Shown here one piece after another: positions 1-64,000 of a stretch of 64,000 bases of DNA. Position 1 is the first letter of the stretch, and each line of letters begins with the position of its first letter. Where the stretch lies: IMG/VR virus record IMGVR_UViG_3300044712_001462, positions 62,001 to 126,000 of that record, one strand, 5' to 3'. Made by a program: the position numbers and the translations under genes. The DNA is from a virus. The notes beneath the pieces were generated by a model. The model was not told where the DNA came from. It saw nothing but the letters and a program-made list of their open reading frames with translations, and did no database searches.

Positions 1-470
1 CCTTCCTCGCTATCTGATGTGGAGGCAGGATTCACGATCGCCTGAAAGGTGTACTTCGTGTTGTTGGTAACGTGGCTGTATTTGGAGATCGCGGAGGTGC
101 AGTCCAGGTCGTACAGCCAGTGCATGATATTCACGGAGTACTGCACGTTGCCGCCTGACTTCTGGAAACCGGTGCCGGTGATGTAACCCTCGAAGATGAC
201 GGTTTCTTTGTCAGGCCAGGCGATGTTTGGGCTGTATTCCCCGTAGCCGCGGAAGTACACCTTGCACCGGGTACCCTTTTTGAGCTTCGAGAGCTGGGTA
301 TGGACCTTACTCGACTTATTACCAGCTAGAGCTTCCCGGCCGATCTCCAAAATACAACTAGCCTGTGGGATCTGGTTGAGCGTAAAGACAGCTCCAAAGT
401 GGGCCACTCGGAAGCGAGTCGACTCCACCTCTAACGTCACATCAAGTTCGGAGCTGGCATAGAACGTCAT
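1..470 (-). CDS. Tail/baseplate protein, C-terminus beyond window
   Basis: The frame is open from an ATG at 470 to the window edge, giving about 156 residues with no stop, so the gene is cut by the window. Its ATG overlaps the stop of the upstream gene as ATGA. The visible part is beta-rich (starts MTFYASSEL, later VIFEGYITGTGFQ) and has the feel of the N-terminal barrel of baseplate hub proteins (gp27/gpD type). That is an inference from position after the tape measure and from general character, not from a diagnostic motif. Whether it is a hub, a second tail protein or something else needs the missing C-terminus. Confidence 0.7.
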   Translation of the reverse strand, partial: MTFYASSELDVTLEVESTRFRVAHFGAVFTLNQIPQASCILEIGREALAGNKSSKVHTQLSKLKKGTRCKVYFRGYGEYSPNIAWPDKETVIFEGYITGTGFQKSGGNVQYSVNIMHWLYDLDCTSAISKYSHVTNNTKYTFQAIVNPASTSDSEE

Positions 471-1270
471 AGCAAGTCCGTATGGTAAATAAGCGCCAAC
501 AGTAGGCCACCCAGGCAATACGGTAGCTCTTTACGCTGTTCCCAGAGATTACGGAAGGTGGTAAATGGCTCTGATGATCCAGCCGAAGTACCAGTGAGAA
601 ACAACGTGGTGAACGTCTCAGTGCCCAGTGTTCGGAGCGTAGCCGCTAAAGTTCCCAAGTCGTATTGGGGACGGATCGTGTGCTGAATGTGATAACTAAG
701 ACCGGCTGTGTCGCGCACCTGTACAAATAGACTTGAACCGGGTAATTGAACGGGCTGACTGAGTTGATTGGTAAATGTCAGGTCTACGGTGGTTGTGCGT
801 GCAGGATTTGCGGAGGTTATGTCGAGCTGGCTGGAGCCGTTGATCAGGATCCACCAATCTCGGCGCATATGACCCGTCACGTCAGGAAAATCGGGCCGGT
901 TCTCATCCCAGGTCACAGCGATGTCAGTCAGATCACTGGGGGAGTAACTTCCCATCAGTGTTGCTACAGGTTTGAAGCGCGTACTCGAGAGTGACTCTGT
1001 ACTGGTGAAGTCGTAAGTGATACGGCTATCCAGAGCGGTGATGAAGCTCTCTAGTTCCGTGCGATGGAGCAGTGAGAGGAGCTGTCGGCAGCGGTAGTTC
1101 AGCATCGCCCGATCAGGATTCGCACCAAACAACACCCGGCGGATGTTCTGTAAACCCTGAGGAAGTACTTTGGGCTGATACGTGGCGGGAATGATTTCCT
1201 CGCCCAGTTCTGGGTTCAAGGAAGCAGCTCCCGGGATGTTCATCAACAATGTGCGAGCGTGATTGATCAT
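467..1270 (-). CDS. Tail/baseplate protein of unknown function, 267 aa
   Basis: A complete ORF starting MINHARTLL, joined to both neighbours by ATGA overlaps, so probably translationally coupled to them. I do not recognise a family. The N-terminal third is helical and charged, the middle is beta-rich (around DLTDIAVTWDENRPDF), and the last 15 residues (CLGGLLLALIYHTDLL) are hydrophobic and could be a buried strand/helix or a membrane-interacting tail. Its place between the tape measure and a probable baseplate gene makes a baseplate role likely; this is inference from gene order only. Confidence 0.75.
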   Translation of the reverse strand: MINHARTLLMNIPGAASLNPELGEEIIPATYQPKVLPQGLQNIRRVLFGANPDRAMLNYRCRQLLSLLHRTELESFITALDSRITYDFTSTESLSSTRFKPVATLMGSYSPSDLTDIAVTWDENRPDFPDVTGHMRRDWWILINGSSQLDITSANPARTTTVDLTFTNQLSQPVQLPGSSLFVQVRDTAGLSYHIQHTIRPQYDLGTLAATLRTLGTETFTTLFLTGTSAGSSEPFTTFRNLWEQRKELPYCLGGLLLALIYHTDLL

Positions 1271-1986
1271 GGGGCTACTGTGCGCGTAAGTGTTGTATTG
1301 GGCCCGGTACCATAAGCGGAATAGCCGCTACCCGCTGGAACCGCCACGGTGACATCGGTCGAGGTGATGGCTCCCCCGGAATCTACTGAGACAAGTCCCA
1401 TACTCGGATCTGGTGTGGGAAAATCTCCAATCATCCCTGAGCCTGGAGCCGGTGTTCCGGTTGCCGGAGTGGTGGTACCGGAACCGGCAGCTGGGCTATC
1501 TGCTAAAGATTTCCGTTTCTTCGGGAAGGGAATCAGCGCCAGCTTGTAACTGAATTCCCAAATGCGAGACTTGGGATCCGCGATCTGACAAGTCATTCCC
1601 ACCAGGTACGTCACAAACGTCGAAGCCACACCCAGAGTGATCTTGAGTGGCATGGCCCGATTCGAAGCGCGGTTCTGGTTGTAATACTGCATGACATGCT
1701 CGACACCGATCAACCCGGCTGAGTTGTCGCAGGTACTGTCGAATGCCAAGCCGTTTAGCGAGAACGTGCCTACGCGATCTCCAAACACATACACGTAGAT
1801 GTTGCCACCCATGGTGTGAAGGAATTGAAGATTCGTCTGGGCCGAAAGCATGGCGGAAGTAATGACTGACTTCTGTACCAGGTACCCGTCCCAGTCTTCC
1901 AGACGAATCAGGGTACGAGCTGGAATCGTGGGGTCGGTAAAGGCTGCGATCTGTCCGACCTGACGGCTAAAAAAAGTGATTGCCAT
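1267..1986 (-). CDS. Probable tail/baseplate protein with Pro/Gly/Thr-rich C-terminus, 239 aa
   Basis: The start chosen is the ATG at 1986 (MAITFF), which overlaps the stop of the tape measure gene as TAATG; a start two codons upstream is possible. Residues 1-150 form a compact alpha/beta domain (RTLIRLEDWDGYLVQ; later WEFSYKLALIPFP). The remainder is low-complexity and rich in Pro, Gly, Ser and Thr (AAGSGTTTPATGTPAPGSG), looking like a flexible linker with a short beta tail. Phages often place a small tail-tip or hub-associated protein directly after the tape measure, which fits. No catalytic motif was seen and no family is claimed. Confidence 0.75.
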   Translation of the reverse strand: MAITFFSRQVGQIAAFTDPTIPARTLIRLEDWDGYLVQKSVITSAMLSAQTNLQFLHTMGGNIYVYVFGDRVGTFSLNGLAFDSTCDNSAGLIGVEHVMQYYNQNRASNRAMPLKITLGVASTFVTYLVGMTCQIADPKSRIWEFSYKLALIPFPKKRKSLADSPAAGSGTTTPATGTPAPGSGMIGDFPTPDPSMGLVSVDSGGAITSTDVTVAVPAGSGYSAYGTGPNTTLTRTVAP

Positions 1987-4355
1987 TAACACATCCCTGC
2001 GTTGGGTGGAGATCCTCGGCGACCACCTGAGGTAGTGATCGAGCCGCTATTACCTGTCGCAACGGCCTGACCGTCGATGTTGATCGTGATCGTGCCGGAC
2101 ATCGCGATCGGGCCCACACCGCCGCCTTTTCCAGGCCCCGCGCTGGTTGCAGAAGGATCCAGAGCTTCGCCTTTTCCTTCGTCCGGGTTTAGCTTGTTGA
2201 GCCGCATGATCTCTTTGATCTGATCCGATTGCTCGGAAATAGCCGCTCGCTTGGCCTCCAGCTGCTTCCTCTCCTCGGGTGAAAGCTCGCCGTCTTTCAT
2301 CATCGAGTCGTACATGTCCGACATCTCTTGCAGCTTGGGCAACAGCATCTTGCCGAGCTCTTCGCCACTCTTGAGATTCAATGTGGCAGCAAACGCACGT
2401 CCACCGGCTCCACTGCCTTCAATCCCGCCCTCGTCCTGGAGCTGACGGAACATCCGGCGCAGCACGTGAGGATCGGTTTCGCCAGACAGAGAGGCTTGGA
2501 CCATACTTTGGAGGTTGACGCGCATGCGACTGCGAGTCATGTCGGCGGCAGCTTCTGGACTGGTCTGAGTCAGAGCGTCGATACCAGAGATTCCTCGACG
2601 TCGGCGTATGCTGTAGTCAAACTCGCCGTACATCATTGACGCTTGGCCCCGTAATGCCTGCATCTGCTCTTCTTTATTTCTACCTAGCGTCTCCAAGTAA
2701 GCTCCGCCGCCTGCCGTCTCACCTAGTCTCTCGTACATGGACTGAGCCATGATCCCGTAGCGAGAAGCATCAGAATTACGCTGATCCGCGTTCATACCCT
2801 GCAAGGCAGAACCAGCCGCATCCGCCATGGCGTCGGATACCCGATCATCTCGGCGTCCCAACTTGCCTGTAACACTTCGTCGTGCGGCTATGTTGAAAGC
2901 ACTGCTGCGATCACCGCCGAGATACAGACGACGAAGGTCTTCCCGCTGACCTGTGTGCATAATTGTGTCAGCGATACCGTTGCGATGAATAAACTCAGAG
3001 TTCATGTCTCGCTGGCGCAGCATCGAGTTCACTTCACCAGCCGACATCGAGGAGCTGCTTTGCATCATGGCCGAGAAGCTACCGTTGTCCATGGTGCGAA
3101 GACTGTCATCGACTACACCGTTCTTGATCTTCTCGACCATCTTGGCGGCAGCAGAGCCCTCTTTGATGACTCCCAGCTCAGCCAGCCGCATCAAAGTTCC
3201 AGCTCGGTTCGCCATATCTGACGAGGCAGCACCTGTGAAGCGTTGCTGAGCAATCCGGCCTTGTTGTTCGATCGAGGACAGACCCCAAGCCGGAGTCGCC
3301 ATGGCTCCGCGGTCGGTCAGGAATTCACGCATAGCTAGACCAGCCATCGTGATATCTGGCATATACGCAGAGTTGAGACCTCGGCGCTGAGCCAGTTCCC
3401 CAGAATACTGGGCCATGTAGGTGAGACCCTCGAGTCCCACATTCGCATTCTGGGCATAGTTCGCCATATTGCGAACGGTCATCATGGCTCTGCCGCCGCC
3501 GATCTGTTGCAGCGAGTTACCCGTAAGCTGTTCGAGTTGGGCAAAGAGCTGAGGGATGGGGGCAGTAGGATCGCCGAAGAGCTCTCGGACGGCGGCAATG
3601 GCTCCTGAGTACTCCTTTACCTGTTGGGACATCTTGTTCGCGATGTTGCCGCGTACAGTCCGCTGGACAACTGGATCAGTGCTGAGTCGGCTCCGATCCT
3701 CGCTACTCATTCCCGTCATACCGTCGCTGCTGAGACCGCCCCGTCGCTGAAGTTCACCCAGTAGCTCTCCGACATCGTTGGTGGAGAGTCCGCTGGTGTT
3801 CTTGAGATTGTTGGCCCCGCCAAACAGATTGTTGAAGATCTGTTGGCTGATACCCTGACCGCTTTCCCAGGAATAGCCTTTGTTACCCGTAATTGGATCG
3901 GCTGCGGCTCGCGTAGCGTTCATGAGACCAGAAGTTAATCGTGACTGCGTGCGACCACCGGTAACAATATCTAAGTCTCTGGCGGCAGTAATGTCGAAGG
4001 GAGCATTTGCTATGGCGGTATTCACCGCCTTATTAAACGTTGCCGTCAGCTCGGGGTTGTTAGCAAACCCCAACATTGAAGCTGCGCCCTGAGCTAGTCG
4101 CGTGTAGGTTGCAGAATCTGCCGCGGCGCTGCGAGCTATCGCTTCGCTGTAACGATTCTGATATTCGTTACGCTGCAGCATGTTGTAGAGATCGCCCCCG
4201 TAGTTGAAACCCATGGGAGTGTAACCCATGTGTCGCTGCATGTAGTCGCCTACCTGCGGGCCGATCAGGTTGAGCAATGGTCCACCGGGCATCCCGGCAA
4301 AAGGTTGCTCGCGAGTGAAGGGTTGGTAATACGGATTCAGCGTTTCGCCTGCCAT
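1986..4355 (-). CDS. Probable tape measure protein, 789 aa
   Basis: A long, mainly helical protein with many Ala, Gly, Met and Arg residues and no enzyme motif. It lies directly after the two overlapping tail chaperone frames, the usual position of the tape measure gene. The C-terminus ends in a short beta-rich segment (MSGTITINIDGQAVATG), a type of ending common in tape measure proteins. If the helical part sets tail length at about 1.5 angstrom per residue, a tail of about 110 nm is expected. The assignment rests on size, composition and gene order. A peptidoglycan hydrolase domain, found in some tape measures, was not seen. Confidence 0.7.
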   Translation of the reverse strand: MAGETLNPYYQPFTREQPFAGMPGGPLLNLIGPQVGDYMQRHMGYTPMGFNYGGDLYNMLQRNEYQNRYSEAIARSAAADSATYTRLAQGAASMLGFANNPELTATFNKAVNTAIANAPFDITAARDLDIVTGGRTQSRLTSGLMNATRAAADPITGNKGYSWESGQGISQQIFNNLFGGANNLKNTSGLSTNDVGELLGELQRRGGLSSDGMTGMSSEDRSRLSTDPVVQRTVRGNIANKMSQQVKEYSGAIAAVRELFGDPTAPIPQLFAQLEQLTGNSLQQIGGGRAMMTVRNMANYAQNANVGLEGLTYMAQYSGELAQRRGLNSAYMPDITMAGLAMREFLTDRGAMATPAWGLSSIEQQGRIAQQRFTGAASSDMANRAGTLMRLAELGVIKEGSAAAKMVEKIKNGVVDDSLRTMDNGSFSAMMQSSSSMSAGEVNSMLRQRDMNSEFIHRNGIADTIMHTGQREDLRRLYLGGDRSSAFNIAARRSVTGKLGRRDDRVSDAMADAAGSALQGMNADQRNSDASRYGIMAQSMYERLGETAGGGAYLETLGRNKEEQMQALRGQASMMYGEFDYSIRRRRGISGIDALTQTSPEAAADMTRSRMRVNLQSMVQASLSGETDPHVLRRMFRQLQDEGGIEGSGAGGRAFAATLNLKSGEELGKMLLPKLQEMSDMYDSMMKDGELSPEERKQLEAKRAAISEQSDQIKEIMRLNKLNPDEGKGEALDPSATSAGPGKGGGVGPIAMSGTITINIDGQAVATGNSGSITTSGGRRGSPPNAGMC

Positions 4356-4357
4356 AG

Positions 4358-4819
4358 TTAAGCCTTCCTGGCTTTCTTATCCGCCTGCCTGGCTAACAGT
4401 CGTTGCATCTTCAGCTGTTCCACCACCGCATCAATCTTCTCAGCAACTTCGGGTTTCGTGGGATCCCCGTAAGCATTCATCCAGGCTTGTCGTGCCTTCT
4501 CCGCAACTGTCAAGGATTGCTTGTCGGTTGTCTCGGTGTTACCCAGTAACAACGCGAACAACATATCGAGGATCTTGTTGGCCTGTTCGCGGTTGTAATC
4601 CAGCGCAGACTGGTCATTGCAGTGTGGAGACTGCATGAACGCGAGGTGCTTATCGAGTCGACATTTCAAGAACTCGATCGACCATTCATCTTCAGCGGCT
4701 TCCAGCAGAAGATTGAGACGCAGATACCACATTGGGTCCCAGGGATCTGCTTGTGTAAAGTCAATCTGCCCACCGGCCGCGGCTCGGACCCAGAGCCTGG
4801 AGCGCCGGTGGTTTACCAA
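4358..4819 (-). CDS. Tail assembly chaperone, downstream (-1) frame
   Basis: This 153-codon frame has no ATG near its 5' end: its first possible initiator is the TTG at 4819, which lies inside a run of five T residues at the end of the preceding gene. Relative to that gene it is in the -1 frame and overlaps its last codons by 7 bases. This is the classic layout of the tail chaperone pair (G and G-T in lambda), where a small share of ribosomes slips and makes a fusion. The protein is charged and helical (AEKIDAVVEQLKMQRLLARQ) and lies directly before the tape measure gene, as expected. It may therefore not exist as a free protein; reinitiation at TTG is the alternative. Confidence 0.6.
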   Translation of the reverse strand: MVNHRRSRLWVRAAAGGQIDFTQADPWDPMWYLRLNLLLEAAEDEWSIEFLKCRLDKHLAFMQSPHCNDQSALDYNREQANKILDMLFALLLGNTETTDKQSLTVAEKARQAWMNAYGDPTKPEVAEKIDAVVEQLKMQRLLARQADKKARKA

Positions 4820-4824
4820 AAATC
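4813..4824 (-). promoter_or_regulatory. Candidate -1 frameshift site
   Basis: On the coding strand the upstream gene ends GAT TTT TGG TAA. A -1 slip on the T-run yields TTT TTG GTA AAC and enters the 153-codon frame. The P-site Phe codon re-pairs perfectly; the A-site Trp codon does not, so efficiency cannot be guessed. The stop codon directly after the slip site is a common helper of slippage. I saw no obvious strong pseudoknot by eye. Confidence 0.5.
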
Positions 4825-5877
4825 CGGATTACTCGCGTTATCTTCCAGCCTGCGCACTAGCTGATTGAATCGGAATACATTACCCAGAATCGTGCGGTGC
4901 ATTGTTTCTGTGTTGCAGACATGCTTTTGGAATGCCTGCCAGATTGCTCGGAGTGCGGTGTGCCCAGGGAGGATGTCTTGTTTAACAAATTCTGACCACT
5001 CTGCCAGCGTTTTAGGCATCCGGAGAGCGCGTCCGTTGAACGTCACGTCGGTTACCTGCAAAGCAGAGCGATAACGAGTAATCAGTTCCAGGGCGTCTAC
5101 GTTCTCGTATTCCTTCTCCCCCGAGTCAATCATGCGCTGTTGAAAGCACATATCGAGTTCCGACGGTGTTAGTGTGCGCACACCTATCACCAACTTGTCG
5201 CCAAACAACTTGAGGGTTTTGACAAAGGGCGTACCCCCCAGCAGCGATTGCAGGAAGAGATCCTTGTCGGTCTGGGTAATGGGCATCACGTCTTTGTTGC
5301 TGCAGTCCCATCCACAGTTCGGACAGATCCCGGCTGCCTCTTGAACAGGCGGAGTTGATGGCTGTGCTTTGGCTTGTCCGGAGTCGTACTGAGTCTGCTT
5401 GAGATCGTTGACCAGTTCCACCGTCTCGGGGCCTGTCATAGCCTGACGGATGGCTTCGTTCACTCCTGAGCCTGCGGAAGGCACCATCGAGTCAACCAGG
5501 TTCTGACTTGCTTGATGTTCGGCCTGAGAGACAGCCAGAGCCGCATGCACGATGTCCCGATAACGAGCCTGCTCAGAAGCAGGGAGCTGAGTAATGTCCT
5601 GCTCTACAGGCATCTGCAGCTTCGGAGTATTCAAAGCCGCGGGAGGAGCCATTTGAGTCGTGTCTGTGGCACCGGCCTTAGCCTGACGAATAATCTCTCC
5701 GAGGTTCTCGGGAACCGGTTGTCCCTCTTGCCAGCCGTACTCTTCTAGGATCGCCCGTTCACCAGGGGTGGTACTCTTAAGGATCATCGGTTTACCGACA
5801 GGCAGAGGTGGCTGACCAGTCAAACCTGGGGCAACGGTAGCGGGACGCGGCATGGAAAACGGATTATCAGCAGACAT
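4813..5877 (-). CDS. Tail assembly chaperone-like protein, upstream frame, 354 aa
   Basis: The N-terminal half is Pro/Gln/Ala-rich and probably disordered. At about residues 185-195 there is a CPNCGWDC knuckle, then a folded region with the pattern FVKTLKLFGDKLVIGVRTL typical of tail chaperone-like proteins that describe a substrate-binding beta strand, and a helical end. It finishes DNASNPDFW followed by TAA, with the T-run slippery site covering the last two codons. Position between the tube/spike genes and the tape measure fits a chaperone that coats the tape measure during tail assembly. The family assignment is inferred from layout; the cysteine knuckle and the long N-terminus are unusual for the shorter classical versions. 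Confidence 0.6.
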   Translation of the reverse strand: MSADNPFSMPRPATVAPGLTGQPPLPVGKPMILKSTTPGERAILEEYGWQEGQPVPENLGEIIRQAKAGATDTTQMAPPAALNTPKLQMPVEQDITQLPASEQARYRDIVHAALAVSQAEHQASQNLVDSMVPSAGSGVNEAIRQAMTGPETVELVNDLKQTQYDSGQAKAQPSTPPVQEAAGICPNCGWDCSNKDVMPITQTDKDLFLQSLLGGTPFVKTLKLFGDKLVIGVRTLTPSELDMCFQQRMIDSGEKEYENVDALELITRYRSALQVTDVTFNGRALRMPKTLAEWSEFVKQDILPGHTALRAIWQAFQKHVCNTETMHRTILGNVFRFNQLVRRLEDNASNPDFW

Positions 5878-5878
5878 A

Positions 5879-8596
5879 CTAACTCTCGATCACGCGGTAA
5901 GTTTTCTGGGGAACACTCGCCACGAATGTTCCTAAATCCCCTGACTCATAGGCATCCTCAGAACGATCGCGTGAGTAACCGTTCTTAATGTCGTACAGTG
6001 TGTGACTATCTGGCGGTAAGCGCAACAGCGTTTCACGATCCGTCCAGTTCTCGTACCCGGGCCACGGCATTTGTTCCACGCCCTGGTAGACGACAACTGA
6101 CTCATCCCAGATTTCAGTGCCGGATGAGTCGACTTCGGCCAGCATCTGCCAATGCGTTTGTGGTAGCACAAAGGCAGTTGTGCCATACTCGTCTTCGGTG
6201 CGGAGGCTGAAGGAGATCGCTTGCTGGATTTCAGGGGAGCCGATCTTGTCGTCCGCGTAGAAAGCCTTGGAGATCGACTTCTCATACCCAGATTTCGCTT
6301 CAGTAAGATCTTTAGCCGCCGGAGCAGTCACCTCGGAAGCCAGAATACCTCGCTGTCGGCTAATATCCAGAATCCGGTTTACCTCGCCTCCAATGGCCGA
6401 GTAGTAGTGACCGGTTACGGCGTAGACGTTGTTCATAAACGCAGCGCCAGCAGCTCCGCGGACATCTCCAGCTACATCCAGTCGTCCACCTACTCGAAGA
6501 CCACCAATACCCGAGGTGTTGGCAGTAAAAGCCGTAGGCATACCAAACGAGTCGACGGCTTCAGAAGCCAAATAACGGAAGTAAGAGGCGGCCGTAGCCC
6601 GGATGTTGGATCGGCCTTGGTCGGCATCAAGCACGATATCCCCAGAACCGACACCGCCCTCAGCACTACCTGTACGGATATAGGCCCCCTGAGACATCGT
6701 GCTGATACTGGAGCCGGGAGCCTTGAGCGTGATACCGGTGCCAGAGATTTGTTCCCCACCTTCTGCCGGGTAATTGTGCTCAGTGCTTTGAGACCGGTTT
6801 TCCAGAAGCATGCCGCCTATGCCGGAGTTTCCGGAGAGCATCTGGAGGTTGCGCTCAGCTTTTACCCGCACATCATGATCGCTGGCTGTTACGTCTACCG
6901 AGTTCTTAGCCCGAATGACGGCATCTCTACCGGCTAACGTGACAGTACTCTTACCGCTCTGGCAGATAATGTTCCCCGGGCAGGAGATCTGGATGTTGCC
7001 GCCCGCCATCCGGATTTCTTCTCCAGATCCACCCTGAATCACAACGTTTCCGTACTCGTCTAGCGTGATGTGGCTAAGGACTTCTAGGTAACGTACGTCG
7101 CCGTATCTCTTGTCTACCCAACGAGTTGTAACTTCTGGCTGGCCCCACGGAGCGGGAGGTAACCACGTTTTATCTTTGAGCTCGCTGAAGGGTGGAATAG
7201 CCTGAGCAATCGGCTTAAGCTCGCTTTCCTGCTTAAGCTCAAAGTCAGCTGCACGGTGGTAATGAAAAGCGTGGAGGGCCTTCCAGTTGTGGCTATAAGC
7301 GTGGAGGTCCAATACCGCGGCAGCATTCAATAAGTGCGGTTGCTCATCGTCTGTGGTGAGGTCGCCAACCTTATGTTCGTCGCCGTCACTGTACTCGCCA
7401 GAAAATTTGTAGTTTTTGTTTGCGACAGAATCGGCTTCGTTGTCGTAGTCTTCTTGTAGGCGAAGACGTTTGGGAATGGGTATGAGCGTGCGCTTAGACA
7501 GCGAGACTTGTTTGGCGCTGGCTAGAGAGTAGGTTCCATCCAGAGCGATATGCTCCCGGAAGACCCCGATTGGCGTTTCGGTGGAGGAGTAGGTGTTGAG
7601 GGGTTCGTTTTCGTTGGTGGCTGGAGGGATCGACATCTGACGGATGTGACCCTGACCTAGATACCCGCCATACTCCTCGTAGCGATAGAACGGAGTCTGG
7701 TCGTCTTCTTTAGGCTCCAGTGTGCCGTAAGGCTTGTTGAACAAGACGTCTTTAGCGTCTGTGAGCTTATGTAACCCAACGTCTCGAGCAAAACCGCCGT
7801 GAGCCTCCCAGAAGTAAGTCACCTCTCCGTAGTAGCAAGTCAGCTCGCCCTCGTCAGCTCGCCTCTGCTCTACATGCTGGAGCGACCAGATATCTAGGTT
7901 CTGACCTACGATACGCAGAGATTGGTCGGGGTAGTAGCCAAAGATACCGCAGGACTCATCGATTCGCAGGAAGAAGTGCAGAGGATCGATATGGAGCCCG
8001 CCGCCTAAGAGGTTCATGACGCCATAGTCGAAAGACAGCTGATCACTGGGTCGGTGATCCGAGAAGTCTTTGACCGGGCAGGCTTTGAAGCGGCGGAGGA
8101 GATCTCGGTAATAGGTCTGGCGACGGAAACCCACATTACTTCCCTGGAAGATCCAGTCCGCGAAGTTGTAGTTCCCATCTTTGAGGGTCGAGGGCAGCAC
8201 ACCCATGATGAACCCGTGGGGCGACTTAGTAGGCTGAAAGACAGCCACCGTCGAACCTGCCGGGAGCATACTGGTATCGCGAGTCCCAAAGAGATGGCCT
8301 GAACCGGCTCCCAGTAAACGGGTGCAGGTCAGGACTTCACCGGTATCCATGGCCACGAGATAGCAGTCGAAGTAGGGGACTGCGTACTGGATCCGGCCTT
8401 GGCGCACGAGGCCCACGTCAGAATGCTGTTGATCGTGGGTGGCTTGAGAGAGGTGAGGGTTGCGGGCGGTCTCGAGTGCGTTAGTTAAGCCGCCTGGAAA
8501 CTGTTGGAGCCAGCTGTCCACCTCCAAGGCGAGCGTATCGAGATTGACGTGTTTACTAAATCCTAGCGGATCGAGTGCCCAGATCGGCGTAGACAT
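5879..8596 (-). CDS. Baseplate hub/spike protein with VgrG-like beta-helix, 905 aa
   Basis: The first 250 residues contain an OB-like region (VGLVRQGRIQYAVPYFDCYL and STVAVFQPTKSPHGFIMGVL) of the kind found in spike proteins of the gp5/VgrG class. From about residue 510 the chain shows the regular beta-helix pattern of a spike shaft (GSGEEIRMAGGNIQISCPG, then IICQSGKSTVTLAGRDAVIRAK, SVDVTASDHDVRVKAERNLQM). A further 300 residues follow. In the family this protein forms the membrane-piercing needle or its collar. No lysozyme domain is visible. Gene order is slightly unusual: it lies between the tube and the tail chaperones rather than after the tape measure. Confidence 0.75.
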   Translation of the reverse strand: MSTPIWALDPLGFSKHVNLDTLALEVDSWLQQFPGGLTNALETARNPHLSQATHDQQHSDVGLVRQGRIQYAVPYFDCYLVAMDTGEVLTCTRLLGAGSGHLFGTRDTSMLPAGSTVAVFQPTKSPHGFIMGVLPSTLKDGNYNFADWIFQGSNVGFRRQTYYRDLLRRFKACPVKDFSDHRPSDQLSFDYGVMNLLGGGLHIDPLHFFLRIDESCGIFGYYPDQSLRIVGQNLDIWSLQHVEQRRADEGELTCYYGEVTYFWEAHGGFARDVGLHKLTDAKDVLFNKPYGTLEPKEDDQTPFYRYEEYGGYLGQGHIRQMSIPPATNENEPLNTYSSTETPIGVFREHIALDGTYSLASAKQVSLSKRTLIPIPKRLRLQEDYDNEADSVANKNYKFSGEYSDGDEHKVGDLTTDDEQPHLLNAAAVLDLHAYSHNWKALHAFHYHRAADFELKQESELKPIAQAIPPFSELKDKTWLPPAPWGQPEVTTRWVDKRYGDVRYLEVLSHITLDEYGNVVIQGGSGEEIRMAGGNIQISCPGNIICQSGKSTVTLAGRDAVIRAKNSVDVTASDHDVRVKAERNLQMLSGNSGIGGMLLENRSQSTEHNYPAEGGEQISGTGITLKAPGSSISTMSQGAYIRTGSAEGGVGSGDIVLDADQGRSNIRATAASYFRYLASEAVDSFGMPTAFTANTSGIGGLRVGGRLDVAGDVRGAAGAAFMNNVYAVTGHYYSAIGGEVNRILDISRQRGILASEVTAPAAKDLTEAKSGYEKSISKAFYADDKIGSPEIQQAISFSLRTEDEYGTTAFVLPQTHWQMLAEVDSSGTEIWDESVVVYQGVEQMPWPGYENWTDRETLLRLPPDSHTLYDIKNGYSRDRSEDAYESGDLGTFVASVPQKTYRVIES

Positions 8597-8629
8597 TTTG
8601 TACCCTCACATGGGCCTAAAGCCCCAGTC

Positions 8630-8655
8630 GGGCCCTCAGTCGTCCCTGAGAGCCC
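8630..8655 (-). terminator. Hairpin after tail tube gene, no U-tract
   Basis: GGGCTCTCAG and CTGAGGGCCC on the coding strand form a ten-pair stem (one G-T wobble) with a six-base loop in the 85-base gap between the tube and spike genes. No T-run follows, so it is not a classical factor-independent terminator. It may lower read-through from the highly needed tube gene or protect the 3' end of its mRNA. Confidence 0.5.
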
Positions 8656-8685
8656 AACCGAAGAACTAACACAGGGCACGCTGCT

Positions 8686-9162
8686 TTAGTTGTAAACAAA
8701 GCTGCTGAACATCATTTGCAGCTGCTCGTTGATGAGCATGTCCGCGGCACCCACACTGATTCCAATGTTGGTGATCACGACAAAATGCGCCGTGTATGAA
8801 GCTCGCGCGAAGTTCACCGTGTCTACGTCACAACCCGTAGCCACACTGAAGTGCAGCGTATTAGTTCGAGCGTAGCAGATATCGCCGTAAGTCTGATAGA
8901 ACTCTTTCGCGATCTTCTTGGGTCCGACGACTCGAGCAACGTTGGCACCGCCTGATGTGCGGCCACCTACGTAATAGATACTTGGCGAACTCACTTCGAA
9001 CAGGCGCGTGACCTGTTGGTTATAGTTCGCCGACATGTTCTGAATCAGCAATCCGGCGTCTGAGCCCATGCCGCCGCTCAGCGCAGGAAACGTGATCTTG
9101 GCTTGATCAGCCGCAAACGTACCACCGAAGCTGTCAGTGGTACGATTAAAAATGTCCGCCAT
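8686..9162 (-). CDS. Tail tube protein, 158 aa
   Basis: A compact beta-rich protein directly downstream of the sheath gene, the standard order in contractile-tailed phages. The segments VTRLFEVSSPSIYYVGGRTS and ARVVGPKKIAKEFYQTYGD resemble tube proteins of large myoviruses, in which the protein polymerises as hexameric rings to form the inner DNA conduit. A clear Shine-Dalgarno element (GGAGA) lies about nine bases before the ATG. The size matches the roughly 160-residue tube proteins of this class. The hairpin that follows and its isolated position suggest separate dosage control. Confidence 0.85.
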   Translation of the reverse strand: MADIFNRTTDSFGGTFAADQAKITFPALSGGMGSDAGLLIQNMSANYNQQVTRLFEVSSPSIYYVGGRTSGGANVARVVGPKKIAKEFYQTYGDICYARTNTLHFSVATGCDVDTVNFARASYTAHFVVITNIGISVGAADMLINEQLQMMFSSFVYN

Positions 9163-9221
9163 TTATCGAATCTCCGTGTATGGATACCTGTCCGTGGATC
9201 CAACTTTGCCGAAACCGGCGC

Positions 9222-12023
9222 TTAGATCAGCTGATGGACATCGATGTTGTTGAGGGCGTACGGCAGGGTGTACTGCAGAGTAAGCACCATCCGATCGCTG
9301 AAGACCGGCGAGGGCCGGAGCTCCACGATTTCCGCATCGATAAGTTGACCACCCAAGCGCGTGGTCTTGTTGGCTGATCGTAGATACTCGATACCCGAGC
9401 GCGTTTCCGCTTCGATGATGTCGAGCATTCCCGGCGTGTTGTTGGCCACGCCGATGTAAGGCGAGAACTTCTCGAGCCAGTAATACGACATGGAATCCAC
9501 GTTGCGCGTTACTTGCTCTTCGCGTTCGTTGATGTCATCGTAATTACCGGTTGTAATGGCGTGGCGACTGTAGACCTCGCCGTCGCCGGGATCTTGAGTC
9601 ACAACCCAAGTCCCCGCTGCAGCCAATTCATCCAGCTGACTGCGGTTGAAGAGTCGCGTAGTACGACTGATGTCATCAAACCCAGTAATAGAGACACGAG
9701 TGAGAGGCTGATGAGGAGCCACGCCGCTCGACAAGCCAGCTAGAGCGCAGCAAAGGTAATAACCTTCCATGCTCGTACCAGCTTCAGAAACCGTATCCGG
9801 CCAGATGGCTCGTACACGACGACTCGAGTAGTTACCTGCGGCATTAGCAATCGCTGTAGCCTGCTCGGCAACCGTCAGAGTACGCCAGATCTCAGCCTTC
9901 TTGGCCACTGATTCGGCTACATCTGTTCCGGAGCCAGTAACCCGCAGCGTCGTCTCATTGAGGACTTCATCAACCACATACTCGGTATAGCTGGCATTGC
10001 CCCAGCTATCCACGGTGTACTGGTAGCGGACAACGTCCCCAGGCCGCACACCCAGATCAATCAATTCGGCGTTACCAGAAGTGATGCGAAACAGGGTGTA
10101 CTGACTACCAGATGTGTCCGGGTCATCCTCCGTGACGACCTGGACCACCTGGCCGTTAGACGAAGCAGCCGCATTCACGACTGCCACGTTATCTTCATTC
10201 TCCAGATTGACCCACAAGACGCGCCAACGTCCGGTATCTTCAGTGGAAGCAGCCCCGATGTGCGCCTCGAAGAGACCGATAATCGTAGCGTCTCGAGTCA
10301 GAGGCACCAGACCATAGACATCCATACGGTCGCTAATGAGGTCAATCACCGACACCCAATCAGCGCTATCCGTCGGATCGGCTACCGCGGCATACTTCAC
10401 GACTTGACCATTGCTGTTCTGCAGGGCTTTATACACACCCCACTTCAGCGGGTTATCCGGAGACAGTGCCCCAGAGATGGCCGTATTCAAGTTCGCAACA
10501 TCGTCGATGCCGTTGACCGCCGAAGCCAGGTCACTACGCCAAGCGCGGTACTGGACGTACAGCTTATTGCTGTTGGCTACAGCCGTATCTTTGATAACAG
10601 GCAAAGCCACCGGCACACCAACGTTGGTGTAGGTCTCGTCGAAAGCGTAGATCCCGGCATTCAGGCACAGCTCAGTATTGCTCTGAGTCCAGTTGAATTG
10701 ACCAGGAACACTGACATGATCCGTGTCGACTTCGATGTTCTTCTTAATGTAGAGATCAACCTCGAGGTCTGAAGACGCGGCATCATTCAGGTCGATATCG
10801 CTATCCAGGTCATGGCCCAGCACCAAGGTTCGATACGCGCCAGCCGTCGCAGCCGTAGCCGTTACGTAGTAGCGATCGCCTTTGCGCAGAGTCGCTGTGC
10901 TGAACTGAACGACGACACCCAGGGTACCCACGGCGTAGTTGGTGGCCGAGGAGGCAATCGTGGTCGGCCCGCTAAAGTCGGTACCGTCTGTCGTGGTGCA
11001 GGTGATCTGGGAAGTCCCGTTACCGCCCGCTGTCACTGCAATCTCATACGTCTTATCGACGGTACCTGTGTAGGTTCCGCCTGTTGTTGGAACCGGCGCG
11101 GTAAAGGCTTGATGCACTGTGACTGTCCAGACATCGCCCAACGTAAAAGCCGTACTTGCACCGGACCAGGTAGCCGTTAAACCTCGGGAGCCGATTGATG
11201 TCGGAGAACCAAACGTAGCTGGAGTGACTTCGGCATCGTCATCATTACCAGAAGCCGAAACCACCTGCAGACGAGCCGTTGTCGCATCGCTACCTGTGGA
11301 GGCTTGGATAACAGTGACGGTATACACTTCCACCAGGTCTCCATCCGCGTGCCCGTTATAGGAGGCACCCGACTGGGTATTGATGGTGGCTGTGCCACTA
11401 TTACCGGAAGCTGCAGAACTGGTAGCCGCCAGAATCTGAGTGGCTTGGTTCGCGCTATCGCTCGTAGGAGAGGTGTCAACGACAGCCGCAACTACGTCGG
11501 CTTCAATCGCTTTGACGTAGGTGCTGAGCGTGACTCGTGATTCCTCAGACTCAGAACTTGTTCCATCGTTGATGGTCGGAATTCCGGAGACAACCACAAT
11601 GTCACCAACAGCAACATCGCGATCATAGAAATCAGCGCTACGCGGATAGGTTGACCCGTTGGTTTTGAAGATCTTTGACGGGTGCCGGATCTTGTTGCGA
11701 GCCGTTTTGGTCATCGCATGCGAAGTATCACGGAAATACCGGAGCAGCGCGTTATCGATCGCGACTGCGGTATACTCCTCATCGATTACACTCCCGACTG
11801 GCTTTTGGGGCCAGGAGTAGCACGTTTTGTATTCGCCGTCCACCAGGCTGCCGACATGGTCATAGACGCCCAGATAGCCCAGAGCTTTCTCATCGGCTTC
11901 GGCTAACCGAACCAGATAAGCATGACCGCCACAGATGAAGGCATTGAGATCTCGCACGTCGGCTTCGACAGCGGTCTCGAAGTCCTGGAAGACGCGCACT
12001 TGAGGAAGAACGTAAGACGACAT
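9222..12023 (-). CDS. Contractile tail sheath protein, 933 aa
   Basis: The C-terminal 230 residues carry the conserved sheath fold: SMEGYYLCCALAGLSSGVAP, then PLTRVSITGFDD, AAAGTWVVTQDPGDGEVYSRH and the REEQVTRNVDSMSYYW segment. The N-terminus (SSYVLPQVRVFQDFETA) is also sheath-like. Between them, at about residues 160-420, are Thr/Ala/Gly-rich beta repeats (for example IQASTGSDATTARLQVVSA and KGDRYYVTATAATAG) that form extra surface domains. At 933 residues it is longer than T4 gp18 (659), matching the enlarged sheaths of big phages. The ATG has a GGAGG ribosome site. The protein contracts to drive the tube through the host envelope. Confidence 0.93.
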   Translation of the reverse strand: MSSYVLPQVRVFQDFETAVEADVRDLNAFICGGHAYLVRLAEADEKALGYLGVYDHVGSLVDGEYKTCYSWPQKPVGSVIDEEYTAVAIDNALLRYFRDTSHAMTKTARNKIRHPSKIFKTNGSTYPRSADFYDRDVAVGDIVVVSGIPTINDGTSSESEESRVTLSTYVKAIEADVVAAVVDTSPTSDSANQATQILAATSSAASGNSGTATINTQSGASYNGHADGDLVEVYTVTVIQASTGSDATTARLQVVSASGNDDDAEVTPATFGSPTSIGSRGLTATWSGASTAFTLGDVWTVTVHQAFTAPVPTTGGTYTGTVDKTYEIAVTAGGNGTSQITCTTTDGTDFSGPTTIASSATNYAVGTLGVVVQFSTATLRKGDRYYVTATAATAGAYRTLVLGHDLDSDIDLNDAASSDLEVDLYIKKNIEVDTDHVSVPGQFNWTQSNTELCLNAGIYAFDETYTNVGVPVALPVIKDTAVANSNKLYVQYRAWRSDLASAVNGIDDVANLNTAISGALSPDNPLKWGVYKALQNSNGQVVKYAAVADPTDSADWVSVIDLISDRMDVYGLVPLTRDATIIGLFEAHIGAASTEDTGRWRVLWVNLENEDNVAVVNAAASSNGQVVQVVTEDDPDTSGSQYTLFRITSGNAELIDLGVRPGDVVRYQYTVDSWGNASYTEYVVDEVLNETTLRVTGSGTDVAESVAKKAEIWRTLTVAEQATAIANAAGNYSSRRVRAIWPDTVSEAGTSMEGYYLCCALAGLSSGVAPHQPLTRVSITGFDDISRTTRLFNRSQLDELAAAGTWVVTQDPGDGEVYSRHAITTGNYDDINEREEQVTRNVDSMSYYWLEKFSPYIGVANNTPGMLDIIEAETRSGIEYLRSANKTTRLGGQLIDAEIVELRPSPVFSDRMVLTLQYTLPYALNNIDVHQLI

Positions 12024-12047
12024 ATCGGCCTCCGTGCCGGGTTTGTT

Positions 12048-12701
12048 TTACAGCTCGTAAAGCATGGACATGGAAATTTTGTTGAGTCGAGGAACCTGCT
12101 GGCGGATAATCCACCGTTCCTCATAGGCGTAGCCCACGGTTATCGGGACCACAAAGTTCGCCTGAGCTTCTGCCAGCTCCGCCACGGCACCAATCTGGGA
12201 AACCTGCCAGCGTTTCAGATCCAAGACGCGGGCAATTTCCGGGCCGAATTGGGTTAGTTCGCGCTGGACTTCCGCTCCTAAGAGCTCCGCCTGCGCTCCC
12301 GACCCACCAATACAGAACAGCGTATGACTGCCATTCCAGAAAGTCGTGTAGTGTGCGTTACCTTCTGCGTCGACGGGCTGACCTTGGTGCCTGTCTCCGA
12401 TCCCTCTGCGGCTGTTTGCATAAGAGTTTCGTTTGACAATTACCCCAGGTCGCATTTCCGTAAGTTCAGGCCTCCAACGGTGTATCGACTCTATTAAGAT
12501 ACCAGTGTCTTCTCCGGTGCGCCAGATTAGGTGCCTTAAGTCCGGGGATTCGATATAGTCGGAGGAGAGGAAATGGCGACTCAGGATGTCTCGGAAGATA
12601 CCCGTCATAATGAGGGGTCGAGGCATAAGGACACAGAGCGACGACAGCTTCGTGCCGAAGTACTGGGTGGGGACCACGGATTGTTCAGAGGAGCTGCTCA
12701 T
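12048..12701 (-). CDS. Probable neck/tail completion protein, 217 aa
   Basis: This ORF starts MSSSSEQS, overlaps the upstream small gene by ATGA and lies directly upstream of the sheath gene. Phages usually encode the tail terminator or head-tail joining protein in this position. The central part (DLRHLIWRTGEDTGILIES and TFWNGSHTLFCIGGSGAQAE) is alpha/beta with no catalytic signature. The last 30 residues (ERWIIRQQVPRLNKISMSML) are basic and beta-like. I call it a neck/tail completion candidate from gene order only. A baseplate wedge protein is an alternative. Confidence 0.7.
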   Translation of the reverse strand: MSSSSEQSVVPTQYFGTKLSSLCVLMPRPLIMTGIFRDILSRHFLSSDYIESPDLRHLIWRTGEDTGILIESIHRWRPELTEMRPGVIVKRNSYANSRRGIGDRHQGQPVDAEGNAHYTTFWNGSHTLFCIGGSGAQAELLGAEVQRELTQFGPEIARVLDLKRWQVSQIGAVAELAEAQANFVVPITVGYAYEERWIIRQQVPRLNKISMSMLYEL

Positions 12702-12889
12702 TCAGATCCCAATTGTTCTGCGATCTTTAGCGGGGAGACATCCCACTCGGTAATGCTGATGGGCTTCTCGGTAATGTGAATACCCTTTTTGACACGCTTC
12801 CTGGGCCCGGTGTTAATTGGTTCAGGTACGGGATCCGGTGTTTTGGAAGATAGCCCTACAGCGTCTTTAGGTGGTTGGCGAAAATCCAT
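12698..12889 (-). CDS. Small Pro/Lys-rich protein, 63 aa
   Basis: A short ORF read from the ATG at 12889 (MDFRQPPKD). An in-frame ATG at 12940 would add 17 residues but would overlap the previous gene by 35 bases. Its stop overlaps the next start as ATGA. The protein is Pro-rich and basic in the middle (NTGPRKRVKKG) and acidic at the end, with no predicted fold. Tight coupling to the neck/tail gene argues it is real. No family is recognised. Confidence 0.55.
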   Translation of the reverse strand: MDFRQPPKDAVGLSSKTPDPVPEPINTGPRKRVKKGIHITEKPISITEWDVSPLKIAEQLGSE

Positions 12890-12905
12890 TTGTAATAGCG
12901 CTATC

Positions 12906-15900
12906 TCAATTAGGTATTTGGTCGTCGATCTCAAGACCATAGATGGCGTGAGAGTACGGTAATCGCCGGAGTTCCGCTTTCACGACTACGGGAACACCAT
13001 TCACTTCCGCGATATTACTGATCCCGTGAATCTCCCAGCGATTGTCGGTATCTCGGTCTACCCAGACATCGTGGCTGAAGATCTGGGGAGAGTTGAGCAT
13101 CCGAGCCCAAGTTCGGTTGGCATCGTCCACGGTTCCCCGGGATTGCCCACCATCAAGACGGTTATTCGTTCCACTCAGCCCTAATTCAGCATAGAAGCAG
13201 GGATACGGATCGTAATAGCCCGACACGAAACCGGTGCCATAGCAGGTCTCACACTGTGGGTTAGCTACTTCTTCTGTTTGACCGTCTAGACAAGTACAAG
13301 GTGTACCGAACAGTCTGCGCTTGAGGAGGTAGCCTTCCTGGCCAGCTTCCTTTCGCAGTCGCAGAAGTTCCAGTCGTTCAATCTCTTTTGCGATCCGCCA
13401 CTGGCGCTTCGGCAGGCTTCCAAAGAGCGGTGTGGGCTTAGAAGCAAAGGTACGCTGAGCTGTCGTAACAACAACTCGGTAATGGGTCCACTGAGTGGTT
13501 CCAAAGACTCGCTTCTCGTCATCAACGGCCCAGTAGGTGTTTACTACGGGCAGACCTACGTCTGTCCAGTCGTCGGCTAACGGATTCCCTGTTCGGCCAA
13601 ACTGGAGCTGGAAGACATGCGGCTCTGGGTCGCCAAACTGTGGGTGGAGAGTCCACTCTACGCGAGTTCCACCGTTAATGAGCGGCCAAGCTCTCAGCCG
13701 GGCAAAGATCCACTCACAAACTGGACCACAGATAATCGTGCAATCCGTGTTGGATTGATCATCATCTGGACCTACTGGCGTGGTCGTAACATCCAGAATG
13801 GGTCGGCTGGCGACGTTGCTGAGGAGACTGTCCAGCCCGGAAAGCGTTAAGATCGTGTCGAGAGTAGGCTGGGTGCTGGAGATAGCATGACCCGAATCCA
13901 GACCAGCTATGCGCAGCAGTACATCCGCGGCTTCAGACGTCAGCGTGTGATCGCCTGACTCGATAACCAGCCCGTAGACAACCTGCAGAGTAGGCTCATC
14001 CGCTGTCTGGCTGTGCTGACTGTTTTCCGTCTCTAGGACAGTCGCAAACGTCACCAGGGCTGGGTTATCCGAGACGTTGGTATGGTCACCCGGTAGAACA
14101 CCTAGCTCACCCGTAGAAGCCAGATAAAGCGAATCAGCCGTTTGTGCATGATCGCTGGAGACTGTAACCAGCGTGAAAACTGCGGTAAGGTTGAGGGCAT
14201 CCGCAGTCTGAGCGTGGCTGATTTCCTCGATAACCAAGCCTACGTTGGAGTTAACGCTTACCGAGTCCACAGCCTGGATGTGGCCCGAGCTCGAGATCTC
14301 CAGGTTGGCATAGGCGCTAACGTTAGAGTTGTCGGCACTGTGGGCGTGAGTTGTCGAGCTGACAACCAGGTCGCGGTTGAAATCCCACCCGACGTTAGAG
14401 CCTTTATCGGTATTCGTACCGTCTTCGGCATCGACCGGAATTCCAGTACCGGTAGCCGTAGAGTACTCGACGTAGCAGTAAGTAGCGGTCGCGGTAACAG
14501 GAAGATCAAATGCAAAGTCGAGTTTGCTGATCCGAAGGAGCTGAGAGGCATCACCACTAAGGGTAATGTCATCCAGAGCAATGAACTTTCCTCGTGTCCC
14601 TGAGGAGTTGTCCATCGCATAGTCTGTTCCATTGTGGAACCGGAACTTATTCAAGCCTCCGTTAATATCCACTGTACCCAGAGATGTGACGACAAACCCG
14701 TCCAAGTCGAAGTCGCCGTCATCGCCGGTAAATGAAGTTGTGGTCACATCCGACAACAGGCGAACTCGACCAGTGGTCTTATTGACGTGGATGGCTTCGT
14801 ATTCGTGGGTTGTGAAGCTAGCCGTCTGGTTGGCCGTACCGCTAAACAGCAGAGTACCTGTGCCTTTTACCCACGTAACGCCAAAATAGACGTCTAGGTT
14901 TTTGGCGAAGGTGAAGGTGGGGTTATTGGTGGCACAGTCAACGGTTAGAGCGGCTCCACCTGTGCGGTAGAAAGCCACGTTCCCCGAGAACTTAATATCT
15001 CCTTGTGGACGAATTGTGATAGGAGAGGCTGTCGTATTACTGATGTTAAAGGTCGCTGAACCGTAGGTACCGGCAGAGATAGAGGGCATCCCTGCCAGCA
15101 ACGGAAGCAGGGCGGTAGTCGAGACATCCCAAGTGCCACCAAGGCTATTCGACGCGAGACCATCTGACGAGGTGATACTAAGTGTGCCTGCGCCGGTTAG
15201 TGATCCTGAGGCTCCCAGGGAGACAGTACGATAGACGGTAACTGAAGAACTGATATCCAGGCTGCCATTTACCGTCAAATTACCCTGAAGAATACCTACG
15301 GGTAAGGAATACGCAGCACCTGGAGCTACGATAATGGAGTAGACAGGCTTCAGCGAAGAAGCCGTAAATGTCTTGCTGGTGCCAGTGAGATAGAACGTCG
15401 ACGTCTCGGGGTACAGCGTGGTGGGATTGGTTGTAACATTCCCACCCACGTTGATCGTATTACCGTAACCGAGACGCACAGTGCCGCTGCTGAGGATGAA
15501 GTCTTCCCCACAGTAGACTGTCTGGCCGTTGAAGTTCAGCGTACCTGTGTAACCCGCGCTGACATCCAGTGACTTGAAACTAACCGCCGAACCGACAAGA
15601 CAGTTTGTGGTGTTTGCACTGTTGAAGTGGACCTCGTCCTCGTCGGTTGGAACACCGGCTCCCCCGGGGCCCCCAGAGATCGTGGCCCAGTTAGCCGGAT
15701 TGTGCCATAGACCGTCTGTCGACGCGTTCACCCAGTACCGGATGTTTGTCGTGATCGACACGTCATCCGCGGTATGGGCATGGTCGATGCTAGCAATAAC
15801 CAGCCGCGACCCGGTCACATCCATGGCCGGGAACGGGGGCCAAAGATTGGATAGCGAAGTCAGCTGGAAGTTAGTAGCTTCACCAGCTGACTCCGTGCGC

Positions 15901-15944
15901 CTGCCAAACGGGGGCCAAAGAGAACCAATGTTCTTGAGGAGCAT
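12906..15944 (-). CDS. Large fibre/adhesin with LWPPF motifs and C-terminal Cys-rich phage domain, 1012 aa
   Basis: Residues 1-45 contain two copies of a short motif (SLWPPFGRR, then NLWPPFPAM). Residues 70-560 are Gly/Ser/Thr-rich beta-solenoid type sequence (SLDVSAGYTGTLNFNGQTVY) resembling adhesin passenger domains. Residues 560-770 hold about seven degenerate repeats of the form S-x-H-A-x-T-A-D-x-x-x-L. The last 240 residues are different: a fibronectin-like region (RLRAWPLINGGTRVEWTL) and a four-cysteine knuckle (CTCLDG, then CETCYGTG) like that in many phage structural proteins. The start overlaps the previous stop as TAATG. It may be a fibre carrying a baseplate-attachment domain; that is inference. 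Confidence 0.75.
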   Translation of the reverse strand: MLLKNIGSLWPPFGRRTESAGEATNFQLTSLSNLWPPFPAMDVTGSRLVIASIDHAHTADDVSITTNIRYWVNASTDGLWHNPANWATISGGPGGAGVPTDEDEVHFNSANTTNCLVGSAVSFKSLDVSAGYTGTLNFNGQTVYCGEDFILSSGTVRLGYGNTINVGGNVTTNPTTLYPETSTFYLTGTSKTFTASSLKPVYSIIVAPGAAYSLPVGILQGNLTVNGSLDISSSVTVYRTVSLGASGSLTGAGTLSITSSDGLASNSLGGTWDVSTTALLPLLAGMPSISAGTYGSATFNISNTTASPITIRPQGDIKFSGNVAFYRTGGAALTVDCATNNPTFTFAKNLDVYFGVTWVKGTGTLLFSGTANQTASFTTHEYEAIHVNKTTGRVRLLSDVTTTSFTGDDGDFDLDGFVVTSLGTVDINGGLNKFRFHNGTDYAMDNSSGTRGKFIALDDITLSGDASQLLRISKLDFAFDLPVTATATYCYVEYSTATGTGIPVDAEDGTNTDKGSNVGWDFNRDLVVSSTTHAHSADNSNVSAYANLEISSSGHIQAVDSVSVNSNVGLVIEEISHAQTADALNLTAVFTLVTVSSDHAQTADSLYLASTGELGVLPGDHTNVSDNPALVTFATVLETENSQHSQTADEPTLQVVYGLVIESGDHTLTSEAADVLLRIAGLDSGHAISSTQPTLDTILTLSGLDSLLSNVASRPILDVTTTPVGPDDDQSNTDCTIICGPVCEWIFARLRAWPLINGGTRVEWTLHPQFGDPEPHVFQLQFGRTGNPLADDWTDVGLPVVNTYWAVDDEKRVFGTTQWTHYRVVVTTAQRTFASKPTPLFGSLPKRQWRIAKEIERLELLRLRKEAGQEGYLLKRRLFGTPCTCLDGQTEEVANPQCETCYGTGFVSGYYDPYPCFYAELGLSGTNNRLDGGQSRGTVDDANRTWARMLNSPQIFSHDVWVDRDTDNRWEIHGISNIAEVNGVPVVVKAELRRLPYSHAIYGLEIDDQIPN

Positions 15945-17932
15945 TACGCGGCTCCTTGGGTTTCCGTAGAGCCATCATCATTAACCGACTGTGTTGTGAT
16001 CGGCGTGGTGCCGTTGTCGGCGTAGGTGATCAGCTGCGAATCGGTCTTCGTGGCTTTCTTGAAGAACCGTCGCCAGGTCTGAACCACCATTTCGCGGAAG
16101 TTCGAAGCCGCCCCGGCGGGAGCCGTCGTAGCGATGGAATCCAGACCGTCTGAAGCCAGTTTGAACCCGGTCTTATCGCTGATCGTCGCACTTACGGTTC
16201 CAGCCGGGGAAGCGGCCGAGCCGTTAATGTGGGTCAAGTTGACGTCAGGAATGCCCGCAACATCCGGAGTAGCGACATTCGTGCCATTCCACTGTGTAAC
16301 ATTCGCGGTTACCGCGGTAGTCACACTATTTACGGATCCGCTAAGATTCCCCGTGATGTTCGCCGTCTGGTTTCCCAGACCAGTTGTGGCAGTCAGCGTG
16401 TAGCCAGTCTTGGAGGCCGCTGCCACAACCACTCCAGCAGTGCCGGTGTCAACGAGAATAGCTGCCGTATCAGACTTCACTGCAGCCACATCCGCAGCGT
16501 GGCTGGCTCCTGCAGGTGCGCCAAGTCGGGCATAGGCATCACCGCTCTGTGCCGCATGCGTACCAGCAGCAATCGTACCCAGCAACAGTCCATCCATCGT
16601 CGCCACACGCTCATTGATCGAATTGGCTGTGGGGCTGCCAGGGATGGCTGTGTTGAGTGCGGAATCCACCTCAGCATTAATAGACGCTAGCGCCGTAGCA
16701 TTCCACGTTACGGTGCTATCGCTTTTTGGTACCTTGGCCAGTTCGGCGGAACTCGCCAATGCCGTGAGTCCAGCCCCAGCCACTCCGATAGTCGTTTCCA
16801 AGCCGTCCACGTAATCTCTGATCGTATCCATGATGCCTGTTGTTGGATCAGCCGGAGTCGTGCCACTGCCAGGAATCCCGAGTATCGCTCGAATCGCGGT
16901 ACGCTCGTCAGCTGTCCAATCCGCCACGCCGCCACCACCGCTGGGTCCGAGTTCCAAGGCATTGGCGGTGAACTGGTAGACTGCCCCATCCATGACCAAG
17001 GCTGTATCCACCCTGTCGGTGACTACCCTAATGGCATCCACCACGTTATCAATGGCGGTGAAACCTGTAGCCCCGTTGGCAAGTGCGTAGGCATCGCCGC
17101 TCTGCGGATTGTGTGTTCCAGCAGCAATCGTACCAAGTAACAGGCCGTCCATCGTTGCGATGCGTTCGTTGATGCTGTTCGCAGTTGGGCTGCCAGGTAT
17201 AGCTGTGTTGAGTGCGGAATCCACCTCGGCGTTGATCGAGGCGAGCGCCGTGGCGTTCCACGTCACCGTCGAATCGGACTTGGGAACCTTTGCCAACTCA
17301 GCCGCTGTGGCCAATGCCGTGAGTCCAGCCCCGTTAGCCCCCAGCCGTGCGTAGGCATCGCCGGTCATATCCGCCGCCGCACTTCCCTTCCACGTCTGGA
17401 CATTTACGTCCACGTCTCCTGCTACGGTAAACGTCAGAGAATCCGTCTTGGCTTTGATGGCACCTACGTCCGATGCCGTGAAGCCAGTTACGGTGGTCAC
17501 TGTCGGAATCGTGACTCCCGTCTGCGTGGCCTGGAGCAGTACCGCACCGCTCGACAGGCTGATCTGCCCTGTTCCTGTTCCGCTACTTAATAAAACAGTG
17601 GAAACACCCGCCGACACTTCTGCGGGTAGCACTCGAAAATGCAGACATACGCACTTTCCGGTGACCGATCCGACAGTGGCGGAACCGATGACGGCATACC
17701 ATTTACCGACTTCAAACCCGTTAGCCGAGGAAACCGTGAACGAAGCCCGGTAATTACCTGTTAGGCTCGTACGTTTTGTAAAGTTGCCACCCACACCGAT
17801 GTCTGTGTCGGTCGACTCCTCGTATACAGCAAATGTAGGCGTAGAATCCGCGTCCGTCGCTGCGCCGGTCGAGGAAGAGGTAATGACATCAAAATAAACA
17901 ACTTCGTCCAGCGGTATTTGAGTTGCAGCCAT
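15944..17932 (-). CDS. Tail fibre protein with internal duplication, 662 aa
   Basis: The ATG at 17932 (MAATQIPLDEVVYFDV) is chosen because it aligns with the start of the paralogue at 19085, has GGAAG nine bases upstream, and lies two bases after the preceding stop. The first 115 and last 75 residues match that paralogue closely (NFTKRTSLTGNYRASFTVSS; FREMVVQTWRRFFKKATKT). The middle carries two near-identical blocks (KSDSTVTWNATALASINAEV through LLLGTIAAGTH), encoded around 16535-16768 and 17091-17325. Such Ala/Thr-rich fibres are typical receptor-contact or shaft proteins. No enzymatic motif is seen. Confidence 0.8.
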   Translation of the reverse strand: MAATQIPLDEVVYFDVITSSSTGAATDADSTPTFAVYEESTDTDIGVGGNFTKRTSLTGNYRASFTVSSANGFEVGKWYAVIGSATVGSVTGKCVCLHFRVLPAEVSAGVSTVLLSSGTGTGQISLSSGAVLLQATQTGVTIPTVTTVTGFTASDVGAIKAKTDSLTFTVAGDVDVNVQTWKGSAAADMTGDAYARLGANGAGLTALATAAELAKVPKSDSTVTWNATALASINAEVDSALNTAIPGSPTANSINERIATMDGLLLGTIAAGTHNPQSGDAYALANGATGFTAIDNVVDAIRVVTDRVDTALVMDGAVYQFTANALELGPSGGGGVADWTADERTAIRAILGIPGSGTTPADPTTGIMDTIRDYVDGLETTIGVAGAGLTALASSAELAKVPKSDSTVTWNATALASINAEVDSALNTAIPGSPTANSINERVATMDGLLLGTIAAGTHAAQSGDAYARLGAPAGASHAADVAAVKSDTAAILVDTGTAGVVVAAASKTGYTLTATTGLGNQTANITGNLSGSVNSVTTAVTANVTQWNGTNVATPDVAGIPDVNLTHINGSAASPAGTVSATISDKTGFKLASDGLDSIATTAPAGAASNFREMVVQTWRRFFKKATKTDSQLITYADNGTTPITTQSVNDDGSTETQGAA

Positions 17933-17934
17933 GT

Positions 17935-18198
17935 TTATTTCTTCCGTGAAAATGGCGGCCACAGGGATGTCAGAGGAGTAGTAGTAGTATTATCCTCTGA
18001 AGTAGCTATACGTGAAAAGGGAGGCCACAGACTGAGTAACGTTGGCCTCATTTCAACTGTAGGCGGATCGACTTCTACTGTTTTTCTTTTACGAATAAAC
18101 GGATAGCACAACACCAACAAGCGATCTCTGAGGATAGTTGTTGGTGTAGAGCGACGGTGAAACGGCGGGAATAGAAAACTCTCGCGCCTGAGGGCCAT
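17935..18198 (-). CDS. Small protein of four LWPPF-like motifs, 87 aa
   Basis: This little basic protein sits between two paralogous fibre genes, with a TAATG overlap upstream and a two-base gap downstream. It is built from four copies of a short motif: FLFPPFHRR, LCYPFIRKR, SLWPPFSRI and SLWPPFSRK, separated by Thr/Pro/Asp-rich spacers. The same motif starts the large adhesin two genes downstream. The repeated units use different synonymous codons, so selection appears to act on the peptide. It is too small and too linear for an enzyme; a linker, docking peptide or assembly factor for fibres is the most natural guess. Confidence 0.65.
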   Translation of the reverse strand: MALRRESFLFPPFHRRSTPTTILRDRLLVLCYPFIRKRKTVEVDPPTVEMRPTLLSLWPPFSRIATSEDNTTTTPLTSLWPPFSRKK

Positions 18199-19085
18199 TA
18201 CGCTGTGCCTTGAGTTTCAGTCGTACCGTCCGAGCTGATGGCTTGGGAAGTCACCACGGTAATGCCATCGTCGGCATAAGTTCGTAGCTGAGAGTTGGTA
18301 CGCGTGGCCTTCTTAAAGAACCTGCGCCACACTTGAACCATCATCTCTCGGAAATTCGTAGCTGCGCCCGTTGGAGCAGTAGTCAGAATCGAGTCGAGAC
18401 CATCCGCAGCCAGTTTGGCGCTTGTGATGTTAGTCGTAGAGGCGAGTGTAGCCGCGGGTACAGTGACTCCGCCTGCGCACGTTACTGCTTGGGTCTTGAT
18501 CGTATCGAGATCGACTTTTTGTTTGATTGTGCCACCCACGTAACCCGTGCCGTCATAAGCTGCTTCGAGATTATCCGCAGCAACAGTATCCCCGGAAACA
18601 CTCACAACATTCGAATTTGTAGTGTAGCCCGTGCCGTCGAAAGCGGCCTCCAGATTGTCAGCGGCAACTGTGTCACCCGAGATACTGACAACGTTGGTGT
18701 TAAGTGTGGCTGTCGAGACCGTTGTGCCGTTCACGTGTGAGATATCGACTTTTGCCACCCCCGCAACCGTTTCAGCGGGCTTGCAGCGGAAATTCATGCA
18801 GACACATTTACCCGCCACAGTGGAAACGGTAGCCGAGCCAATCACTGAGTACCACTTTCCTGCTTCGAAGCCATTGGCTGCGGAAGCAGTAAAAGAGCCG
18901 CGGTAGTTGCCCGTGAGTGAAGTGCGTTTCGTGAAGTTGGTGGGGCCCAGGATCGCCGTGTCGGTGGATTCCTCGTACACGGAGAAGGTGGGAGTCGCAT
19001 CCGCGTCCACAGCAGAGCCAGTACTACCAGAAGTGATCACATCAAAGTACACCACTTCGTCGATCGGAATTTCAAGAGCTGCCAT
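18198..19085 (-). CDS. Tail fibre protein, paralogue, 295 aa
   Basis: The N-terminal 115 residues (MAALEIPIDEVVYFDVITSG) and the C-terminal 75 (FREMMVQVWRRFFKKATRT) are closely related to the 662-residue fibre protein downstream. The middle holds two copies of a short phage-fibre repeat (SGDTVAADNLEAA(F/Y)DGTGY), a sequence type I know from many phage fibres. The stop overlaps the next ATG as TAATG. The two proteins probably arose by duplication and differ mainly in shaft length; they could assemble together or address different receptors. The role is inferred from composition and context. Confidence 0.8.
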   Translation of the reverse strand: MAALEIPIDEVVYFDVITSGSTGSAVDADATPTFSVYEESTDTAILGPTNFTKRTSLTGNYRGSFTASAANGFEAGKWYSVIGSATVSTVAGKCVCMNFRCKPAETVAGVAKVDISHVNGTTVSTATLNTNVVSISGDTVAADNLEAAFDGTGYTTNSNVVSVSGDTVAADNLEAAYDGTGYVGGTIKQKVDLDTIKTQAVTCAGGVTVPAATLASTTNITSAKLAADGLDSILTTAPTGAATNFREMMVQVWRRFFKKATRTNSQLRTYADDGITVVTSQAISSDGTTETQGTA

Positions 19086-19112
19086 AGTAGTCTTCCTTGA
19101 CTAGTGGGCTAG

Positions 19113-21437
19113 TTACGCTGATTTAATGACCATACCGCGATCTGCGGAGCAGGCCACAATAATGAGGCTGCAGTTAATGCCTGCCATGCCTATCGTTCCA
19201 CCCCCTCCGCCTTCTGGTTCCGTGTAGTCGAAGTAGGCACACGCCTGATAATCAGCGACTGTACCTCCATTACCTTCTCCAGCACTCCAAGGATTTGGAA
19301 GCGACGTTCCCTGTTGATAGGTAATTGTGTTTGCATGTACTTGCGAAACGGTAAAACCATCCCCCATATTCGAGGTGAGCATCAAGAAATAGGACTCACC
19401 ATTCGTCAGGGAATAAGATGCTCCAGTGAGTGTATACCACGCAAAAGAGGTCGTAACTGTCGTAGTCAACGAGGCAGTAGCAAGCAGCGTCGTAGGTGCT
19501 CCTGCTGAACTGGCATACAATCCGAGATACAGAGTCGCGTTCGCATGGTCCGTAATACTGTCTCGCACATACACATGCCCGTTACCCAGTGTTGATCCAG
19601 TTGCACCAGTAAACGTGAACGGAGAACCGATGATGTACGAATTGGTGTAGTCTTCAAACGATCCAGTCCCTGCATAACCGAATGTGCCAGATATGTAGGT
19701 CTTAAAGGTGCCCAGAATGGTAGCACCGTAACTGTTCTCATCGGACCACGAGTATCCGGCATCCGAGAACATCAACCGCATCGATTGCCCAGATGAATCG
19801 GAATCCCAGAGCACACCATTCCCCGAATTGCCCTCACTTTTGAGCACAACCCAATAAATGCTGCTTCCGGTTAGCGGTACACCCGAGAATTGAAAATTGA
19901 CGTACGTGCCCGTTGCCGAGGGCAAGGCCGTGTAAGCTACGGTATTCGCGGATATCCCCAGCAAGCTACCTGGAGCATTGGTTCCATCGGAGTACAGATA
20001 AGCCCGCACTGTGCCCGTGTAATTGGCGTTTTTGTAGATCATCACGCCGACTTGACTGAGCGTATAGGAACTCCCTGCGGTGAAACTATGCGCCATGTAA
20101 GTCTTGTTTGTCTGGTATCCAAACGTGTTGCTGTCGTCTACGTTTGCGCCAAACGACTCTTTTTCCGTCTGAGTACCGCTTGAACCGAACACTCCTGCCG
20201 TAAAATTGTCAAACTGATTCGTACCTGGCGAGCCTACAAATGCTCCGAACCCAGCTCGCGACATCCCGCCTGACGGCCACGCTGCAACACTCGTCGCTAT
20301 ATCTGCCGTTCTACTGTCCCACTGGTAGATCGAATCTGGCGTGGCGGCTGTTACGTTGAACCATATGCGAACCGTCTCAGTGGAGTGCTCCACAGTGTAC
20401 CCAAGATACATCCCGTCCGTATACTCAAACCAATCATTGCTGGCTGGATAATCAAACTGCCATTCTGTGTAGTTGTCATAACGCGCTTCGTAATTGACGG
20501 TAGCAGTATCGCCGGACAGGTTGATGATGTAGATGATTCCCGACCCGCTCGCGTTACCAATCGCGAACCCAACCACCTCGTCGCCAATAGTCTGACGTTG
20601 AAAACGTCCCCACCAGTTGCTTACACCTAGATCAGTCTTGGCGAAAAACATCCCGTCACCAGTGACGTTGATGTACCCACCTGAATACGCTCCGGATGTG
20701 CCGTCGAAGTCAGAAGAAAATGTTCCACTGCCGTCAAGACTGATAATTGGAACGCCGCCTGATGCGGCTGACCCGCGGAATACAACGGCTGCTCCAACTA
20801 TTTCGTTACCAGTCCTACCAATACGTAACGCGCCAGCCCCAGCACCCACCTCATAGCCGACACCAATCTCAGCGCTGTTGTATACAGACGGCTCCCAGAT
20901 TGCAGTTTGATTGTATCCGGCGGGGTCTGCGTCTACATCAGAGAGGTACCCATATCCGCAGCATATTCCGATATCGTTTGCAGAGGCTCCCGTTATGTTA
21001 CTGTCCCAGCTGGCTTGTGTACCGTTAGAGCTATCGACTCCAACAACCGGGTCTCCCGTAATGTCGATATCATTAAGAAAGAATACGCAGATATTTGCGC
21101 CCTCGGACCACGCGTTGCCTGTTCGACTTCGGTAGTGCAGAGTCTGCGCACCAGCGGCCGGGTATTGTGCGTCACTTGATTTTAGATAGTAAATGCTTAC
21201 CTGGGGATCAGCCGTCGTTGCGTAGTAGCCGGTCACAACATGCGTAAAATCGAGATACCCATCTCGAAACGCTAGCTGGTCAAGCAAATGAGATCCCGAG
21301 TTCGGTCCACAATATCCGGTAACACACACTACGCACAGCGAAGCACCGGACGGAACCGTTACTGACAAGGAGCTATCTATCGTAGATGACTGCGCAGTAC
21401 CTAAATAGGTTCCAATATTGGCAACAGATGCTGGCAT
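19113..21437 (-). CDS. Lectin-like tail fibre/adhesin, 774 aa
   Basis: A Ser/Thr/Gly/Tyr/Trp-rich all-beta protein with several jelly-roll-like domains. Residues 1-230 form an outer domain, 230-430 a concanavalin-like domain (SDFDGTSGAYSGGYINVTGD; WGRFQRQTIGDEVVG), and 430-750 two related beta-sandwiches (TYMAHSFTAGSSYTLSQVGV; SFAWYTLTGASYSLTNGESY). A Gly-rich run (EPEGGGGGTIGM) precedes the short C-terminal domain. Such modules commonly bind surface polysaccharides. I see no glycosidase residues I can name, so binding rather than hydrolysis is the safer reading. It is separated from both neighbours by short gaps. Confidence 0.75.
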   Translation of the reverse strand: MPASVANIGTYLGTAQSSTIDSSLSVTVPSGASLCVVCVTGYCGPNSGSHLLDQLAFRDGYLDFTHVVTGYYATTADPQVSIYYLKSSDAQYPAAGAQTLHYRSRTGNAWSEGANICVFFLNDIDITGDPVVGVDSSNGTQASWDSNITGASANDIGICCGYGYLSDVDADPAGYNQTAIWEPSVYNSAEIGVGYEVGAGAGALRIGRTGNEIVGAAVVFRGSAASGGVPIISLDGSGTFSSDFDGTSGAYSGGYINVTGDGMFFAKTDLGVSNWWGRFQRQTIGDEVVGFAIGNASGSGIIYIINLSGDTATVNYEARYDNYTEWQFDYPASNDWFEYTDGMYLGYTVEHSTETVRIWFNVTAATPDSIYQWDSRTADIATSVAAWPSGGMSRAGFGAFVGSPGTNQFDNFTAGVFGSSGTQTEKESFGANVDDSNTFGYQTNKTYMAHSFTAGSSYTLSQVGVMIYKNANYTGTVRAYLYSDGTNAPGSLLGISANTVAYTALPSATGTYVNFQFSGVPLTGSSIYWVVLKSEGNSGNGVLWDSDSSGQSMRLMFSDAGYSWSDENSYGATILGTFKTYISGTFGYAGTGSFEDYTNSYIIGSPFTFTGATGSTLGNGHVYVRDSITDHANATLYLGLYASSAGAPTTLLATASLTTTVTTSFAWYTLTGASYSLTNGESYFLMLTSNMGDGFTVSQVHANTITYQQGTSLPNPWSAGEGNGGTVADYQACAYFDYTEPEGGGGGTIGMAGINCSLIIVACSADRGMVIKSA

Positions 21438-21449
21438 AAATTGATTTCC

Positions 21450-24185
21450 TTAAGGTACTGTAACGGGTCCATAGCCACTGGAAGCCACTCCGTCGTCTCC
21501 TACGACAAACACATACACAGAGGATCCAGCGTTAAATGAGCCGCGTCTTGGAGTGATCGTTATAGACGAGTTGGACCACGCCGATGGAACTTGTATTTCC
21601 CGATGGGTGCAACTGTCGAAGTCAACATTGTCACCGATTTCCACACGGGCACGAGTGCCCTTTTGAATGTAGATATCATCTGTCCAAATATCTGCGCCGG
21701 TGTTTCCGTTACCCAGATAGTTCTGCCAGATGATGTATTCTAAATCATCACCTGATGCGACGTGGGTCTTGACGTTGGACGCCGTAAAAGTACTAATCGC
21801 ACTACCAGGATGAATTAGCGTCTCAACGATCGTACCGTTGGCTGTGTTTGTAGATGAACCCGAAATGTAAACATCTTTACGATACCAAGTGGCGTCAGCC
21901 GCTGGACGATCCGGCTCATCGAGCCAAAATGTCTGATCGTTGGCGGTACTGGGGTGGACCACCAATTGTTGCTGCAAGGCAAACCAATTGAACAGGGCTA
22001 TCTCTTGTGCCCCATCAACGATGGTTTCGTTGCCTGACACACGCAACATCTTCCACTGTCCGGCACTGCTTCCGCTGTACCGCACCCAATACGACAAGAA
22101 TAACTCCTCACCGGCTAAGACTGGCTGAGGTAATCGATACGACAACACCCCGTTGTAGTTTGAGCCCCCTACGGTGACCTTGAGACTCTTTGATCCACTG
22201 TGTTTCTGATCCGTGGCGTATTTGTGATTGGCCCAACCCCAGTTGTTGCTCCAGCCTGTTTTTGCAAAGTCGCTGCTGACAGTTCCGCCTTCAATCGTCG
22301 AATCAATCGACTCAATATCGAGGCTGTGCGTCCCAAAGCCATTTCCAGTGATAGTCGTTAGGTTAGCACTTACGTTAGAAATACCAAAACCAGGAACAGC
22401 TATTGGGCCGTATCCAACTGAATGCTCTCCCTCTGAATTCGTCACAAACAAATAGACATTATCGCCCGCATTGAACGACCCTTGATTAACTGAGACAGTT
22501 ATCGCTGAGTCTGACCAAGTAGTTGGGATTTGAATTTCGCGATGAGTACAAGCATCATACGTAGAAGCATTACCAATCTCTACACGCGCTAAGGTTGGCG
22601 CAGAGTACACATCATCCATGTAAAAGTCATTTGGAGCCCTGCTTGTCTCACCGCTGCCCAGCTCCCAGGCGTTGTAAAACCCGATATGGTAAGGTCGCTT
22701 CAGTAAACCCTCAGTATCAGCGACAAAATTTGCTCTGTCGTGAACCAAGACTCCATTGTGCCAGAATTTAAAGGACGCATCCGCCACCCGGGGTGCAGAA
22801 GAGTCTACAAATTCAAACTGAAGGCAGTGCCAGTTGCCATCTGAAAGGGATGATTTACTAAAGGTGGTAAAATAGTCCAGAGTTTGACCATCCGTAGTGT
22901 CGTTATCGGAAAAGGCACCGTCCGTTAAGCCCCAGTCAAAAGCGGTGAAGAAATTGTCATAAGCGCTTCCGCCTGGATTCCAGAAACGCAAGAATTTGAT
23001 ATTAGACAGATACTGACTGTTAGAGGGATATAGGCCGGTACCCCAGTCAAAACTATTCAGTTTAACCCAGTATTGAATGAACCATTTGCGGCTGAGCAGG
23101 TTATTTTTACCTGTGACACCCGCGATACCGCCGCTTCCTGCATAATTGTAGTGAGCTGCATATGCGCTACCGCTGTGCCGAGCCTGATTTGAGACACTCA
23201 GTAAGTTTACAGATTCCCACGTCCCCACCGTAGCGGCAGTGTTTACTGTCCCGTCTTCGAAATTATCAAACGTGACATTCGTCGCACCCTCTGTCCCAAA
23301 GCCGTTTCCCGTAATGGTTGTCAGGTCAGCGCTTACGTTAGAAATACCAAAACCAGGGACTGGACCGATGGAAAACAGATCCCAGTAGCGCTTTTGGTTG
23401 GCCCCGTAGATTGTGTTGTTAAAGGTATGGTTGAGACTGATCTCGTTGTATTGCGCGCTATCCGCATTTACTGTGGCAATCCCACTGTAATTCCATCGCA
23501 GCACGTCATTAACCCAACCTTTGAGAACGCCCTGTTTTTGTGACATGGGGGATACTTTTACATACCAGTCAAATTTAACCCACTCCCCCTTGGGTATGAC
23601 GTAATCATCTCCATTCGTATTGGAGTAGAACCAATTTTGTGTTGGAAAAGTATTCTGAAACAGGACGCCCAGTCTATCCCCGTAAATGCACAGATACATC
23701 GAGTCATCGGGGACGGTACTGTAGAGGATAAACTGTTTGAAACCCGAGGTATCGCCCCAGTCAAAATTCGCGTCATACTTCTGCCAATAACTGATACGGA
23801 ACTCGGACCCCGTACCGAATGTGGCGGGCATCCCCGGTACTTCACTGAATGGCAACCATAATGACCCAGTTGACCCGGAACCTGGATTGGTTATCCAGCT
23901 TTGCCGGTAAGCGTAGCTGCCGCCTCCCGGCGGTGTGCCCGCCTCGTTAGTTGTAATATGCTGTTGTGGTGGATTGCCGAAGGGAAAGAATAGATCGTTC
24001 CAACCAGTTGGTGGCGTCCCTTCGAAGGAGTCGGCGAAGGAGTCGGAAAACCAGTCCTGACCAGAAAGCGATAATGTCGAGCTTCCTACAGCGATAGCCG
24101 CATCCTCGATCGCCAGATTAACGGAGGCTGTCACCGCTAACGGCAGCACCAACCCACCCGCGCTGAGCGTGATGTATTCAGTCAT
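21450..24185 (-). CDS. Multidomain lectin-like adhesin with internal duplication, 911 aa
   Basis: Three large concanavalin/polysaccharide-lyase-like beta-sandwich segments (for example FRISYWQKYDANFDWGDTSG, WFIQYWVKLNSFDWG, ELFLSYWVRYSGSSAGQWKM) alternate with short Ig/IPT-like units. The unit VPGFGISNVSA(D/N)LTTITGNGFGT occurs twice, and the block beginning ARVEIG and running through CTHREIQ to GSFNAG occurs twice, so the protein grew by duplication of a lectin-plus-IPT module. The sequence is Trp/Tyr rich, as expected of carbohydrate binders. The ATG overlaps the preceding 44-residue gene as ATGA. The role as host-surface adhesin is inferred. Confidence 0.75.
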   Translation of the reverse strand: MTEYITLSAGGLVLPLAVTASVNLAIEDAAIAVGSSTLSLSGQDWFSDSFADSFEGTPPTGWNDLFFPFGNPPQQHITTNEAGTPPGGGSYAYRQSWITNPGSGSTGSLWLPFSEVPGMPATFGTGSEFRISYWQKYDANFDWGDTSGFKQFILYSTVPDDSMYLCIYGDRLGVLFQNTFPTQNWFYSNTNGDDYVIPKGEWVKFDWYVKVSPMSQKQGVLKGWVNDVLRWNYSGIATVNADSAQYNEISLNHTFNNTIYGANQKRYWDLFSIGPVPGFGISNVSADLTTITGNGFGTEGATNVTFDNFEDGTVNTAATVGTWESVNLLSVSNQARHSGSAYAAHYNYAGSGGIAGVTGKNNLLSRKWFIQYWVKLNSFDWGTGLYPSNSQYLSNIKFLRFWNPGGSAYDNFFTAFDWGLTDGAFSDNDTTDGQTLDYFTTFSKSSLSDGNWHCLQFEFVDSSAPRVADASFKFWHNGVLVHDRANFVADTEGLLKRPYHIGFYNAWELGSGETSRAPNDFYMDDVYSAPTLARVEIGNASTYDACTHREIQIPTTWSDSAITVSVNQGSFNAGDNVYLFVTNSEGEHSVGYGPIAVPGFGISNVSANLTTITGNGFGTHSLDIESIDSTIEGGTVSSDFAKTGWSNNWGWANHKYATDQKHSGSKSLKVTVGGSNYNGVLSYRLPQPVLAGEELFLSYWVRYSGSSAGQWKMLRVSGNETIVDGAQEIALFNWFALQQQLVVHPSTANDQTFWLDEPDRPAADATWYRKDVYISGSSTNTANGTIVETLIHPGSAISTFTASNVKTHVASGDDLEYIIWQNYLGNGNTGADIWTDDIYIQKGTRARVEIGDNVDFDSCTHREIQVPSAWSNSSITITPRRGSFNAGSSVYVFVVGDDGVASSGYGPVTVP

Positions 24186-24316
24186 GGTTTACTCTCATGC
24201 AGCACGGGTGGGATCTCAACTTCAACAAACGGCGCAGTTACCTGCTTTGGCCGACGAGGAGCCTTCGACTCCCCGTGTGATGCAAACATCAGGAGCAGAG
24301 CAAGTAACAAGGTCAT
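24182..24316 (-). CDS. Small secreted or membrane peptide, 44 aa
   Basis: An ORF starting MTLLLALLLMFASHGESKAP lies one base after the previous stop and overlaps the next gene as ATGA. The first 13 residues form a strong hydrophobic core and SHG-ES could be a cleavage region, followed by a basic (PRRPKQ) and then an acidic, Pro-rich tail. It could be exported or membrane-anchored. There is no lipobox cysteine, so it is not an Rz1-type lipoprotein. It is tightly coupled to the adhesin gene that follows. Confidence 0.55.
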   Translation of the reverse strand: MTLLLALLLMFASHGESKAPRRPKQVTAPFVEVEIPPVLHESKP

Positions 24317-24317
24317 G

Positions 24318-24698
24318 TTACGTAGGGCTACCCAGTTCGATGTCCCAGGCCGGGAAGTTCACCTTCTGGCCCGCGGTCAGCGTTAGCGTCGTACATTCAG
24401 TGACGTACAGCAGTTTCGAATTAGAGACATCGACCAGGGCTACATTAATGGCGTCTCCTGTGGAGTCGATGTCAATGTTGTTCTTTGCGCCCACCGTTAC
24501 CTTCCGACTCGAGCCACCCGCATCACCTGCGGCGACCGTAAAGTCAGTACCTGCCATGGCAACATCTGCCAACATATAGGTGTCGGTAGCTTCCAAAAAA
24601 GTGGTCGGAAGCGTATCACACACCGTCATGCGTGTAGAGTTGTTCTTGATATAGTTAAGTGCCGCATCCAAAACGTCAGCGTGAGTTGACTTCGCCAT
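24318..24698 (-). CDS. Small virion/fibre-region protein, 126 aa
   Basis: The ORF starts MAKSTHADVLDAALNYIK, with TAATG coupling to the 30-residue gene upstream. After a short helical start it is beta-rich (KLLYVTECTTLTLTAGQKVN) with an acidic mid-section. Proteins of this type, with a helical start reading ADVLDAALNYIK and a Ser/Ala-rich beta body, are common in phage structural gene clusters, where they are usually minor virion proteins. No catalytic motif is present. Assignment to the virion is from context only. Confidence 0.65.
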   Translation of the reverse strand: MAKSTHADVLDAALNYIKNNSTRMTVCDTLPTTFLEATDTYMLADVAMAGTDFTVAAGDAGGSSRKVTVGAKNNIDIDSTGDAINVALVDVSNSKLLYVTECTTLTLTAGQKVNFPAWDIELGSPT

Positions 24699-24790
24699 TA
24701 CTTCGACTCCTTCTTGGTATCAGGCGTACCGAGCGTGCTGTTGTGAATTTCCAACGTAACGACCTCTTTGGTCGGTGTGTCATCAGTCAT
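24698..24790 (-). CDS. Tiny acidic protein, 30 aa
   Basis: A 30-codon ORF (begins MTDDTPTKEVVTLEIHN) has TAATG overlaps at both ends, joining the 379-residue gene to the 126-residue gene. That both ends fit so exactly argues it is translated. GAAGGAGTC near its 3' end is a good Shine-Dalgarno element for the next gene, so the ORF may exist mainly to carry ribosomes onward. No function can be assigned. Confidence 0.5.
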   Translation of the reverse strand: MTDDTPTKEVVTLEIHNSTLGTPDTKKESK

Positions 24791-25929
24791 TAGTAATACC
24801 CAGATCCTACGTGCCCCATAAACAGCCCAGCGTTGATGGAGATCTTCTTGTTCATGACAAACTCGAGCCACTCTTTTCGCATCAACTGGGCTACGGCAAG
24901 ATACGGATTGGCTTTCGCTTTGGCGTCAACCGTGATGCCGCCATGAGAAGCAGGAAGACGATTACGTTCGTACCAATGCGCGGCGGTTGTCAGAAGATGG
25001 GCAACTACGGCTTGCAGCCAATGAAAATGGTACGGGAACGTCTGGGGGTTGTGGTAAGCGACTGGAGGGGGCTTCTCGTTCCATTCCCGGATCGGCTGGA
25101 GAATAGCGTAGATGATTTCTACATCATCAAACTCCACATCATCCAGCAACTCGTTCTCGGTCAGCGTATCGCGGAGCTGGAGACGCACTTCGTTAATCGT
25201 GAGGGGCCCATCGAAGTTCTCAATGTCCCCAAAAAGTCCCCTTTCAACCGACAGATAACCAAAGTCCGTACCTAGCAAGTTATCTGCATCATCCATCAGC
25301 CCAATCTGAAACTGCCAGATACAGGCTCTATTTACCAGGTCCGAAGTCAGAGAAAACGAAATTACCCCGTCGGATGAGCTCACGATGGTAGCGTTGAGCT
25401 CGTATAATCCAGGATCCACAGATAAAGCATCCTGGAAGCGCACTACGACATGGTCGATGTCACCCAGGCTGCGAGAATTCCCTTGGCGATCGCGGACGGG
25501 CCACTCCACACAGGCGCATTCCCCTTTACTCACTACCAAATACCGGGTTTTACCCAGCACCGGACAGCCGTCGTGCAAGCTATCCTCGGGGGAAATACAC
25601 GTTCGCTCACTGACGGAGCTAGAGACATCGGGAATGTCGGAGTCGAGGACTTCAAACGAGTCATCATCCGTGGCCTGACCATCGCCGACTGACCAGAACT
25701 GGTAGTACCAAGTTCCTACTTGGTTCGCGCTGGTTTCGAGGTAATAGACACCTCTTGACAAGCGTTTTAGTGCGGTATCAGTCCCGTAGACATAAGTGAC
25801 TTCAGCGCCGCTGGGTTTCCTCAATAAGGCGCGCACTTCATCAGGATCAATAGTCACATCACTATTGAACGGATCAGTGAAGGTGGCGGTTAAACGCACC
25901 AACTCACCGAGTGTGTAGACGTTTGCCAT
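24790..25929 (-). CDS. Virion protein of unknown role, 379 aa
   Basis: The ATG at 25929 (MANVYTLGELVRLTATFTD) is preferred to a TTG eight codons upstream. The N-terminal 110 residues are Ig-like (GVYYLETSANQVGTWYYQFW), resembling phage proteins with a beta-sandwich baseplate- or head-attachment domain. Residues 120-230 form a second beta domain and the last 150 are helical and Trp/His/Tyr-rich (AVVAHLLTTAAHWYERNRLP). It follows the repeat-rich protein after a 60-base gap. No family name is certain; I would expect a structural protein that anchors the adhesins downstream. Confidence 0.7.
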   Translation of the reverse strand: MANVYTLGELVRLTATFTDPFNSDVTIDPDEVRALLRKPSGAEVTYVYGTDTALKRLSRGVYYLETSANQVGTWYYQFWSVGDGQATDDDSFEVLDSDIPDVSSSVSERTCISPEDSLHDGCPVLGKTRYLVVSKGECACVEWPVRDRQGNSRSLGDIDHVVVRFQDALSVDPGLYELNATIVSSSDGVISFSLTSDLVNRACIWQFQIGLMDDADNLLGTDFGYLSVERGLFGDIENFDGPLTINEVRLQLRDTLTENELLDDVEFDDVEIIYAILQPIREWNEKPPPVAYHNPQTFPYHFHWLQAVVAHLLTTAAHWYERNRLPASHGGITVDAKAKANPYLAVAQLMRKEWLEFVMNKKISINAGLFMGHVGSGYY

Positions 25930-26015
25930 CCGTAGTGTCCAATAGTGGAACAATAGAACTGAGAAAGTTACTCTATTTGGTCATAACGCCTGAGAAAGCG
26001 CAAGGTTAGATTGTG

Positions 26016-29000
26016 CTACCGCTCGCTGGAGGTAGTCGAGACGCGATAGCGATGAGCATCCGCAACTTTTACAGCTTGACCCGACTTCGGGTCAGACCGA
26101 GATTCCTGCGCAACGTTTAAACCATATCTCAAGGTATCCGCCACGGTTACGGCAGGGCCGATGCTCTTGTCAGAGTCAGCATCCAGGTCGTACCGGGCAT
26201 CATCCTCCACATTCACAGCGAGCCAGCGATACGTTCTGTGTAACTGGGCCGCTTGTCCCGCCCATGAAAAATCACCTGGCTCGGCCTGAATCTTAGTGGC
26301 TCGAGAGCCTTGGGTTGGCATGCCGTTAAGAACAAAAGTTCCGGTCTCTGGGTAGATGACACGTCCGAATTGTGTGAGTGGGTTGCTAATGTGATATTGA
26401 CCACTCAGCGCAGCTATATTCTTGTGTGCTTGCAGCGGAATAGTAAAGCCTCTGAGCTCATAGCGCCCGGATACTGCAGGCATTCGTCTTTGGATATGGA
26501 GCTGTGCCCGTCTCCCTATCACGGTGTATAGAGGAGCAGCGGCAGCCAGGAGATGACGCACCTGCCCTTGCATAGCCTGTCCATTTACCTGGACCTGGCC
26601 AGGGTTCGCCTGGAGGCTATGGGCAGCTCGCAGGTTAACGCCCTGCCCAGATAGATCAAACGTTCCCGCTTCGGCGGAAAGACTATATCGCTTCTGCAGA
26701 TCCGCGCTCTGGCCCGTTATGTTGAAAGAGCCGGGCGCTAACTGCACATTCCAACTGTCTGTAAGGCGTGCACCACCGCCTAACCAGAATGCCAACACAC
26801 CGTAATAGCCTGCTCGTACGTCATTTCTGCCTTCGAAAGCGTATTCACCCGGATTGGCTACCAGGCGTTTGTCTTGTCTCAGGTTCGCGGCTTGAGCAGA
26901 GAGCGTGTAAGTAGCTCTCTCGGCGGATAGCTTTTTAACCGTTTCAGCGCCAACGGTCTGACCAGTGACCGAAAAACTACCAGGAGAACAACTCAGTCGA
27001 TGAGCCACGTGAGCGATAACGCTCTGTCCTGCCGTCAAATAAATCCCTGTGTTGCTAGCGATACGCCTATTGGCATACAGATTTGTGCTTTTACCTGTGA
27101 GACGATACGACTCGGGTCGCACAGTCCGCAGCTTAAAGGCGGCTCTCAGCGCTGCAGGTTGTCCGGTTAGTGTAAAGGTAATTGGATCTGCGGAGAAACC
27201 AGAGCGCGTTACGAGGTTCGTGAACGGGTTTGCAATGGCATAGCTGCTGTGGGAAGCATCTACTCTATAATCGTGCCGTAGGTTAGCGGTTTTACCTGTC
27301 AGAAGAAAAGCACCCGGTGCTGCCGCGATCGGTTTACCCCTCGTCAGAACCACAGAAGATCCGCTGAGCGTAAACGCACCAGGACTGGCCTGTACGCGGT
27401 AACCCGGTCTTAACGCAGCAATCTGTCCGCTCAGCGTGTAGCCACCTCTAATAGCGCTAACACGTTTGCTCGAGCGGAGGCTGGCCGACTGGCCTGTTAA
27501 CGTGAAACTACCCTTATCCGCTGCGATTCGGTGCCTAAGCTGTAGAGTCGCAGACTGCCCCGTCAGCGTATATGCGCCATTAGTCGACAGGACCTTGCGC
27601 CCGATTTTTAAAGCTGCAGACTGACCGACTAAGGCCATCGAACCAGACCCAGCTGCCAGCTTAAAGGCAGCCCGCAGGTTGGCCGCCTGACCTGTGTACG
27701 TGTAGGCTCCCGTCACGGCCTCAGCCAATTTTCGAAGCTGTAGGTCCGCAGCTTGACCGCTTACTGTAAAGTTACCCGGGTTTGCCGCCACGAGATGGCG
27801 TAATTGCAGCGTGACACTCTGACCTGTTAGTGCAAAAGCGCCTGACACCGAGATGACTTTACGCCCCGCTTTGAGGGCAGCGGTTTGACCGGCAAGTGTA
27901 AAGGAACCTGCAGCAGTGGATAGCTTAAAATCTGCGCGCAGATTCGCTGTTTGTCCTGCATAGGTATAGCCTCCTGCTGCTAACACTGTATTTCTGGCTG
28001 CACGAAGGCCTACTGATTGCCCTGTTAATACATAAGCGTCAGCAGCCGCAGTGAAGACGTGGGTAGCGCGTAAGACGGCAGACTGACCAGACAGACTAAT
28101 ACTGCCCGGATCGGCCGGTATTCGGTTTTGCGTGCGGAAATCTACTGAGGATCCCGTTACAGCATAAACACCCGTAACGCTTGAGACTCGATTGGTCTTA
28201 GCGAACGTCGCAGCTTGCCCACTAAGCGTGAAGGACCCAGCCCCAGCGATAATGCGCCTACCTGCTTTGGTTGCCGCGGCTTGTCCGGTATAGGTGAACT
28301 GACCCCGGGTGGCTGCAACCTTAAAACTACCCCGTAGATTGACCGCTTGTCCGCTGAGTAGGTACGATCCGGTGGTCGCCGCTGTTTTTCTGGCGACACG
28401 TAAGGCTGCAGCTTGCCCTGTCTCAACAAAGCTACCCGAGTTGGCTGCCAGCTTTCGCCCTGCTTTGAGGTTAGCGCTTTGTCCCGTTAGAGAGTACGCG
28501 CCATTGTTCGCTACTAGCGGCGTGTGCTTGTGTAGTGTGACACTCTGTCCGGCCAGTGTATACGTGCCCGTTGCGCTGGGTAGACGCTTAGCGACCAGAG
28601 TTTGGATAGCTTGGCCTGTAAGGGTATAGGTGCCTCTGGCTGCGCTTAATGTTCTCGTTGCCCGCAGTCCTGTTGTCTGGCCGGTTTCTAGATAACTCCC
28701 GGCTGTAGCCGCGATCTTACGACCAGCCTTCAAGTTCGCAGCCTGACCAACAAGATTATACTGGGCGTACGAGGCAGGTAAGGGTGTGTTCTTGCGCAAT
28801 TGGGCGGACTGACCGCTCACAGAATACGACCCAGAGATAGCTGAAACACGCCTACCGGCTTTTGTGCTGGCTGACTGTCCGCTCAGCGTAAACGACCCAG
28901 AGATAGCCGAAATGCGTTTATCTTGCCGGAGAGCGACCGCCTTACCGGTAAGTACATAAGAGCCAGAGCCTCCAGGCATGATCCGGGTTGCCCGAATACC

Positions 29001-30224
29001 CGCCGACTGACCTGTGAGTGTATAGGATCCTTTTACTGCGCTGATCTTCTTGGTAGCCCGTAGAGCAGCAGGCTGACCAGTCAACGCATAGCTGCCGTTA
29101 CCGGCTCCCATTTTCTTATCTGAGCGGAGATTCGCATCTTTACCAGCCAGAACATAATCACCACGCCCAGCACTCAGGATCTTCGGTGCGTTGAGATTTG
29201 CGGATTTACCAGTAAGGATATAAGCTCCCACCGTAGCAGCAATTCTGCGATCGCGGCGGAAGTTGGCTATTTGCCCAGAAAGAGTAAAGGCTCCAGGCGC
29301 ACATGCGAGCTTTCGAGCCGGGCCCAGCCAAACCGACTGACCTGTAAGAGTGTAACTTCCTGTTCCCGCTAACAGAATGTGGTTGGCCCGAAGCGTGGAA
29401 CTCTGGCCGGACAATACAAACGAACCACTATTCGCCTGTATCCTAGCCCGAGTACGCAGATCGACTACCGAGCCGGTAATCAAATAGCTCCCAGGCGTAG
29501 GCTGCGTCTGCTTCGTCCTGGAGAAAACCGTAGCCTGACCGGTGAGACTGTAGCTACCTGGTGAAGCAGATAGACGGAGATGTTGCTGCAACCCAGCTGT
29601 CTGACCCAAGAGAGTATAGTTCCCAGGGGCTGCTTGGACTTTGCGGGCAATCACAAGTCCAGCTGGTTTACCAAACAGGATGTAGCTACCGTTAGCGGCG
29701 GGCATCCGCTTAACGGAGCGCAAAGCTACAGGCAGACCGGTTACCAGATAGGCTCCGCTGTTACTGAAGACTTTACGCCCGACTTTGAGCGCTACATTAC
29801 TCGAGATGGTGAATTGGCCATTGCTAGCCACCATCTTTTTGTCTGCACGGAGAGTTGCAGTCTGCCCAGCTAAGATATAGCTGCCTTTAGCAGCATCTGT
29901 TTTTCTGGCTGGTCGCAGATTGACCGTGTTGCCTGTCAGGGTGTACTGGCCATTACCCGCACTGATCTTGCGGCCAGCTTTAGTCGCCGCGGATTGGCCC
30001 GTAATAGAATACGAACCATTGGTAGACGGTAGCTTCTTATACGGCTTGAGCGTAGCAGACTGGCCCGTAAGCGTAAAGCTACCCGGAGAGACGCTCAGTC
30101 TGCGATGAGTCTGGGAGCCTGCAGCCTGTCCTGTAACGATATAGGTAGCGGCATCGGCCAGAAGAATAGCTGGCGATGATCCGGTAGCTGTGCCAAGTTT
30201 GAGGACATCAAAGAGCCAGCTCAT
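26016..30224 (-). CDS. Giant repeat protein, ~59 x 22-residue solenoid, 1402 aa
   Basis: From about residue 20 to 1330 the protein consists of nearly back-to-back 22-residue units with consensus x-x-S-A-x-x-G-S-Y-T-L-T-G-Q-S-A-x-L-R-A-x-R. The aromatic, the Thr-Gly-Gln and a basic pair are the fixed points. An insertion of about 20 residues around GRNDVRAGYYGV interrupts the array near residue 1140. The last 75 residues are a separate acidic domain with two copies of an AV-V-AD-RY pattern. Repeats with YxLTGxxAxL are known from phage and prophage structural proteins but their function is not established. A fibrous shaft or adhesin is likely. The ATG overlaps the preceding gene as ATGA. Confidence 0.8.
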   Translation of the reverse strand: MSWLFDVLKLGTATGSSPAILLADAATYIVTGQAAGSQTHRRLSVSPGSFTLTGQSATLKPYKKLPSTNGSYSITGQSAATKAGRKISAGNGQYTLTGNTVNLRPARKTDAAKGSYILAGQTATLRADKKMVASNGQFTISSNVALKVGRKVFSNSGAYLVTGLPVALRSVKRMPAANGSYILFGKPAGLVIARKVQAAPGNYTLLGQTAGLQQHLRLSASPGSYSLTGQATVFSRTKQTQPTPGSYLITGSVVDLRTRARIQANSGSFVLSGQSSTLRANHILLAGTGSYTLTGQSVWLGPARKLACAPGAFTLSGQIANFRRDRRIAATVGAYILTGKSANLNAPKILSAGRGDYVLAGKDANLRSDKKMGAGNGSYALTGQPAALRATKKISAVKGSYTLTGQSAGIRATRIMPGGSGSYVLTGKAVALRQDKRISAISGSFTLSGQSASTKAGRRVSAISGSYSVSGQSAQLRKNTPLPASYAQYNLVGQAANLKAGRKIAATAGSYLETGQTTGLRATRTLSAARGTYTLTGQAIQTLVAKRLPSATGTYTLAGQSVTLHKHTPLVANNGAYSLTGQSANLKAGRKLAANSGSFVETGQAAALRVARKTAATTGSYLLSGQAVNLRGSFKVAATRGQFTYTGQAAATKAGRRIIAGAGSFTLSGQAATFAKTNRVSSVTGVYAVTGSSVDFRTQNRIPADPGSISLSGQSAVLRATHVFTAAADAYVLTGQSVGLRAARNTVLAAGGYTYAGQTANLRADFKLSTAAGSFTLAGQTAALKAGRKVISVSGAFALTGQSVTLQLRHLVAANPGNFTVSGQAADLQLRKLAEAVTGAYTYTGQAANLRAAFKLAAGSGSMALVGQSAALKIGRKVLSTNGAYTLTGQSATLQLRHRIAADKGSFTLTGQSASLRSSKRVSAIRGGYTLSGQIAALRPGYRVQASPGAFTLSGSSVVLTRGKPIAAAPGAFLLTGKTANLRHDYRVDASHSSYAIANPFTNLVTRSGFSADPITFTLTGQPAALRAAFKLRTVRPESYRLTGKSTNLYANRRIASNTGIYLTAGQSVIAHVAHRLSCSPGSFSVTGQTVGAETVKKLSAERATYTLSAQAANLRQDKRLVANPGEYAFEGRNDVRAGYYGVLAFWLGGGARLTDSWNVQLAPGSFNITGQSADLQKRYSLSAEAGTFDLSGQGVNLRAAHSLQANPGQVQVNGQAMQGQVRHLLAAAAPLYTVIGRRAQLHIQRRMPAVSGRYELRGFTIPLQAHKNIAALSGQYHISNPLTQFGRVIYPETGTFVLNGMPTQGSRATKIQAEPGDFSWAGQAAQLHRTYRWLAVNVEDDARYDLDADSDKSIGPAVTVADTLRYGLNVAQESRSDPKSGQAVKVADAHRYRVSTTSSER
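26228..30140 (-). repeat. 66-bp coding repeat array with 4-unit super-period
   Basis: About 59 degenerate 66-base units encode the 22-residue motif above. Comparing units shows a higher-order period of four units (264 bases). Units 21-24 match 25-28, units 34-37 match 38-41, and units 10-13 match 30-33 in their diagnostic endings (for example KAGR, LQLRH, SVVDLRT/SSVDFRT). The array seems to have grown by duplication of four-unit blocks. Confidence 0.75.
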
Positions 30225-30568
30225 GCAACTTTACGGATCGACCAAGCTAGAGAGCGGTCAGTACCTATAATCTTACGCAACGTCACATCCCAGCCATGAA
30301 GTAAGATGAAGCTGGGACTAGCCCACACCGGGGCACCCTGCGCGCCAGCAAAGCGACAAGAATAGACGAGACGTTGAGTGCCTGCGCTGGTCGCTTTTTC
30401 GTACATCCGGCACTCAAAGACATCACCAGCGGCTAAAGCGTTTAGGTCTACGAAGAATTGGTAAATACCGTCGTTAGTATCTACGTCAGGACCCGCAGTG
30501 TTCGTCGTGAGCGACCACTCTGTCGTACTAATCGTGGCGGAGCCTGTGTAGGCCTCGGAAATAGCCAT
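30221..30568 (-). CDS. Small beta-rich structural protein, 115 aa
   Basis: The ORF starts MAISEAYTGSATISTTEWSL and its stop overlaps the repeat-protein ATG as ATGA. It is beta-rich with a regular hydrophobic pattern (YQFFVDLNALAAGDVFECRM; RLVYSCRFAGAQGAPVWASP) and ends basic. I know proteins of this length and start from phage structural clusters, usually annotated only as hypothetical. Coupling to the 1402-residue gene suggests a cap or partner protein for that fibre. Confidence 0.7.
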   Translation of the reverse strand: MAISEAYTGSATISTTEWSLTTNTAGPDVDTNDGIYQFFVDLNALAAGDVFECRMYEKATSAGTQRLVYSCRFAGAQGAPVWASPSFILLHGWDVTLRKIIGTDRSLAWSIRKVA

Positions 30569-31426
30569 CTAATAGACTCCATACAAGGCCACATTATTCG
30601 CTTCAGCCGCACCTGAGGAAGTTGCCCGTACCTGTAACTGTTTACCAGCCGGAATATCTGTCCAGATAGGTCCAAAAGGACAGCGAGCAGAGACTTCAGC
30701 TGTAGAGGTGGAGATGAACATCGTCGGAGATCCAGCCAGCTGCACGCTATCAAACCCGATCTGCCAGTAAGACCCCTGGCCTAGAGCGCTCGAGTCCGTA
30801 CCATTCCAACCAAACTGAATGGCACCGTAGCGTCCGTTAGTGGTTGAACCAATGTTTGTCCAAGAGCTCCACGCCCCAGTATTGCCTGGTGTGATGTTTG
30901 TTCCGCTGGAGGTAGAAGCGTCAACACCCACACCTTCTACTTTCTGACCACACCACCACATCTCAGGTCGGTTAGGTTCACCGTACAACCAGAGACCTAT
31001 TCGACCGTTTTCATACCCTGGTGCGCCTCGGCTTGTTTTTGCAGTCACGCCAAAGGTGGCACCCGCTTTGACCCAGAGCGGAAAGCAATAGTACTGGGCA
31101 AAACAGACTGTACCTGCGGTAGACCCCGCCGTAAAACCACTGACAAGATCTTCGATGAGGACGGACCAAGATGTTCCACCCGCCGGGTCATAGAGGATAT
31201 CGGTTAACGAGTTGGATATGAAACCAGACGCGTTAATACCCGTTATCCCTATGACCACGTAATGCACATCGTGCGTTAACGCCGTACCGATAACCGTACG
31301 AGGTACACCGTCTACGTTTGCTGTCAACGTATCTGTACCAAACTGCGTTCCGATCGTCGCTGCGGGAGGCGTACTGGTGAGGTTATCCGTACAATGCGCG
31401 AATTGTAGCGGGGGGATAATCAGCAT
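30569..31426 (-). CDS. Probable structural/fibre protein, 285 aa
   Basis: The ATG at 31426 (MLIIPPLQFAHCTDNL) shares its A with the TAA of the upstream gene (TAATG), so a longer upstream reading is not used. The protein is all-beta, Trp/Gly/Ser-rich (GRIGLWLYGEPNRPEMWWCG; TSSGTNITPGNTGAWSSWTN) with a jelly-roll-like look. It probably belongs to the fibre/adhesin set. No enzyme motif is seen. Confidence 0.7.
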   Translation of the reverse strand: MLIIPPLQFAHCTDNLTSTPPAATIGTQFGTDTLTANVDGVPRTVIGTALTHDVHYVVIGITGINASGFISNSLTDILYDPAGGTSWSVLIEDLVSGFTAGSTAGTVCFAQYYCFPLWVKAGATFGVTAKTSRGAPGYENGRIGLWLYGEPNRPEMWWCGQKVEGVGVDASTSSGTNITPGNTGAWSSWTNIGSTTNGRYGAIQFGWNGTDSSALGQGSYWQIGFDSVQLAGSPTMFISTSTAEVSARCPFGPIWTDIPAGKQLQVRATSSGAAEANNVALYGVY

Positions 31427-31863
31427 TACTGGATCGTCAACACGCCAGTGGTGAAGTCGACAGTAAAGGTTTCCGCAGACGAACCCGCCAGCGTTACACC
31501 CGATGCACCGTAATCCCAATAGCCGATTAGCGGATCAATCGGGGAGGTAGATGGCGTATCGTTGTAGAGAATGACGTAGCGGAAAGGACCGATGGCGTTA
31601 GCGCCAGACTGTGTGAACACAACGTCCGATGCATCCAACGTATACAGCCCAGATGTCTGAGAGCTGGTCTTACCACTGAGCGCTGTACCGCCAGCGGTGT
31701 AACCATTCGACGTAGAAGCGATCTCAGTAATGTCAGTCTTTACCGTGTTGGACTGAGAAGGAGCCGTATTCGACAACATGATCTTCAACGAATCATTTTG
31801 AAGATCATGCACCTTTTCAGCCAGGTGCTCAACAAAACAATGAAATTTCACAAACGCAGCCAT
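31426..31863 (-). CDS. Virion protein of a widespread phage type, 145 aa
   Basis: It starts MAAFVKFHCFVEHLAEKVHD, has an AGGAGA ribosome site eight bases before the ATG and shares its last base with the next ATG. The first 30 residues (LAEKVHDLQNDSLKIMLSNT) are a helix-plus-strand pattern I recognise from many phage genomes, followed by a beta-sandwich (PFRYVILYNDTPSTSPIDPL; WDYGASGVTLAGSSAETFTV). Members are usually encoded beside tail fibre or minor capsid genes. Its exact role is unknown. Confidence 0.7.
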   Translation of the reverse strand: MAAFVKFHCFVEHLAEKVHDLQNDSLKIMLSNTAPSQSNTVKTDITEIASTSNGYTAGGTALSGKTSSQTSGLYTLDASDVVFTQSGANAIGPFRYVILYNDTPSTSPIDPLIGYWDYGASGVTLAGSSAETFTVDFTTGVLTIQ

Positions 31864-31896
31864 GCAAACATCTCCTAAAAGTTACCAGACAATCCA

Positions 31897-33165
31897 TTAT
31901 CCAGCCGGGTTGCTTCCTACAACCGGCTTAGCCCCATCCTGAGTTTCGAGCGCGGACTCCCAACTCACTGCCGTGTCATCTTCTTTCGTGACTGTGAGTG
32001 TTTGTCCCGTGATGTACCAGCGGTTGCGTAAGAAACGCAGAGCTTGGCGTACTGTTCTCACAGTCGCTGAGCCAGAATCCGTACCCAGGCTCATGTCTCG
32101 GTCGAGAAACGCATCCGCGATGTCTTCCGCAGTGAGACTCCCGCCACCCGCCGTGCTCACTGCTGCATCCAGGTATCCTGCTTTAGTGTCAGTCCAGGTG
32201 GTGTTGAGCAGCCCGAGATCTGTTTTTGCTTTAATCGCATCGATCAACAAATCTAAGCGCCCACCGTTCGCCCAGTCTGCTTGGAGCTCATTGGTGTTAG
32301 CCAGAATGTCTGCGATTTCTGTGTCGAGATAACTGGCTATGGTTGTGAGATCGATCGACGTAGCCAGAGGACCAGTAGCAGCAGTAATCGCAGCTTCAAC
32401 CACACTCTGAGCTGCCGGGTCCGCTGGTAAGTTATCCGTCTTGGCTTTGATAGCATCAATCAACGCATCCAGCCGTCCGCCATTCGTCCAATCGGTTTGC
32501 AGCTCGTTGGTGTCGGTGAGAATCGTTGTAACGTTGCTGGTAATATCCTGCAGCACCTTACCGGTACTGCCCGCGGTATCATGGTTCCCGCTGAGCACAC
32601 GGTTGAGAATGGCGTCCCGAACTGCGGTCGCAATCGCAGCCACAGTGAGATCTGTTGTTGTCATGTCCGAGGCGATCAGATCCGCAATGGCTTGCATTAC
32701 TGCTGTACCATCCAGCTCATTGATGATCGCTGCCTCTAAAGCAGCTGCCAGCGTTGTGCGCTCTCCGGATGTTAACACTACGCCTGTGCTAGAGAGACGC
32801 GTGTTGAGCGCTGAGTTCCCATACGTGCCACTGTTGACGACAGCATAGGCATCGCCAGTCTGAGTAACCGCTGCACCTGTTGTGAACCCAATGAGCGGCT
32901 CGAGACGTACATTGGATGTCGCACTTTTGGCGTAGAGAGCAAAGCTGTTGCAATTTGTCTCAGCCTGGTCCAGTGTGAAGTAGTAAACACCCGGTAGATT
33001 CGCTGAACTCACTTCCGCGGGATTGGTGTCGGCTAGGGCATCCGCTACACCATCTAGGCTGATGTACGCGGTAATGTTCGCAGCATCGCCTGTTTTGGGT
33101 AGACCGGTCGTCGAATCGTAGGCATAAACATGTACGCCCTGTCCGGCTACATTCTTAAAGAGCAC
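31897..33165 (-). CDS. Tail fibre protein, 422 aa
   Basis: A GTG start overlaps the previous stop as TAGTG. The first 110 residues are a beta domain like that of the other fibre proteins (LPGVYYFTLDQAETNCNSFA). The middle is helical and Ala/Thr/Asp-rich and contains two copies of TNELQ(T/A)DW(T/A)NGGRLD followed by LIDAIKAKTD, a repeat I know from phage fibres. The C-terminal 75 residues (TVRQALRFLRNRWYITGQTL) resemble the ends of the 662- and 295-residue fibres in spacing. This gives at least three fibre paralogues in one region. Function as fibre is inferred. Confidence 0.8.
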   Translation of the reverse strand: MLFKNVAGQGVHVYAYDSTTGLPKTGDAANITAYISLDGVADALADTNPAEVSSANLPGVYYFTLDQAETNCNSFALYAKSATSNVRLEPLIGFTTGAAVTQTGDAYAVVNSGTYGNSALNTRLSSTGVVLTSGERTTLAAALEAAIINELDGTAVMQAIADLIASDMTTTDLTVAAIATAVRDAILNRVLSGNHDTAGSTGKVLQDITSNVTTILTDTNELQTDWTNGGRLDALIDAIKAKTDNLPADPAAQSVVEAAITAATGPLATSIDLTTIASYLDTEIADILANTNELQADWANGGRLDLLIDAIKAKTDLGLLNTTWTDTKAGYLDAAVSTAGGGSLTAEDIADAFLDRDMSLGTDSGSATVRTVRQALRFLRNRWYITGQTLTVTKEDDTAVSWESALETQDGAKPVVGSNPAG

Positions 33166-33425
33166 TACACACCTACCTGTCTGGCCCGAGGCATCCAGAT
33201 TCCGCCGCCAGCAGCCACATACGTCCCAGTGTATTCCGTTCCATCTGCCCCGTACTGGACTGTGTTCTTCACATCTCCAGCAGCCGGAAGAACAAGATCA
33301 CCGTTGAATTCCGCACCTGTAGATGGCCCGTAATTAACGTTATCTCTCACATCATTTGCAGCCGGATACGTTGCCTCAGCTACGTCAAAGTTGGCAGCAT
33401 TAATAGCGGGAGGAGTGTAAGCCAT
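33165..33425 (-). CDS. Small YG-repeat protein, 86 aa
   Basis: The protein contains two tandem units of the form P-A-A-x-D-V-(R/K)-(D/N)-x-V-x-Y-G-x-x-(T/D)-G-x-E-(F/Y)-x-G (ANDVRDNVNYGPSTGAEFNG; GDVKNTVQYGADGTEYTGTY). This repeat family occurs in phage tail regions and in planctomycete proteins. It ends Met-Pro-Arg-Ala-Arg. The stop overlaps the start of the fibre gene that follows. It may be a small fibre-tip or linker protein. Confidence 0.65.
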   Translation of the reverse strand: MAYTPPAINAANFDVAEATYPAANDVRDNVNYGPSTGAEFNGDLVLPAAGDVKNTVQYGADGTEYTGTYVAAGGGIWMPRARQVGV

Positions 33426-33426
33426 T

Positions 33427-34326
33427 TCAGCTCACCATGAAGGGGATGCTGTTTGTCCGGTATTGCGCCGTGGCGTTATTATGTTGCACCGCGGCGTGAA
33501 TGATCTTGTTTCCGGGAACGGTAGCGGTCCAGTTACCTTGGGCGTCAGTAGTCACAACATCCGCCAGCACAGAGTTGGCGGCGTTGTTGTCGTCGCTGGC
33601 CATGACTAGCACGCGAGCACTAGCTAGGTTTGCTCCTGCGATGGTGACCTTCCCGGATACTGTGACAGCTTCGTTGTAGGTAATGGTCACCTGACCCGCG
33701 CCACCGGCTTTTCCTAACTGCGTTCCATTACCCGAACCGCCACCGCCGCCACCAGGTGCTGTTCCATTGCTCACTGCAGGAGCTCCCGCCGCACCTCCAC
33801 TACCGCCACCACCGCCATTGTTGGCTCCGGCTCCTCCAGTAGCGCCTGAGGCATTAGCGCCTTTAGCAATATCACCGGCTCCGGCTCCTCCGCCACCGCC
33901 GATTCCTGTGGCACTAACCCCAGCCGCACCGTTGCCGCCAGCATAGGAAATGTTCCCGATACTGTTGGCAACCGTCCCGGCAGCTCCAGCGGCGTTAGTG
34001 CGTAATCCGGCACCTCCACCAGCTGCCTGAAGCAGGTTCATCAAGCCGTTTGCGCCGTTGTCGATGGTAAAACGAGCCGCTCCTCCCGCCACACCGTTTG
34101 CATTCGAAGCCCCATTAGCACCACCTGGCGGCGCATAAATGCGATACACTTGGCCTTTTACAACATAGATGTTGGACCGAGCGTAAGATCCACCCCCTCC
34201 GCCTCCGCCAGGTAATGTGGCATTGCCCGAACCTCCGCCTCCGCCAGAACCCCAACATTCAACCATTACCGTCTGAGAAGCCGGACAAGTCCAGTTGTTG
34301 TTGTTGTTGTAGGAGATTGTCGCCAT
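33427..34326 (-). CDS. Glycine-rich tail adhesin, 299 aa
   Basis: It starts MATISYNNNNNWTCPASQTV and has eight or so glycine-rich runs between residues 28 and 205 (GSGGGGGSG, PGGGGGGGSY, IGGGGGAGAG, APGGGGGGSG). This is the pattern of polyglycine-II tip domains found in T2/T4-type gp38 adhesins and related receptor-binding proteins. The last 75 residues form a carboxypeptidase-regulatory or Ig-like domain (VTVSGKVTIAGANLASARVL). Variation in the loops between glycine runs would set receptor specificity. Assignment to an adhesin tip is well supported by composition and position. Confidence 0.8.
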   Translation of the reverse strand: MATISYNNNNNWTCPASQTVMVECWGSGGGGGSGNATLPGGGGGGGSYARSNIYVVKGQVYRIYAPPGGANGASNANGVAGGAARFTIDNGANGLMNLLQAAGGGAGLRTNAAGAAGTVANSIGNISYAGGNGAAGVSATGIGGGGGAGAGDIAKGANASGATGGAGANNGGGGGSGGAAGAPAVSNGTAPGGGGGGSGNGTQLGKAGGAGQVTITYNEAVTVSGKVTIAGANLASARVLVMASDDNNAANSVLADVVTTDAQGNWTATVPGNKIIHAAVQHNNATAQYRTNSIPFMVS

Positions 34327-35010
34327 CTAAAGCCCCCACTCTTTGAGAGTCTTTCTCAGGCCAATCACTTTCTCGTCTTCGGGAATGGTGTACTGATGCC
34401 AGAAGAAGCCCGCACCGCTCAGCCCGCACTCTTGTTGGATGTCTATCGCTTTGCGGAACTTCAAACCAAACTTCGCGATATTGCGACTGAGCGTGTAATC
34501 GTCAAGCAAATGTGCTTTGGATATTCCGCTATTCAACTCGGCAGGAATAGGGTTAATCGCATTCAGGGCTTGTTCGAGAGGGATGTCAAGCGGATGCCAC
34601 AAATCTAGACACCAATCCGAGGCGATGGCAAACCAGTTACAGGAACCAATGTTTCGCCCGTCTCGCAAAAAGTACTCATCATACTTCCACCGCACATTAG
34701 CCATGTCGCACGCGTTGTGCAGTACCGTATCCTTGCGCAGATACGTTGTGAAATCGATGGTCTCCGGATGAATCAGCGTGTCTGAGTCAAAGAAGATGTT
34801 CCAGTCATTCTGCATCTCACGACCGAGCTGGTATATCTGGAGCTTCTCGTAGGCAGGCGGATAATCCGGAGACAAGCGTTGATCGATGATATGAAAATCA
34901 GCACCGATCTTCCGCGCGTATTGCTGCATCAGCGGATACGTCAGCGCTGTAATGTCTGGCGCATATCCATCCACGTTCACAGTAAATACGCATTTACGAA
35001 TCGGATTAAT
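34327..35010 (-). CDS. GT-A type glycosyltransferase, about 227 aa
   Basis: The core contains QQYARKIGADFHIIDQR, YEKLQIYQL and NIFFDSDTLIHPE, the last with the D-x-D that binds the metal and nucleotide sugar in GT-A fold enzymes (GT8-like type). The start is uncertain. The GTG at 34980 has no ribosome site and would cut the first strand (KCVFTVNVDGYAPD). The same frame is open upstream to an ATT at 35010 placed seven bases after a GGGGGA element. The enzyme may decorate host surface glycans, phage DNA or virion proteins. Its position between adhesins and membrane genes does not decide. Confidence 0.75.
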   Translation of the reverse strand: MNPIRKCVFTVNVDGYAPDITALTYPLMQQYARKIGADFHIIDQRLSPDYPPAYEKLQIYQLGREMQNDWNIFFDSDTLIHPETIDFTTYLRKDTVLHNACDMANVRWKYDEYFLRDGRNIGSCNWFAIASDWCLDLWHPLDIPLEQALNAINPIPAELNSGISKAHLLDDYTLSRNIAKFGLKFRKAIDIQQECGLSGAGFFWHQYTIPEDEKVIGLRKTLKEWGL

Positions 35011-35076
35011 TTGTTTATCCCCCTGATTGATATGATCTACAGCTATACGTGGATTTGATAGTCAGGTCGTAGCGTG

Positions 35077-35601
35077 TTAACTCCGCCGACTACGCAGAAT
35101 CGTCATTACCTTAGCTCTGTCCGCATCAGACAAAGCTTCGATAGCCGCACAGGGGCGAGCATTCACGTTTGTGCAGAGTGTGGTAAGAGCATCTGTCATG
35201 CGAATCAGCTGAGCTGTGTTCTCTTTAGTAGCGGCTACTGAAGCAGTTGTTGCTGAGGTGCTCTCTCTGGTGAGATCAAGCAGTTCGTTTTGTTGAAATT
35301 CCTCTAGTGAATCAATTCGCTTATCACGGCGCAACGAATCTTCTCGTTGTTCCGCTCCTTGCTTACGAATCCACCAGCCCATACCCAGAAAGCCCAGTAC
35401 CGCGAAAACAATCGCGATACCGAGCTCACCTACCGCACGCCAGACGTCCACTTGATCCAAAACACCGGCTGCCCCGTTCGCCAGGAGTAAAGCCGACACA
35501 GCAATAGTGCTGCCAAGAATTCGCAGACCCATCCTGCACTCCGTTGCAAACCCCTTAAGACCGAAGGTGCTAAACCAGTTGTTATTTACGGATTCCGGCA
35601 T
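35077..35601 (-). CDS. Membrane protein with coiled coil, 174 aa
   Basis: Read from the ATG at 35601 (MPESVNNNWFS). Two hydrophobic segments are visible (LRILGSTIAVSALLLANGAA and GIAIVFAVLGFLGMGWWI), followed by a long charged, heptad-like helix (EDSLRRDKRIDSLEEFQQN) and a short C-terminal domain with two cysteines. This architecture fits a lysis-associated membrane protein such as a spanin-like or holin-partner protein. The overlap with the small membrane protein upstream supports a lysis cassette. The role is inferred. Confidence 0.65.
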   Translation of the reverse strand: MPESVNNNWFSTFGLKGFATECRMGLRILGSTIAVSALLLANGAAGVLDQVDVWRAVGELGIAIVFAVLGFLGMGWWIRKQGAEQREDSLRRDKRIDSLEEFQQNELLDLTRESTSATTASVAATKENTAQLIRMTDALTTLCTNVNARPCAAIEALSDADRAKVMTILRSRRS

Positions 35602-35794
35602 CTTGAGAACTCTTATCTGCGTCACGAGCGAATAGGAGCCCCACAGCGATAATCAACAGAGTGACGAAGTTAGCCCAGTCGGGGACTGTAGCTGCGTTCG
35701 AATCAATGGCAGCCGAGATAGCCTGGCAGAGAGCCCCGCCAGCTAACAAGAACGCTGCCAACGTTGTTTTCCACGAAGTCACAAGGGCCTTCAT
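35582..35794 (-). CDS. Holin-like small membrane protein, 70 aa
   Basis: The protein (starts MKALVTSWKTTLAAFLLAGG) has two hydrophobic segments, at about residues 9-28 and 38-56, joined by a short polar loop (IDSNAATVPDW) and followed by a charged tail (DADKSSQDAGIRK). Size, topology and the SWKTTLA start match small phage holins I know. It lies in a cluster with a peptidase and other membrane proteins, so a holin is the best guess. A one-function assignment by sequence alone is not secure. Confidence 0.6.
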   Translation of the reverse strand: MKALVTSWKTTLAAFLLAGGALCQAISAAIDSNAATVPDWANFVTLLIIAVGLLFARDADKSSQDAGIRK

Positions 35795-35803
35795 ACAGCA
35801 CCT

Positions 35804-36028
35804 CTATGCATCAACAGTTGGATCAATAATCAATTTGAAAGGCAATTTGCCTTTACCTTTGAGCTGTCCGGTCAGAGCCAGCTGGAACTGACTAGCAACC
35901 AGATCCCAATCAATTTCCACTTCTGCCGCAAACCCATCTTTCAGGTCGGCGAACAGATCACGGCCATCACTCGCCGCAGCATACGCTTGTTGGGCTGCGG
36001 CAAGTGCTTTACGACGTACAGGACCCAT
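35804..36028 (-). CDS. Small protein of unknown function, 74 aa
   Basis: The ORF starts MGPVRRKALAAAQQAYAAAS and has a helical N-terminus followed by a beta-like C-terminus (KGKGKLPFKLIIDPTVD). There are no membrane segments. It sits in the lysis-like cluster, in front of the holin candidate, and I do not recognise a family. Confidence 0.6.
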   Translation of the reverse strand: MGPVRRKALAAAQQAYAAASDGRDLFADLKDGFAAEVEIDWDLVASQFQLALTGQLKGKGKLPFKLIIDPTVDA

Positions 36029-36036
36029 AATGGACC

Positions 36037-36366
36037 TCAGAGCATGAAGAACAAGGGAAGGAACTTGGAGATGATCTCGAGAATCTTGGGCAGGTTGTCC
36101 AAGAACATCTGCAGGAAATCAGCCCAGCTACCCACAATCACGCCACCCACGATCGAAGCGTTCACAGGCATCGGAATGCCCGATTCCACCACGAGCGTAG
36201 TCATCTCTTGTTCGAGCTTCTTGCGCTCGTCGGCAGACATGCGATTGAGCTGCCAGCGGAGCAACAGCCGATCCGCCATCCCTACGCCTTCTTTGCGCAG
36301 AGCTTCGATGAGCGTACTGTCCAGAGACCCGTTCTTGCGAAAAATGCCTTCTACTACTTCCGACAT
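36037..36366 (-). CDS. Small protein with C-terminal membrane helix, 109 aa
   Basis: Several in-frame ATGs occur at the start; the one at 36366 (MSEVVEGIFRKNG) best fits the GGAGG element just before. The first 60 residues are charged and helical, residues 60-75 form a small hydrophobic patch (NASIVGGVIVGSWADF), and the last 20 (KILEIISKFLPLFFML) end in a hydrophobic helix. This tail-anchor pattern fits a lysis-cassette or membrane-associated protein. No family is recognised. Confidence 0.6.
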   Translation of the reverse strand: MSEVVEGIFRKNGSLDSTLIEALRKEGVGMADRLLLRWQLNRMSADERKKLEQEMTTLVVESGIPMPVNASIVGGVIVGSWADFLQMFLDNLPKILEIISKFLPLFFML

Positions 36367-36368
36367 CA

Positions 36369-36566
36369 TTACCTCCACAGCCGACGAAATACTCGCCGTC
36401 GTTCGATTTTCCGAGTCACGGTTTTCGTGGTTGCTTTTGCAACTTCACGCACAGGGGTCGCTTTCTCGACAACGCGAGATACGACCGGAACACGCACTGG
36501 CTGCCCACATTGCCCGTTAGGACATTGACCCAAAGCAGCCGCTAGCACTAACGCACTAAGCATCAC
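36369..36566 (-). CDS. Small secreted basic peptide, 65 aa
   Basis: It begins MMLSALVLAAALGQCPNGQC: a short signal peptide followed by two cysteines in a C-PNGQ-C pair. The remainder is Val/Lys/Arg-rich and ends RRRVFRRLWR. Short secreted proteins with QCP-GQC followed by basic segments are frequent in Planctomycetes, which is one of the few hints at the host. The next gene starts directly after it. Its job in lysis or envelope interaction is unknown. Confidence 0.6.
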   Translation of the reverse strand: MMLSALVLAAALGQCPNGQCGQPVRVPVVSRVVEKATPVREVAKATTKTVTRKIERRRVFRRLWR

Positions 36567-37376
36567 TTACTCCTCTACTTCAGTTGAAATGTATCCGTAC
36601 GCCTCATCAGGAACCGCACGGGAACCTGTTAGTTCAATCACATCCGATTCGTTGTGACTGTTGCGCAGAATGAATGCCACATTGTTGAGCAGACTCTCAT
36701 CCCAACGCATTCCGACGATGGCAACGGCGTGACCCCACCAGTTCCAAGCCCCGTGGAGCGGTCGACCGTATGCCAAAATGCTCAAGCAGTGCTGAATCAT
36801 CGTGGCATCGCCAGCTCTGGGATTCGTATCCCAGACCGCGCGCAAACGATACTTAGAACGTTCGCTATCCAGAGCGCTCCAAGCACTGGCTTTGTTCTGC
36901 AGCGAATTGAAATCGCCAGGACAAACACCCTTTTCGCGGAGCCCGTTAATGACTGCTTCCAGGTAGTTACCTTCGTTTCTCCAACCAACCAGATAGCCCA
37001 TGGAGACTGGAGCCAGCGAAACAAAGGGTTTTACCTCCGACGCTCGAACAGTCATAAGGCAAGCAGTTGCTGACCATGTCCAGCAATACCCCAGCCCGTT
37101 TTGATTAAACTTGGTACCCTTGGGACACCACGTGTCGTACATGTGATGGATGGGAAACGACCGAGCTTTCTCAGCAGCAGCGATCACTTCCTTAAATGAG
37201 TCCTTCGGTACAAGCACGTCGGGAATAGCTTCTACAGGCTCAAGGCCTTTAGCCAGAGCATCCCAGTCGCCATAGCGTGTCTTACGAGGAAATACCTGCG
37301 GACCTTCGTAGTGCATTGCTTCACGTAGCTTTGCAACATCCGCAGGATTGTCGGTATTGATTCGAAGTACGCTCAT
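36567..37376 (-). CDS. Papain-like (C1) cysteine peptidase, 269 aa
   Basis: The catalytic elements of the papain fold are readable in order: Gln92 in the NQNGLGYCWTWS segment with Cys98 as nucleophile, His216 in WWGHAVAIVG, and Asn239 in FILRNS. The spacing is that of C1 peptidases. The N-terminal 75 residues could be a propeptide or substrate-binding part. There is no signal peptide. It overlaps the secreted protein gene upstream by ATGA and lies in a cluster with holin-like genes, so a role in breaking a proteinaceous wall, or as an endolysin substitute, is plausible. Processing of virion proteins is an alternative. Confidence 0.8.
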   Translation of the reverse strand: MSVLRINTDNPADVAKLREAMHYEGPQVFPRKTRYGDWDALAKGLEPVEAIPDVLVPKDSFKEVIAAAEKARSFPIHHMYDTWCPKGTKFNQNGLGYCWTWSATACLMTVRASEVKPFVSLAPVSMGYLVGWRNEGNYLEAVINGLREKGVCPGDFNSLQNKASAWSALDSERSKYRLRAVWDTNPRAGDATMIQHCLSILAYGRPLHGAWNWWGHAVAIVGMRWDESLLNNVAFILRNSHNESDVIELTGSRAVPDEAYGYISTEVEE

Positions 37377-38125
37377 TTCAACAGCTCCGTCTTCAAGAGC
37401 GCAGTCAGCTCCGCCTTCGTGGCCGGTAGCGCTACATCCACAACCTTGCCGCCGTCCTTACTCGCAACTGCGAGTCTCGGGGTTGGGTCACCTTGAATTG
37501 CGTTGTAGAAAGGACGGAACTTCGAGTTCTGGGCCGGGGCTGCATTGGCCGGTAGGACACCCAGCAGGAGATGCCCAGCTGCTTTCAGCTCCTCCCAGTA
37601 CGTACGGGAGATCAGGATTTCGCGCTGTTCCGCCGGGAGGTTGTCCAACTGGTCTTCCGCGTAGAACATCACCAGCTGGTATGGACCTCCCGGCTGCGGA
37701 GGGTCCGGCTTGGGGTCCGGTTTGGGATCGGGTTTCGGGTCTGGTTTAACCTCGCCTTTGATCGTGAACGTCTTCGTGTACGTGTACTGACCAAAGTCCT
37801 GCAGCACCTGGAGCTTTTGACCGTTGAATTCGATCTCCGCGGTTAGCACCCACACACCACTCGCCGTGATCGTGTGCGTACCTACCTCGGCCCAGATCGC
37901 GTACTCAGCCTTGTTGGGATCCGGCTGCCAGGTAGAGGCTTTACCAGAGATCTGCAGAGATCCGCGTAGCTTCGCGCCCTCCGGAATCCCTGACGGATCA
38001 ACCTGTGCAACGAGCGCTTCCCAGGGGTCTACTTGCTCGACGATTGTGATTTCGCCTTGAGCTGTTCCCCAGAAAGCAAGACAAAGTGCTACGCTCAGCG
38101 CGCACTCCATTAACTTGCGTTTCAT
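37373..38125 (-). CDS. Secreted protein with PDPKPDPK linker, 250 aa
   Basis: Residues 1-25 form a signal peptide (MKRKLMECALSVALCLAFWG). Residues 26-130 are an all-beta domain (KLRGSLQISGKASTWQPDPN; TASGVWVLTAEIEFNGQKLQ). A PDPKPDPKPDPK linker follows, then a C-terminal alpha/beta domain (GPYQLVMFYAEDQLDNLPAE) that may be thioredoxin-like (PRLAVASKDGGKVVDV) but lacks a CxxC. A strong GGAAGGTG ribosome site and the terminator upstream suggest a separate transcription unit. It is coupled to the peptidase gene that follows. The protein probably acts outside the cytoplasm; its function is not known. Confidence 0.7.
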   Translation of the reverse strand: MKRKLMECALSVALCLAFWGTAQGEITIVEQVDPWEALVAQVDPSGIPEGAKLRGSLQISGKASTWQPDPNKAEYAIWAEVGTHTITASGVWVLTAEIEFNGQKLQVLQDFGQYTYTKTFTIKGEVKPDPKPDPKPDPKPDPPQPGGPYQLVMFYAEDQLDNLPAEQREILISRTYWEELKAAGHLLLGVLPANAAPAQNSKFRPFYNAIQGDPTPRLAVASKDGGKVVDVALPATKAELTALLKTELLK

Positions 38126-38247
38126 ATTTCACCTTCCCTGGTGTTTACCACCACAATACCGTGTCACGTAATCGCCATTTCCTTATAGCGCGAGGCGCAA
38201 GGCGGGCGCAATCTCAGCTGCTTTCTGTTAGCGATAACACAGAGTGT

Positions 38248-38284
38248 AAAAAAACGGCGGACTAGCCATACGACCAGACCGCCG
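38248..38284 (-). terminator. Factor-independent terminator
   Basis: On the coding strand CGGCGG and CCGCCG pair around an 18-base partly paired loop and are followed directly by seven T residues. It lies 27 bases after the 115-residue virion gene and ends the capsid gene group. The 120-base gap that follows, before the secreted-protein gene, must hold the next promoter. I could not identify a promoter motif there. Confidence 0.8.
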
Positions 38285-38310
38285 CTTGCGACTGACTAGG
38301 ATTCACTGCG

Positions 38311-38658
38311 TTACAGTGCGTCCGAAGAGCTACCGGTCCAGCAGGTGTCTGTGGCGTACAGCTTCTTACCAGCCAGTACAATCTGTCGTGACGCATCATC
38401 GAGATCGTCATACAGAATCGGGCTAGGCGTGCTGACTACATCCAGAGTTCCCGCATCCAGGGCACTCAGGAAAGCGTTGGTGATACGAGTCGAGGCACCC
38501 GCTACACCGCGTTGAATCGCTTCCAGAATGTTCCCGAAGACCGTAATCTCCTCGCCCGCGGCCAGACTACGACCGTGGGGCGGCAGAAACGCAAATTTCA
38601 TCGCGCTGCCGCTGGTGTTCTTCACCGTGGACAGCACACAATTGGTATTCAAAGCCAT
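38311..38658 (-). CDS. Small virion protein near capsid gene, 115 aa
   Basis: It starts MALNTNCVLSTVKNTSGSAM and is a compact beta-rich protein (FAFLPPHGRSLAAGEEITVF), with an acidic helix near the end. Its position shortly after the major capsid gene and before the terminator suggests a virion component, possibly a decoration or head-completion protein. I have seen proteins with this start in other phage capsid clusters but do not know a proven function. Confidence 0.65.
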   Translation of the reverse strand: MALNTNCVLSTVKNTSGSAMKFAFLPPHGRSLAAGEEITVFGNILEAIQRGVAGASTRITNAFLSALDAGTLDVVSTPSPILYDDLDDASRQIVLAGKKLYATDTCWTGSSSDAL

Positions 38659-38692
38659 GGCTCAACATTCCTCCATACAGGCTTACTCGGTA

Positions 38693-39070
38693 TTAGGAGG
38701 CAGCCGCTTCCGCAGCTCGCAGAGCCACCACAGCGCCGTAGAAAGCCGGATCCGAAGCAAAGGCGTAAGCAGCTTGCTTAACCCCCGCTTCTGCCTGCGT
38801 CTGCAGTCCTGTGTTGATTCCAGTCTGCGCCAAAGCTTGCTTCAGCATGCCGTTAGCCGCTGAATACTGCCCGACAACAGCACTCGCCTGCTTCTCTTCC
38901 GGAATCAAATCAAGCTGATAACCGGCTTCGAGCATGGCAATCGCATCTTCCTGAGTCTGCGGAACATGCCCGAGTTCGGCCATCTTCGCAAAGAAAGCCT
39001 CTTGGTACATGTTATCCAACGTGGCTTGCGCTACGTCAGCAGAAGGAAGCGCATTCGATTCGTTACTCAT
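38693..39070 (-). CDS. Ala-rich helical protein, 125 aa
   Basis: The ORF starts MSNESNALPSADVAQATLDN. It is almost entirely helical and rich in Ala, Gln and Glu, with no charged clusters or motifs. It follows the capsid gene and the strong hairpin between them. A head-associated role is possible. No family is recognised. Confidence 0.65.
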   Translation of the reverse strand: MSNESNALPSADVAQATLDNMYQEAFFAKMAELGHVPQTQEDAIAMLEAGYQLDLIPEEKQASAVVGQYSAANGMLKQALAQTGINTGLQTQAEAGVKQAAYAFASDPAFYGAVVALRAAEAAAS

Positions 39071-39093
39071 ATAAGGTTTCCCCTAAATAGGAC

Positions 39094-39135
39094 CACACTC
39101 ACCAGGAGCCAGGGGTAAGCTCCTGGTGAGATGTG
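39094..39135 (-). terminator. Strong hairpin after capsid gene, no U-tract
   Basis: An eleven-pair perfect stem (CTCACCAGGAG with CTCCTGGTGAG), extended by four more pairs past one bulged base, closes an eleven-base loop just after the major capsid stop codon. No T-run follows. It may be a partial terminator or an mRNA 3' end stabiliser that raises capsid output above its downstream neighbours. Confidence 0.6.
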
Positions 39136-39150
39136 AGTCCCACGTGACGA

Positions 39151-40092
39151 CTAGTTAAAGTACACGTGCGCCAAACCACCGAAGTGACCCAACGACGCAC
39201 CTGACGTTTCGTAGGCGAAGAACTCGATCATGTACGCCTCGCGTTTGACATGCATCGTGGTGTCTTCCAGCTGATAATGTTTGCCGATGAATTTTGGGTC
39301 GGCAAACATATACATATGGTTGTTCGGAACCAGCGTCTTCTTGATCGTGACGATCCAGCGGACGCCCATGAATTCTTCTTCCGACCAACCCTTGCGCATG
39401 ATGTCGACGCTGAGGTCGCCACCCATTTCATTCCGACCAAACTTACCCAGCTCTTTGATCGTGATGTTGTTAACCAGAATCGTGTGGACTTCGAGATTAC
39501 TCGGAGTCGAGGGCATGACCTTCATAGCATCCCACAACGAATCACGAGTGATGCCACCCGCAATGGTCTGGTACTGCGCCACACCCGATGTCGGCAGAAC
39601 CGTATTGGCACCCACCAAAGCCGCATCCACCGCCGCAATGAACTTGCCGTCTTCTTCAGCCAGCATGTCTTTAATGGCGTTGTCCGACAGCACCTGGCGA
39701 ATATCCATGACGTACGTACGAAGTTCGTCGACGTCCTTGGTAAAGCGCGGGGTGACAATGCGATCGAGCATGACCGCATAGCGATTACCACGGATGTAAA
39801 CATTCCGGGGCAACGTGGCGAAAGGAATCGACATAGCCGCGGGGCTACCCGGTTCTTTATCCACGATTTTCACGGGTTTATCCGTGTTGACTTGACGATC
39901 CAACTCATCGTTGGTGATCGGCAAGGGAGGCATGATCCGACGGAAGAACCCGTCTTCACGCATGGTCGTACGAGTGAAGTCGTTGACTGCGTCCACAGCC
40001 TCTTTGACGAGACTGGAGTCGCGCGACGACAGCTTTTCAAACAGAGCTTCGTTGAGGAGTTTCGATTCCTCAGCAGAGAGAGCTTGCGCCAT
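39151..40092 (-). CDS. Major capsid protein, HK97-fold type, 313 aa
   Basis: The ATG at 40092 (MAQALSAEESKLL) is preferred to a GTG three codons upstream because a GGAGG element lies eight bases before it. Segments typical of myovirus capsid proteins include FTRTTMREDGFFRRIMPPLP near residue 45, an E-loop-like region around IPFATLPRNVYIRGNRYAVM and a C-terminal beta part (YMFADPKFIGKHYQLEDTTM). Gene order (protease, scaffold, small gene, decoration-like gene, capsid) is the usual one for a phage whose capsid is processed by a protease. The strong hairpin after the stop suggests high expression. The protein forms the icosahedral shell. Confidence 0.88.
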   Translation of the reverse strand: MAQALSAEESKLLNEALFEKLSSRDSSLVKEAVDAVNDFTRTTMREDGFFRRIMPPLPITNDELDRQVNTDKPVKIVDKEPGSPAAMSIPFATLPRNVYIRGNRYAVMLDRIVTPRFTKDVDELRTYVMDIRQVLSDNAIKDMLAEEDGKFIAAVDAALVGANTVLPTSGVAQYQTIAGGITRDSLWDAMKVMPSTPSNLEVHTILVNNITIKELGKFGRNEMGGDLSVDIMRKGWSEEEFMGVRWIVTIKKTLVPNNHMYMFADPKFIGKHYQLEDTTMHVKREAYMIEFFAYETSGASLGHFGGLAHVYFN

Positions 40093-40119
40093 CTTTGGCA
40101 CCTCCGTGTGCTATGTGAA

Positions 40120-40135
40120 CTCCCAGCCTTGGGAG
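40120..40135 (-). promoter_or_regulatory. Small hairpin before capsid gene
   Basis: CTCCCA and TGGGAG pair with a four-base loop in the 61-base gap between the decoration-like gene and the capsid ATG. It precedes the capsid ribosome site by about 20 bases. It could tune capsid translation or end the preceding message; evidence is only structural. Confidence 0.35.
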
Positions 40136-40153
40136 CGTTAATCAGAAAGAGAG

Positions 40154-40717
40154 TTACGCAACCGGCAGATAGACCGGCCAGAACCACAGCTCACTCTTGC
40201 CGTGAGCATTGGTCTGCGCGCCACGAGAAACGACGCCACACACCGGATTGGTGTAAGGAGTAGCTGTAGCGTTGGTGAGCACACCAGCCGTAGCCAGAGT
40301 GGTTCCAGTCGCTGCAGTCAGCGTGTCGTTGGGAGCGTAGGTTTTCGACGTATCGAACTCAGTCGTTGCCAGCTCATAAGCGCCAGCAGCCACCAGAGCT
40401 GTCAACTTGCCGGTGGGGGCAACCGCTTGCCACACACCCACGTCGGTAGCCGGGGAACCGCCGTTGTTCTCGACGTCGGGATCGTCGCTGTTCTGGAACA
40501 GCCACATACCCATCGAGCGGTTAGCTACGCCGAACTCGTAGTTACCACTGGCATTCAGGTGCACCGTACGACCAGCGTACGCCACGTTGCCAGTGATGGC
40601 AGCCAGTTGAGTAGCATCAAACTCAGTGGTGAAATCGACCGCATACGGAGAGGGCCAGCCTTTCGGAGCCTCCAGCGTGTGCACAGTCATCTGCTGCAAA
40701 TGACGGGGAACTGCCAT
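40154..40717 (-). CDS. Probable capsid decoration protein, 187 aa
   Basis: The ORF starts MAVPRHLQQMTVHTLEAPKG and has a GGAGG element about ten bases before the ATG. The chain is Ala/Thr/Gly-rich and all-beta (RTVHLNASGNYEFGVANRSM; ETTEF-type strands; YTNPVCGVVSRGAQTNAHGK). It lies directly upstream of the capsid gene, where decoration or cement proteins are commonly encoded. It is longer than the classical gpD proteins. The assignment is inferred from composition and place. Confidence 0.65.
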   Translation of the reverse strand: MAVPRHLQQMTVHTLEAPKGWPSPYAVDFTTEFDATQLAAITGNVAYAGRTVHLNASGNYEFGVANRSMGMWLFQNSDDPDVENNGGSPATDVGVWQAVAPTGKLTALVAAGAYELATTEFDTSKTYAPNDTLTAATGTTLATAGVLTNATATPYTNPVCGVVSRGAQTNAHGKSELWFWPVYLPVA

Positions 40718-40767
40718 TTATGGATATCCTCCATGATGTGTTCAAACAAAGCCGTAACCAGCCTCGG

Positions 40768-41190
40768 TTACCGGCGATCAATCAGAGCCAACAGAGCACG
40801 ATCACGCGCGCTCACTTCGCCGAGACCGCGTTGATAACCGCAGTAATTGGCGTTCTTAGAATGACTGCTACCTTGCGGCGCGGTCGTAGTCGGTTGCTCA
40901 GGGCGACCCAGACTTTCACTGGCTTTCTTCGCCAGCAACTTGCTGTATTCGCTCGCAACGTTACTCAGAATGTCCAACGCGGCAGCAGGATCACTCAGTT
41001 GATCCGATGCGATCTTCTCTTCGTGCGCATCAACCAAACCGGCTTTCTTCAACTGCCCAACAACGCTGGCCACCTTATCGAGAGCTTTTTGACGCTGTTC
41101 ATGCGCATCGCGGGCGATCTTGGTCGCCAACTGCATGACTTCGCTAGACGTTTCCGTATAGCGCAGCGCCAAGCTGTTGATCTCACTCAT
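40768..41190 (-). CDS. Helical head-region protein, 140 aa
   Basis: A GGAGG ribosome site precedes the ATG (MSEINSLALRYTETSS). The first 90 residues form long charged helices (QRQKALDKVASVVGQLKKAG) and the remainder is polar, with an Arg-rich end (ARDRALLALIDRR). It lies after a structured intergenic region and is probably the first gene of a capsid message. A scaffold or prohead-core component is plausible. No family was recognised. Confidence 0.65.
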   Translation of the reverse strand: MSEINSLALRYTETSSEVMQLATKIARDAHEQRQKALDKVASVVGQLKKAGLVDAHEEKIASDQLSDPAAALDILSNVASEYSKLLAKKASESLGRPEQPTTTAPQGSSHSKNANYCGYQRGLGEVSARDRALLALIDRR

Positions 41191-41235
41191 TGTCTAACCT
41201 CCGGCAAGAGTGCTCGGGGAAATAGCCTAGAAACG

Positions 41236-41265
41236 AAAAAGGGGACCGTGGTCAACACGGCCCCC
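41236..41265 (-). terminator. Factor-independent terminator after scaffold gene
   Basis: On the coding strand GGGGGCCGTG and CACGGTCCCC form a near-perfect stem around a five-base loop (TTGAC) and are followed at once by TTTTT. It lies 98 bases after the acidic scaffold-like gene and separates it from the capsid group. Confidence 0.8.
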
Positions 41266-41275
41266 TAATAGGCTC

Positions 41276-41346
41276 GGATGATTAGGCATCCAACCAGGTC
41301 GCGACTCCCGGTTCTGCCAAATGGAAGACCGTGATGACACACGGTC
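41276..41346 (-). promoter_or_regulatory. Two further hairpins in the scaffold-capsid gap
   Basis: A second stem (GACCGTG with CACGGTC, 41327-41346) directly follows the scaffold stop and shares its GGGGACCGTG sequence with the terminator at 41241. A third (GGATG with CATCC, 41276-41291) lies between. Together with the terminator they make a 110-base structured block. It could be a tandem terminator or a regulated leader for the next genes. Confidence 0.4.
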
Positions 41347-41363
41347 CCCTTCGAATTGTCATA

Positions 41364-42560
41364 CTAGCGAGAGCGTCCGACCAATTCCTTGATCATGTTC
41401 TTCATCGCTGCCAACTTTTGCTGCTCTTTTGCGGCAGCTTGCTTCCCCGAAATCGCTGCTTCCAGCTGTTCCGGAGTAATTCCCAACTCAGTCAGAATCT
41501 GAATGAGTTGTTCAATATCAGGAGCGCCTACGCCACCGCCAGCCGCGGGATCCATCCCACCGCCACCAGCAGCTGCCATCGGATCCATTCCAGCGTCCGG
41601 GCCCGGAGCAGGCGGAGCACCAGGTACTTCAGGAGGAGCACCCGCATCACCGCCCATGGCCGCAGCCGCACCACCGGCACCCATGCCTTCACCGCCACCT
41701 AACATGGCAGCAATGTCGGCTTCACCTGGCGCACCTCCACCACCCTCAGCGGCAGGCGGAGCGCCTTCACCGGCTGCCGCAGGCGGAGGGTCCGATTTAC
41801 CAGACTCCTCCTCTGAACCCTCTTCCTCTTCACACTCTTCGTCTTCAGCGCGCTTCGCGGCAAAAGCCTGGAAGAACGCCGCAGCCTTCTCGGCCCGACG
41901 AAAAGCGGTCCCAATCACATCCTCCAGTGTCGAGACAACCATCGCGTCAACCGCTTGCTTGTCTTCTGCGGGGATATCTTGGTTCGCAGTAATGCTGGAA
42001 ACATCCGCAGCTACTTTCGCAGCGGGAGCCGGTTGACCAGCTTGTTTAATCTCGGAATCGGCCTGGGTCGCAATCGCAGCAACCAACTGAGCACCCAGCT
42101 CAGTCGCTTGCTTAGCCAAGGCTTCCAGTCGTTCCATATCCGAAGCATACTTCCCACCAGCCAACTCAGAGTTGTCTGTACGCGCGGGATGTGTGCTATC
42201 GCTGTCTTCTTTGCCACCCTTAGCGGACGAAGTCTCGGCAGCCGAGTCCTCGCCAGTCGCCTTCGAGGTGATTCCCACGTTCATCTGGACGGAATCTTGA
42301 CCTGCGCCAGGACCTTCCGACGTGGCATCAACCGTCTTACCGCGATTCGGTTCGGCTTTGTTATCGGATTCGTTTTCCGCGGCGCGAGCACCGGTTTCCG
42401 CAGTCTGTGTTCCGTCTTCGACTTTCGCCGACGGATGCGTCGAGGCACCAGTGTAGCCACCGGCTTCCGTATTTGCTTCAGCTGACTTTTCAATATCCTG
42501 AAGGATACTGTCGATCAAGCCGACAAGCTCTCGCTTATTCGCTTGCTTGTTGTGAGCCAT
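41364..42560 (-). CDS. Acidic scaffold-like protein, 398 aa
   Basis: The ATG at 42560 (MAHNKQANKREL) follows a GGAG element. The protein is strongly acidic and low-complexity: Glu/Asp/Ser/Gly/Thr-rich for the first 220 residues, an EECEEEEGSEEESG run at about 255, then a Pro/Gly/Ala/Met-rich part with MDPMAAAGGGGMDPAAGGG, and a short helical C-terminus (EQLIQILTELGITPEQLEAA). Scaffold and prohead-core proteins are often acidic, helical and poorly conserved, and this gene lies between the prohead protease and the capsid gene. The scaffold call is from position and composition only. Confidence 0.65.
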   Translation of the reverse strand: MAHNKQANKRELVGLIDSILQDIEKSAEANTEAGGYTGASTHPSAKVEDGTQTAETGARAAENESDNKAEPNRGKTVDATSEGPGAGQDSVQMNVGITSKATGEDSAAETSSAKGGKEDSDSTHPARTDNSELAGGKYASDMERLEALAKQATELGAQLVAAIATQADSEIKQAGQPAPAAKVAADVSSITANQDIPAEDKQAVDAMVVSTLEDVIGTAFRRAEKAAAFFQAFAAKRAEDEECEEEEGSEEESGKSDPPPAAAGEGAPPAAEGGGGAPGEADIAAMLGGGEGMGAGGAAAAMGGDAGAPPEVPGAPPAPGPDAGMDPMAAAGGGGMDPAAGGGVGAPDIEQLIQILTELGITPEQLEAAISGKQAAAKEQQKLAAMKNMIKELVGRSR

Positions 42561-42614
42561 TCGTAACTCCATGTACAAGAATTTATGACGGCATTCCGTG
42601 CCGGTTGGCTGCTA

Positions 42615-44090
42615 TCAGATTATGTAATTTTGTTGGATCACCAATCTCTGCGTCAATGGTAAATCGTTTTTCACCGTTGACAGGAATGCCAACTTATAGA
42701 GAGCGTAACTCTGAGCGAGTGCGTATTCGGCATCGCTCAGAGCTGACGCCTGCTTTTCCGACGGCTGCAGCCGAGCCGGACAAGTATTGTGGAGCGCTGA
42801 TTTCCAGAGTCTTTGCTGAACCGCTTTGCGATCCAGTGAGAGATCACCAGCCAGCTTCTGCGCCCAGGCCCGTTGAGATGCCGATGCCAAATTCGGCGAC
42901 GGGGTGAACGGATTCGACTGGATCTTCTCAGCCAAGTCACTACTCGAAACCAAACGCTGATAGACTCCCGGTAAGGCCCGGGCAACCTTCTCAGCCACAT
43001 AAGCGATCTGATCGTCTCTGTGGCCTGACAAACGGAGAAAATCCCTAAGCGGTAGGGCGACCTTTTGGCTTGCCAGAGCGGAGAGGCCTTCGGCCATCTT
43101 CGTTGAGCCCAGGGAACCTAACGGACTAACGTCCACAGGCGGGTTACTGGGGTCGAAAGCTCTGATTAAGTCCAACTCTCCGGTTGATTCCTGGGCTTCC
43201 AGCTCTGCCAGCTCGAAAGCCAATTTGATTTGATGCGCAATCTGGGGGTCTCGGATATCACCTACCAGAAGCTCGAGTGGGGCTGAGACACCATAGAGCT
43301 CAGCGAGAGCAGCACCACCAAGTACCTCACCCGAAGCAGCTTTCTGGAGGTAATCGGCAATACCGCCATAAGCAATACGATCTGCAGGGCGAAATACCGA
43401 GGAGATATCAAAGAAGCACGGATTGGGGTTATCGACGTGGAGGACGTGACCGTCTTCATGGACCCGTGTCAGGTTGTGCTTACAACCACCACGCTTCTCA
43501 CCTGTTGGGGCTACACACGATTCTTCATCGCAGTATTCTGCGCGCGTACGAGAGGCATTACCACAAGAACTGCATAAATCGAAGGCAATTTTTGTCGCCA
43601 TCGACACCCCGAGATCGCTCCCAGACTCGAGAGTTTCCTGTTCTTTGTCGGCTACAAGACCTCCGTACTTCTCTGCAGCTTCAGCTGTTTTGTTTAGAGC
43701 AAGAAGCAGCTCTACTCGACGCATGGCATCGTTATAGAACGAGAGCTTTACCTGGCCGTAGCTCTTTTTGGGATCTTTGTTCTTGTGGTTGCGGTAAACT
43801 TTGGCTCGGGTCTCAAAAGTCTTGTGCGTCTTCTTTAACTCGGCTTCTTTGAACCCATCGCCATTCCTGTTCGGACCACTTAACTCGGTGGCTCCCATGG
43901 CTATCACATGCACGGGCAGCTGGTCATCGCCGATCTGGAGGTCTTTCACCTTGTGGGCGAACTCTTCTCCAGCACGCTTCACCAGCACCTTGTAATCCGC
44001 GCCCAGTAAGCGTCCACCGCTGGCTACTTTAACGATCGAAGCCGCTTGCTCACCGAAGTCCCAGTCATTGGGAGAGACAATCTTATCCAT
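42615..44090 (-). CDS. Prohead maturation protease, 491 aa
   Basis: The first 170 residues match phage prohead proteases of the type that cut scaffold and capsid proteins: GPNRNGDGFKEAELKKTHK, KVYRNHKNKDPKKSYG with catalytic His102, and SDLGVSMATKIAFD with catalytic Ser163. Just after it lies a four-cysteine zinc-ribbon-like segment (CSSCGNASRTRAEYCDE). The 290 residues that follow are helical and have no counterpart I recognise, so this is longer than typical 200-300-residue proteases and could include an internal or scaffold part. A GAGGAG element precedes the ATG. Gene order beside scaffold and capsid fits. Confidence 0.85.
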   Translation of the reverse strand: MDKIVSPNDWDFGEQAASIVKVASGGRLLGADYKVLVKRAGEEFAHKVKDLQIGDDQLPVHVIAMGATELSGPNRNGDGFKEAELKKTHKTFETRAKVYRNHKNKDPKKSYGQVKLSFYNDAMRRVELLLALNKTAEAAEKYGGLVADKEQETLESGSDLGVSMATKIAFDLCSSCGNASRTRAEYCDEESCVAPTGEKRGGCKHNLTRVHEDGHVLHVDNPNPCFFDISSVFRPADRIAYGGIADYLQKAASGEVLGGAALAELYGVSAPLELLVGDIRDPQIAHQIKLAFELAELEAQESTGELDLIRAFDPSNPPVDVSPLGSLGSTKMAEGLSALASQKVALPLRDFLRLSGHRDDQIAYVAEKVARALPGVYQRLVSSSDLAEKIQSNPFTPSPNLASASQRAWAQKLAGDLSLDRKAVQQRLWKSALHNTCPARLQPSEKQASALSDAEYALAQSYALYKLAFLSTVKNDLPLTQRLVIQQNYII

Positions 44091-44104
44091 CCGTGGACTC
44101 CTCG

Positions 44105-45256
44105 TTAGCGACCTTGAATCGGTGGGTGATAGGGAACGGCTGTCGGTTGGCCTGCGCCTTCACCGTACATAGCGTCGTAGATGAGAGGAATAGCCGCGGC
44201 AGCAGCGTAAGGCAGACCGCCGCGGGTGAGTTTAGCCGCTCTGGAAACTGGAGCGCGCATCAGGCTATTCATCGTTGCAATAGCTTTTGGTGGTTTTCTA
44301 CCCGCCAGAAAACTAAGTGCACCAAGGCCTCCGCGACCCGATACTGGCGCAACTTCTTTGGCTAGGGCCCGTGTTAGCGTTTGTCCACCGCCTATTGTGG
44401 TTGACTCCAACTTAGGAAACTCATTAAACCGGGCGAACTCAGCTGCTCGAGCATCTTCGCCGATATCTTGCAGCCTTTGCAGCACAGCGATTGAAGCCGG
44501 TGATCGCTTAGTCTCACCAAGCATTGTTGCAATGTTCTTGGTGATGTCTGCGCGACTAGTGCCCACCATGCCTTTAAAACGAGCGCCCTGGTTAAGCAGA
44601 CGGCTACCAGCATCTACCATGCCCGTACCCAGCAGCGCTTTACCAGAAGTTGAGCCGAGGAACCCCTTACCAGTATCTGAGGCTATTTCGCCTCCTACCT
44701 CTGTTAAACCATTCCATCCGGCATGCATTGTATCCTTGAGTTTCTGCTTACCGGACTCAACCTCCTGCCTCCAGGCTTCAGCCTTAGCTGCTTCATTAGT
44801 TGCTACATCCGCTTTCGCCTCAGGACTATCCAAACCACCTAACGGCGCAGCAGGAGGAGCCGCAGGATCAGCAGGCTTCTTCAAAGAGTTAACCTTATCC
44901 GAGATCCATTTCCCGGCTCGGTTAGGATCGGACACCAGGTAGCCAGCCGTGCCCAAAGCACCACCAGCCAGGCCACCCCGCAACATACTGCGTAGTGTCT
45001 GACGCTCTTCTTTAGGCCGGTTGAGACTCGTAATGCCACCCAGAGCACTCCCCGCCAGGGCTCCCGCACCCGGAATCGCATACTGGGGATGTGCTTTCGC
45101 CCAGTTCCAAGCCTGGCCCCCAGCGCCTTTAGCCTGGTTAAGGATACTCTGCCAGTCCACAGCCTGCTTAACGCGAGTGGTAGCCGCAACGGTCGCAGTC
45201 TTCGTCAACTGATCAGCCGCTTGCTTAACCCAGGATGGAAGTTGTTCGTTGGACAT
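44105..45256 (-). CDS. Glycine-zipper virion protein, 383 aa
   Basis: After a helical start (SWVKQAADQLTKTATVAATT) there is a hydrophobic glycine-rich hairpin (AIPGAGALAGSALGGITSL and RGGLAGGALGTAGYLVSD), a Pro/Ala linker, and a helical second half with a hydrophobic patch near the end (GGLPYAAAAAIPLIYDAM). The layout resembles internal virion proteins that insert in the host membrane during DNA entry. It overlaps the upstream gene by 32 bases. Similar glycine-rich segments occur in the 274-, 246- and 127-residue proteins near the polymerase genes. The role is inferred. Confidence 0.65.
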   Translation of the reverse strand: MSNEQLPSWVKQAADQLTKTATVAATTRVKQAVDWQSILNQAKGAGGQAWNWAKAHPQYAIPGAGALAGSALGGITSLNRPKEERQTLRSMLRGGLAGGALGTAGYLVSDPNRAGKWISDKVNSLKKPADPAAPPAAPLGGLDSPEAKADVATNEAAKAEAWRQEVESGKQKLKDTMHAGWNGLTEVGGEIASDTGKGFLGSTSGKALLGTGMVDAGSRLLNQGARFKGMVGTSRADITKNIATMLGETKRSPASIAVLQRLQDIGEDARAAEFARFNEFPKLESTTIGGGQTLTRALAKEVAPVSGRGGLGALSFLAGRKPPKAIATMNSLMRAPVSRAAKLTRGGLPYAAAAAIPLIYDAMYGEGAGQPTAVPYHPPIQGR

Positions 45257-46574
45257 CTTTCACAGGCCCTAGTGCTTTGGAAGTGGGTTTGTTCTGCTGT
45301 AACGTCTTCTCGACGTTCGTAAGTTCTTGAACCTCAAACGGCTCCATACTGCCCTGCGTCAGCCATTTCCTGAGCATGGGACGCATCATGGCTACTTGAG
45401 TCGCTGCGTTGGGAGACAAAGAAGCCAACTCGTTGTAGCCATCAATGACTTGATCCGGCTCATACCCAGAGATCACCTCATCGTTGCTTAGGAGATCCTG
45501 GAGCATGGCGCGGGCCCGAATCGCTTGCATCTCCTGGTCGATATACGGGTCCGAGAACGCATCTTCTGCTTTAGACTGCTGTCCGGACACCGTTTTAATC
45601 AGACCGTCTGAAATCGGCTTACTCAGGTTATAGGTGAACCCTCCCCACAACGACGCTTCTTTCGTCTCCGTCGTCCCACCAGTCCTCACACTCGAGGATT
45701 GGGGTTGGGTATGACAAAAAGGGTGGAGGATTTCGTTGACACGAGTCTCCGTTTCTGCCTGCTTGGCGTTGAACTCAGAGCGCAAAGCTACGACTTGCTT
45801 ACCCAGCTCAATACACTTAGCCAGCTTCGAAAACGGCTCTTGCGACCAATCCACAGCCTGCGCACTCTTCACGTTAGTCGCTCGGGCTTCTTTACTACGA
45901 TTGCGGTTATAGGCGTAATCCATCACCGAAGTCCCAGAAGGACCATACGTCTGGGCAGCAATCGCATCCACATCTTCGAATGCCCAATCCCGGTTATACC
46001 GAGACTGCTTGAAGTAATCCGAGAAGCAGCCCAGTTCTCTGACAAACAGCTCTTGGGCCTCCGCATACTTGAGACGCGCCTCAGCCAGTTCGATCTTCAG
46101 ACGATCAGCCTGGCCCACTGCCTTCGACATGGCAATCTTGGGATCACCAGCCAGCTTCTCTAAGGGCTTAGCGTCAGGGTATTCCAGAGCTACACTCGCG
46201 GCTTTCTCTAAACTCGCTGTACGCAATACAGCTTTAGGGGCTCGGGAGTAATCACTAGAGATCGCTGAAGCGTTCTTCTCGTGGATGGGAGTGAGGACTT
46301 TGGAGGGGAATAAGGCGCTCATCACCTCTTCCTCTATTACGATAGGAAAACTGGCGAGCTTCTCGAGAATCGACTTGCCTTGTTCCTGCTGGTACGTCGT
46401 GGCCCCTGTGTTGTAGCCAGAGATAGCCAGTTTCACAAAGTTACGGTTGAAATCTCGGGCTTTCGCCACTTTGATCGCAGCTTTCGTCGGCGTCATCCCG
46501 TTATCGACTTCTTCACAGATGTCCGAAATCGCGTCGAGAATCTGCTGTTCAGCTTCCTTGCTGAGAGTCTTCAT
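45225..46574 (-). CDS. Helical head-region protein, 449 aa
   Basis: The ATG at 46574 (MKTLSKEAEQQILDAI) has GAGGAA five bases before it. The protein is helical throughout and its N-terminal part (GMTPTKAAIKVAKARDFNRN) is a small helical domain. A long helix-rich middle (ADRLKIELAEARLKYAEAQE) looks like a coiled coil. The remainder is helical with no enzyme motif. It overlaps both neighbours and lies between a DNA-binding-like gene and the membrane-type virion protein, so it is probably a structural or internal head protein. I do not recognise a family. Confidence 0.65.
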   Translation of the reverse strand: MKTLSKEAEQQILDAISDICEEVDNGMTPTKAAIKVAKARDFNRNFVKLAISGYNTGATTYQQEQGKSILEKLASFPIVIEEEVMSALFPSKVLTPIHEKNASAISSDYSRAPKAVLRTASLEKAASVALEYPDAKPLEKLAGDPKIAMSKAVGQADRLKIELAEARLKYAEAQELFVRELGCFSDYFKQSRYNRDWAFEDVDAIAAQTYGPSGTSVMDYAYNRNRSKEARATNVKSAQAVDWSQEPFSKLAKCIELGKQVVALRSEFNAKQAETETRVNEILHPFCHTQPQSSSVRTGGTTETKEASLWGGFTYNLSKPISDGLIKTVSGQQSKAEDAFSDPYIDQEMQAIRARAMLQDLLSNDEVISGYEPDQVIDGYNELASLSPNAATQVAMMRPMLRKWLTQGSMEPFEVQELTNVEKTLQQNKPTSKALGPVKDVQRTTSILG

Positions 46575-47577
46575 TATCTTCCTCACTCACACGAGGTGGC
46601 GGAAAAGTAATCGTATCCACGTGTTCCAAATTCGGTGTCCCACCCGCAGCAACCTCCAGCATCTGATCCACTCTCAGCTCTACAGACTTACCTGTGTAGG
46701 CTTTGAGGGGAGAATTCTCGAGGGCCTCTTGGCGCTTCCGACCTACCGACCACTGGACGGAGTTCATAATCCCACTCATGACTTCTTCATAAGGAGTCTG
46801 AGCACCCCCAGCGGATTCGGCCGCGGCTCGGGCTTGGTTTACCAGGTTGGCATGCAGCTCAAACAGCTGGAGGACGTTGAACTGGTTGATATCAAAGGCA
46901 CCCACAGTATTGGCACTGCGGACTCGAACAGCTTTGTTCCAGTAATTGTCGAGGAAGCTGTTGAGATCCTGACCAATCTTGGGCTTCGGCGTAGCCGGAT
47001 CGTAATCACTGAGAATCAGATCCAGTATGTACGGGCCACCGTAATAACCCCAATACTTGGCACTAAAATCCAGTGAGATGTTACGTAAACCATGGGCTAC
47101 CGCGGGCCCAATGACTTGGCGACCAATGTAACCTTCGTTATCCAAGCGGTCCCGAACGTTAAAAAAAACCGCCTCATACCATTCAATGGCATCCGGATGC
47201 ACACTCACCCGCTGGGCAATCTCTTCGTTCGTCTGTCTAGCCAGAATCCGAGCCTCGACTTCATACCGAGTCGGATCACCCGTATTCGCCTGAAACAGTT
47301 GATGCGCCAGATACAGCCCCGGCCACTTGGGATACAGCCGAGACACCCGCATCTCATTCGTGGCTTGCTGGTTGTTTCTCGTCAGGGATTTCCACTGTTT
47401 GAGAAACTTAAACGTCGCCGCGACCCACTCATCGTCTCGGCTGTAGTCGTAAGTCCTATTTGCACCCCGAGTCTTCGCCAGGTAAGCCGCTCGGTCATAC
47501 CGCCAACGCGGAGACCGATACGGATCCCATTGGTTAAACTCGACAAACGGATTTTTCTTACCTAAAGCAGTTGGCAT
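46549..47577 (-). CDS. Protein with sigma-like helix-turn-helix, 342 aa
   Basis: Around residues 105-150 the sequence ARILARQTNEEIAQRVSVHP followed by DAIEWYEAVFFNVRDRL has the helix-turn-helix pattern of sigma region 4 / LuxR-type DNA-binding domains. The remaining 300 residues are Trp/Tyr-rich and helical (YYGGPYILDLILSDYDPATP) with a disordered acidic tail. Such a domain could belong to a small terminase subunit, a transcription factor or a polymerase specificity factor. It lies about 7 kb downstream of the RNA polymerase beta fusion gene and next to head genes. I cannot choose between these. Confidence 0.6.
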   Translation of the reverse strand: MPTALGKKNPFVEFNQWDPYRSPRWRYDRAAYLAKTRGANRTYDYSRDDEWVAATFKFLKQWKSLTRNNQQATNEMRVSRLYPKWPGLYLAHQLFQANTGDPTRYEVEARILARQTNEEIAQRVSVHPDAIEWYEAVFFNVRDRLDNEGYIGRQVIGPAVAHGLRNISLDFSAKYWGYYGGPYILDLILSDYDPATPKPKIGQDLNSFLDNYWNKAVRVRSANTVGAFDINQFNVLQLFELHANLVNQARAAAESAGGAQTPYEEVMSGIMNSVQWSVGRKRQEALENSPLKAYTGKSVELRVDQMLEVAAGGTPNLEHVDTITFPPPRVSEEDNEDSQQGS

Positions 47578-47597
47578 TCTAATAGCGATAACAGAAA

Positions 47598-48185
47598 CTA
47601 CTCGGCTTCTACCCCTAACGTCACCCAGTATGTTCCCGCCGTCGAGAACTTCGCATAGATCTTCTTGATCTTCCCCATCGTCCCTTCTGGGTCAGTATTC
47701 ACAATGATGGGAGAGATCCCATAGGCTGCGAAATCCGCTTTAGCCAGCGTTCCAGTGGACGTCAGGTTGGGAAGAATCTCAAACAGCGGCATGTTGTTAG
47801 CCTGGATACTCAGCGTACCTGTGCCGCCTGTTGCATCCGCGGAGTATGTCTGATCCGTGGTGACTTCGTAGGGGCTATGTACCTCGGCTACCACGTGCAC
47901 AGCGTGATAACCAGAGACGGTTGTACCGGCTACCGTAACCTGATCACCTACGAAGTACTTGTGGGGGTCTTTGAAGACGATCCGGGTCTTTGTCCCGTTC
48001 GCAATAATGCGAACAATAGTCACTGCCGCCGCAGTAAACGCCCGGTTGTACAGCGTGACGTTGAACGTACCTGTACTCTTGACGATGCGCAGCTTGTGGA
48101 GTAAAGCCCGGGCCGGGCAGGGAATCTCCACATAGTTCGCAGCATCAGCAACAACGTGGTAAGAATATACTTCGTTCAAAGCCAT
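47598..48185 (-). CDS. Beta-rich virion protein, 195 aa
   Basis: The ORF starts MALNEVYSYHVVADAANYVE. It is all-beta with a regular strand pattern (FNVTLYNRAFTAAAVTIVRI; YFVGDQVTVAGTTVSGYHAV), like small head or decoration proteins. The C-terminus (IKKIYAKFSTAGTYWVTLGV) closes a sandwich. It is placed at the start of the head module. The role is inferred from fold type and context only. Confidence 0.65.
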   Translation of the reverse strand: MALNEVYSYHVVADAANYVEIPCPARALLHKLRIVKSTGTFNVTLYNRAFTAAAVTIVRIIANGTKTRIVFKDPHKYFVGDQVTVAGTTVSGYHAVHVVAEVHSPYEVTTDQTYSADATGGTGTLSIQANNMPLFEILPNLTSTGTLAKADFAAYGISPIIVNTDPEGTMGKIKKIYAKFSTAGTYWVTLGVEAE

Positions 48186-48195
48186 AGTGTGTTTC

Positions 48196-50559
48196 TCAGT
48201 TTAGAGCGGAGTTGTCGACAGTCGGCTCACCCAGTTCACCCGTACCTTCCAGCGGACTAACCGACTTCGCGCGGAGGAAGAGTACCAGGTCACCTAGTCC
48301 TTCAAACGAGTTACGGAGCCCATCTTCCAACTCGGGAAGATCAGACTTACCGTACCGTTCCATAAACTCTTCGTTGTGCCACAAGAACAGGAAATAGATG
48401 CGGCCTAAGCGATCCAAAGCCTTCATCAAGTCTCCCAGATACCTGTCGACGAGCGTGGCATCCTTCACCGACTTGAGCATCCCAGCGATCATACTGGAAT
48501 CAAAGACTTCTTTCTGACCGGTTTGCGCCGCCTGATCCGCGGTCTGTACACTCTGCTGATCCGGAAGCGCTTCTGGGGAGTTCGAGTAAACAGAAGGATC
48601 GGTCTGTTGCGCACTCATCTCAGGCACGCCAATGAAATCATTCTGGGTGGGAGCCATTGGAGCATACCCAGACATCGGATCACCAGGCTGCATCGCATAG
48701 TCAGGCATGGGAGGAGCCCCAGGCCCTTGCATCGCTTCGTACATCCCCGGATAAGGCTGAGCGTACTTCACTCGGTAGCGCTTACCGTTAGTGAGTTCTG
48801 ACTCTTTGAGCATTCTCCGAGCAGCCCGCTCGGTAAAGCCATGATCGCGAATCAGATGGACTAAACCCGCCAGCTTCGCCATCCGTGTGCGGTTAATCAC
48901 CACCTCATTGGCATCATGCCAGATCTTGAGTTCCGCGGTCTTCTGGAGGATTTGGAGCTGGAGATCAGCCAGATTACCTGGAGTCAGAGGCTGGGGCTCA
49001 TCGGGATAGCTAAAATAATCACACTTGCAGTTCTCGCGAGTGCAATCACATTTCTTACACTTCTCGGGGTCCGCAATCTTCATGACCTTCACGTTGGAAG
49101 GTACATACAGCGTTCCCCGCATGGACTTGAAGCTCGTGCCTTCCCGCTTATTGAAGACGATGGTATGGCAGTGCTCAGATGTTTCAAAGACATCGCTGCG
49201 CGCTGTCTCAGGCAGGTAAGAAGGCGGGCTATCGTAGCCAATACTCTTCCAATACACCTTATACGTGTCATCTCCTAAGTCATCCTCGACTTCGAAGATA
49301 CCCGTACCCTGACCATTCTGAGCAATCAGGAGATACTTACCGCGCTTCGTCAACGATTTACTATCACTCAACCCATCCCACCACTTCTGATAGGACTCGA
49401 TAGGGCTCTTCGTCTCTTTGGATTGACGCACAAAGACATTGGCAGGGTGATAACCGTTGTAGGCCTTATCAGATAGGCGAACAACCAGGACTTTTGACTT
49501 CCGACCATTCCCGCAGTGAGGCTGATGAACTACCAGGCACTCATCAAAGCCACCATCCCGCGTCAAGACGTCATAGACATCCGTCGTATCCGGGGAGGCA
49601 AGAGACTGAGGAATCTGGACGTTGTAAGCCTTGGAGATCTCCTCACCACTGCGGTGATCTCGAATCAACACACCATCGCGGAGCAGCTTTTCACGCTCCG
49701 TTTCATTCATCTCTGGCGTGTTGACGGTAATGGCATTGTCGGTAATGACTTCCAGCTTTTTGAACGTATCCGCGGCAGCTGATTTACTCAGAATCCCAGT
49801 CGGTTGAGCGAGTACCGCTGATTTGATCGTCTGGAGAGCATTCACCAGCGTGCGCTGAGTGTAATACTGCTGAAAAGCCTGCTTGAGGAGCGGGTATTTC
49901 TTCATCCCCGCTACCGCGCTTTTTACCAGGCGAATATCCTCAGCCAGCACCTTTTCCAGATCCAAGCGCTCATTGAGCCCTGCGAACTTAGCCATGCGAT
50001 CTGGGTGCTTGACACACCAGACAGCATACGCAGGCATAATCTCCTGGGCCCAGCTCGCCAACTTCGGCATCACCGATGAGAACTTACCCAGCGCCGGAGG
50101 ATTGCTGTAGTCATAGAGATTCGGCTGACGACCACCGAGACCCTTCATGGTCTCAGGCGTAGCCTTACCGAGAACCGCAGGCTGCTTACTGATCAGGTAG
50201 TTGATCCAGTTTTCCTTCATCGGCACAAACGTGTCCTGATCCTTCAGGTACAGCAGTTCGTGGCCTTTGAGGTCACCATTGATGAAGAACACCGGCGCAT
50301 ACACCCACTGGTTATCCATCTTGAAGCCGAAGATCCCCACGGCTTTCGTGTTATCTTCGTTTTTGTCAACCAGCTGGAAACCCACCATGTAATCCAGTAA
50401 AGCTGGGGCTTTATCTCGGATATACACATAGGCCAGAGAAGCAAACGAGCTTTCAAATCCAGCCTCTGGATCACCGCCGAGAGCGGACACTTTTTGCAAT
50501 CCGTGACGCTGATACGCGCGCAGTGTCTGCGCCAACTTGGATTCTGCCATGTGTGTCAT
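48196..50559 (-). CDS. Large virion-associated protein of unknown role, 787 aa
   Basis: Possible starts are ATGs at 50559 and 50550 (MTHMAESKLAQTLRAYQ); neither has a strong ribosome site. Residues 30-150 are an alpha/beta domain (ASLAYVYIRDKAPALLDYMV; GDLKGHELLYLKDQDTFVPM). Around residues 480-510 a cysteine cluster (CKKCDCTRENCKCDYF) suggests a zinc-binding knuckle. The C-terminal 200 residues contain a Pro/Gln/Met-rich linker and a helical end. It lies directly downstream of the beta-prime C-terminal gene and upstream of the head genes. A portal protein or a polymerase partner are both possible; I see no motif that decides. Confidence 0.6.
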   Translation of the reverse strand: MTHMAESKLAQTLRAYQRHGLQKVSALGGDPEAGFESSFASLAYVYIRDKAPALLDYMVGFQLVDKNEDNTKAVGIFGFKMDNQWVYAPVFFINGDLKGHELLYLKDQDTFVPMKENWINYLISKQPAVLGKATPETMKGLGGRQPNLYDYSNPPALGKFSSVMPKLASWAQEIMPAYAVWCVKHPDRMAKFAGLNERLDLEKVLAEDIRLVKSAVAGMKKYPLLKQAFQQYYTQRTLVNALQTIKSAVLAQPTGILSKSAAADTFKKLEVITDNAITVNTPEMNETEREKLLRDGVLIRDHRSGEEISKAYNVQIPQSLASPDTTDVYDVLTRDGGFDECLVVHQPHCGNGRKSKVLVVRLSDKAYNGYHPANVFVRQSKETKSPIESYQKWWDGLSDSKSLTKRGKYLLIAQNGQGTGIFEVEDDLGDDTYKVYWKSIGYDSPPSYLPETARSDVFETSEHCHTIVFNKREGTSFKSMRGTLYVPSNVKVMKIADPEKCKKCDCTRENCKCDYFSYPDEPQPLTPGNLADLQLQILQKTAELKIWHDANEVVINRTRMAKLAGLVHLIRDHGFTERAARRMLKESELTNGKRYRVKYAQPYPGMYEAMQGPGAPPMPDYAMQPGDPMSGYAPMAPTQNDFIGVPEMSAQQTDPSVYSNSPEALPDQQSVQTADQAAQTGQKEVFDSSMIAGMLKSVKDATLVDRYLGDLMKALDRLGRIYFLFLWHNEEFMERYGKSDLPELEDGLRNSFEGLGDLVLFLRAKSVSPLEGTGELGEPTVDNSALN

Positions 50560-50643
50560 TCTGCCATCCGCAAGTGTGAGAGAGCTTGCCAAAAGAGTGG
50601 CTAAGCAAGTGGAGCGATAGCTAAATTCTAACCTGAGAAGGTT

Positions 50644-52542
50644 TTAGGACTCTAGTGAAGTTGGTTTTGGAGGTTTGGGAGTCTGTACAGCACCCGATAA
50701 TCCGAAGTCCACCGCCCGGGCCCGAGAAGGTACAAAACTGGTTCCGGATTCGTCTGAAGTAGCACCACGATGTACCGCTTTCGTCAGACTGGATTTGAGT
50801 CCGGAGCCAAATAAGCGCACCATCCAGTCCGGATCGTGCTGGAGGTTCGACATACCCCGAATCATCTCTGGCTCAAACGGCGGGGGATCATCGTGGACAT
50901 CCACATTACGAATCCCGAACTCCCGCATATTCGCCAGCATCGAAGGACGGATTTTTGTACCAATGGAGTAATGCAGGTAGGGTCTCTCGAGATACTTACC
51001 CACAGCCTCAGACGGCGTCACAGAGCGAAAACCAGGCCTTGGTTCGTAATTGCGTTCCAGAGTCGAGTAGGGCACCACATCGTCTGGAGCATAGTTGCCA
51101 TACTCCTCGCTCATCCGCACATGGTTGATAAGGCCTCTGGCTAAGAGTTCCACGTTGCGCCGGTGAGACTTCAGCCCAGAGTCTCGCATGGCTTTCTGGA
51201 AGATGTCGACGAAGTACTTACGACCCTCACCCACGCCTTTGTACTGGGTAATCAAAGCAGGACTGGGCTCGCCGTCGGATAAAACATCACCGGCTTCGAC
51301 GGTATCACCACGTTTGACTGTGGGCTCAAAGCCCTTAGCCACATAGTGCTTTGTACCATTGACCGAGATGAAGTGGCCACCAGCTGGCGCAGGCTCTACC
51401 GACTGCACAATCCCATCGATCGTGGCATGCGCTGCCCCGCCTTTAAAAGTCTTGGGTACTTGGATCAGTTGGTTGATACGAGCAAAGCCAGTCAGGTTCT
51501 GCCGCTGACCTGAAGCCACACCACCAGAGTGCTTTTCAGAGAGAGCGGATTGTGTAAGAGGCTCGGTCAGGCTCTGGGCAGCTGAAAGTCCAATCGCTTC
51601 ATGCCGGACAGGTAGACGGTTAAACTCACGAATACCCGCATCTTTGGCATATATGCCACCGTCCGGACTTCCAGATACAGCCGGGCTACGTACGAGAATC
51701 TTTTTGAAGCCCTTGTTCTCGATGTCTCGGAGGATCTTCGGTGTGAGAATGGTGTTGCGAGCATACCCAGCGACGGGATGGGCTAGGAGCGAACCTTCTG
51801 AGTCGGAATCCGTGACATCAACAGGTAAGCCTCGCAAAGTAGTGGGCTCACCTTCTTCGTCATCATCTGTCACCAGCAGACGATGTGTAATCTGTGCTAA
51901 TTGCTTACCCAGAAAGCCACTATCCGCGGTGGCGAGCTTCGTGGAGATCACCCCTCTTCTGGCCCCGTATGTACCCGCCCAATATTCCAAGGGAGATAAT
52001 CCCTGGCTATAACTGCGCATTACAGGAACAGGAATGATGTTGTTTTTGTAGTCTTGGTAGAGCAGATCACTGCCACGCATACTGGCGAGCGTCATCTTGT
52101 TTCCGCGGCCTGCTCCTTCCAGTTGATGTGCCAGAGGGTTATCCTCAGCCTTCGACTCCTGGAAGATCTCTTCTTGCTGGGTAGCCTGCAGTCTACCTGT
52201 GAGCTTAATCAGCTCGTCGTTCAGCTGCTGCTCATCCACGTCATCTCTGTCCAGCAGCTCATCGATCTTCTCTTGGAGCTCAGCCCTACGGTGTTTGGCT
52301 GTTACCGCTTGCTTGAGATGGCGGAGCCCAAAGGATTGTCCTCCAGTGCGGTAAGCAGCAATCCTACCAATCTGTCCGAGCTTAAACGACACATCCCGGT
52401 ATTGATCCGGGTGTTTCATCGCCAACTCACTCAGCAGACTACCCAGCGACTTCTTAGTGATGGGACGATGGTAGTCCCGGAGATCCTCAGGAAGGACCTC
52501 ATTGATGAGAAGCTGCCCAGCTGTGCTTTGCATCCGTGCCAT
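50644..52542 (-). CDS. RNA polymerase beta-prime, C-terminal half, 632 aa
   Basis: This gene encodes the second half of a phage multisubunit RNA polymerase beta-prime. The bridge-helix/trigger-loop region is clear at residues 144-215 (AGRGNKMTLASMRGSDLL; GARRGVISTKLATADSGFLG), matching the bacterial GARKGLADTALKTANSGYL. EAIGLSAAQSLTEPLTQ (residues 315-331) matches the conserved EAIGVIAAQSIGEPGTQ. A barrel-sandwich segment (GFEPTVKRGDTVEAGDVLSD) follows. The cysteines that bind zinc in bacterial beta-prime are absent. Residues 46-80 align with the funnel region. The ATG overlaps the preceding gene as TAATG. The partner chain lies at 54475-60210. Confidence 0.93.
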   Translation of the reverse strand: MARMQSTAGQLLINEVLPEDLRDYHRPITKKSLGSLLSELAMKHPDQYRDVSFKLGQIGRIAAYRTGGQSFGLRHLKQAVTAKHRRAELQEKIDELLDRDDVDEQQLNDELIKLTGRLQATQQEEIFQESKAEDNPLAHQLEGAGRGNKMTLASMRGSDLLYQDYKNNIIPVPVMRSYSQGLSPLEYWAGTYGARRGVISTKLATADSGFLGKQLAQITHRLLVTDDDEEGEPTTLRGLPVDVTDSDSEGSLLAHPVAGYARNTILTPKILRDIENKGFKKILVRSPAVSGSPDGGIYAKDAGIREFNRLPVRHEAIGLSAAQSLTEPLTQSALSEKHSGGVASGQRQNLTGFARINQLIQVPKTFKGGAAHATIDGIVQSVEPAPAGGHFISVNGTKHYVAKGFEPTVKRGDTVEAGDVLSDGEPSPALITQYKGVGEGRKYFVDIFQKAMRDSGLKSHRRNVELLARGLINHVRMSEEYGNYAPDDVVPYSTLERNYEPRPGFRSVTPSEAVGKYLERPYLHYSIGTKIRPSMLANMREFGIRNVDVHDDPPPFEPEMIRGMSNLQHDPDWMVRLFGSGLKSSLTKAVHRGATSDESGTSFVPSRARAVDFGLSGAVQTPKPPKPTSLES

Positions 52543-52811
52543 TAGCGACTGATATCCGGGACTAACTCAATCCGTGTTTGTCCGCTGAAGCGCTCCACGT
52601 TGTTGTTCATCGTGAGCCACGTCTTGAAGTAAGCGTTCAGCTCTTCAGGGGTATTGGCAATCGCGATAGAGAGCCACTGCCAAGCGTTGTTGCGTAAGAC
52701 AGCAGCTTGTAAGACATACCGAAACGCAATATTGGAACCCTTCGCCAGCTCCTGCTGTTTGGTCGCAGGCATCTTAGGCTCAGGCATTCCAATACGGGCA
52801 GTAAATGCCAT
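52542..52811 (-). CDS. Small protein of unknown function, 89 aa
   Basis: The ORF starts MAFTARIGMPEPKMPATKQQ, and is mainly helical (GSNIAFRYVLQAAVLRNNAW; EELNAYFKTWLTMNNN). It overlaps both neighbours. It lies between the two polymerase genes and is co-expressed with them, so a small polymerase-associated protein is possible but unproven. Confidence 0.6.
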   Translation of the reverse strand: MAFTARIGMPEPKMPATKQQELAKGSNIAFRYVLQAAVLRNNAWQWLSIAIANTPEELNAYFKTWLTMNNNVERFSGQTRIELVPDISR

Positions 52812-53125
52812 TAGATCTGCTTCGTGTTAGCGGGAACAGGAACTCCCCAGAACGAGAAGTTCACACGCTTCCACTCATCCTCGGTGAACTGACTCTGAAC
52901 CCAGGCGAGGACCTCTTTATCCGCACACGAGCACTGAATGGCATCAGCGTTAAGAGCCAGAGCATGGCGGATATCATCCACGTACTTCTGGCCTAGTTGT
53001 TTCACGCGCTCTAAGCGATCTTCGGCACTCAACGTGACTTCTCTCAGAGAACCATCGGGCTGCATCTCAACATACTTCGCGCCAATCCAATCCTCGTACT
53101 GGCGAATGTTTTCGTCACGTGTCAC
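52811..53125 (-). CDS. Small protein of unknown function, 104 aa
   Basis: It uses a GTG start (MTRDENIRQYEDWIGAKYVE) about nine bases after a GAGG element. The protein is charged and helical; residues 62-68 include CSCADKE. The last 25 residues are Trp/Phe-rich (WKRVNFSFWGVPVPAN). The stop overlaps the next start by one base pair of codons. It lies in the set of small genes separating the polymerase pieces. No family was recognised. Confidence 0.6.
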   Translation of the reverse strand: MTRDENIRQYEDWIGAKYVEMQPDGSLREVTLSAEDRLERVKQLGQKYVDDIRHALALNADAIQCSCADKEVLAWVQSQFTEDEWKRVNFSFWGVPVPANTKQI

Positions 53126-53131
53126 AGGGCA

Positions 53132-53500
53132 TTACCTCAGTAGATCCAGCTTACCTTTAACCAGTACATCCTTGAGCGAGGCAACCTTACCTGTCCTATG
53201 ATCTCTGGCTAATCCAGACTTGTAGTCATAGGTGCGGATCGTGGTGGTATCTTTGATAGCCTCGTCGCGCCTAGCTTTCTTTTCTTTAGCCTTTTGGGCT
53301 AGTTTCTGATCCTCTAGGCGTTGTTCCAGCTCAGCCATCGCCTGCTTGAGGTTCTGGCCCTGATCCCGACCATCAATACGCACTACGATCCCAGTAGGGA
53401 TATGCGTAATCTTCACACAGGAACACACTTTGTTACGGTTTTGGCCTCCTGGACCTTTACCGCGGATGCGTTCAATGTTGAGTTGATCTTTGGGGATCAC
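53132..53500 (-). CDS. Release factor GGQ-domain protein, 122 aa
   Basis: The sequence matches domain 3 of class I peptide chain release factors: residues 12-22 (IRGKGPGGQNR) carry the GGQ tripeptide (residues 18-20) that triggers peptidyl-tRNA hydrolysis, followed by VKITHIPTGIVVRIDGRDQG. The C-terminal RTYDYKSGLARDHRTG and LVKGKLDLLR match the end of RF1/RF2. The codon-recognition domain is missing, as in ArfB/ICT1-type rescue factors. A GTG start overlaps the previous stop by GTGA. In a phage it may release stalled ribosomes or aid host takeover. It lies between the polymerase genes. Confidence 0.88.
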   Translation of the reverse strand: MIPKDQLNIERIRGKGPGGQNRNKVCSCVKITHIPTGIVVRIDGRDQGQNLKQAMAELEQRLEDQKLAQKAKEKKARRDEAIKDTTTIRTYDYKSGLARDHRTGKVASLKDVLVKGKLDLLR

Positions 53501-53778
53501 AGCAACAATTCCTTCCCAGGCCCAGCAATCAATTCCGCCCCTGCTGGTACCTGGTTGTTAATCAACAGTTGGTTACACACTACCGTCTTATCGAGACCCA
53601 GGCCCGTAATAATACGATTGAAACCGGGCTCGTTGGCAGGCACCACCACAGCCACACCCGGATTCACTTCCTGAACGACTACCAGAGGATTGCCATAGTG
53701 ATCGTTCACCACCACAACACTCCCCTGGATCGTCTGAGATCCTGCCTGAATCCCGTTGAGTGTGTGTACGGTTAACAT
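53497..53778 (-). CDS. Small beta-rich protein, 93 aa
   Basis: The ORF starts MLTVHTLNGIQAGSQTIQGS and is Val/Gly/Asn-rich and all-beta (GNPLVVVQEVNPGVAVVVPA; TVVCNQLLINNQVPAGAELI). The sequence has no charged clusters, cysteine pairs or membrane helices. It overlaps the upstream stop by seven bases. No family was recognised. Confidence 0.6.
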   Translation of the reverse strand: MLTVHTLNGIQAGSQTIQGSVVVVNDHYGNPLVVVQEVNPGVAVVVPANEPGFNRIITGLGLDKTVVCNQLLINNQVPAGAELIAGPGKELLL

Positions 53779-54422
53779 CGCTTAGCCAGAACCTCTGCCA
53801 GCGCTGCTGCGCGACTTCGGGTGTCATTAGCGCTGTTGATAAGTTCGTTGTAGGGGAATGCCACTCCTGCGTGATCATCGGCTGTTTTAGCCGGTGGAGC
53901 ACCGGCACCTGCGGGAGGAGCTGCGGGCTGCGCCATCTGCGCCAGATCTTGAGGAGTAGCCACCATTTCTGAGGCTGGAATATGCACGCCCATTGCATCG
54001 GCAAGTCTCGCTAAGAGCTTCTTCATCTGCATGATTTCGACATTCACGTCGATCTTGGGCTTAATTCCACCAGCCGCAGCACCGGCACCTGCACCACCCG
54101 CTCCAGAAGCCGCAAGCTCTTCTTTCACAATGGCGCGAAACGCTTCCATCGGATCACCACCACCGCCAGCCATTGCGGGATCCATGGGCATGCCACCACC
54201 TCCACCCATCGCGGCAGGATCCATAGGCATACCGCCCCCAGCCATGGCAGGGTCGACAGGAGCAGGAGAGCCGCCTGCCATGGCTGGGTCCATCGGAGCC
54301 GCACCGCCACTAGCTGCCGCATCCGTAGGGACAAAAGCACGCTTCTCAGCTTGCTTGACTCGGTCTTTCGCAATCGCCAGAAGTGCTGCGAGTTTGCTGA
54401 AATCAGGGGACTGACTCGTCAT
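53772..54422 (-). CDS. Low-complexity protein with PMDPAMAGG repeats, 216 aa
   Basis: The ATG at 54422 (MTSQSPDFSKLAALLAI) has a GGAG element nine bases before it and is preferred to the one five codons upstream. Residues 35-85 contain five units of the type (P/A)-(M/V)-D-P-A-(M/A)-x-G-G, followed by helical parts with an Ala/Gly linker (ASGAGGAGAGAAAGG) and a short helical C-terminus. The same MDPAA-GGG sequence occurs in the scaffold-like protein at 41364. It lies directly downstream of the polymerase fusion gene. Function unknown; an assembly or packaging partner is possible. Confidence 0.6.
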   Translation of the reverse strand: MTSQSPDFSKLAALLAIAKDRVKQAEKRAFVPTDAAASGGAAPMDPAMAGGSPAPVDPAMAGGGMPMDPAAMGGGGGMPMDPAMAGGGGDPMEAFRAIVKEELAASGAGGAGAGAAAGGIKPKIDVNVEIMQMKKLLARLADAMGVHIPASEMVATPQDLAQMAQPAAPPAGAGAPPAKTADDHAGVAFPYNELINSANDTRSRAAALAEVLAKRC

Positions 54423-54474
54423 ATTGGTAAACTCCATTTGTATGACTATTGTTACTGACTGAACGGTGGGAGCG

Positions 54475-57400
54475 CTACTCCAACACTTCTACGGGGTCAG
54501 TGAATCCCACTTCACCACGCATGACCGCGGCTTTGAGATCACGGATACTGCGGAACGTACGGGGCTTTTTGTTCGCCTTGAAAGCAGAAGCGGCATACAG
54601 CCCGCCGACGTATTCCTGGCTGGGCGCATGCACAGGTGACTTGAAATCACCCGGGCTAAGTAAGTTGGCGCTGGGTAAGAGACGATCAATCGCCTCTTGG
54701 CGCGCCTCATCCTTTACCGGCACCTGGAAGTTCATCTGATCGCCATCGAAGTCGGCATTAAAGCCTTTCACCACCAGGGGGCTAATCTCCATGGTGTTGT
54801 GCTTTGTAAGCTGGGGCCAGAAAGCCATGATGCCAAAGCGGTGAAGAACCGGTGCCCGGTTAATGATGACAGGCCTGTGACCCATCTCAGCCACCATCTC
54901 ATTACGGGCGAGTTCTGACCGGTTCTCGACCTGCTTAAGGGCTTCGACAACGGGTAATCCGCGGCGCTTAAGTCTGCGTACCACGAAGGGTTTATACAGA
55001 TTCCACGCTTTGTCTTCCGGTAGGGCCACTTGATCCATATCCAGTTCGGGATTGGGAGCAATTACCGCGCGGCCTACTACGTCGACTGGAGTGGAAAGAA
55101 GACGACGCTGCACGACTCCAAACTTCGGGCTACTTCCGAAGACCGTCCTTAGTAATCCCTGGACATTCTTCTCCACCAGCTTGGGATGTACAGGATCACC
55201 AAGGCCTGTCACCGCCTTGAAAGCATCGTAGGCAGCTTTCTGCTCATCACCCACATCATCCGTGATGTCCGACATCTCTTTCCAGTTGCTGTTGGCCTCC
55301 ATCAGCTCCTTGTAGAGATAATTGGGATCTGAGACGAGCGGCAGTTTCTTGTCTGTCATTGTGGAGACAGGACGAAACCGCGGAGGGAGAACGGGAACAG
55401 CCGAGAGCACCCAATCCTTAGGATGAATACCCAGCTCTTTAGCTGACTTGAGATAGCCGAGCTTCCGCACCGCCTCATCTCGGTAGGTCTTCTTCCCCGA
55501 AGCGATCTGGGCTCGGGCGACTTCAAGTTCTTTATCCAGATTGATGGACTGCAGCGCCTTGGAGATCGCACTAGGCCCGGTGCCCCATTGCGTGCGCTCT
55601 TTCCCAGCCACGATGTCGTCAAACTTCTTCTGGGTAAGACCGAGGATCTTCCGGATCGGCTCTTCCATCACTGGATTAGGAAGCGGCTGATGGAGCTTCA
55701 CAGCGCTCCATCTAGAGTTGCTAACCAACATACCGTTGGCAAAATAGTTGTGATTATCTGCTACCTCTATGTCATATACCTTTTTCGTACGAGCACCGTG
55801 CGAATCAATTTCCGAAGAATACGAGAAAGGTATTGGCTCTAGCTCGTAACGCAGCTCGGTGTCGTTTTCTACCTCAGCGACCATTGAACCCACAGACTCT
55901 GCTATGCTTACCCACTCATCCGTGGCTAGCTGCTCGTCTTCGGGCCAGCGGCCTTCACTAAGCAACTGTCTCACCGTTGCAGATGGACCAATAAGTCGGA
56001 ATATATGCCGTGGAAACTTATGCGTACCGACGGATACAGCTTCCTGCCTCATACACTCGTGACACACTCGTCGTCGTCGATTAATTTCTGCGCCGCAGCG
56101 TCGACATTTTGTGTTTTTAGGTGCAGCCGGTACCTTATAAGCGACACCTTCATTCCAGTACGGAACTGTTAATTCCAGAAGCCGGAGTGCGTGTTTGCCG
56201 CAGATTTCCAACAGGTACCCCATATCGCGTCCGACATACTTCTTTGCTTGACGGTATGTCGCCCGAATATTCCACCGCTCCGCCAACCAATTCTGCAGAA
56301 GTTCAATCTCGTGTTTCGAAAATGAATGTGTCGATATGGATATTCTTACGCTGTTATTTTTACTGTGCCGGTTAACATGAGCGTCGTCCGCAAGCCATAC
56401 GGCTAGACCCATCTCCGTAATCTTGTCTAGCCACTCTTGCGTAACCGTCTTTTTACCATTTATGTAACACAGCTGCCTGGCCTTATAGGCTTCATAAAAT
56501 GTGCGAGTACTAAATCGGAGTTTTCGCCTAACATGTCCGTCAGATGTATCAATGAAATCGCTTAGCGGCGCGGTAATAAATGGGCGTAAGATACTTGCTT
56601 TCCACTCGCAATACGCTGCCTGTTTAATGCCATGCATAGCTGTTACCTGTCCGCCAGGGGTAACGCTTAGATCTCCTAGCAGCGAGCCATAAAGCAGCTG
56701 CGTCTGGCTGTTCGACAGGCGCTCCACTACGGCCATCAAATAGTCGGCTTTAGCTAGATCTCGTTTATTGCCATTAATGTCGTACACCTGATGTTCAGGT
56801 GTGCCACGCAGTGTCGAGGCAGACCGACAACCTAACGTACCGGCTAAACTAGCTTTACAATCAAAACGACCACAGCCTACTCCGTTAGGAGAGTCATGAG
56901 TAAACCAGTTGGTGATCGGCTTCAGTTCAAACTGAGACGTGACATGGTTATAAGTCCAAACCCGCAGCGCTAGTTTTTGCTTAACGATTTTACCTATAGG
57001 CAGCATTCCGAACTCAGTCCACACTTTAACGTCCGGATGAAAACAGCCGTTATTTCCTCCGGTTAACGTAGGATCAAACAACCCACCTTTAACCGGCTCT
57101 AGATTTTTATCGAATTTGACAGTTTCACCATTCTGCAAGAATCTTGTGCTGGCCAGATGACTAACGTCTGCATCTGTTAAAGCCATTATATTTATGTTCG
57201 TACCCTCACGAACAACATTTATGCCTGACCCTTTGAGATAGTTCACAAACTTTTCGTACACCATGGGAATTTTCGGCTCAGGAGGCGTCACACCACGCAT
57301 GAAAGAGAGCCAGTAATCCTCGTTCTTCTGTCCGCGAACAGACGCTGAATCACGAATCGTTTGAGTCGCACCGTGGCTAAGTAAGGCGTTCAGATCGAGA

Positions 57401-60210
57401 AGCGCAAGTCTCTTTGAACTATCCCCACCTCCACCCTTAGCTGGTGATTCATCGGCCGTGTAACCACCAGTACTACGACCTTGCATTTTTGATTCACTAG
57501 TGTGATGCAACTTCATAAAGAACTGATTCCCCACAAGCACCTGAGGAATCTTGGTATCTGTCTCAGGATCCACTACATCCTCGAGATCCGTCATACCGTG
57601 TTTCTGCAGTTCTTTCTCTGCGAACTCCACCAGATCCTCGATCGATTCAAAGTCCTGGATGTTGTAGGGCTTACCAGTCTTAGCTGCGATCTTCCCCAGG
57701 GCTGTTTCCACAATCTGACTAGGATTCACGCGAGAGATAATACCCAGTGGATTAAGCGCTACCTCGATGGGCTGTCCATCCGCGGTACGTGGCATCTCAT
57801 CATCAGGCAGAATCGCTGAAATCACACCCTTCCCGCCATACCTGTTGCTAAGTTTATCGGCTACAGCCATGGGTACATACGACTTCACAAACGCGGTGGT
57901 ACCCTTCGGGCCTTTGTAGACATCCGTAACGATTCCCGGTGTATGATGCTCCCACTTATCTGTGACATCTGAGAACGACGAAGAGCCTTTTTTGTGGATC
58001 TTGTTCTTCGCGTCATCTCGCTGTCGTGCAGCCAGAATCAGCGGATCCCCATAGTTGACTACGGTGCCCGGTAAGATCACCCCATCGTCATCCATCTTCT
58101 CGAGCGTGGCTTTGTTGAACTTCGCTGGAAACAGAGAGATGAAATCACGCTTACTAGTCTTTAAGGAGTCTGATTTATCGACTCCATGTTGATACATGTG
58201 CTCAGAGGTAAGCTTCTTGGCTGCAGACTCTGAAAGGACAATGGCGTCTTCGAAGTTGTAGCCCTTCATGGCTACATACCCAGTCTTCAGATTCTTACCC
58301 AAGGCTGTCACACCTTCATCATCGGTGTAGTTGGACTTAGCTAAGAGTTGTCCCGGCTTAAAGACATCACCAGGCTTCACCATCGGGGTATTGTGCAAAG
58401 AACTTTTTCTGTTGAATGCGAAGTGCTCATAGAGCTCAATGTCAGCTGTTTCTCCGTCATCGTATTTCACCTTCATGGAGCCCGGTGACACAGAGACAAC
58501 CCGCCCAGGCCTATCGGCTCGCACAATACCCATGTGCTTACCATACTGAGCTTCATAGCTATCGTCGTCAGAACCTGGCACACCAGAGCGTACCAATGGC
58601 GCTTCAGGTTGCTCGAGAGGAAGAGCCTGACTGAGCATCCTCCCTGCCATTGCCATGCGTTGAGCCTTCATACCCGACTTCATGGGCACCAGATTACCCA
58701 GTGGAGAGAATGCGCTCTCGAAGTTGGGGAGTTCGTACTGGATCTGATCGCGGGGAACAAATCCCAGTACACCGCCTTTCATGGCTCCCACGCGCTTGGT
58801 TTTACGCTTGAGTTCACCTGGGAAAGCCACAGCTGAATCGACTAAATCCTGGGGCGACTTATTAACGATCTTCCCTGTCCGGGTATCGCGCAGGGGGATG
58901 TAGATTTTCCCATCCTGACCCTTCTTTGCCACGCTCGACAAATAGAGGTCCACACCCACGTTCATGTTTTCTGGTGTGCGTACGCTATCAAGAAAACCAA
59001 AGTGAGAGGGCTGCACAGATCTAGCTTCATCAGGTACAGAATCTGAGGAGGGTATGCCACCTTCGCCCATCCTGGTAATACGCCCTTGCTTATCCAACAG
59101 CTCAGCCGTATTGATCTCTTCCAGGTTACTACCCAGCCCCGACGAGATGAGCACAGACTCCAGTTGCTTAGTGAGGGCAGAAGTGGGAACGCCGCCTAGA
59201 TTCCCCTTAAAACTGGCTTTCCTCAGCAGATCTCGCTGCATCCCGCCATAGTCTTTCTCCAGGCGCTCAGACAGCAGATCCTCTGGGCCCATGATCGTCT
59301 GAAAGGCTAAGTGATCGCGATCGTCTACCTCTTGTTCACCACGAGATACTGCTAACAGCTTTTTGGTAATCGTGAGAATCGTATCGAGATCTACTTTAGT
59401 GTAGCCCTGGCCCAGCGTCTTATGCGTGACGTGAGGATCCAGCTCCATCTTCAACATGGCTTCCGCGATCGCCTTTTGCTTACTCTCTGGCTCCGCGGCA
59501 TCATCCCGTTTACGTACTAAGCGCTGATACAGCTTGTTGAGCGCACCCGGGTTGTTCTGTTGAGCATTGGCGTTCCAGATCTCATTTCCCCAGGCCTCTT
59601 GGAGCTGTCGGTCTGTAGCGCCCATAGCTTTGAGGAGAGGCATGACAGGAATCTTCGCCTGACCAATCCGCATCGCAAAGATGTTCTTCTCAGGGTCGAG
59701 AAAATAGCGATGCGATGGGCCAGTCCCGACCTTAGCATTGACGTGCGACTCAATCTCCCCGTTGTCTTTCACCCGGGTAAACACACCCGGCCTCAGACGA
59801 GCCTGGTTAATGAGGGTATACTCATTCCCATTGTTGATAAACGTACCCCGCTGAGTCAGATAGGGTACGCGCGCAATCGTCTGCTGCTTACTATCGAGAA
59901 CAGTCCCCGTAGCGTTGTCTACCAGTTCCCAAGTTCCCCTCAGCCGCCTACCTAGCGTCTTACCGGCCAGAATCGCTTGTTTCTGGTCGGCCAGGCTGAT
60001 GTGGTCTTTATCCACATAATCCACTCCCGACAAACGCAAAGTATGCCTGGAGTTGGTGACTGGCTTAAGGTTCTGGGCGGATTTTAGCACTCTGTCAAAG
60101 ATAAACCGCCGCGTGCGCAGAGGATCACCAAACTCACGTTGGTCATCTTCTGGTTGCTGCGGCTGTTGAGGAGAGAGAATGCTATTCGTGGGACCGAGGA
60201 TACCACTCAT
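54475..60210 (-). CDS. RNA polymerase beta / beta-prime N-terminal fusion with intein, 1911 aa
   Basis: The chain reads as bacterial-type beta then beta-prime without a gap. Beta features: RVPYLTQRGTFINNGNEYTL near residue 110, GYNFEDAIVLSES at 650, NRYGGKGVIS at 789 (Lys794 at the conserved Lys position) and IEVALNPLGIISRVNPSQ after it. A short linker leads to beta-prime (KGGLFDPTLTGGNNG), interrupted by an intein (residues 1056-1498), then SRWSAVKLHQPLPNP, the VLSAVPVLPPRFRP segment and the catalytic NADFDGDQM at 1818-1826 (three Mg-binding Asp). It stops 85 residues later; the remainder is the gene at 50644. Without the intein it is 1468 residues. No alpha or omega gene was found in the window. 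Confidence 0.95.
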   Translation of the reverse strand: MSGILGPTNSILSPQQPQQPEDDQREFGDPLRTRRFIFDRVLKSAQNLKPVTNSRHTLRLSGVDYVDKDHISLADQKQAILAGKTLGRRLRGTWELVDNATGTVLDSKQQTIARVPYLTQRGTFINNGNEYTLINQARLRPGVFTRVKDNGEIESHVNAKVGTGPSHRYFLDPEKNIFAMRIGQAKIPVMPLLKAMGATDRQLQEAWGNEIWNANAQQNNPGALNKLYQRLVRKRDDAAEPESKQKAIAEAMLKMELDPHVTHKTLGQGYTKVDLDTILTITKKLLAVSRGEQEVDDRDHLAFQTIMGPEDLLSERLEKDYGGMQRDLLRKASFKGNLGGVPTSALTKQLESVLISSGLGSNLEEINTAELLDKQGRITRMGEGGIPSSDSVPDEARSVQPSHFGFLDSVRTPENMNVGVDLYLSSVAKKGQDGKIYIPLRDTRTGKIVNKSPQDLVDSAVAFPGELKRKTKRVGAMKGGVLGFVPRDQIQYELPNFESAFSPLGNLVPMKSGMKAQRMAMAGRMLSQALPLEQPEAPLVRSGVPGSDDDSYEAQYGKHMGIVRADRPGRVVSVSPGSMKVKYDDGETADIELYEHFAFNRKSSLHNTPMVKPGDVFKPGQLLAKSNYTDDEGVTALGKNLKTGYVAMKGYNFEDAIVLSESAAKKLTSEHMYQHGVDKSDSLKTSKRDFISLFPAKFNKATLEKMDDDGVILPGTVVNYGDPLILAARQRDDAKNKIHKKGSSSFSDVTDKWEHHTPGIVTDVYKGPKGTTAFVKSYVPMAVADKLSNRYGGKGVISAILPDDEMPRTADGQPIEVALNPLGIISRVNPSQIVETALGKIAAKTGKPYNIQDFESIEDLVEFAEKELQKHGMTDLEDVVDPETDTKIPQVLVGNQFFMKLHHTSESKMQGRSTGGYTADESPAKGGGGDSSKRLALLDLNALLSHGATQTIRDSASVRGQKNEDYWLSFMRGVTPPEPKIPMVYEKFVNYLKGSGINVVREGTNINIMALTDADVSHLASTRFLQNGETVKFDKNLEPVKGGLFDPTLTGGNNGCFHPDVKVWTEFGMLPIGKIVKQKLALRVWTYNHVTSQFELKPITNWFTHDSPNGVGCGRFDCKASLAGTLGCRSASTLRGTPEHQVYDINGNKRDLAKADYLMAVVERLSNSQTQLLYGSLLGDLSVTPGGQVTAMHGIKQAAYCEWKASILRPFITAPLSDFIDTSDGHVRRKLRFSTRTFYEAYKARQLCYINGKKTVTQEWLDKITEMGLAVWLADDAHVNRHSKNNSVRISISTHSFSKHEIELLQNWLAERWNIRATYRQAKKYVGRDMGYLLEICGKHALRLLELTVPYWNEGVAYKVPAAPKNTKCRRCGAEINRRRRVCHECMRQEAVSVGTHKFPRHIFRLIGPSATVRQLLSEGRWPEDEQLATDEWVSIAESVGSMVAEVENDTELRYELEPIPFSYSSEIDSHGARTKKVYDIEVADNHNYFANGMLVSNSRWSAVKLHQPLPNPVMEEPIRKILGLTQKKFDDIVAGKERTQWGTGPSAISKALQSINLDKELEVARAQIASGKKTYRDEAVRKLGYLKSAKELGIHPKDWVLSAVPVLPPRFRPVSTMTDKKLPLVSDPNYLYKELMEANSNWKEMSDITDDVGDEQKAAYDAFKAVTGLGDPVHPKLVEKNVQGLLRTVFGSSPKFGVVQRRLLSTPVDVVGRAVIAPNPELDMDQVALPEDKAWNLYKPFVVRRLKRRGLPVVEALKQVENRSELARNEMVAEMGHRPVIINRAPVLHRFGIMAFWPQLTKHNTMEISPLVVKGFNADFDGDQMNFQVPVKDEARQEAIDRLLPSANLLSPGDFKSPVHAPSQEYVGGLYAASAFKANKKPRTFRSIRDLKAAVMRGEVGFTDPVEVLE
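55717..57045 (-). mobile_element. Intein with LAGLIDADG-type endonuclease in RNA polymerase
   Basis: The insert covers residues 1056-1498 of the fused polymerase chain. It starts Cys1056 (CFHPDVKVWTEFGMLPIG, block A), has a block B GTPEHQVYD near 1135, two LAGLIDADG-like helices (LLYGSLLGDLSV near 1174; VWLADDAHVN near 1272), a four-cysteine ribbon (CRRCGAEINRRRRVCHEC) near 1370 and ends with VYDIEVADNHNYFANGMLVSN before Ser1499 (block F/G). The usual penultimate His is Ser here. Protein splicing would join GGNNG to SRWSAV. The second catalytic-type position reads D-D, so endonuclease activity is plausible but not certain. Confidence 0.93.
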
Positions 60211-60950
60211 TAGACTGTCTGCGGATTCACGTAGATGGGTTGGACTTCCTGACCACGCAGCTGCTGTTCCCGAGCCTTATTCAGGATGGGCTTGGTGTTG
60301 GTAGACTTCGCCGCGCGATATCCAGCCAGTCCAGAGAGAATAGCAGCTAACCCCGCTACCGTAAGGTAACCACCACCCAGCTGACCTGAGAGATCGGCTT
60401 TCTTCACTACACACTCTGCCAGCTCATCCAGGTCCTTAGCCAGCGAACCTTCCGCAGCTGTTTTTACATTCCCAGACAAAGCAGCTTCATACTGGGCCCG
60501 AACTTTGGCTAATTCCGCCTGGAGATCAGCCTTGCGGCGCTTATCCATAAGCCAATCTGTGAGCTTATACCCGCCATAAGCACCACCCAGCATCGCTGTC
60601 GCCTTAATTGGCAACGTTCCTACCCAATCTCCCACCTGGGTAGAATCACCTGGGTGCAAAGAGAGTGTGGCTACTTTCTCTTTCTCCGGCACCTTGTGTT
60701 TTACGATGTTCATCGTCGGGGGCACAGGAGCTGGAGGAGCCATATTCCGCTGGACGACATTGGCTAAGCCTTGGGCTCCGCGGATACCCATCCCCAATCC
60801 TAATGACGATAACAGAATTGGTTTAGATTCCTGCCAGACAGCCTGCAGGATTCTCTGGGCTTGATTCGAGCGAGCTCTAGCCGCGGCAGCTGCCAAGTCG
60901 GTTACAGGATCCGCCGCCTTCTTACGCATCAGAATCTGAATCGCATTCAT
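60210..60950 (-). CDS. Membrane-type protein, 246 aa
   Basis: The ORF starts MNAIQILMRKKAADPVTDLA and has glycine-rich hydrophobic stretches (PILLSSLGLGMGIRGAQGLA near 45; IKATAMLGGAYGGYKLTDWL near 115; GGGYLTVAGLAAILSGLAGY near 195) separated by charged helices. TAATG overlaps join it to both neighbours, including the polymerase gene. It resembles internal virion or injected proteins that can insert into a membrane. No family was recognised; a role with the polymerase is suggested only by coupling. Confidence 0.65.
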   Translation of the reverse strand: MNAIQILMRKKAADPVTDLAAAAARARSNQAQRILQAVWQESKPILLSSLGLGMGIRGAQGLANVVQRNMAPPAPVPPTMNIVKHKVPEKEKVATLSLHPGDSTQVGDWVGTLPIKATAMLGGAYGGYKLTDWLMDKRRKADLQAELAKVRAQYEAALSGNVKTAAEGSLAKDLDELAECVVKKADLSGQLGGGYLTVAGLAAILSGLAGYRAAKSTNTKPILNKAREQQLRGQEVQPIYVNPQTV

Positions 60951-61354
60951 TACTTACCAATGCCTCCCTGCAGGCTCTTAATCCGAGACATATCCATCTC
61001 GAGGTAGGGTTCCGTCCACTCGATGTACACATACATGACGGGTTTACCGTCCACTTCCACCCACTTGTGCTCCCGGCTCAAAGCTTTGAACCAGCCAGAA
61101 ACAATGCCTTCAAGGACCTGGTGGTAAGTTCGGGCCTTAGGATCGCCCTCGGGGAGTCGCTGAGACGGATTCGAAGTGTCAAACAATCCGTATTTGACAT
61201 CATCAACCCGCTCAGAATACTCCTCGAACTCTTCGTCACGTAGCAAAGGAGCCATCGGGCCCCGGAAAGGTAAACCATCGCGATCCGCCCGAGACCAATA
61301 GACAGTGCCGCGTTCAGCCCCGTCGCTTTCACCCCTGTGTTTCAGAAAGCTCAT
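60950..61354 (-). CDS. Small acidic protein of unknown function, 134 aa
   Basis: The ORF starts MSFLKHRGESDGAERGTVYW and has an acidic middle (LLRDEEFEEYSERVDDVKYG) and a beta-like C-terminal part (KPVMYVYIEWTEPYLEMDMS). It is coupled on both sides by start/stop overlaps (ATGA upstream, TAATG downstream). I do not recognise a family and see no catalytic motif. It is probably a structural or virion-associated protein. Confidence 0.65.
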   Translation of the reverse strand: MSFLKHRGESDGAERGTVYWSRADRDGLPFRGPMAPLLRDEEFEEYSERVDDVKYGLFDTSNPSQRLPEGDPKARTYHQVLEGIVSGWFKALSREHKWVEVDGKPVMYVYIEWTEPYLEMDMSRIKSLQGGIGK

Positions 61355-61734
61355 ACTAAAGGCGACTGCTTTCGTTTGCTAATGCGATCAGTAAGGCGAC
61401 GGTATTCTGCAATCAACTGGCGCTTCTTCAGTTCTGCAGCGTCCTCATCGGAGACATCCGTGCTCTTACCTAGCATGTAACCCGTGCCAAAGCCCAGAGC
61501 AGGAGGAGCTACTAAGCCGCCAATCAAAGCCGTGCGAGTAGCCAGGCCTGCCGCGTCTCTACCAGCACCCATGATGTTCTCAACAGCTTTTCCTAGGAGA
61601 CCCTCACCTGGAAAAGCACGCTTCTCCTGCTCCAGCAACTCCTTCACTCCCTCATGTACTTCCTCGAGAGTCAAACCCTCTTCCGCACACTTCTGGAGGA
61701 AATTCACTTTGAACGCTTCTTTGGGTGTGAGCAT
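61351..61734 (-). CDS. Small protein with glycine-rich membrane segment, 127 aa
   Basis: The first 45 residues (TPKEAFKVNFLQKCAEEGLT and EVHEGVKELLEQEKRAF) are a helical start I have seen in phage proteins. A hydrophobic glycine-rich stretch follows (TALIGGLVAPPALGFGTGYM, residues 67-86), then a basic tail (IAEYRRLTDRISKRKQSPLV). It shares the glycine-zipper look of its neighbours and may insert in membranes. No function is known. Confidence 0.65.
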   Translation of the reverse strand: MLTPKEAFKVNFLQKCAEEGLTLEEVHEGVKELLEQEKRAFPGEGLLGKAVENIMGAGRDAAGLATRTALIGGLVAPPALGFGTGYMLGKSTDVSDEDAAELKKRQLIAEYRRLTDRISKRKQSPLV

Positions 61735-61739
61735 TTATC

Positions 61740-62108
61740 TCAGTCCAGTTGAAAAGACGGGGGTACAGAAATCGATTTCGGGGCCCGGCGCTGCTTATCG
61801 CGAGCCATACTCGGGTCGTCATATTCACCCTGCTCTTTAGCCTGCTTGCAGACAATCGTGATGTCTTCCAAGAAGTCCTGGATATCTTTGCGCAGGTCGG
61901 AATAGCGAATGAGATCATCGGTGGAGCTATTTCCCAGCATCTCACTCAGGGCTTTGGCGCGCAGCAAACACTCACGGACGCGGAACTGCGTATGCCCCAA
62001 TTGGGGGTCCTCGTTATGAATCCAGCCGTTTTCAGCCCAAAAGCGTGATCCGCGCAGTATCGCAACGTGCGCTTTGTTGTGTTGTCCACCAATAATCGTG
62101 TAAACCAT
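61740..62108 (-). CDS. Small protein of unknown function, 122 aa
   Basis: The ORF starts MVYTIIGGQHNKAHVAILRG, with a beta start and a helical remainder (RECLLRAKALSEMLGNSSTD; LEDITIVCKQAKEQGEYDDP). The C-terminus is basic and disordered. It lies after a 156-base gap. No family was recognised. Confidence 0.6.
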   Translation of the reverse strand: MVYTIIGGQHNKAHVAILRGSRFWAENGWIHNEDPQLGHTQFRVRECLLRAKALSEMLGNSSTDDLIRYSDLRKDIQDFLEDITIVCKQAKEQGEYDDPSMARDKQRRAPKSISVPPSFQLD

Positions 62109-62264
62109 AAACCCCTGTCTTTCTATTTACCCAGAATGAATCCTATTTCGCTGAATTACCCATTACCCAGTTGTTGCTCTCTCGGCATTGTCATCTGTAC
62201 TTGAAAACACCTGACCAAAAGGTATGTTTGGATGCCCAGTTGCGTTGTCTGGCGCTGTAATACC

Positions 62265-62585
62265 TCATACCCCGTGTGTCCCCTCTACAGCTCTCAGCTC
62301 CCTATTCTTTGTCCTCTCATTGAGAACTCTCAGAGCCTCAGCCAGGTAATGCACGGCTAAGGCATTTTCTTCACAGTTGAACTTACTGTTCTGGTAGAAG
62401 TTGATCCTATCCTTCGCCGCGGCAATCACATCCTCAACGAACGCTCCATTAGGCTCTTTGCGCTCTTCTCCTCTACCCAGAGGACCATTCTGCCAGCTAA
62501 TCGTAAATCCCTTACCCGTCGTCACTCCACCAGCAGGATTACCGTTTTGATCTACCCAGTGCCGACTAAAAAACCCCTGTTGCAT
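62265..62585 (-). CDS. Acb2/Tad1-like small phage protein (candidate anti-defence), 106 aa
   Basis: The ATG at 62585 (MQQGFFSRHWVDQNG) has GGGGGA eight bases before it; a GTG eleven codons upstream is less likely. The pattern ISWQNGPLGRG...NGAFVEDVIAAAKDR, CEENALAVHYLAEALRVLNERT and RAVEGTH matches a common small phage protein family (C-EN-AL-L-EAL-L-RT-R-VEGTH). I associate this helical hairpin with the Acb2/Tad1 type, which binds and sequesters cyclic nucleotide signals of CBASS and Thoeris defence. That link is from memory and not certain. The two long helices fit such a fold. Confidence 0.6.
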   Translation of the reverse strand: MQQGFFSRHWVDQNGNPAGGVTTGKGFTISWQNGPLGRGEERKEPNGAFVEDVIAAAKDRINFYQNSKFNCEENALAVHYLAEALRVLNERTKNRELRAVEGTHGV

Positions 62586-62638
62586 CGATCTATTCCCCCA
62601 CTTGTATCCAACAATCACTGCAAAACGTCTTATTTCAA

Positions 62639-62806
62639 CTATGACTGATCTGTGTTAGCGCTATCAGAGTCTGCGATTACCCAGTAGTTATCTGCTGGGA
62701 AATACAGCCTGTTATCACCAATCTCGAGATAGTCGTCATTCGGCTTGAAGAAAGCCTTGATCTTCTCAAGCTCTTCACACGTCTTGATGTATTTAGGAAC
62801 ATCCAT
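62639..62806 (-). CDS. Small acidic protein, 55 aa
   Basis: A 55-codon ORF starts MDVPKYIKTCEELEKIKAFF and continues with NDDYLEIGDNRLYFPADNYW before a Ser/Asp/Thr-rich end. It is helical at the start and beta-like in the centre. It lies nine bases after the preceding gene and 20 bases before the next possible start. No family was recognised; its regular composition makes it probably real. Confidence 0.55.
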   Translation of the reverse strand: MDVPKYIKTCEELEKIKAFFKPNDDYLEIGDNRLYFPADNYWVIADSDSANTDQS

Positions 62807-62814
62807 ACGCGCGA

Positions 62815-63639
62815 TTATGACAACCCAAAGGCTTTAGGCACTAGACTAGTTACTAATCCAGCCCACATCCCTGTTGATTTGAGTTTGTCTTGTGTCTCTG
62901 GGGGCATACCCATCAAGGCTCCTAAGCCTGCGCCTACTAATGCTCCAGAGAGATATCCAGCGCCCATCCCAGCCGCCATACGACCTACATCCATAGGCGT
63001 AACCCATCTTGGATTCTGTTTACCGGGCAGATTGGCAGCACCCGTAAGAAGTCCTGTAGCAGCCGCTTGCATCTGAGGTGTCATAGGCTGCGAAACACGG
63101 GGATCCTTCCACACAATCTGGTTGAATTCATTGACGTCAATGGGCTCGAGATCAAACAACCCAGTAGTAGACTGATAAGCCTGTTTGATTGTCTCGTGGG
63201 CTTCTTGTGGTAAAGTCTTCACTGCTGACTGCCACATCGACATATCGTTAAACGGCTTATTCCCTATCAGATTCGTAGCGCCCATCCCGGCTGGAATAGT
63301 GGCTCCTAAGGCACCCCCCAATAGAGCTAAACTACGTCGTAATTTCCCTCTTTCCCAGTTATTTGGAAGGAGTTTCTCGCCTAATGCGCCTGCCCCGTAT
63401 CCAAGCCCAGCGCCAGCGAGTCCTCCGAAAAGCATGCCTGTTAATGGAGAAGCATGATTGGGGATTGTTCCTAAGTACTTACCAGGTAAGTAGTTAAGGT
63501 TTTGAGCGATTGTTGCTAGGTAGTCAGAATACCCAGACTCTTTCGTCCAGGCCTCAGCAATCGCCTCTCTATGCTCTTCTGCCAGCTTAGCGAGACGCTC
63601 TGGGACCAGTCGCCACTGAAGATGGGAGAGGAGATCCAT
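62815..63639 (-). CDS. Glycine-zipper membrane protein, 274 aa
   Basis: The ORF starts MDLLSHLQWRLVPERLAKLA with a TAATG overlap to the upstream gene. There are three or four hydrophobic glycine-rich segments: SPLTGMLFGGLAGAGLGYGA and RSLALLGGALGATIPAGMGA in the first half, and AAGMGAGYLSGALVGAGLGA and MWAGLVTSLVPKAFGLS at the end. Paired glycine-zipper hairpins like these are typical of proteins that open membranes or are ejected from virions. It could be an internal virion protein for genome entry. No known family is certain. Confidence 0.65.
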   Translation of the reverse strand: MDLLSHLQWRLVPERLAKLAEEHREAIAEAWTKESGYSDYLATIAQNLNYLPGKYLGTIPNHASPLTGMLFGGLAGAGLGYGAGALGEKLLPNNWERGKLRRSLALLGGALGATIPAGMGATNLIGNKPFNDMSMWQSAVKTLPQEAHETIKQAYQSTTGLFDLEPIDVNEFNQIVWKDPRVSQPMTPQMQAAATGLLTGAANLPGKQNPRWVTPMDVGRMAAGMGAGYLSGALVGAGLGALMGMPPETQDKLKSTGMWAGLVTSLVPKAFGLS

Positions 63640-63959
63640 TAAAACTGCTCCACAACCTTGTCTACTGGATGAGAGATCACAGGGTTCTCACCCCTCAGAT
63701 ATTCCCTGAAACGATCCCATTTTTGGGAATCAGGAAGATATGCCATCCTCGTCGCTTCATCCGCATACGCTAACTGAACGTTACGTTTCCCCTGTTGCCA
63801 CACCGATTGAAGGTGATTTGAGAGGTTTTTGAGGAGTGGCTGATGCTCATTCCAGATCAAGGGAGTCTGTTGAATCGCTCGTAAGGCATAGCTCTGAGTC
63901 GCGTCTTTGGTGAATCCTAGGCGCTCGAGCTCGGCATCATCCCAAGGTACTTCATCCAT
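63639..63959 (-). CDS. Small helical protein, 106 aa (start may lie upstream)
   Basis: The ATG at 63959 (MDEVPWDDAELERLGFTKDA) has AGAGGA seven bases before it. However, the same frame stays open to the window edge (adding NPVVGFTLLEDYF), so a longer protein starting outside the window is possible. The visible part is charged and helical with Trp and Arg (LPDSQKWDRFREYLRGE). The stop overlaps the next ATG as TAATG. No family was recognised. Confidence 0.6.
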   Translation of the reverse strand: MDEVPWDDAELERLGFTKDATQSYALRAIQQTPLIWNEHQPLLKNLSNHLQSVWQQGKRNVQLAYADEATRMAYLPDSQKWDRFREYLRGENPVISHPVDKVVEQF

Positions 63960-64000
63960 AAAGTAATCCTCTAAGAGGGTAAAGCCGACGACTGGATTCG

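What the first reader, a model, noticed from the sequence alone, without database searches (positions are those of the whole stretch)
55717..57045. Intein inside the phage RNA polymerase, at the start of beta-prime
Seen: Cys1 start, GTPEH block B, two LAGLIDADG-like helices, NHNYFANG block and an Asn-Ser splice junction, inserted between GGNNG and SRWSAV where bacterial beta-prime starts its conserved N-terminal part. Known: inteins favour essential, conserved sites in replication and transcription genes. The extra four-cysteine ribbon and the Ser (not His) before the terminal Asn are less common. A polymerase that needs protein splicing could tie its activation to time or redox state.
Basis: partly seen in the sequence, partly recalled or inferred. 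Interest (0 to 1): 0.7.

Follow-up and report, generated by a model that had tools for sequence, protein, structure and literature searches.

The report
Homing intein in phage RNA polymerase
A self-splicing, self-spreading protein insert sits inside a phage's own RNA polymerase, and the wider family of such polymerases turns out to be unusually crowded with these inserts, up to nine in one enzyme.

Summary
On the minus strand, 55717-57045 encodes a 443-residue intein inside a fused beta/beta' RNA polymerase chain (1911 aa; 1468 without it). It has Cys1, block B GTPEH, an I-SceI-like LAGLIDADG nuclease with its catalytic Asp positions, block F, and Asn443|Ser+1. An AlphaFold model matches I-SceI and the Npu DnaE intein. 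The site is empty in 91 of 92 related phage loci; the exception (L105/L175) holds a 39%-identical intein at exactly the same point, so this is a homing allele.

Refinements: the site is where bacterial beta' carries its zinc-binding domain, which the phage family lacks. The intein carries a four-Cys ribbon found only in the two site-1055 alleles; intein-zinc finger fusions were reported only from yeast HO/WHO. Timing or redox control has no support: carriage is rare and patchy, as expected of a selfish element.

The relatives form an intein-rich polymerase family: 12 sites in beta-beta'N, about six in the beta' C-half, nine inteins in one phage's enzyme, a split intein in three phages, a group I intron. 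Five relatives have a stop codon directly after one intein, preceded by a conserved hairpin: a candidate translational bypass. Splicing, cleavage and bypass are predicted, not shown.

The parts
54475..60210 (-). Fused beta + N-terminal half of beta' RNA polymerase gene (1911 aa with intein, 1468 aa spliced)
   Evidence: RNA_pol_Rpb2_6 3e-48, RNA_pol_Rpb1_2 1e-24; PRK09603 beta/beta' 2e-104
57046..60210 (-). N-extein: beta and the first residues of beta' (1055 aa)
55717..57045 (-). Intein, 443 aa, Cys1 to Asn443
   Evidence: same-site allele L105
57007..57045 (-). Block A, CFHPDVKVWTEFG, nucleophile Cys1
56770..56805 (-). Block B, GTPEHQVYDING (TxxH)
56203..56718 (-). LAGLIDADG_2 homing endonuclease domain, I-SceI-like
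   Evidence: Pfam 3e-25; Foldseek I-WcaI/I-SceI, E 1e-11 to 1e-12, TM 0.74-0.76 by target length
56662..56697 (-). LAGLIDADG motif 1, LLYGSLLGDLSV (Asp125)
   Evidence: Asp125 invariant in 10 related inteins
56374..56412 (-). LAGLIDADG motif 2, MGLAVWLADDAHV (Asp220/Asp221)
   Evidence: Asp220 and Asp221 invariant in 10 related inteins
56053..56106 (-). Four-Cys ribbon CRRCGAEINRRRRVCHEC
   Evidence: only the two site-1055 alleles have it among the 10 aligned relatives; weak zinc-ribbon hits only
55987..56028 (-). Basic stretch GTHKFPRHIFRLIG after the ribbon, conserved in the allele; probable DNA contact
   Evidence: function is inference
55732..55779 (-). Block F, VYDIEVADNHNYFANG
55717..55737 (-). 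Block G, NGMLVSN with terminal Asn443; penultimate Ser
54475..55716 (-). C-extein: N-half of beta' with NADFDGD, starting with Ser+1 (55714-55716)
50644..52542 (-). C-terminal half of beta' as a separate gene (632 aa), no intein here; homologues in relatives carry inteins
   Evidence: RNA_pol_Rpb1_5 7e-21; TIGR02386 rpoC 5e-52

Best explanation
The element is a full-size (nuclease-bearing) intein that is also a homing element. Inferred mechanism: the 1911-aa precursor is translated; Cys1 attacks the Gly-Cys bond, the acyl group passes to Ser+1, Asn443 cyclises, and the 1468-aa beta-beta' chain is joined at GGNNG-SRW and can pair with the separate C-half of beta'. The freed 443-aa protein is an I-SceI-like LAGLIDADG nuclease that cuts intein-less polymerase genes of co-infecting relatives at that junction, and repair from the intein-bearing genome copies it in. 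The four-Cys ribbon and basic stretch after the nuclease most likely add DNA contacts for this site. Shown by sequence and model: anatomy, intact splicing and nuclease motifs, the empty site, the same-site allele, patchy distribution. Inferred: splicing, cutting, homing, zinc binding.
For: Family hits; all block residues intact and invariant across relatives; AF2 model, pLDDT 75.5, whose nuclease matches I-SceI/I-WcaI and whose splicing halves match Npu DnaE; 91 contiguous empty sites among 92 relatives; one allele at exactly the same site, 38.7% identical over 443 aa, closer than the other intein in the same L105 gene that matches it (29%); window and L175 exteins are not sisters in the tree; 11 further non-allelic sites in the same gene family.
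Against: No splicing or cleavage data. Penultimate His is replaced by Ser, which can slow Asn cyclisation. TIGR01445 and PF14890 fall below cut-off. The second allele stands on a long extein branch, so horizontal transfer versus old loss is not resolved. Ribbon and linker are low-confidence in the model.
Confidence: 0.93

Rival explanations
1. The intein has been put to use: splicing of the polymerase is held back until a condition (time, redox, zinc or temperature) is met, so the phage times its own transcription.
For: Conditional splicing is known for some inteins (own knowledge). The insert lies in an essential-looking chain, and a Cys-rich ribbon could sense redox or metal.
Against: Only 2 of 93 family members carry it; the flanking residues contain no cysteine; the ribbon sits in the nuclease part, away from the splicing centre; the nuclease is intact, as in an actively homing element.
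Confidence: 0.04
2. The intein has lost splicing and the insert stays in a dead or tolerated polymerase domain.
For: Ser instead of His at the penultimate position; two splicing-domain models below cut-off; the site is in a place where bacterial beta' itself has an extra domain.
Against: Cys1, the TxxH block, block F and Asn443|Ser+1 are all intact, as in the 39%-identical allele; penultimate Ser or Gly is the rule among inteins of this family.
Confidence: 0.03
3. The intein took over the zinc-binding domain that its host polymerase lacks at the same point and still supplies it.
For: The insertion point coincides with the missing beta' zinc-binding domain and the intein carries a CxxC...CxxC ribbon.
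Against: Profile comparison of the ribbon with beta' gives probability 1.2%; 91 relatives lack both the domain and the intein; the excised intein is not part of the polymerase.
Confidence: 0.01

Closest known systems
LAGLIDADG inteins in cellular RNA polymerase subunits (RPA2, RPB2, RPC2; archaeal rPol A' and A''; Goodwin et al. 2006, PMC1635734)
   Same: Inteins at several non-allelic sites in the two large polymerase subunits, mostly next to the catalytic cleft
   Different: Here the host is a phage beta/beta' fusion; site 1055 is at the missing beta' zinc-binding domain rather than in the cleft; up to six inteins in one chain and nine in one enzyme in relatives
I-SceI and I-WcaI (LAGLIDADG_2 intron endonucleases)
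   Same: Nuclease fold and both catalytic motifs
   Different: Embedded in an intein, about 20% identity, extra ribbon
Npu DnaE intein (splicing fold)
   Same: Splicing domain superposes at 1.7 A over 98 columns
   Different: Npu DnaE is split and has no nuclease
Yeast HO and WHO intein-zinc finger proteins (PMC7282813)
   Same: LAGLIDADG intein-like protein with CxxC zinc motifs
   Different: HO/WHO have lost splicing and have a C-terminal finger; here the ribbon lies inside an intein with intact splicing motifs
Vibrio phage D69 and Salmonella phage Arash polymerase genes
   Same: Same beta-beta'N fusion plus separate beta'C, intein-free
   Different: About 32% identity; the D181/D148 version has a group I intron instead

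Membership tests
Intein | In-frame insertion in a host protein whose homologues are contiguous across the junction | tested here: met
   91 of 92 relatives contiguous
Intein | Blocks A, B, F, G with Cys/Ser1, TxxH, terminal Asn and Cys/Ser/Thr at +1 | tested here: met
   C1, T82/H85, N443, S+1
Intein | Penultimate His (usual, not required) | tested here: not met
   Ser442, also Ser in the allele and Ser or Gly in most inteins of this family
Intein | HINT splicing fold | tested here: met
   Model matches Npu DnaE, TM 0.75 by target length
Intein | Self-excision and ligation of the exteins | not testable with these tools
   needs expression
LAGLIDADG_2 homing endonuclease | Two LAGLIDADG motifs with catalytic Asp and I-SceI fold | tested here: met
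   Pfam 3e-25, Foldseek 1e-11 to 1e-12, Asp125 and Asp220/221 invariant
LAGLIDADG_2 homing endonuclease | Cuts the empty allele | not testable with these tools
   needs cleavage assay
Allelic homing family at site 1055 | Homologous intein at the same codon in another genome | tested here: met
   L105, 38.7% over 443 aa, same junction
Zinc ribbon | Four conserved Cys in two knuckles | tested here: inconclusive
   CxxC/CxxC in the window, CxC/CxxC in the allele; Pfam hits below cut-off
beta' zinc-binding domain | Sequence homology of the intein ribbon to the beta' domain | tested here: not met
   hhalign probability 1.2%
Multisubunit beta/beta' RNA polymerase | Rpb2 and Rpb1 domains with NADFDGD | tested here: met

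The most novel reading that the evidence does not exclude
This phage polymerase family is a general landing ground for homing elements. In five members a hop over a stop codon, driven by a conserved hairpin that travels with an intein, has become part of making the beta chain: a second conserved natural translational bypass after T4 gene 60, inside a polymerase active-site loop. This concerns relatives, not the window's own gene.
Probability: 0.4. Interest if true: 0.85.

Novelty: new variant of a known kind. Interest (0 to 1): 0.6.

Why it matters
Inteins in RNA polymerases were reported from eukaryotes and archaea; no paper in the searched library reports one in a phage polymerase. The family offers many sites, empty and filled alleles, split inteins and a group I intron in one gene, so spread, loss and co-existence of homing elements can be compared within one protein. 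The same-site allele pair with a metal-ribbon insert gives a testable case of extra DNA-binding parts in intein nucleases. The hairpin-stop arrangement in relatives could be a new recoding signal.

Tried and rejected
Plus-strand reading of the interval: no coding sense. Redox or time control: nothing in sequence or distribution supports it. Ribbon as a captured beta' zinc-binding domain: hhalign 1.2%, and a Cys-preserving shuffle test gave 0.018 for the window and 0.16 for the allele, so rejected. A release-factor-like GGQ protein next door as partner of the stop-codon cases: no homologue found in the relatives' loci. Group I intron as cause of the gene splits in L012, L014, L019, L022, L058: none found, unlike Vibrio phage D181. 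Intein relatives in bacterial genomes: 7 loci, none an allele. More alleles by a scan with both site-1055 inteins: only L105 again. AlphaFold model of the beta' region of L010 was too weak (pLDDT 65) to use. The hairpin element in deposited phage genomes: no match.

Full report
OBSERVATION. The window is bases 62001-126000 of a 224,528-base virus record. The minus-strand ORF 54475-60210 encodes 1911 residues. Residues 1-1055 and 1499-1911 are beta and the N-half of beta' (Rpb2_6 3e-48, Rpb1_2 1e-24; beta/beta' fusion model 2e-104); residues 1056-1498 are the insert (55717-57045). The rest of beta' is a separate gene, 50644-52542. The insert scores E=3e-25 for LAGLIDADG_2 and above cut-off for the intein C-terminal splicing region; the N-terminal splicing and whole-splicing-domain models match but below cut-off.

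EMPTY SITE. Vibrio phage D69 and Salmonella phage Arash carry the same two-gene arrangement without the insert. IMG/VR scans gave many more relatives: 387 stretches confirmed, 80 kept. Among 92 distinct loci, 91 run through the junction without a break (GGHHG-RRW, GGHGG-TMW, GGHNG-NRW and the like); the +1 residue is N 53, T 13, K 7, R 6, S 4, Q 4, D 2, A 2. The sample is biased: most loci were kept for similarity to one query, and L175 was found through the intein itself.

ALLELE. The best relative of the intein in IMG/VR lies at the same codon of a homologous polymerase (L105/L175, contig 3300035698_004207): GGHGG|CFHPM...NYFANGILVSN|SRWSH, 38.7% identical over all 443 residues. A scan with both sequences found no third case, and no bacterial genome gave one. 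In an extein tree the two carriers are not sisters, but L175 is a long branch.

ANATOMY. Across ten related inteins the invariant residues include block B His, Asp125, Asp220/221, D-N-H-N-Y of block F and the terminal Asn. The AlphaFold model (pLDDT 75.5) gives an I-SceI-like nuclease (Foldseek E 1e-11 to 1e-12) and a splicing domain like Npu DnaE. Between the nuclease and the C-terminal splicing block the two site-1055 alleles share an extra segment with four Cys and a basic HKxPxHI motif that the other eight relatives lack. [quoted passage not shown] I have not searched beyond the held library. Zinc binding here is inference.

PLACE IN THE POLYMERASE. hhalign and MAFFT both align GGLFDPxLTGG with bacterial beta' GLFCARIFGP and WSHIxL with MGHIEL, leaving a gap of 32 residues that is the beta' zinc-binding domain. 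All phage relatives aligned lack it. The intein therefore sits at that deletion point, about beta' residue 67. The ribbon inside the intein is not detectably related to that domain.

MECHANISM. Standard class 1 splicing followed by homing is the best reading. Rare, patchy carriage with an intact nuclease fits a selfish element; nothing supports regulation.

THE FAMILY. Mapping inserts in relatives gave these sites, in spliced-chain numbering with the bacterial residue in brackets: 387 (beta 538), 395 (546), 414 (565), 525 (685), 603 (763), 787 (1066), 827 (1106), 906 (1240), 930 (1265, split intein), 948 (1283), 1055 (beta' 67), 1381 (beta' 464, directly after the catalytic DFDGD). Twenty of the 92 relatives carry at least one. 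L021 has six in this gene and three more in the beta' C-half, nine in one enzyme; L175 has five in the gene and L011 four. Goodwin et al. cite four as the number in a Trichodesmium ribonucleotide reductase (PMC1635734); I make no claim of an overall record. In L030, L056 and L090 the gene is divided and each half ends or begins with half an intein, so trans-splicing is needed; in L090 a 638-residue ORF lies between. Vibrio phage D181 has a group I intron (1.4e-26) with a homing endonuclease gene.

STOP-CODON CASES. In five distinct phages (L015, L021, L029, L032, L175) the site-787 intein is followed by SGRYG and directly by a stop (TAA, TAG, TGA, TGA, TAA). The extein resumes at D-K-G after 5-9 nucleotides in the +1, -1 or same frame. 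L029 is seen with identical sequence in three contigs. In L029 and L175 there is no usual start codon between the stop and DKG, so the conserved DKG(V/I)(V/I) must be reached by recoding or an unusual start. The inteins are about 60% identical in DNA, yet the last 36 nt before the stop are 86% invariant and fold into a 12-13 bp hairpin (-21 to -27 kcal/mol for the folded 63-nt stretches); none of 3000 synonymous codings is as stable in any of the five. One pair changes on both sides, but covariation is too little to count as proof. In L021, L029 and L032 a GGY codon stands both before the stop and just before GAT, like the take-off and landing codons of T4 gene 60, which also has a stop after take-off and a 5' hairpin (PMC3014915, PMC5009743). 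L015 and L175 lack the matched landing codon. The five lie in different parts of the extein tree (L021 and L029 together, the others apart), and site-787 inteins without the hairpin (L011, L020, L103) have no stop. Bypass is a hypothesis.

Noticed in passing
L015:10318, L021:9064, L029:5819, L032:7733, L175:8465: Stop codon directly after intein-787 plus SGRYG in the polymerase beta gene of five phages, preceded by an invariant 12-13 bp hairpin (GACAAAACGTACTGGTC...GGCCGGTACGGY); the extein resumes 5-9 nt later in any frame. Candidate translational bypass like T4 gene 60.
   Followed up: partly
L030:5316-10596, L056:2546-9632, L090:2794-9638: Natural split intein at extein site ~930 of the phage polymerase; halves in separate ORFs, in L090 with a 638-aa ORF between.
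   Followed up: partly
L021:2035-13109 and L205:2841 onward (same contig): Nine inteins in one phage RNA polymerase: six in beta-beta'N and three in the beta' C-half.
   Followed up: partly
L175:8468-14536: Intein inserted directly after the catalytic DYDGD motif of beta' (site 1381), in the same gene as the window's allele.
   Followed up: no
L004:5431-6361: Group I intron (RF00028, 1.4e-26) with a homing endonuclease in the polymerase gene of Vibrio phage D181, absent from D69.
   Followed up: partly
L179:1057-2973 (G000:C1 about 142787-144703): Second intein in the window's own genome, in an AAA+ ATPase-like gene outside the window.
   Followed up: no
window 53132-53500 (-): 122-aa RF-1 domain protein with GGQ motif (Pfam 7e-24) just downstream of the polymerase gene; no homologue found in the relatives' loci held.
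   Followed up: partly
L012, L014, L019, L022: Polymerase beta gene divided at about extein residue 464-476 without intein or group I intron.
   Followed up: partly
L009, L013, L016, L018, L020: Relatives in which beta and the whole of beta' appear fused in one ORF of 2078-2531 aa.
   Followed up: no
L208:2263 onward: Two further inteins in a 1301-aa ORF of the L021 phage, outside the polymerase.
   Followed up: no
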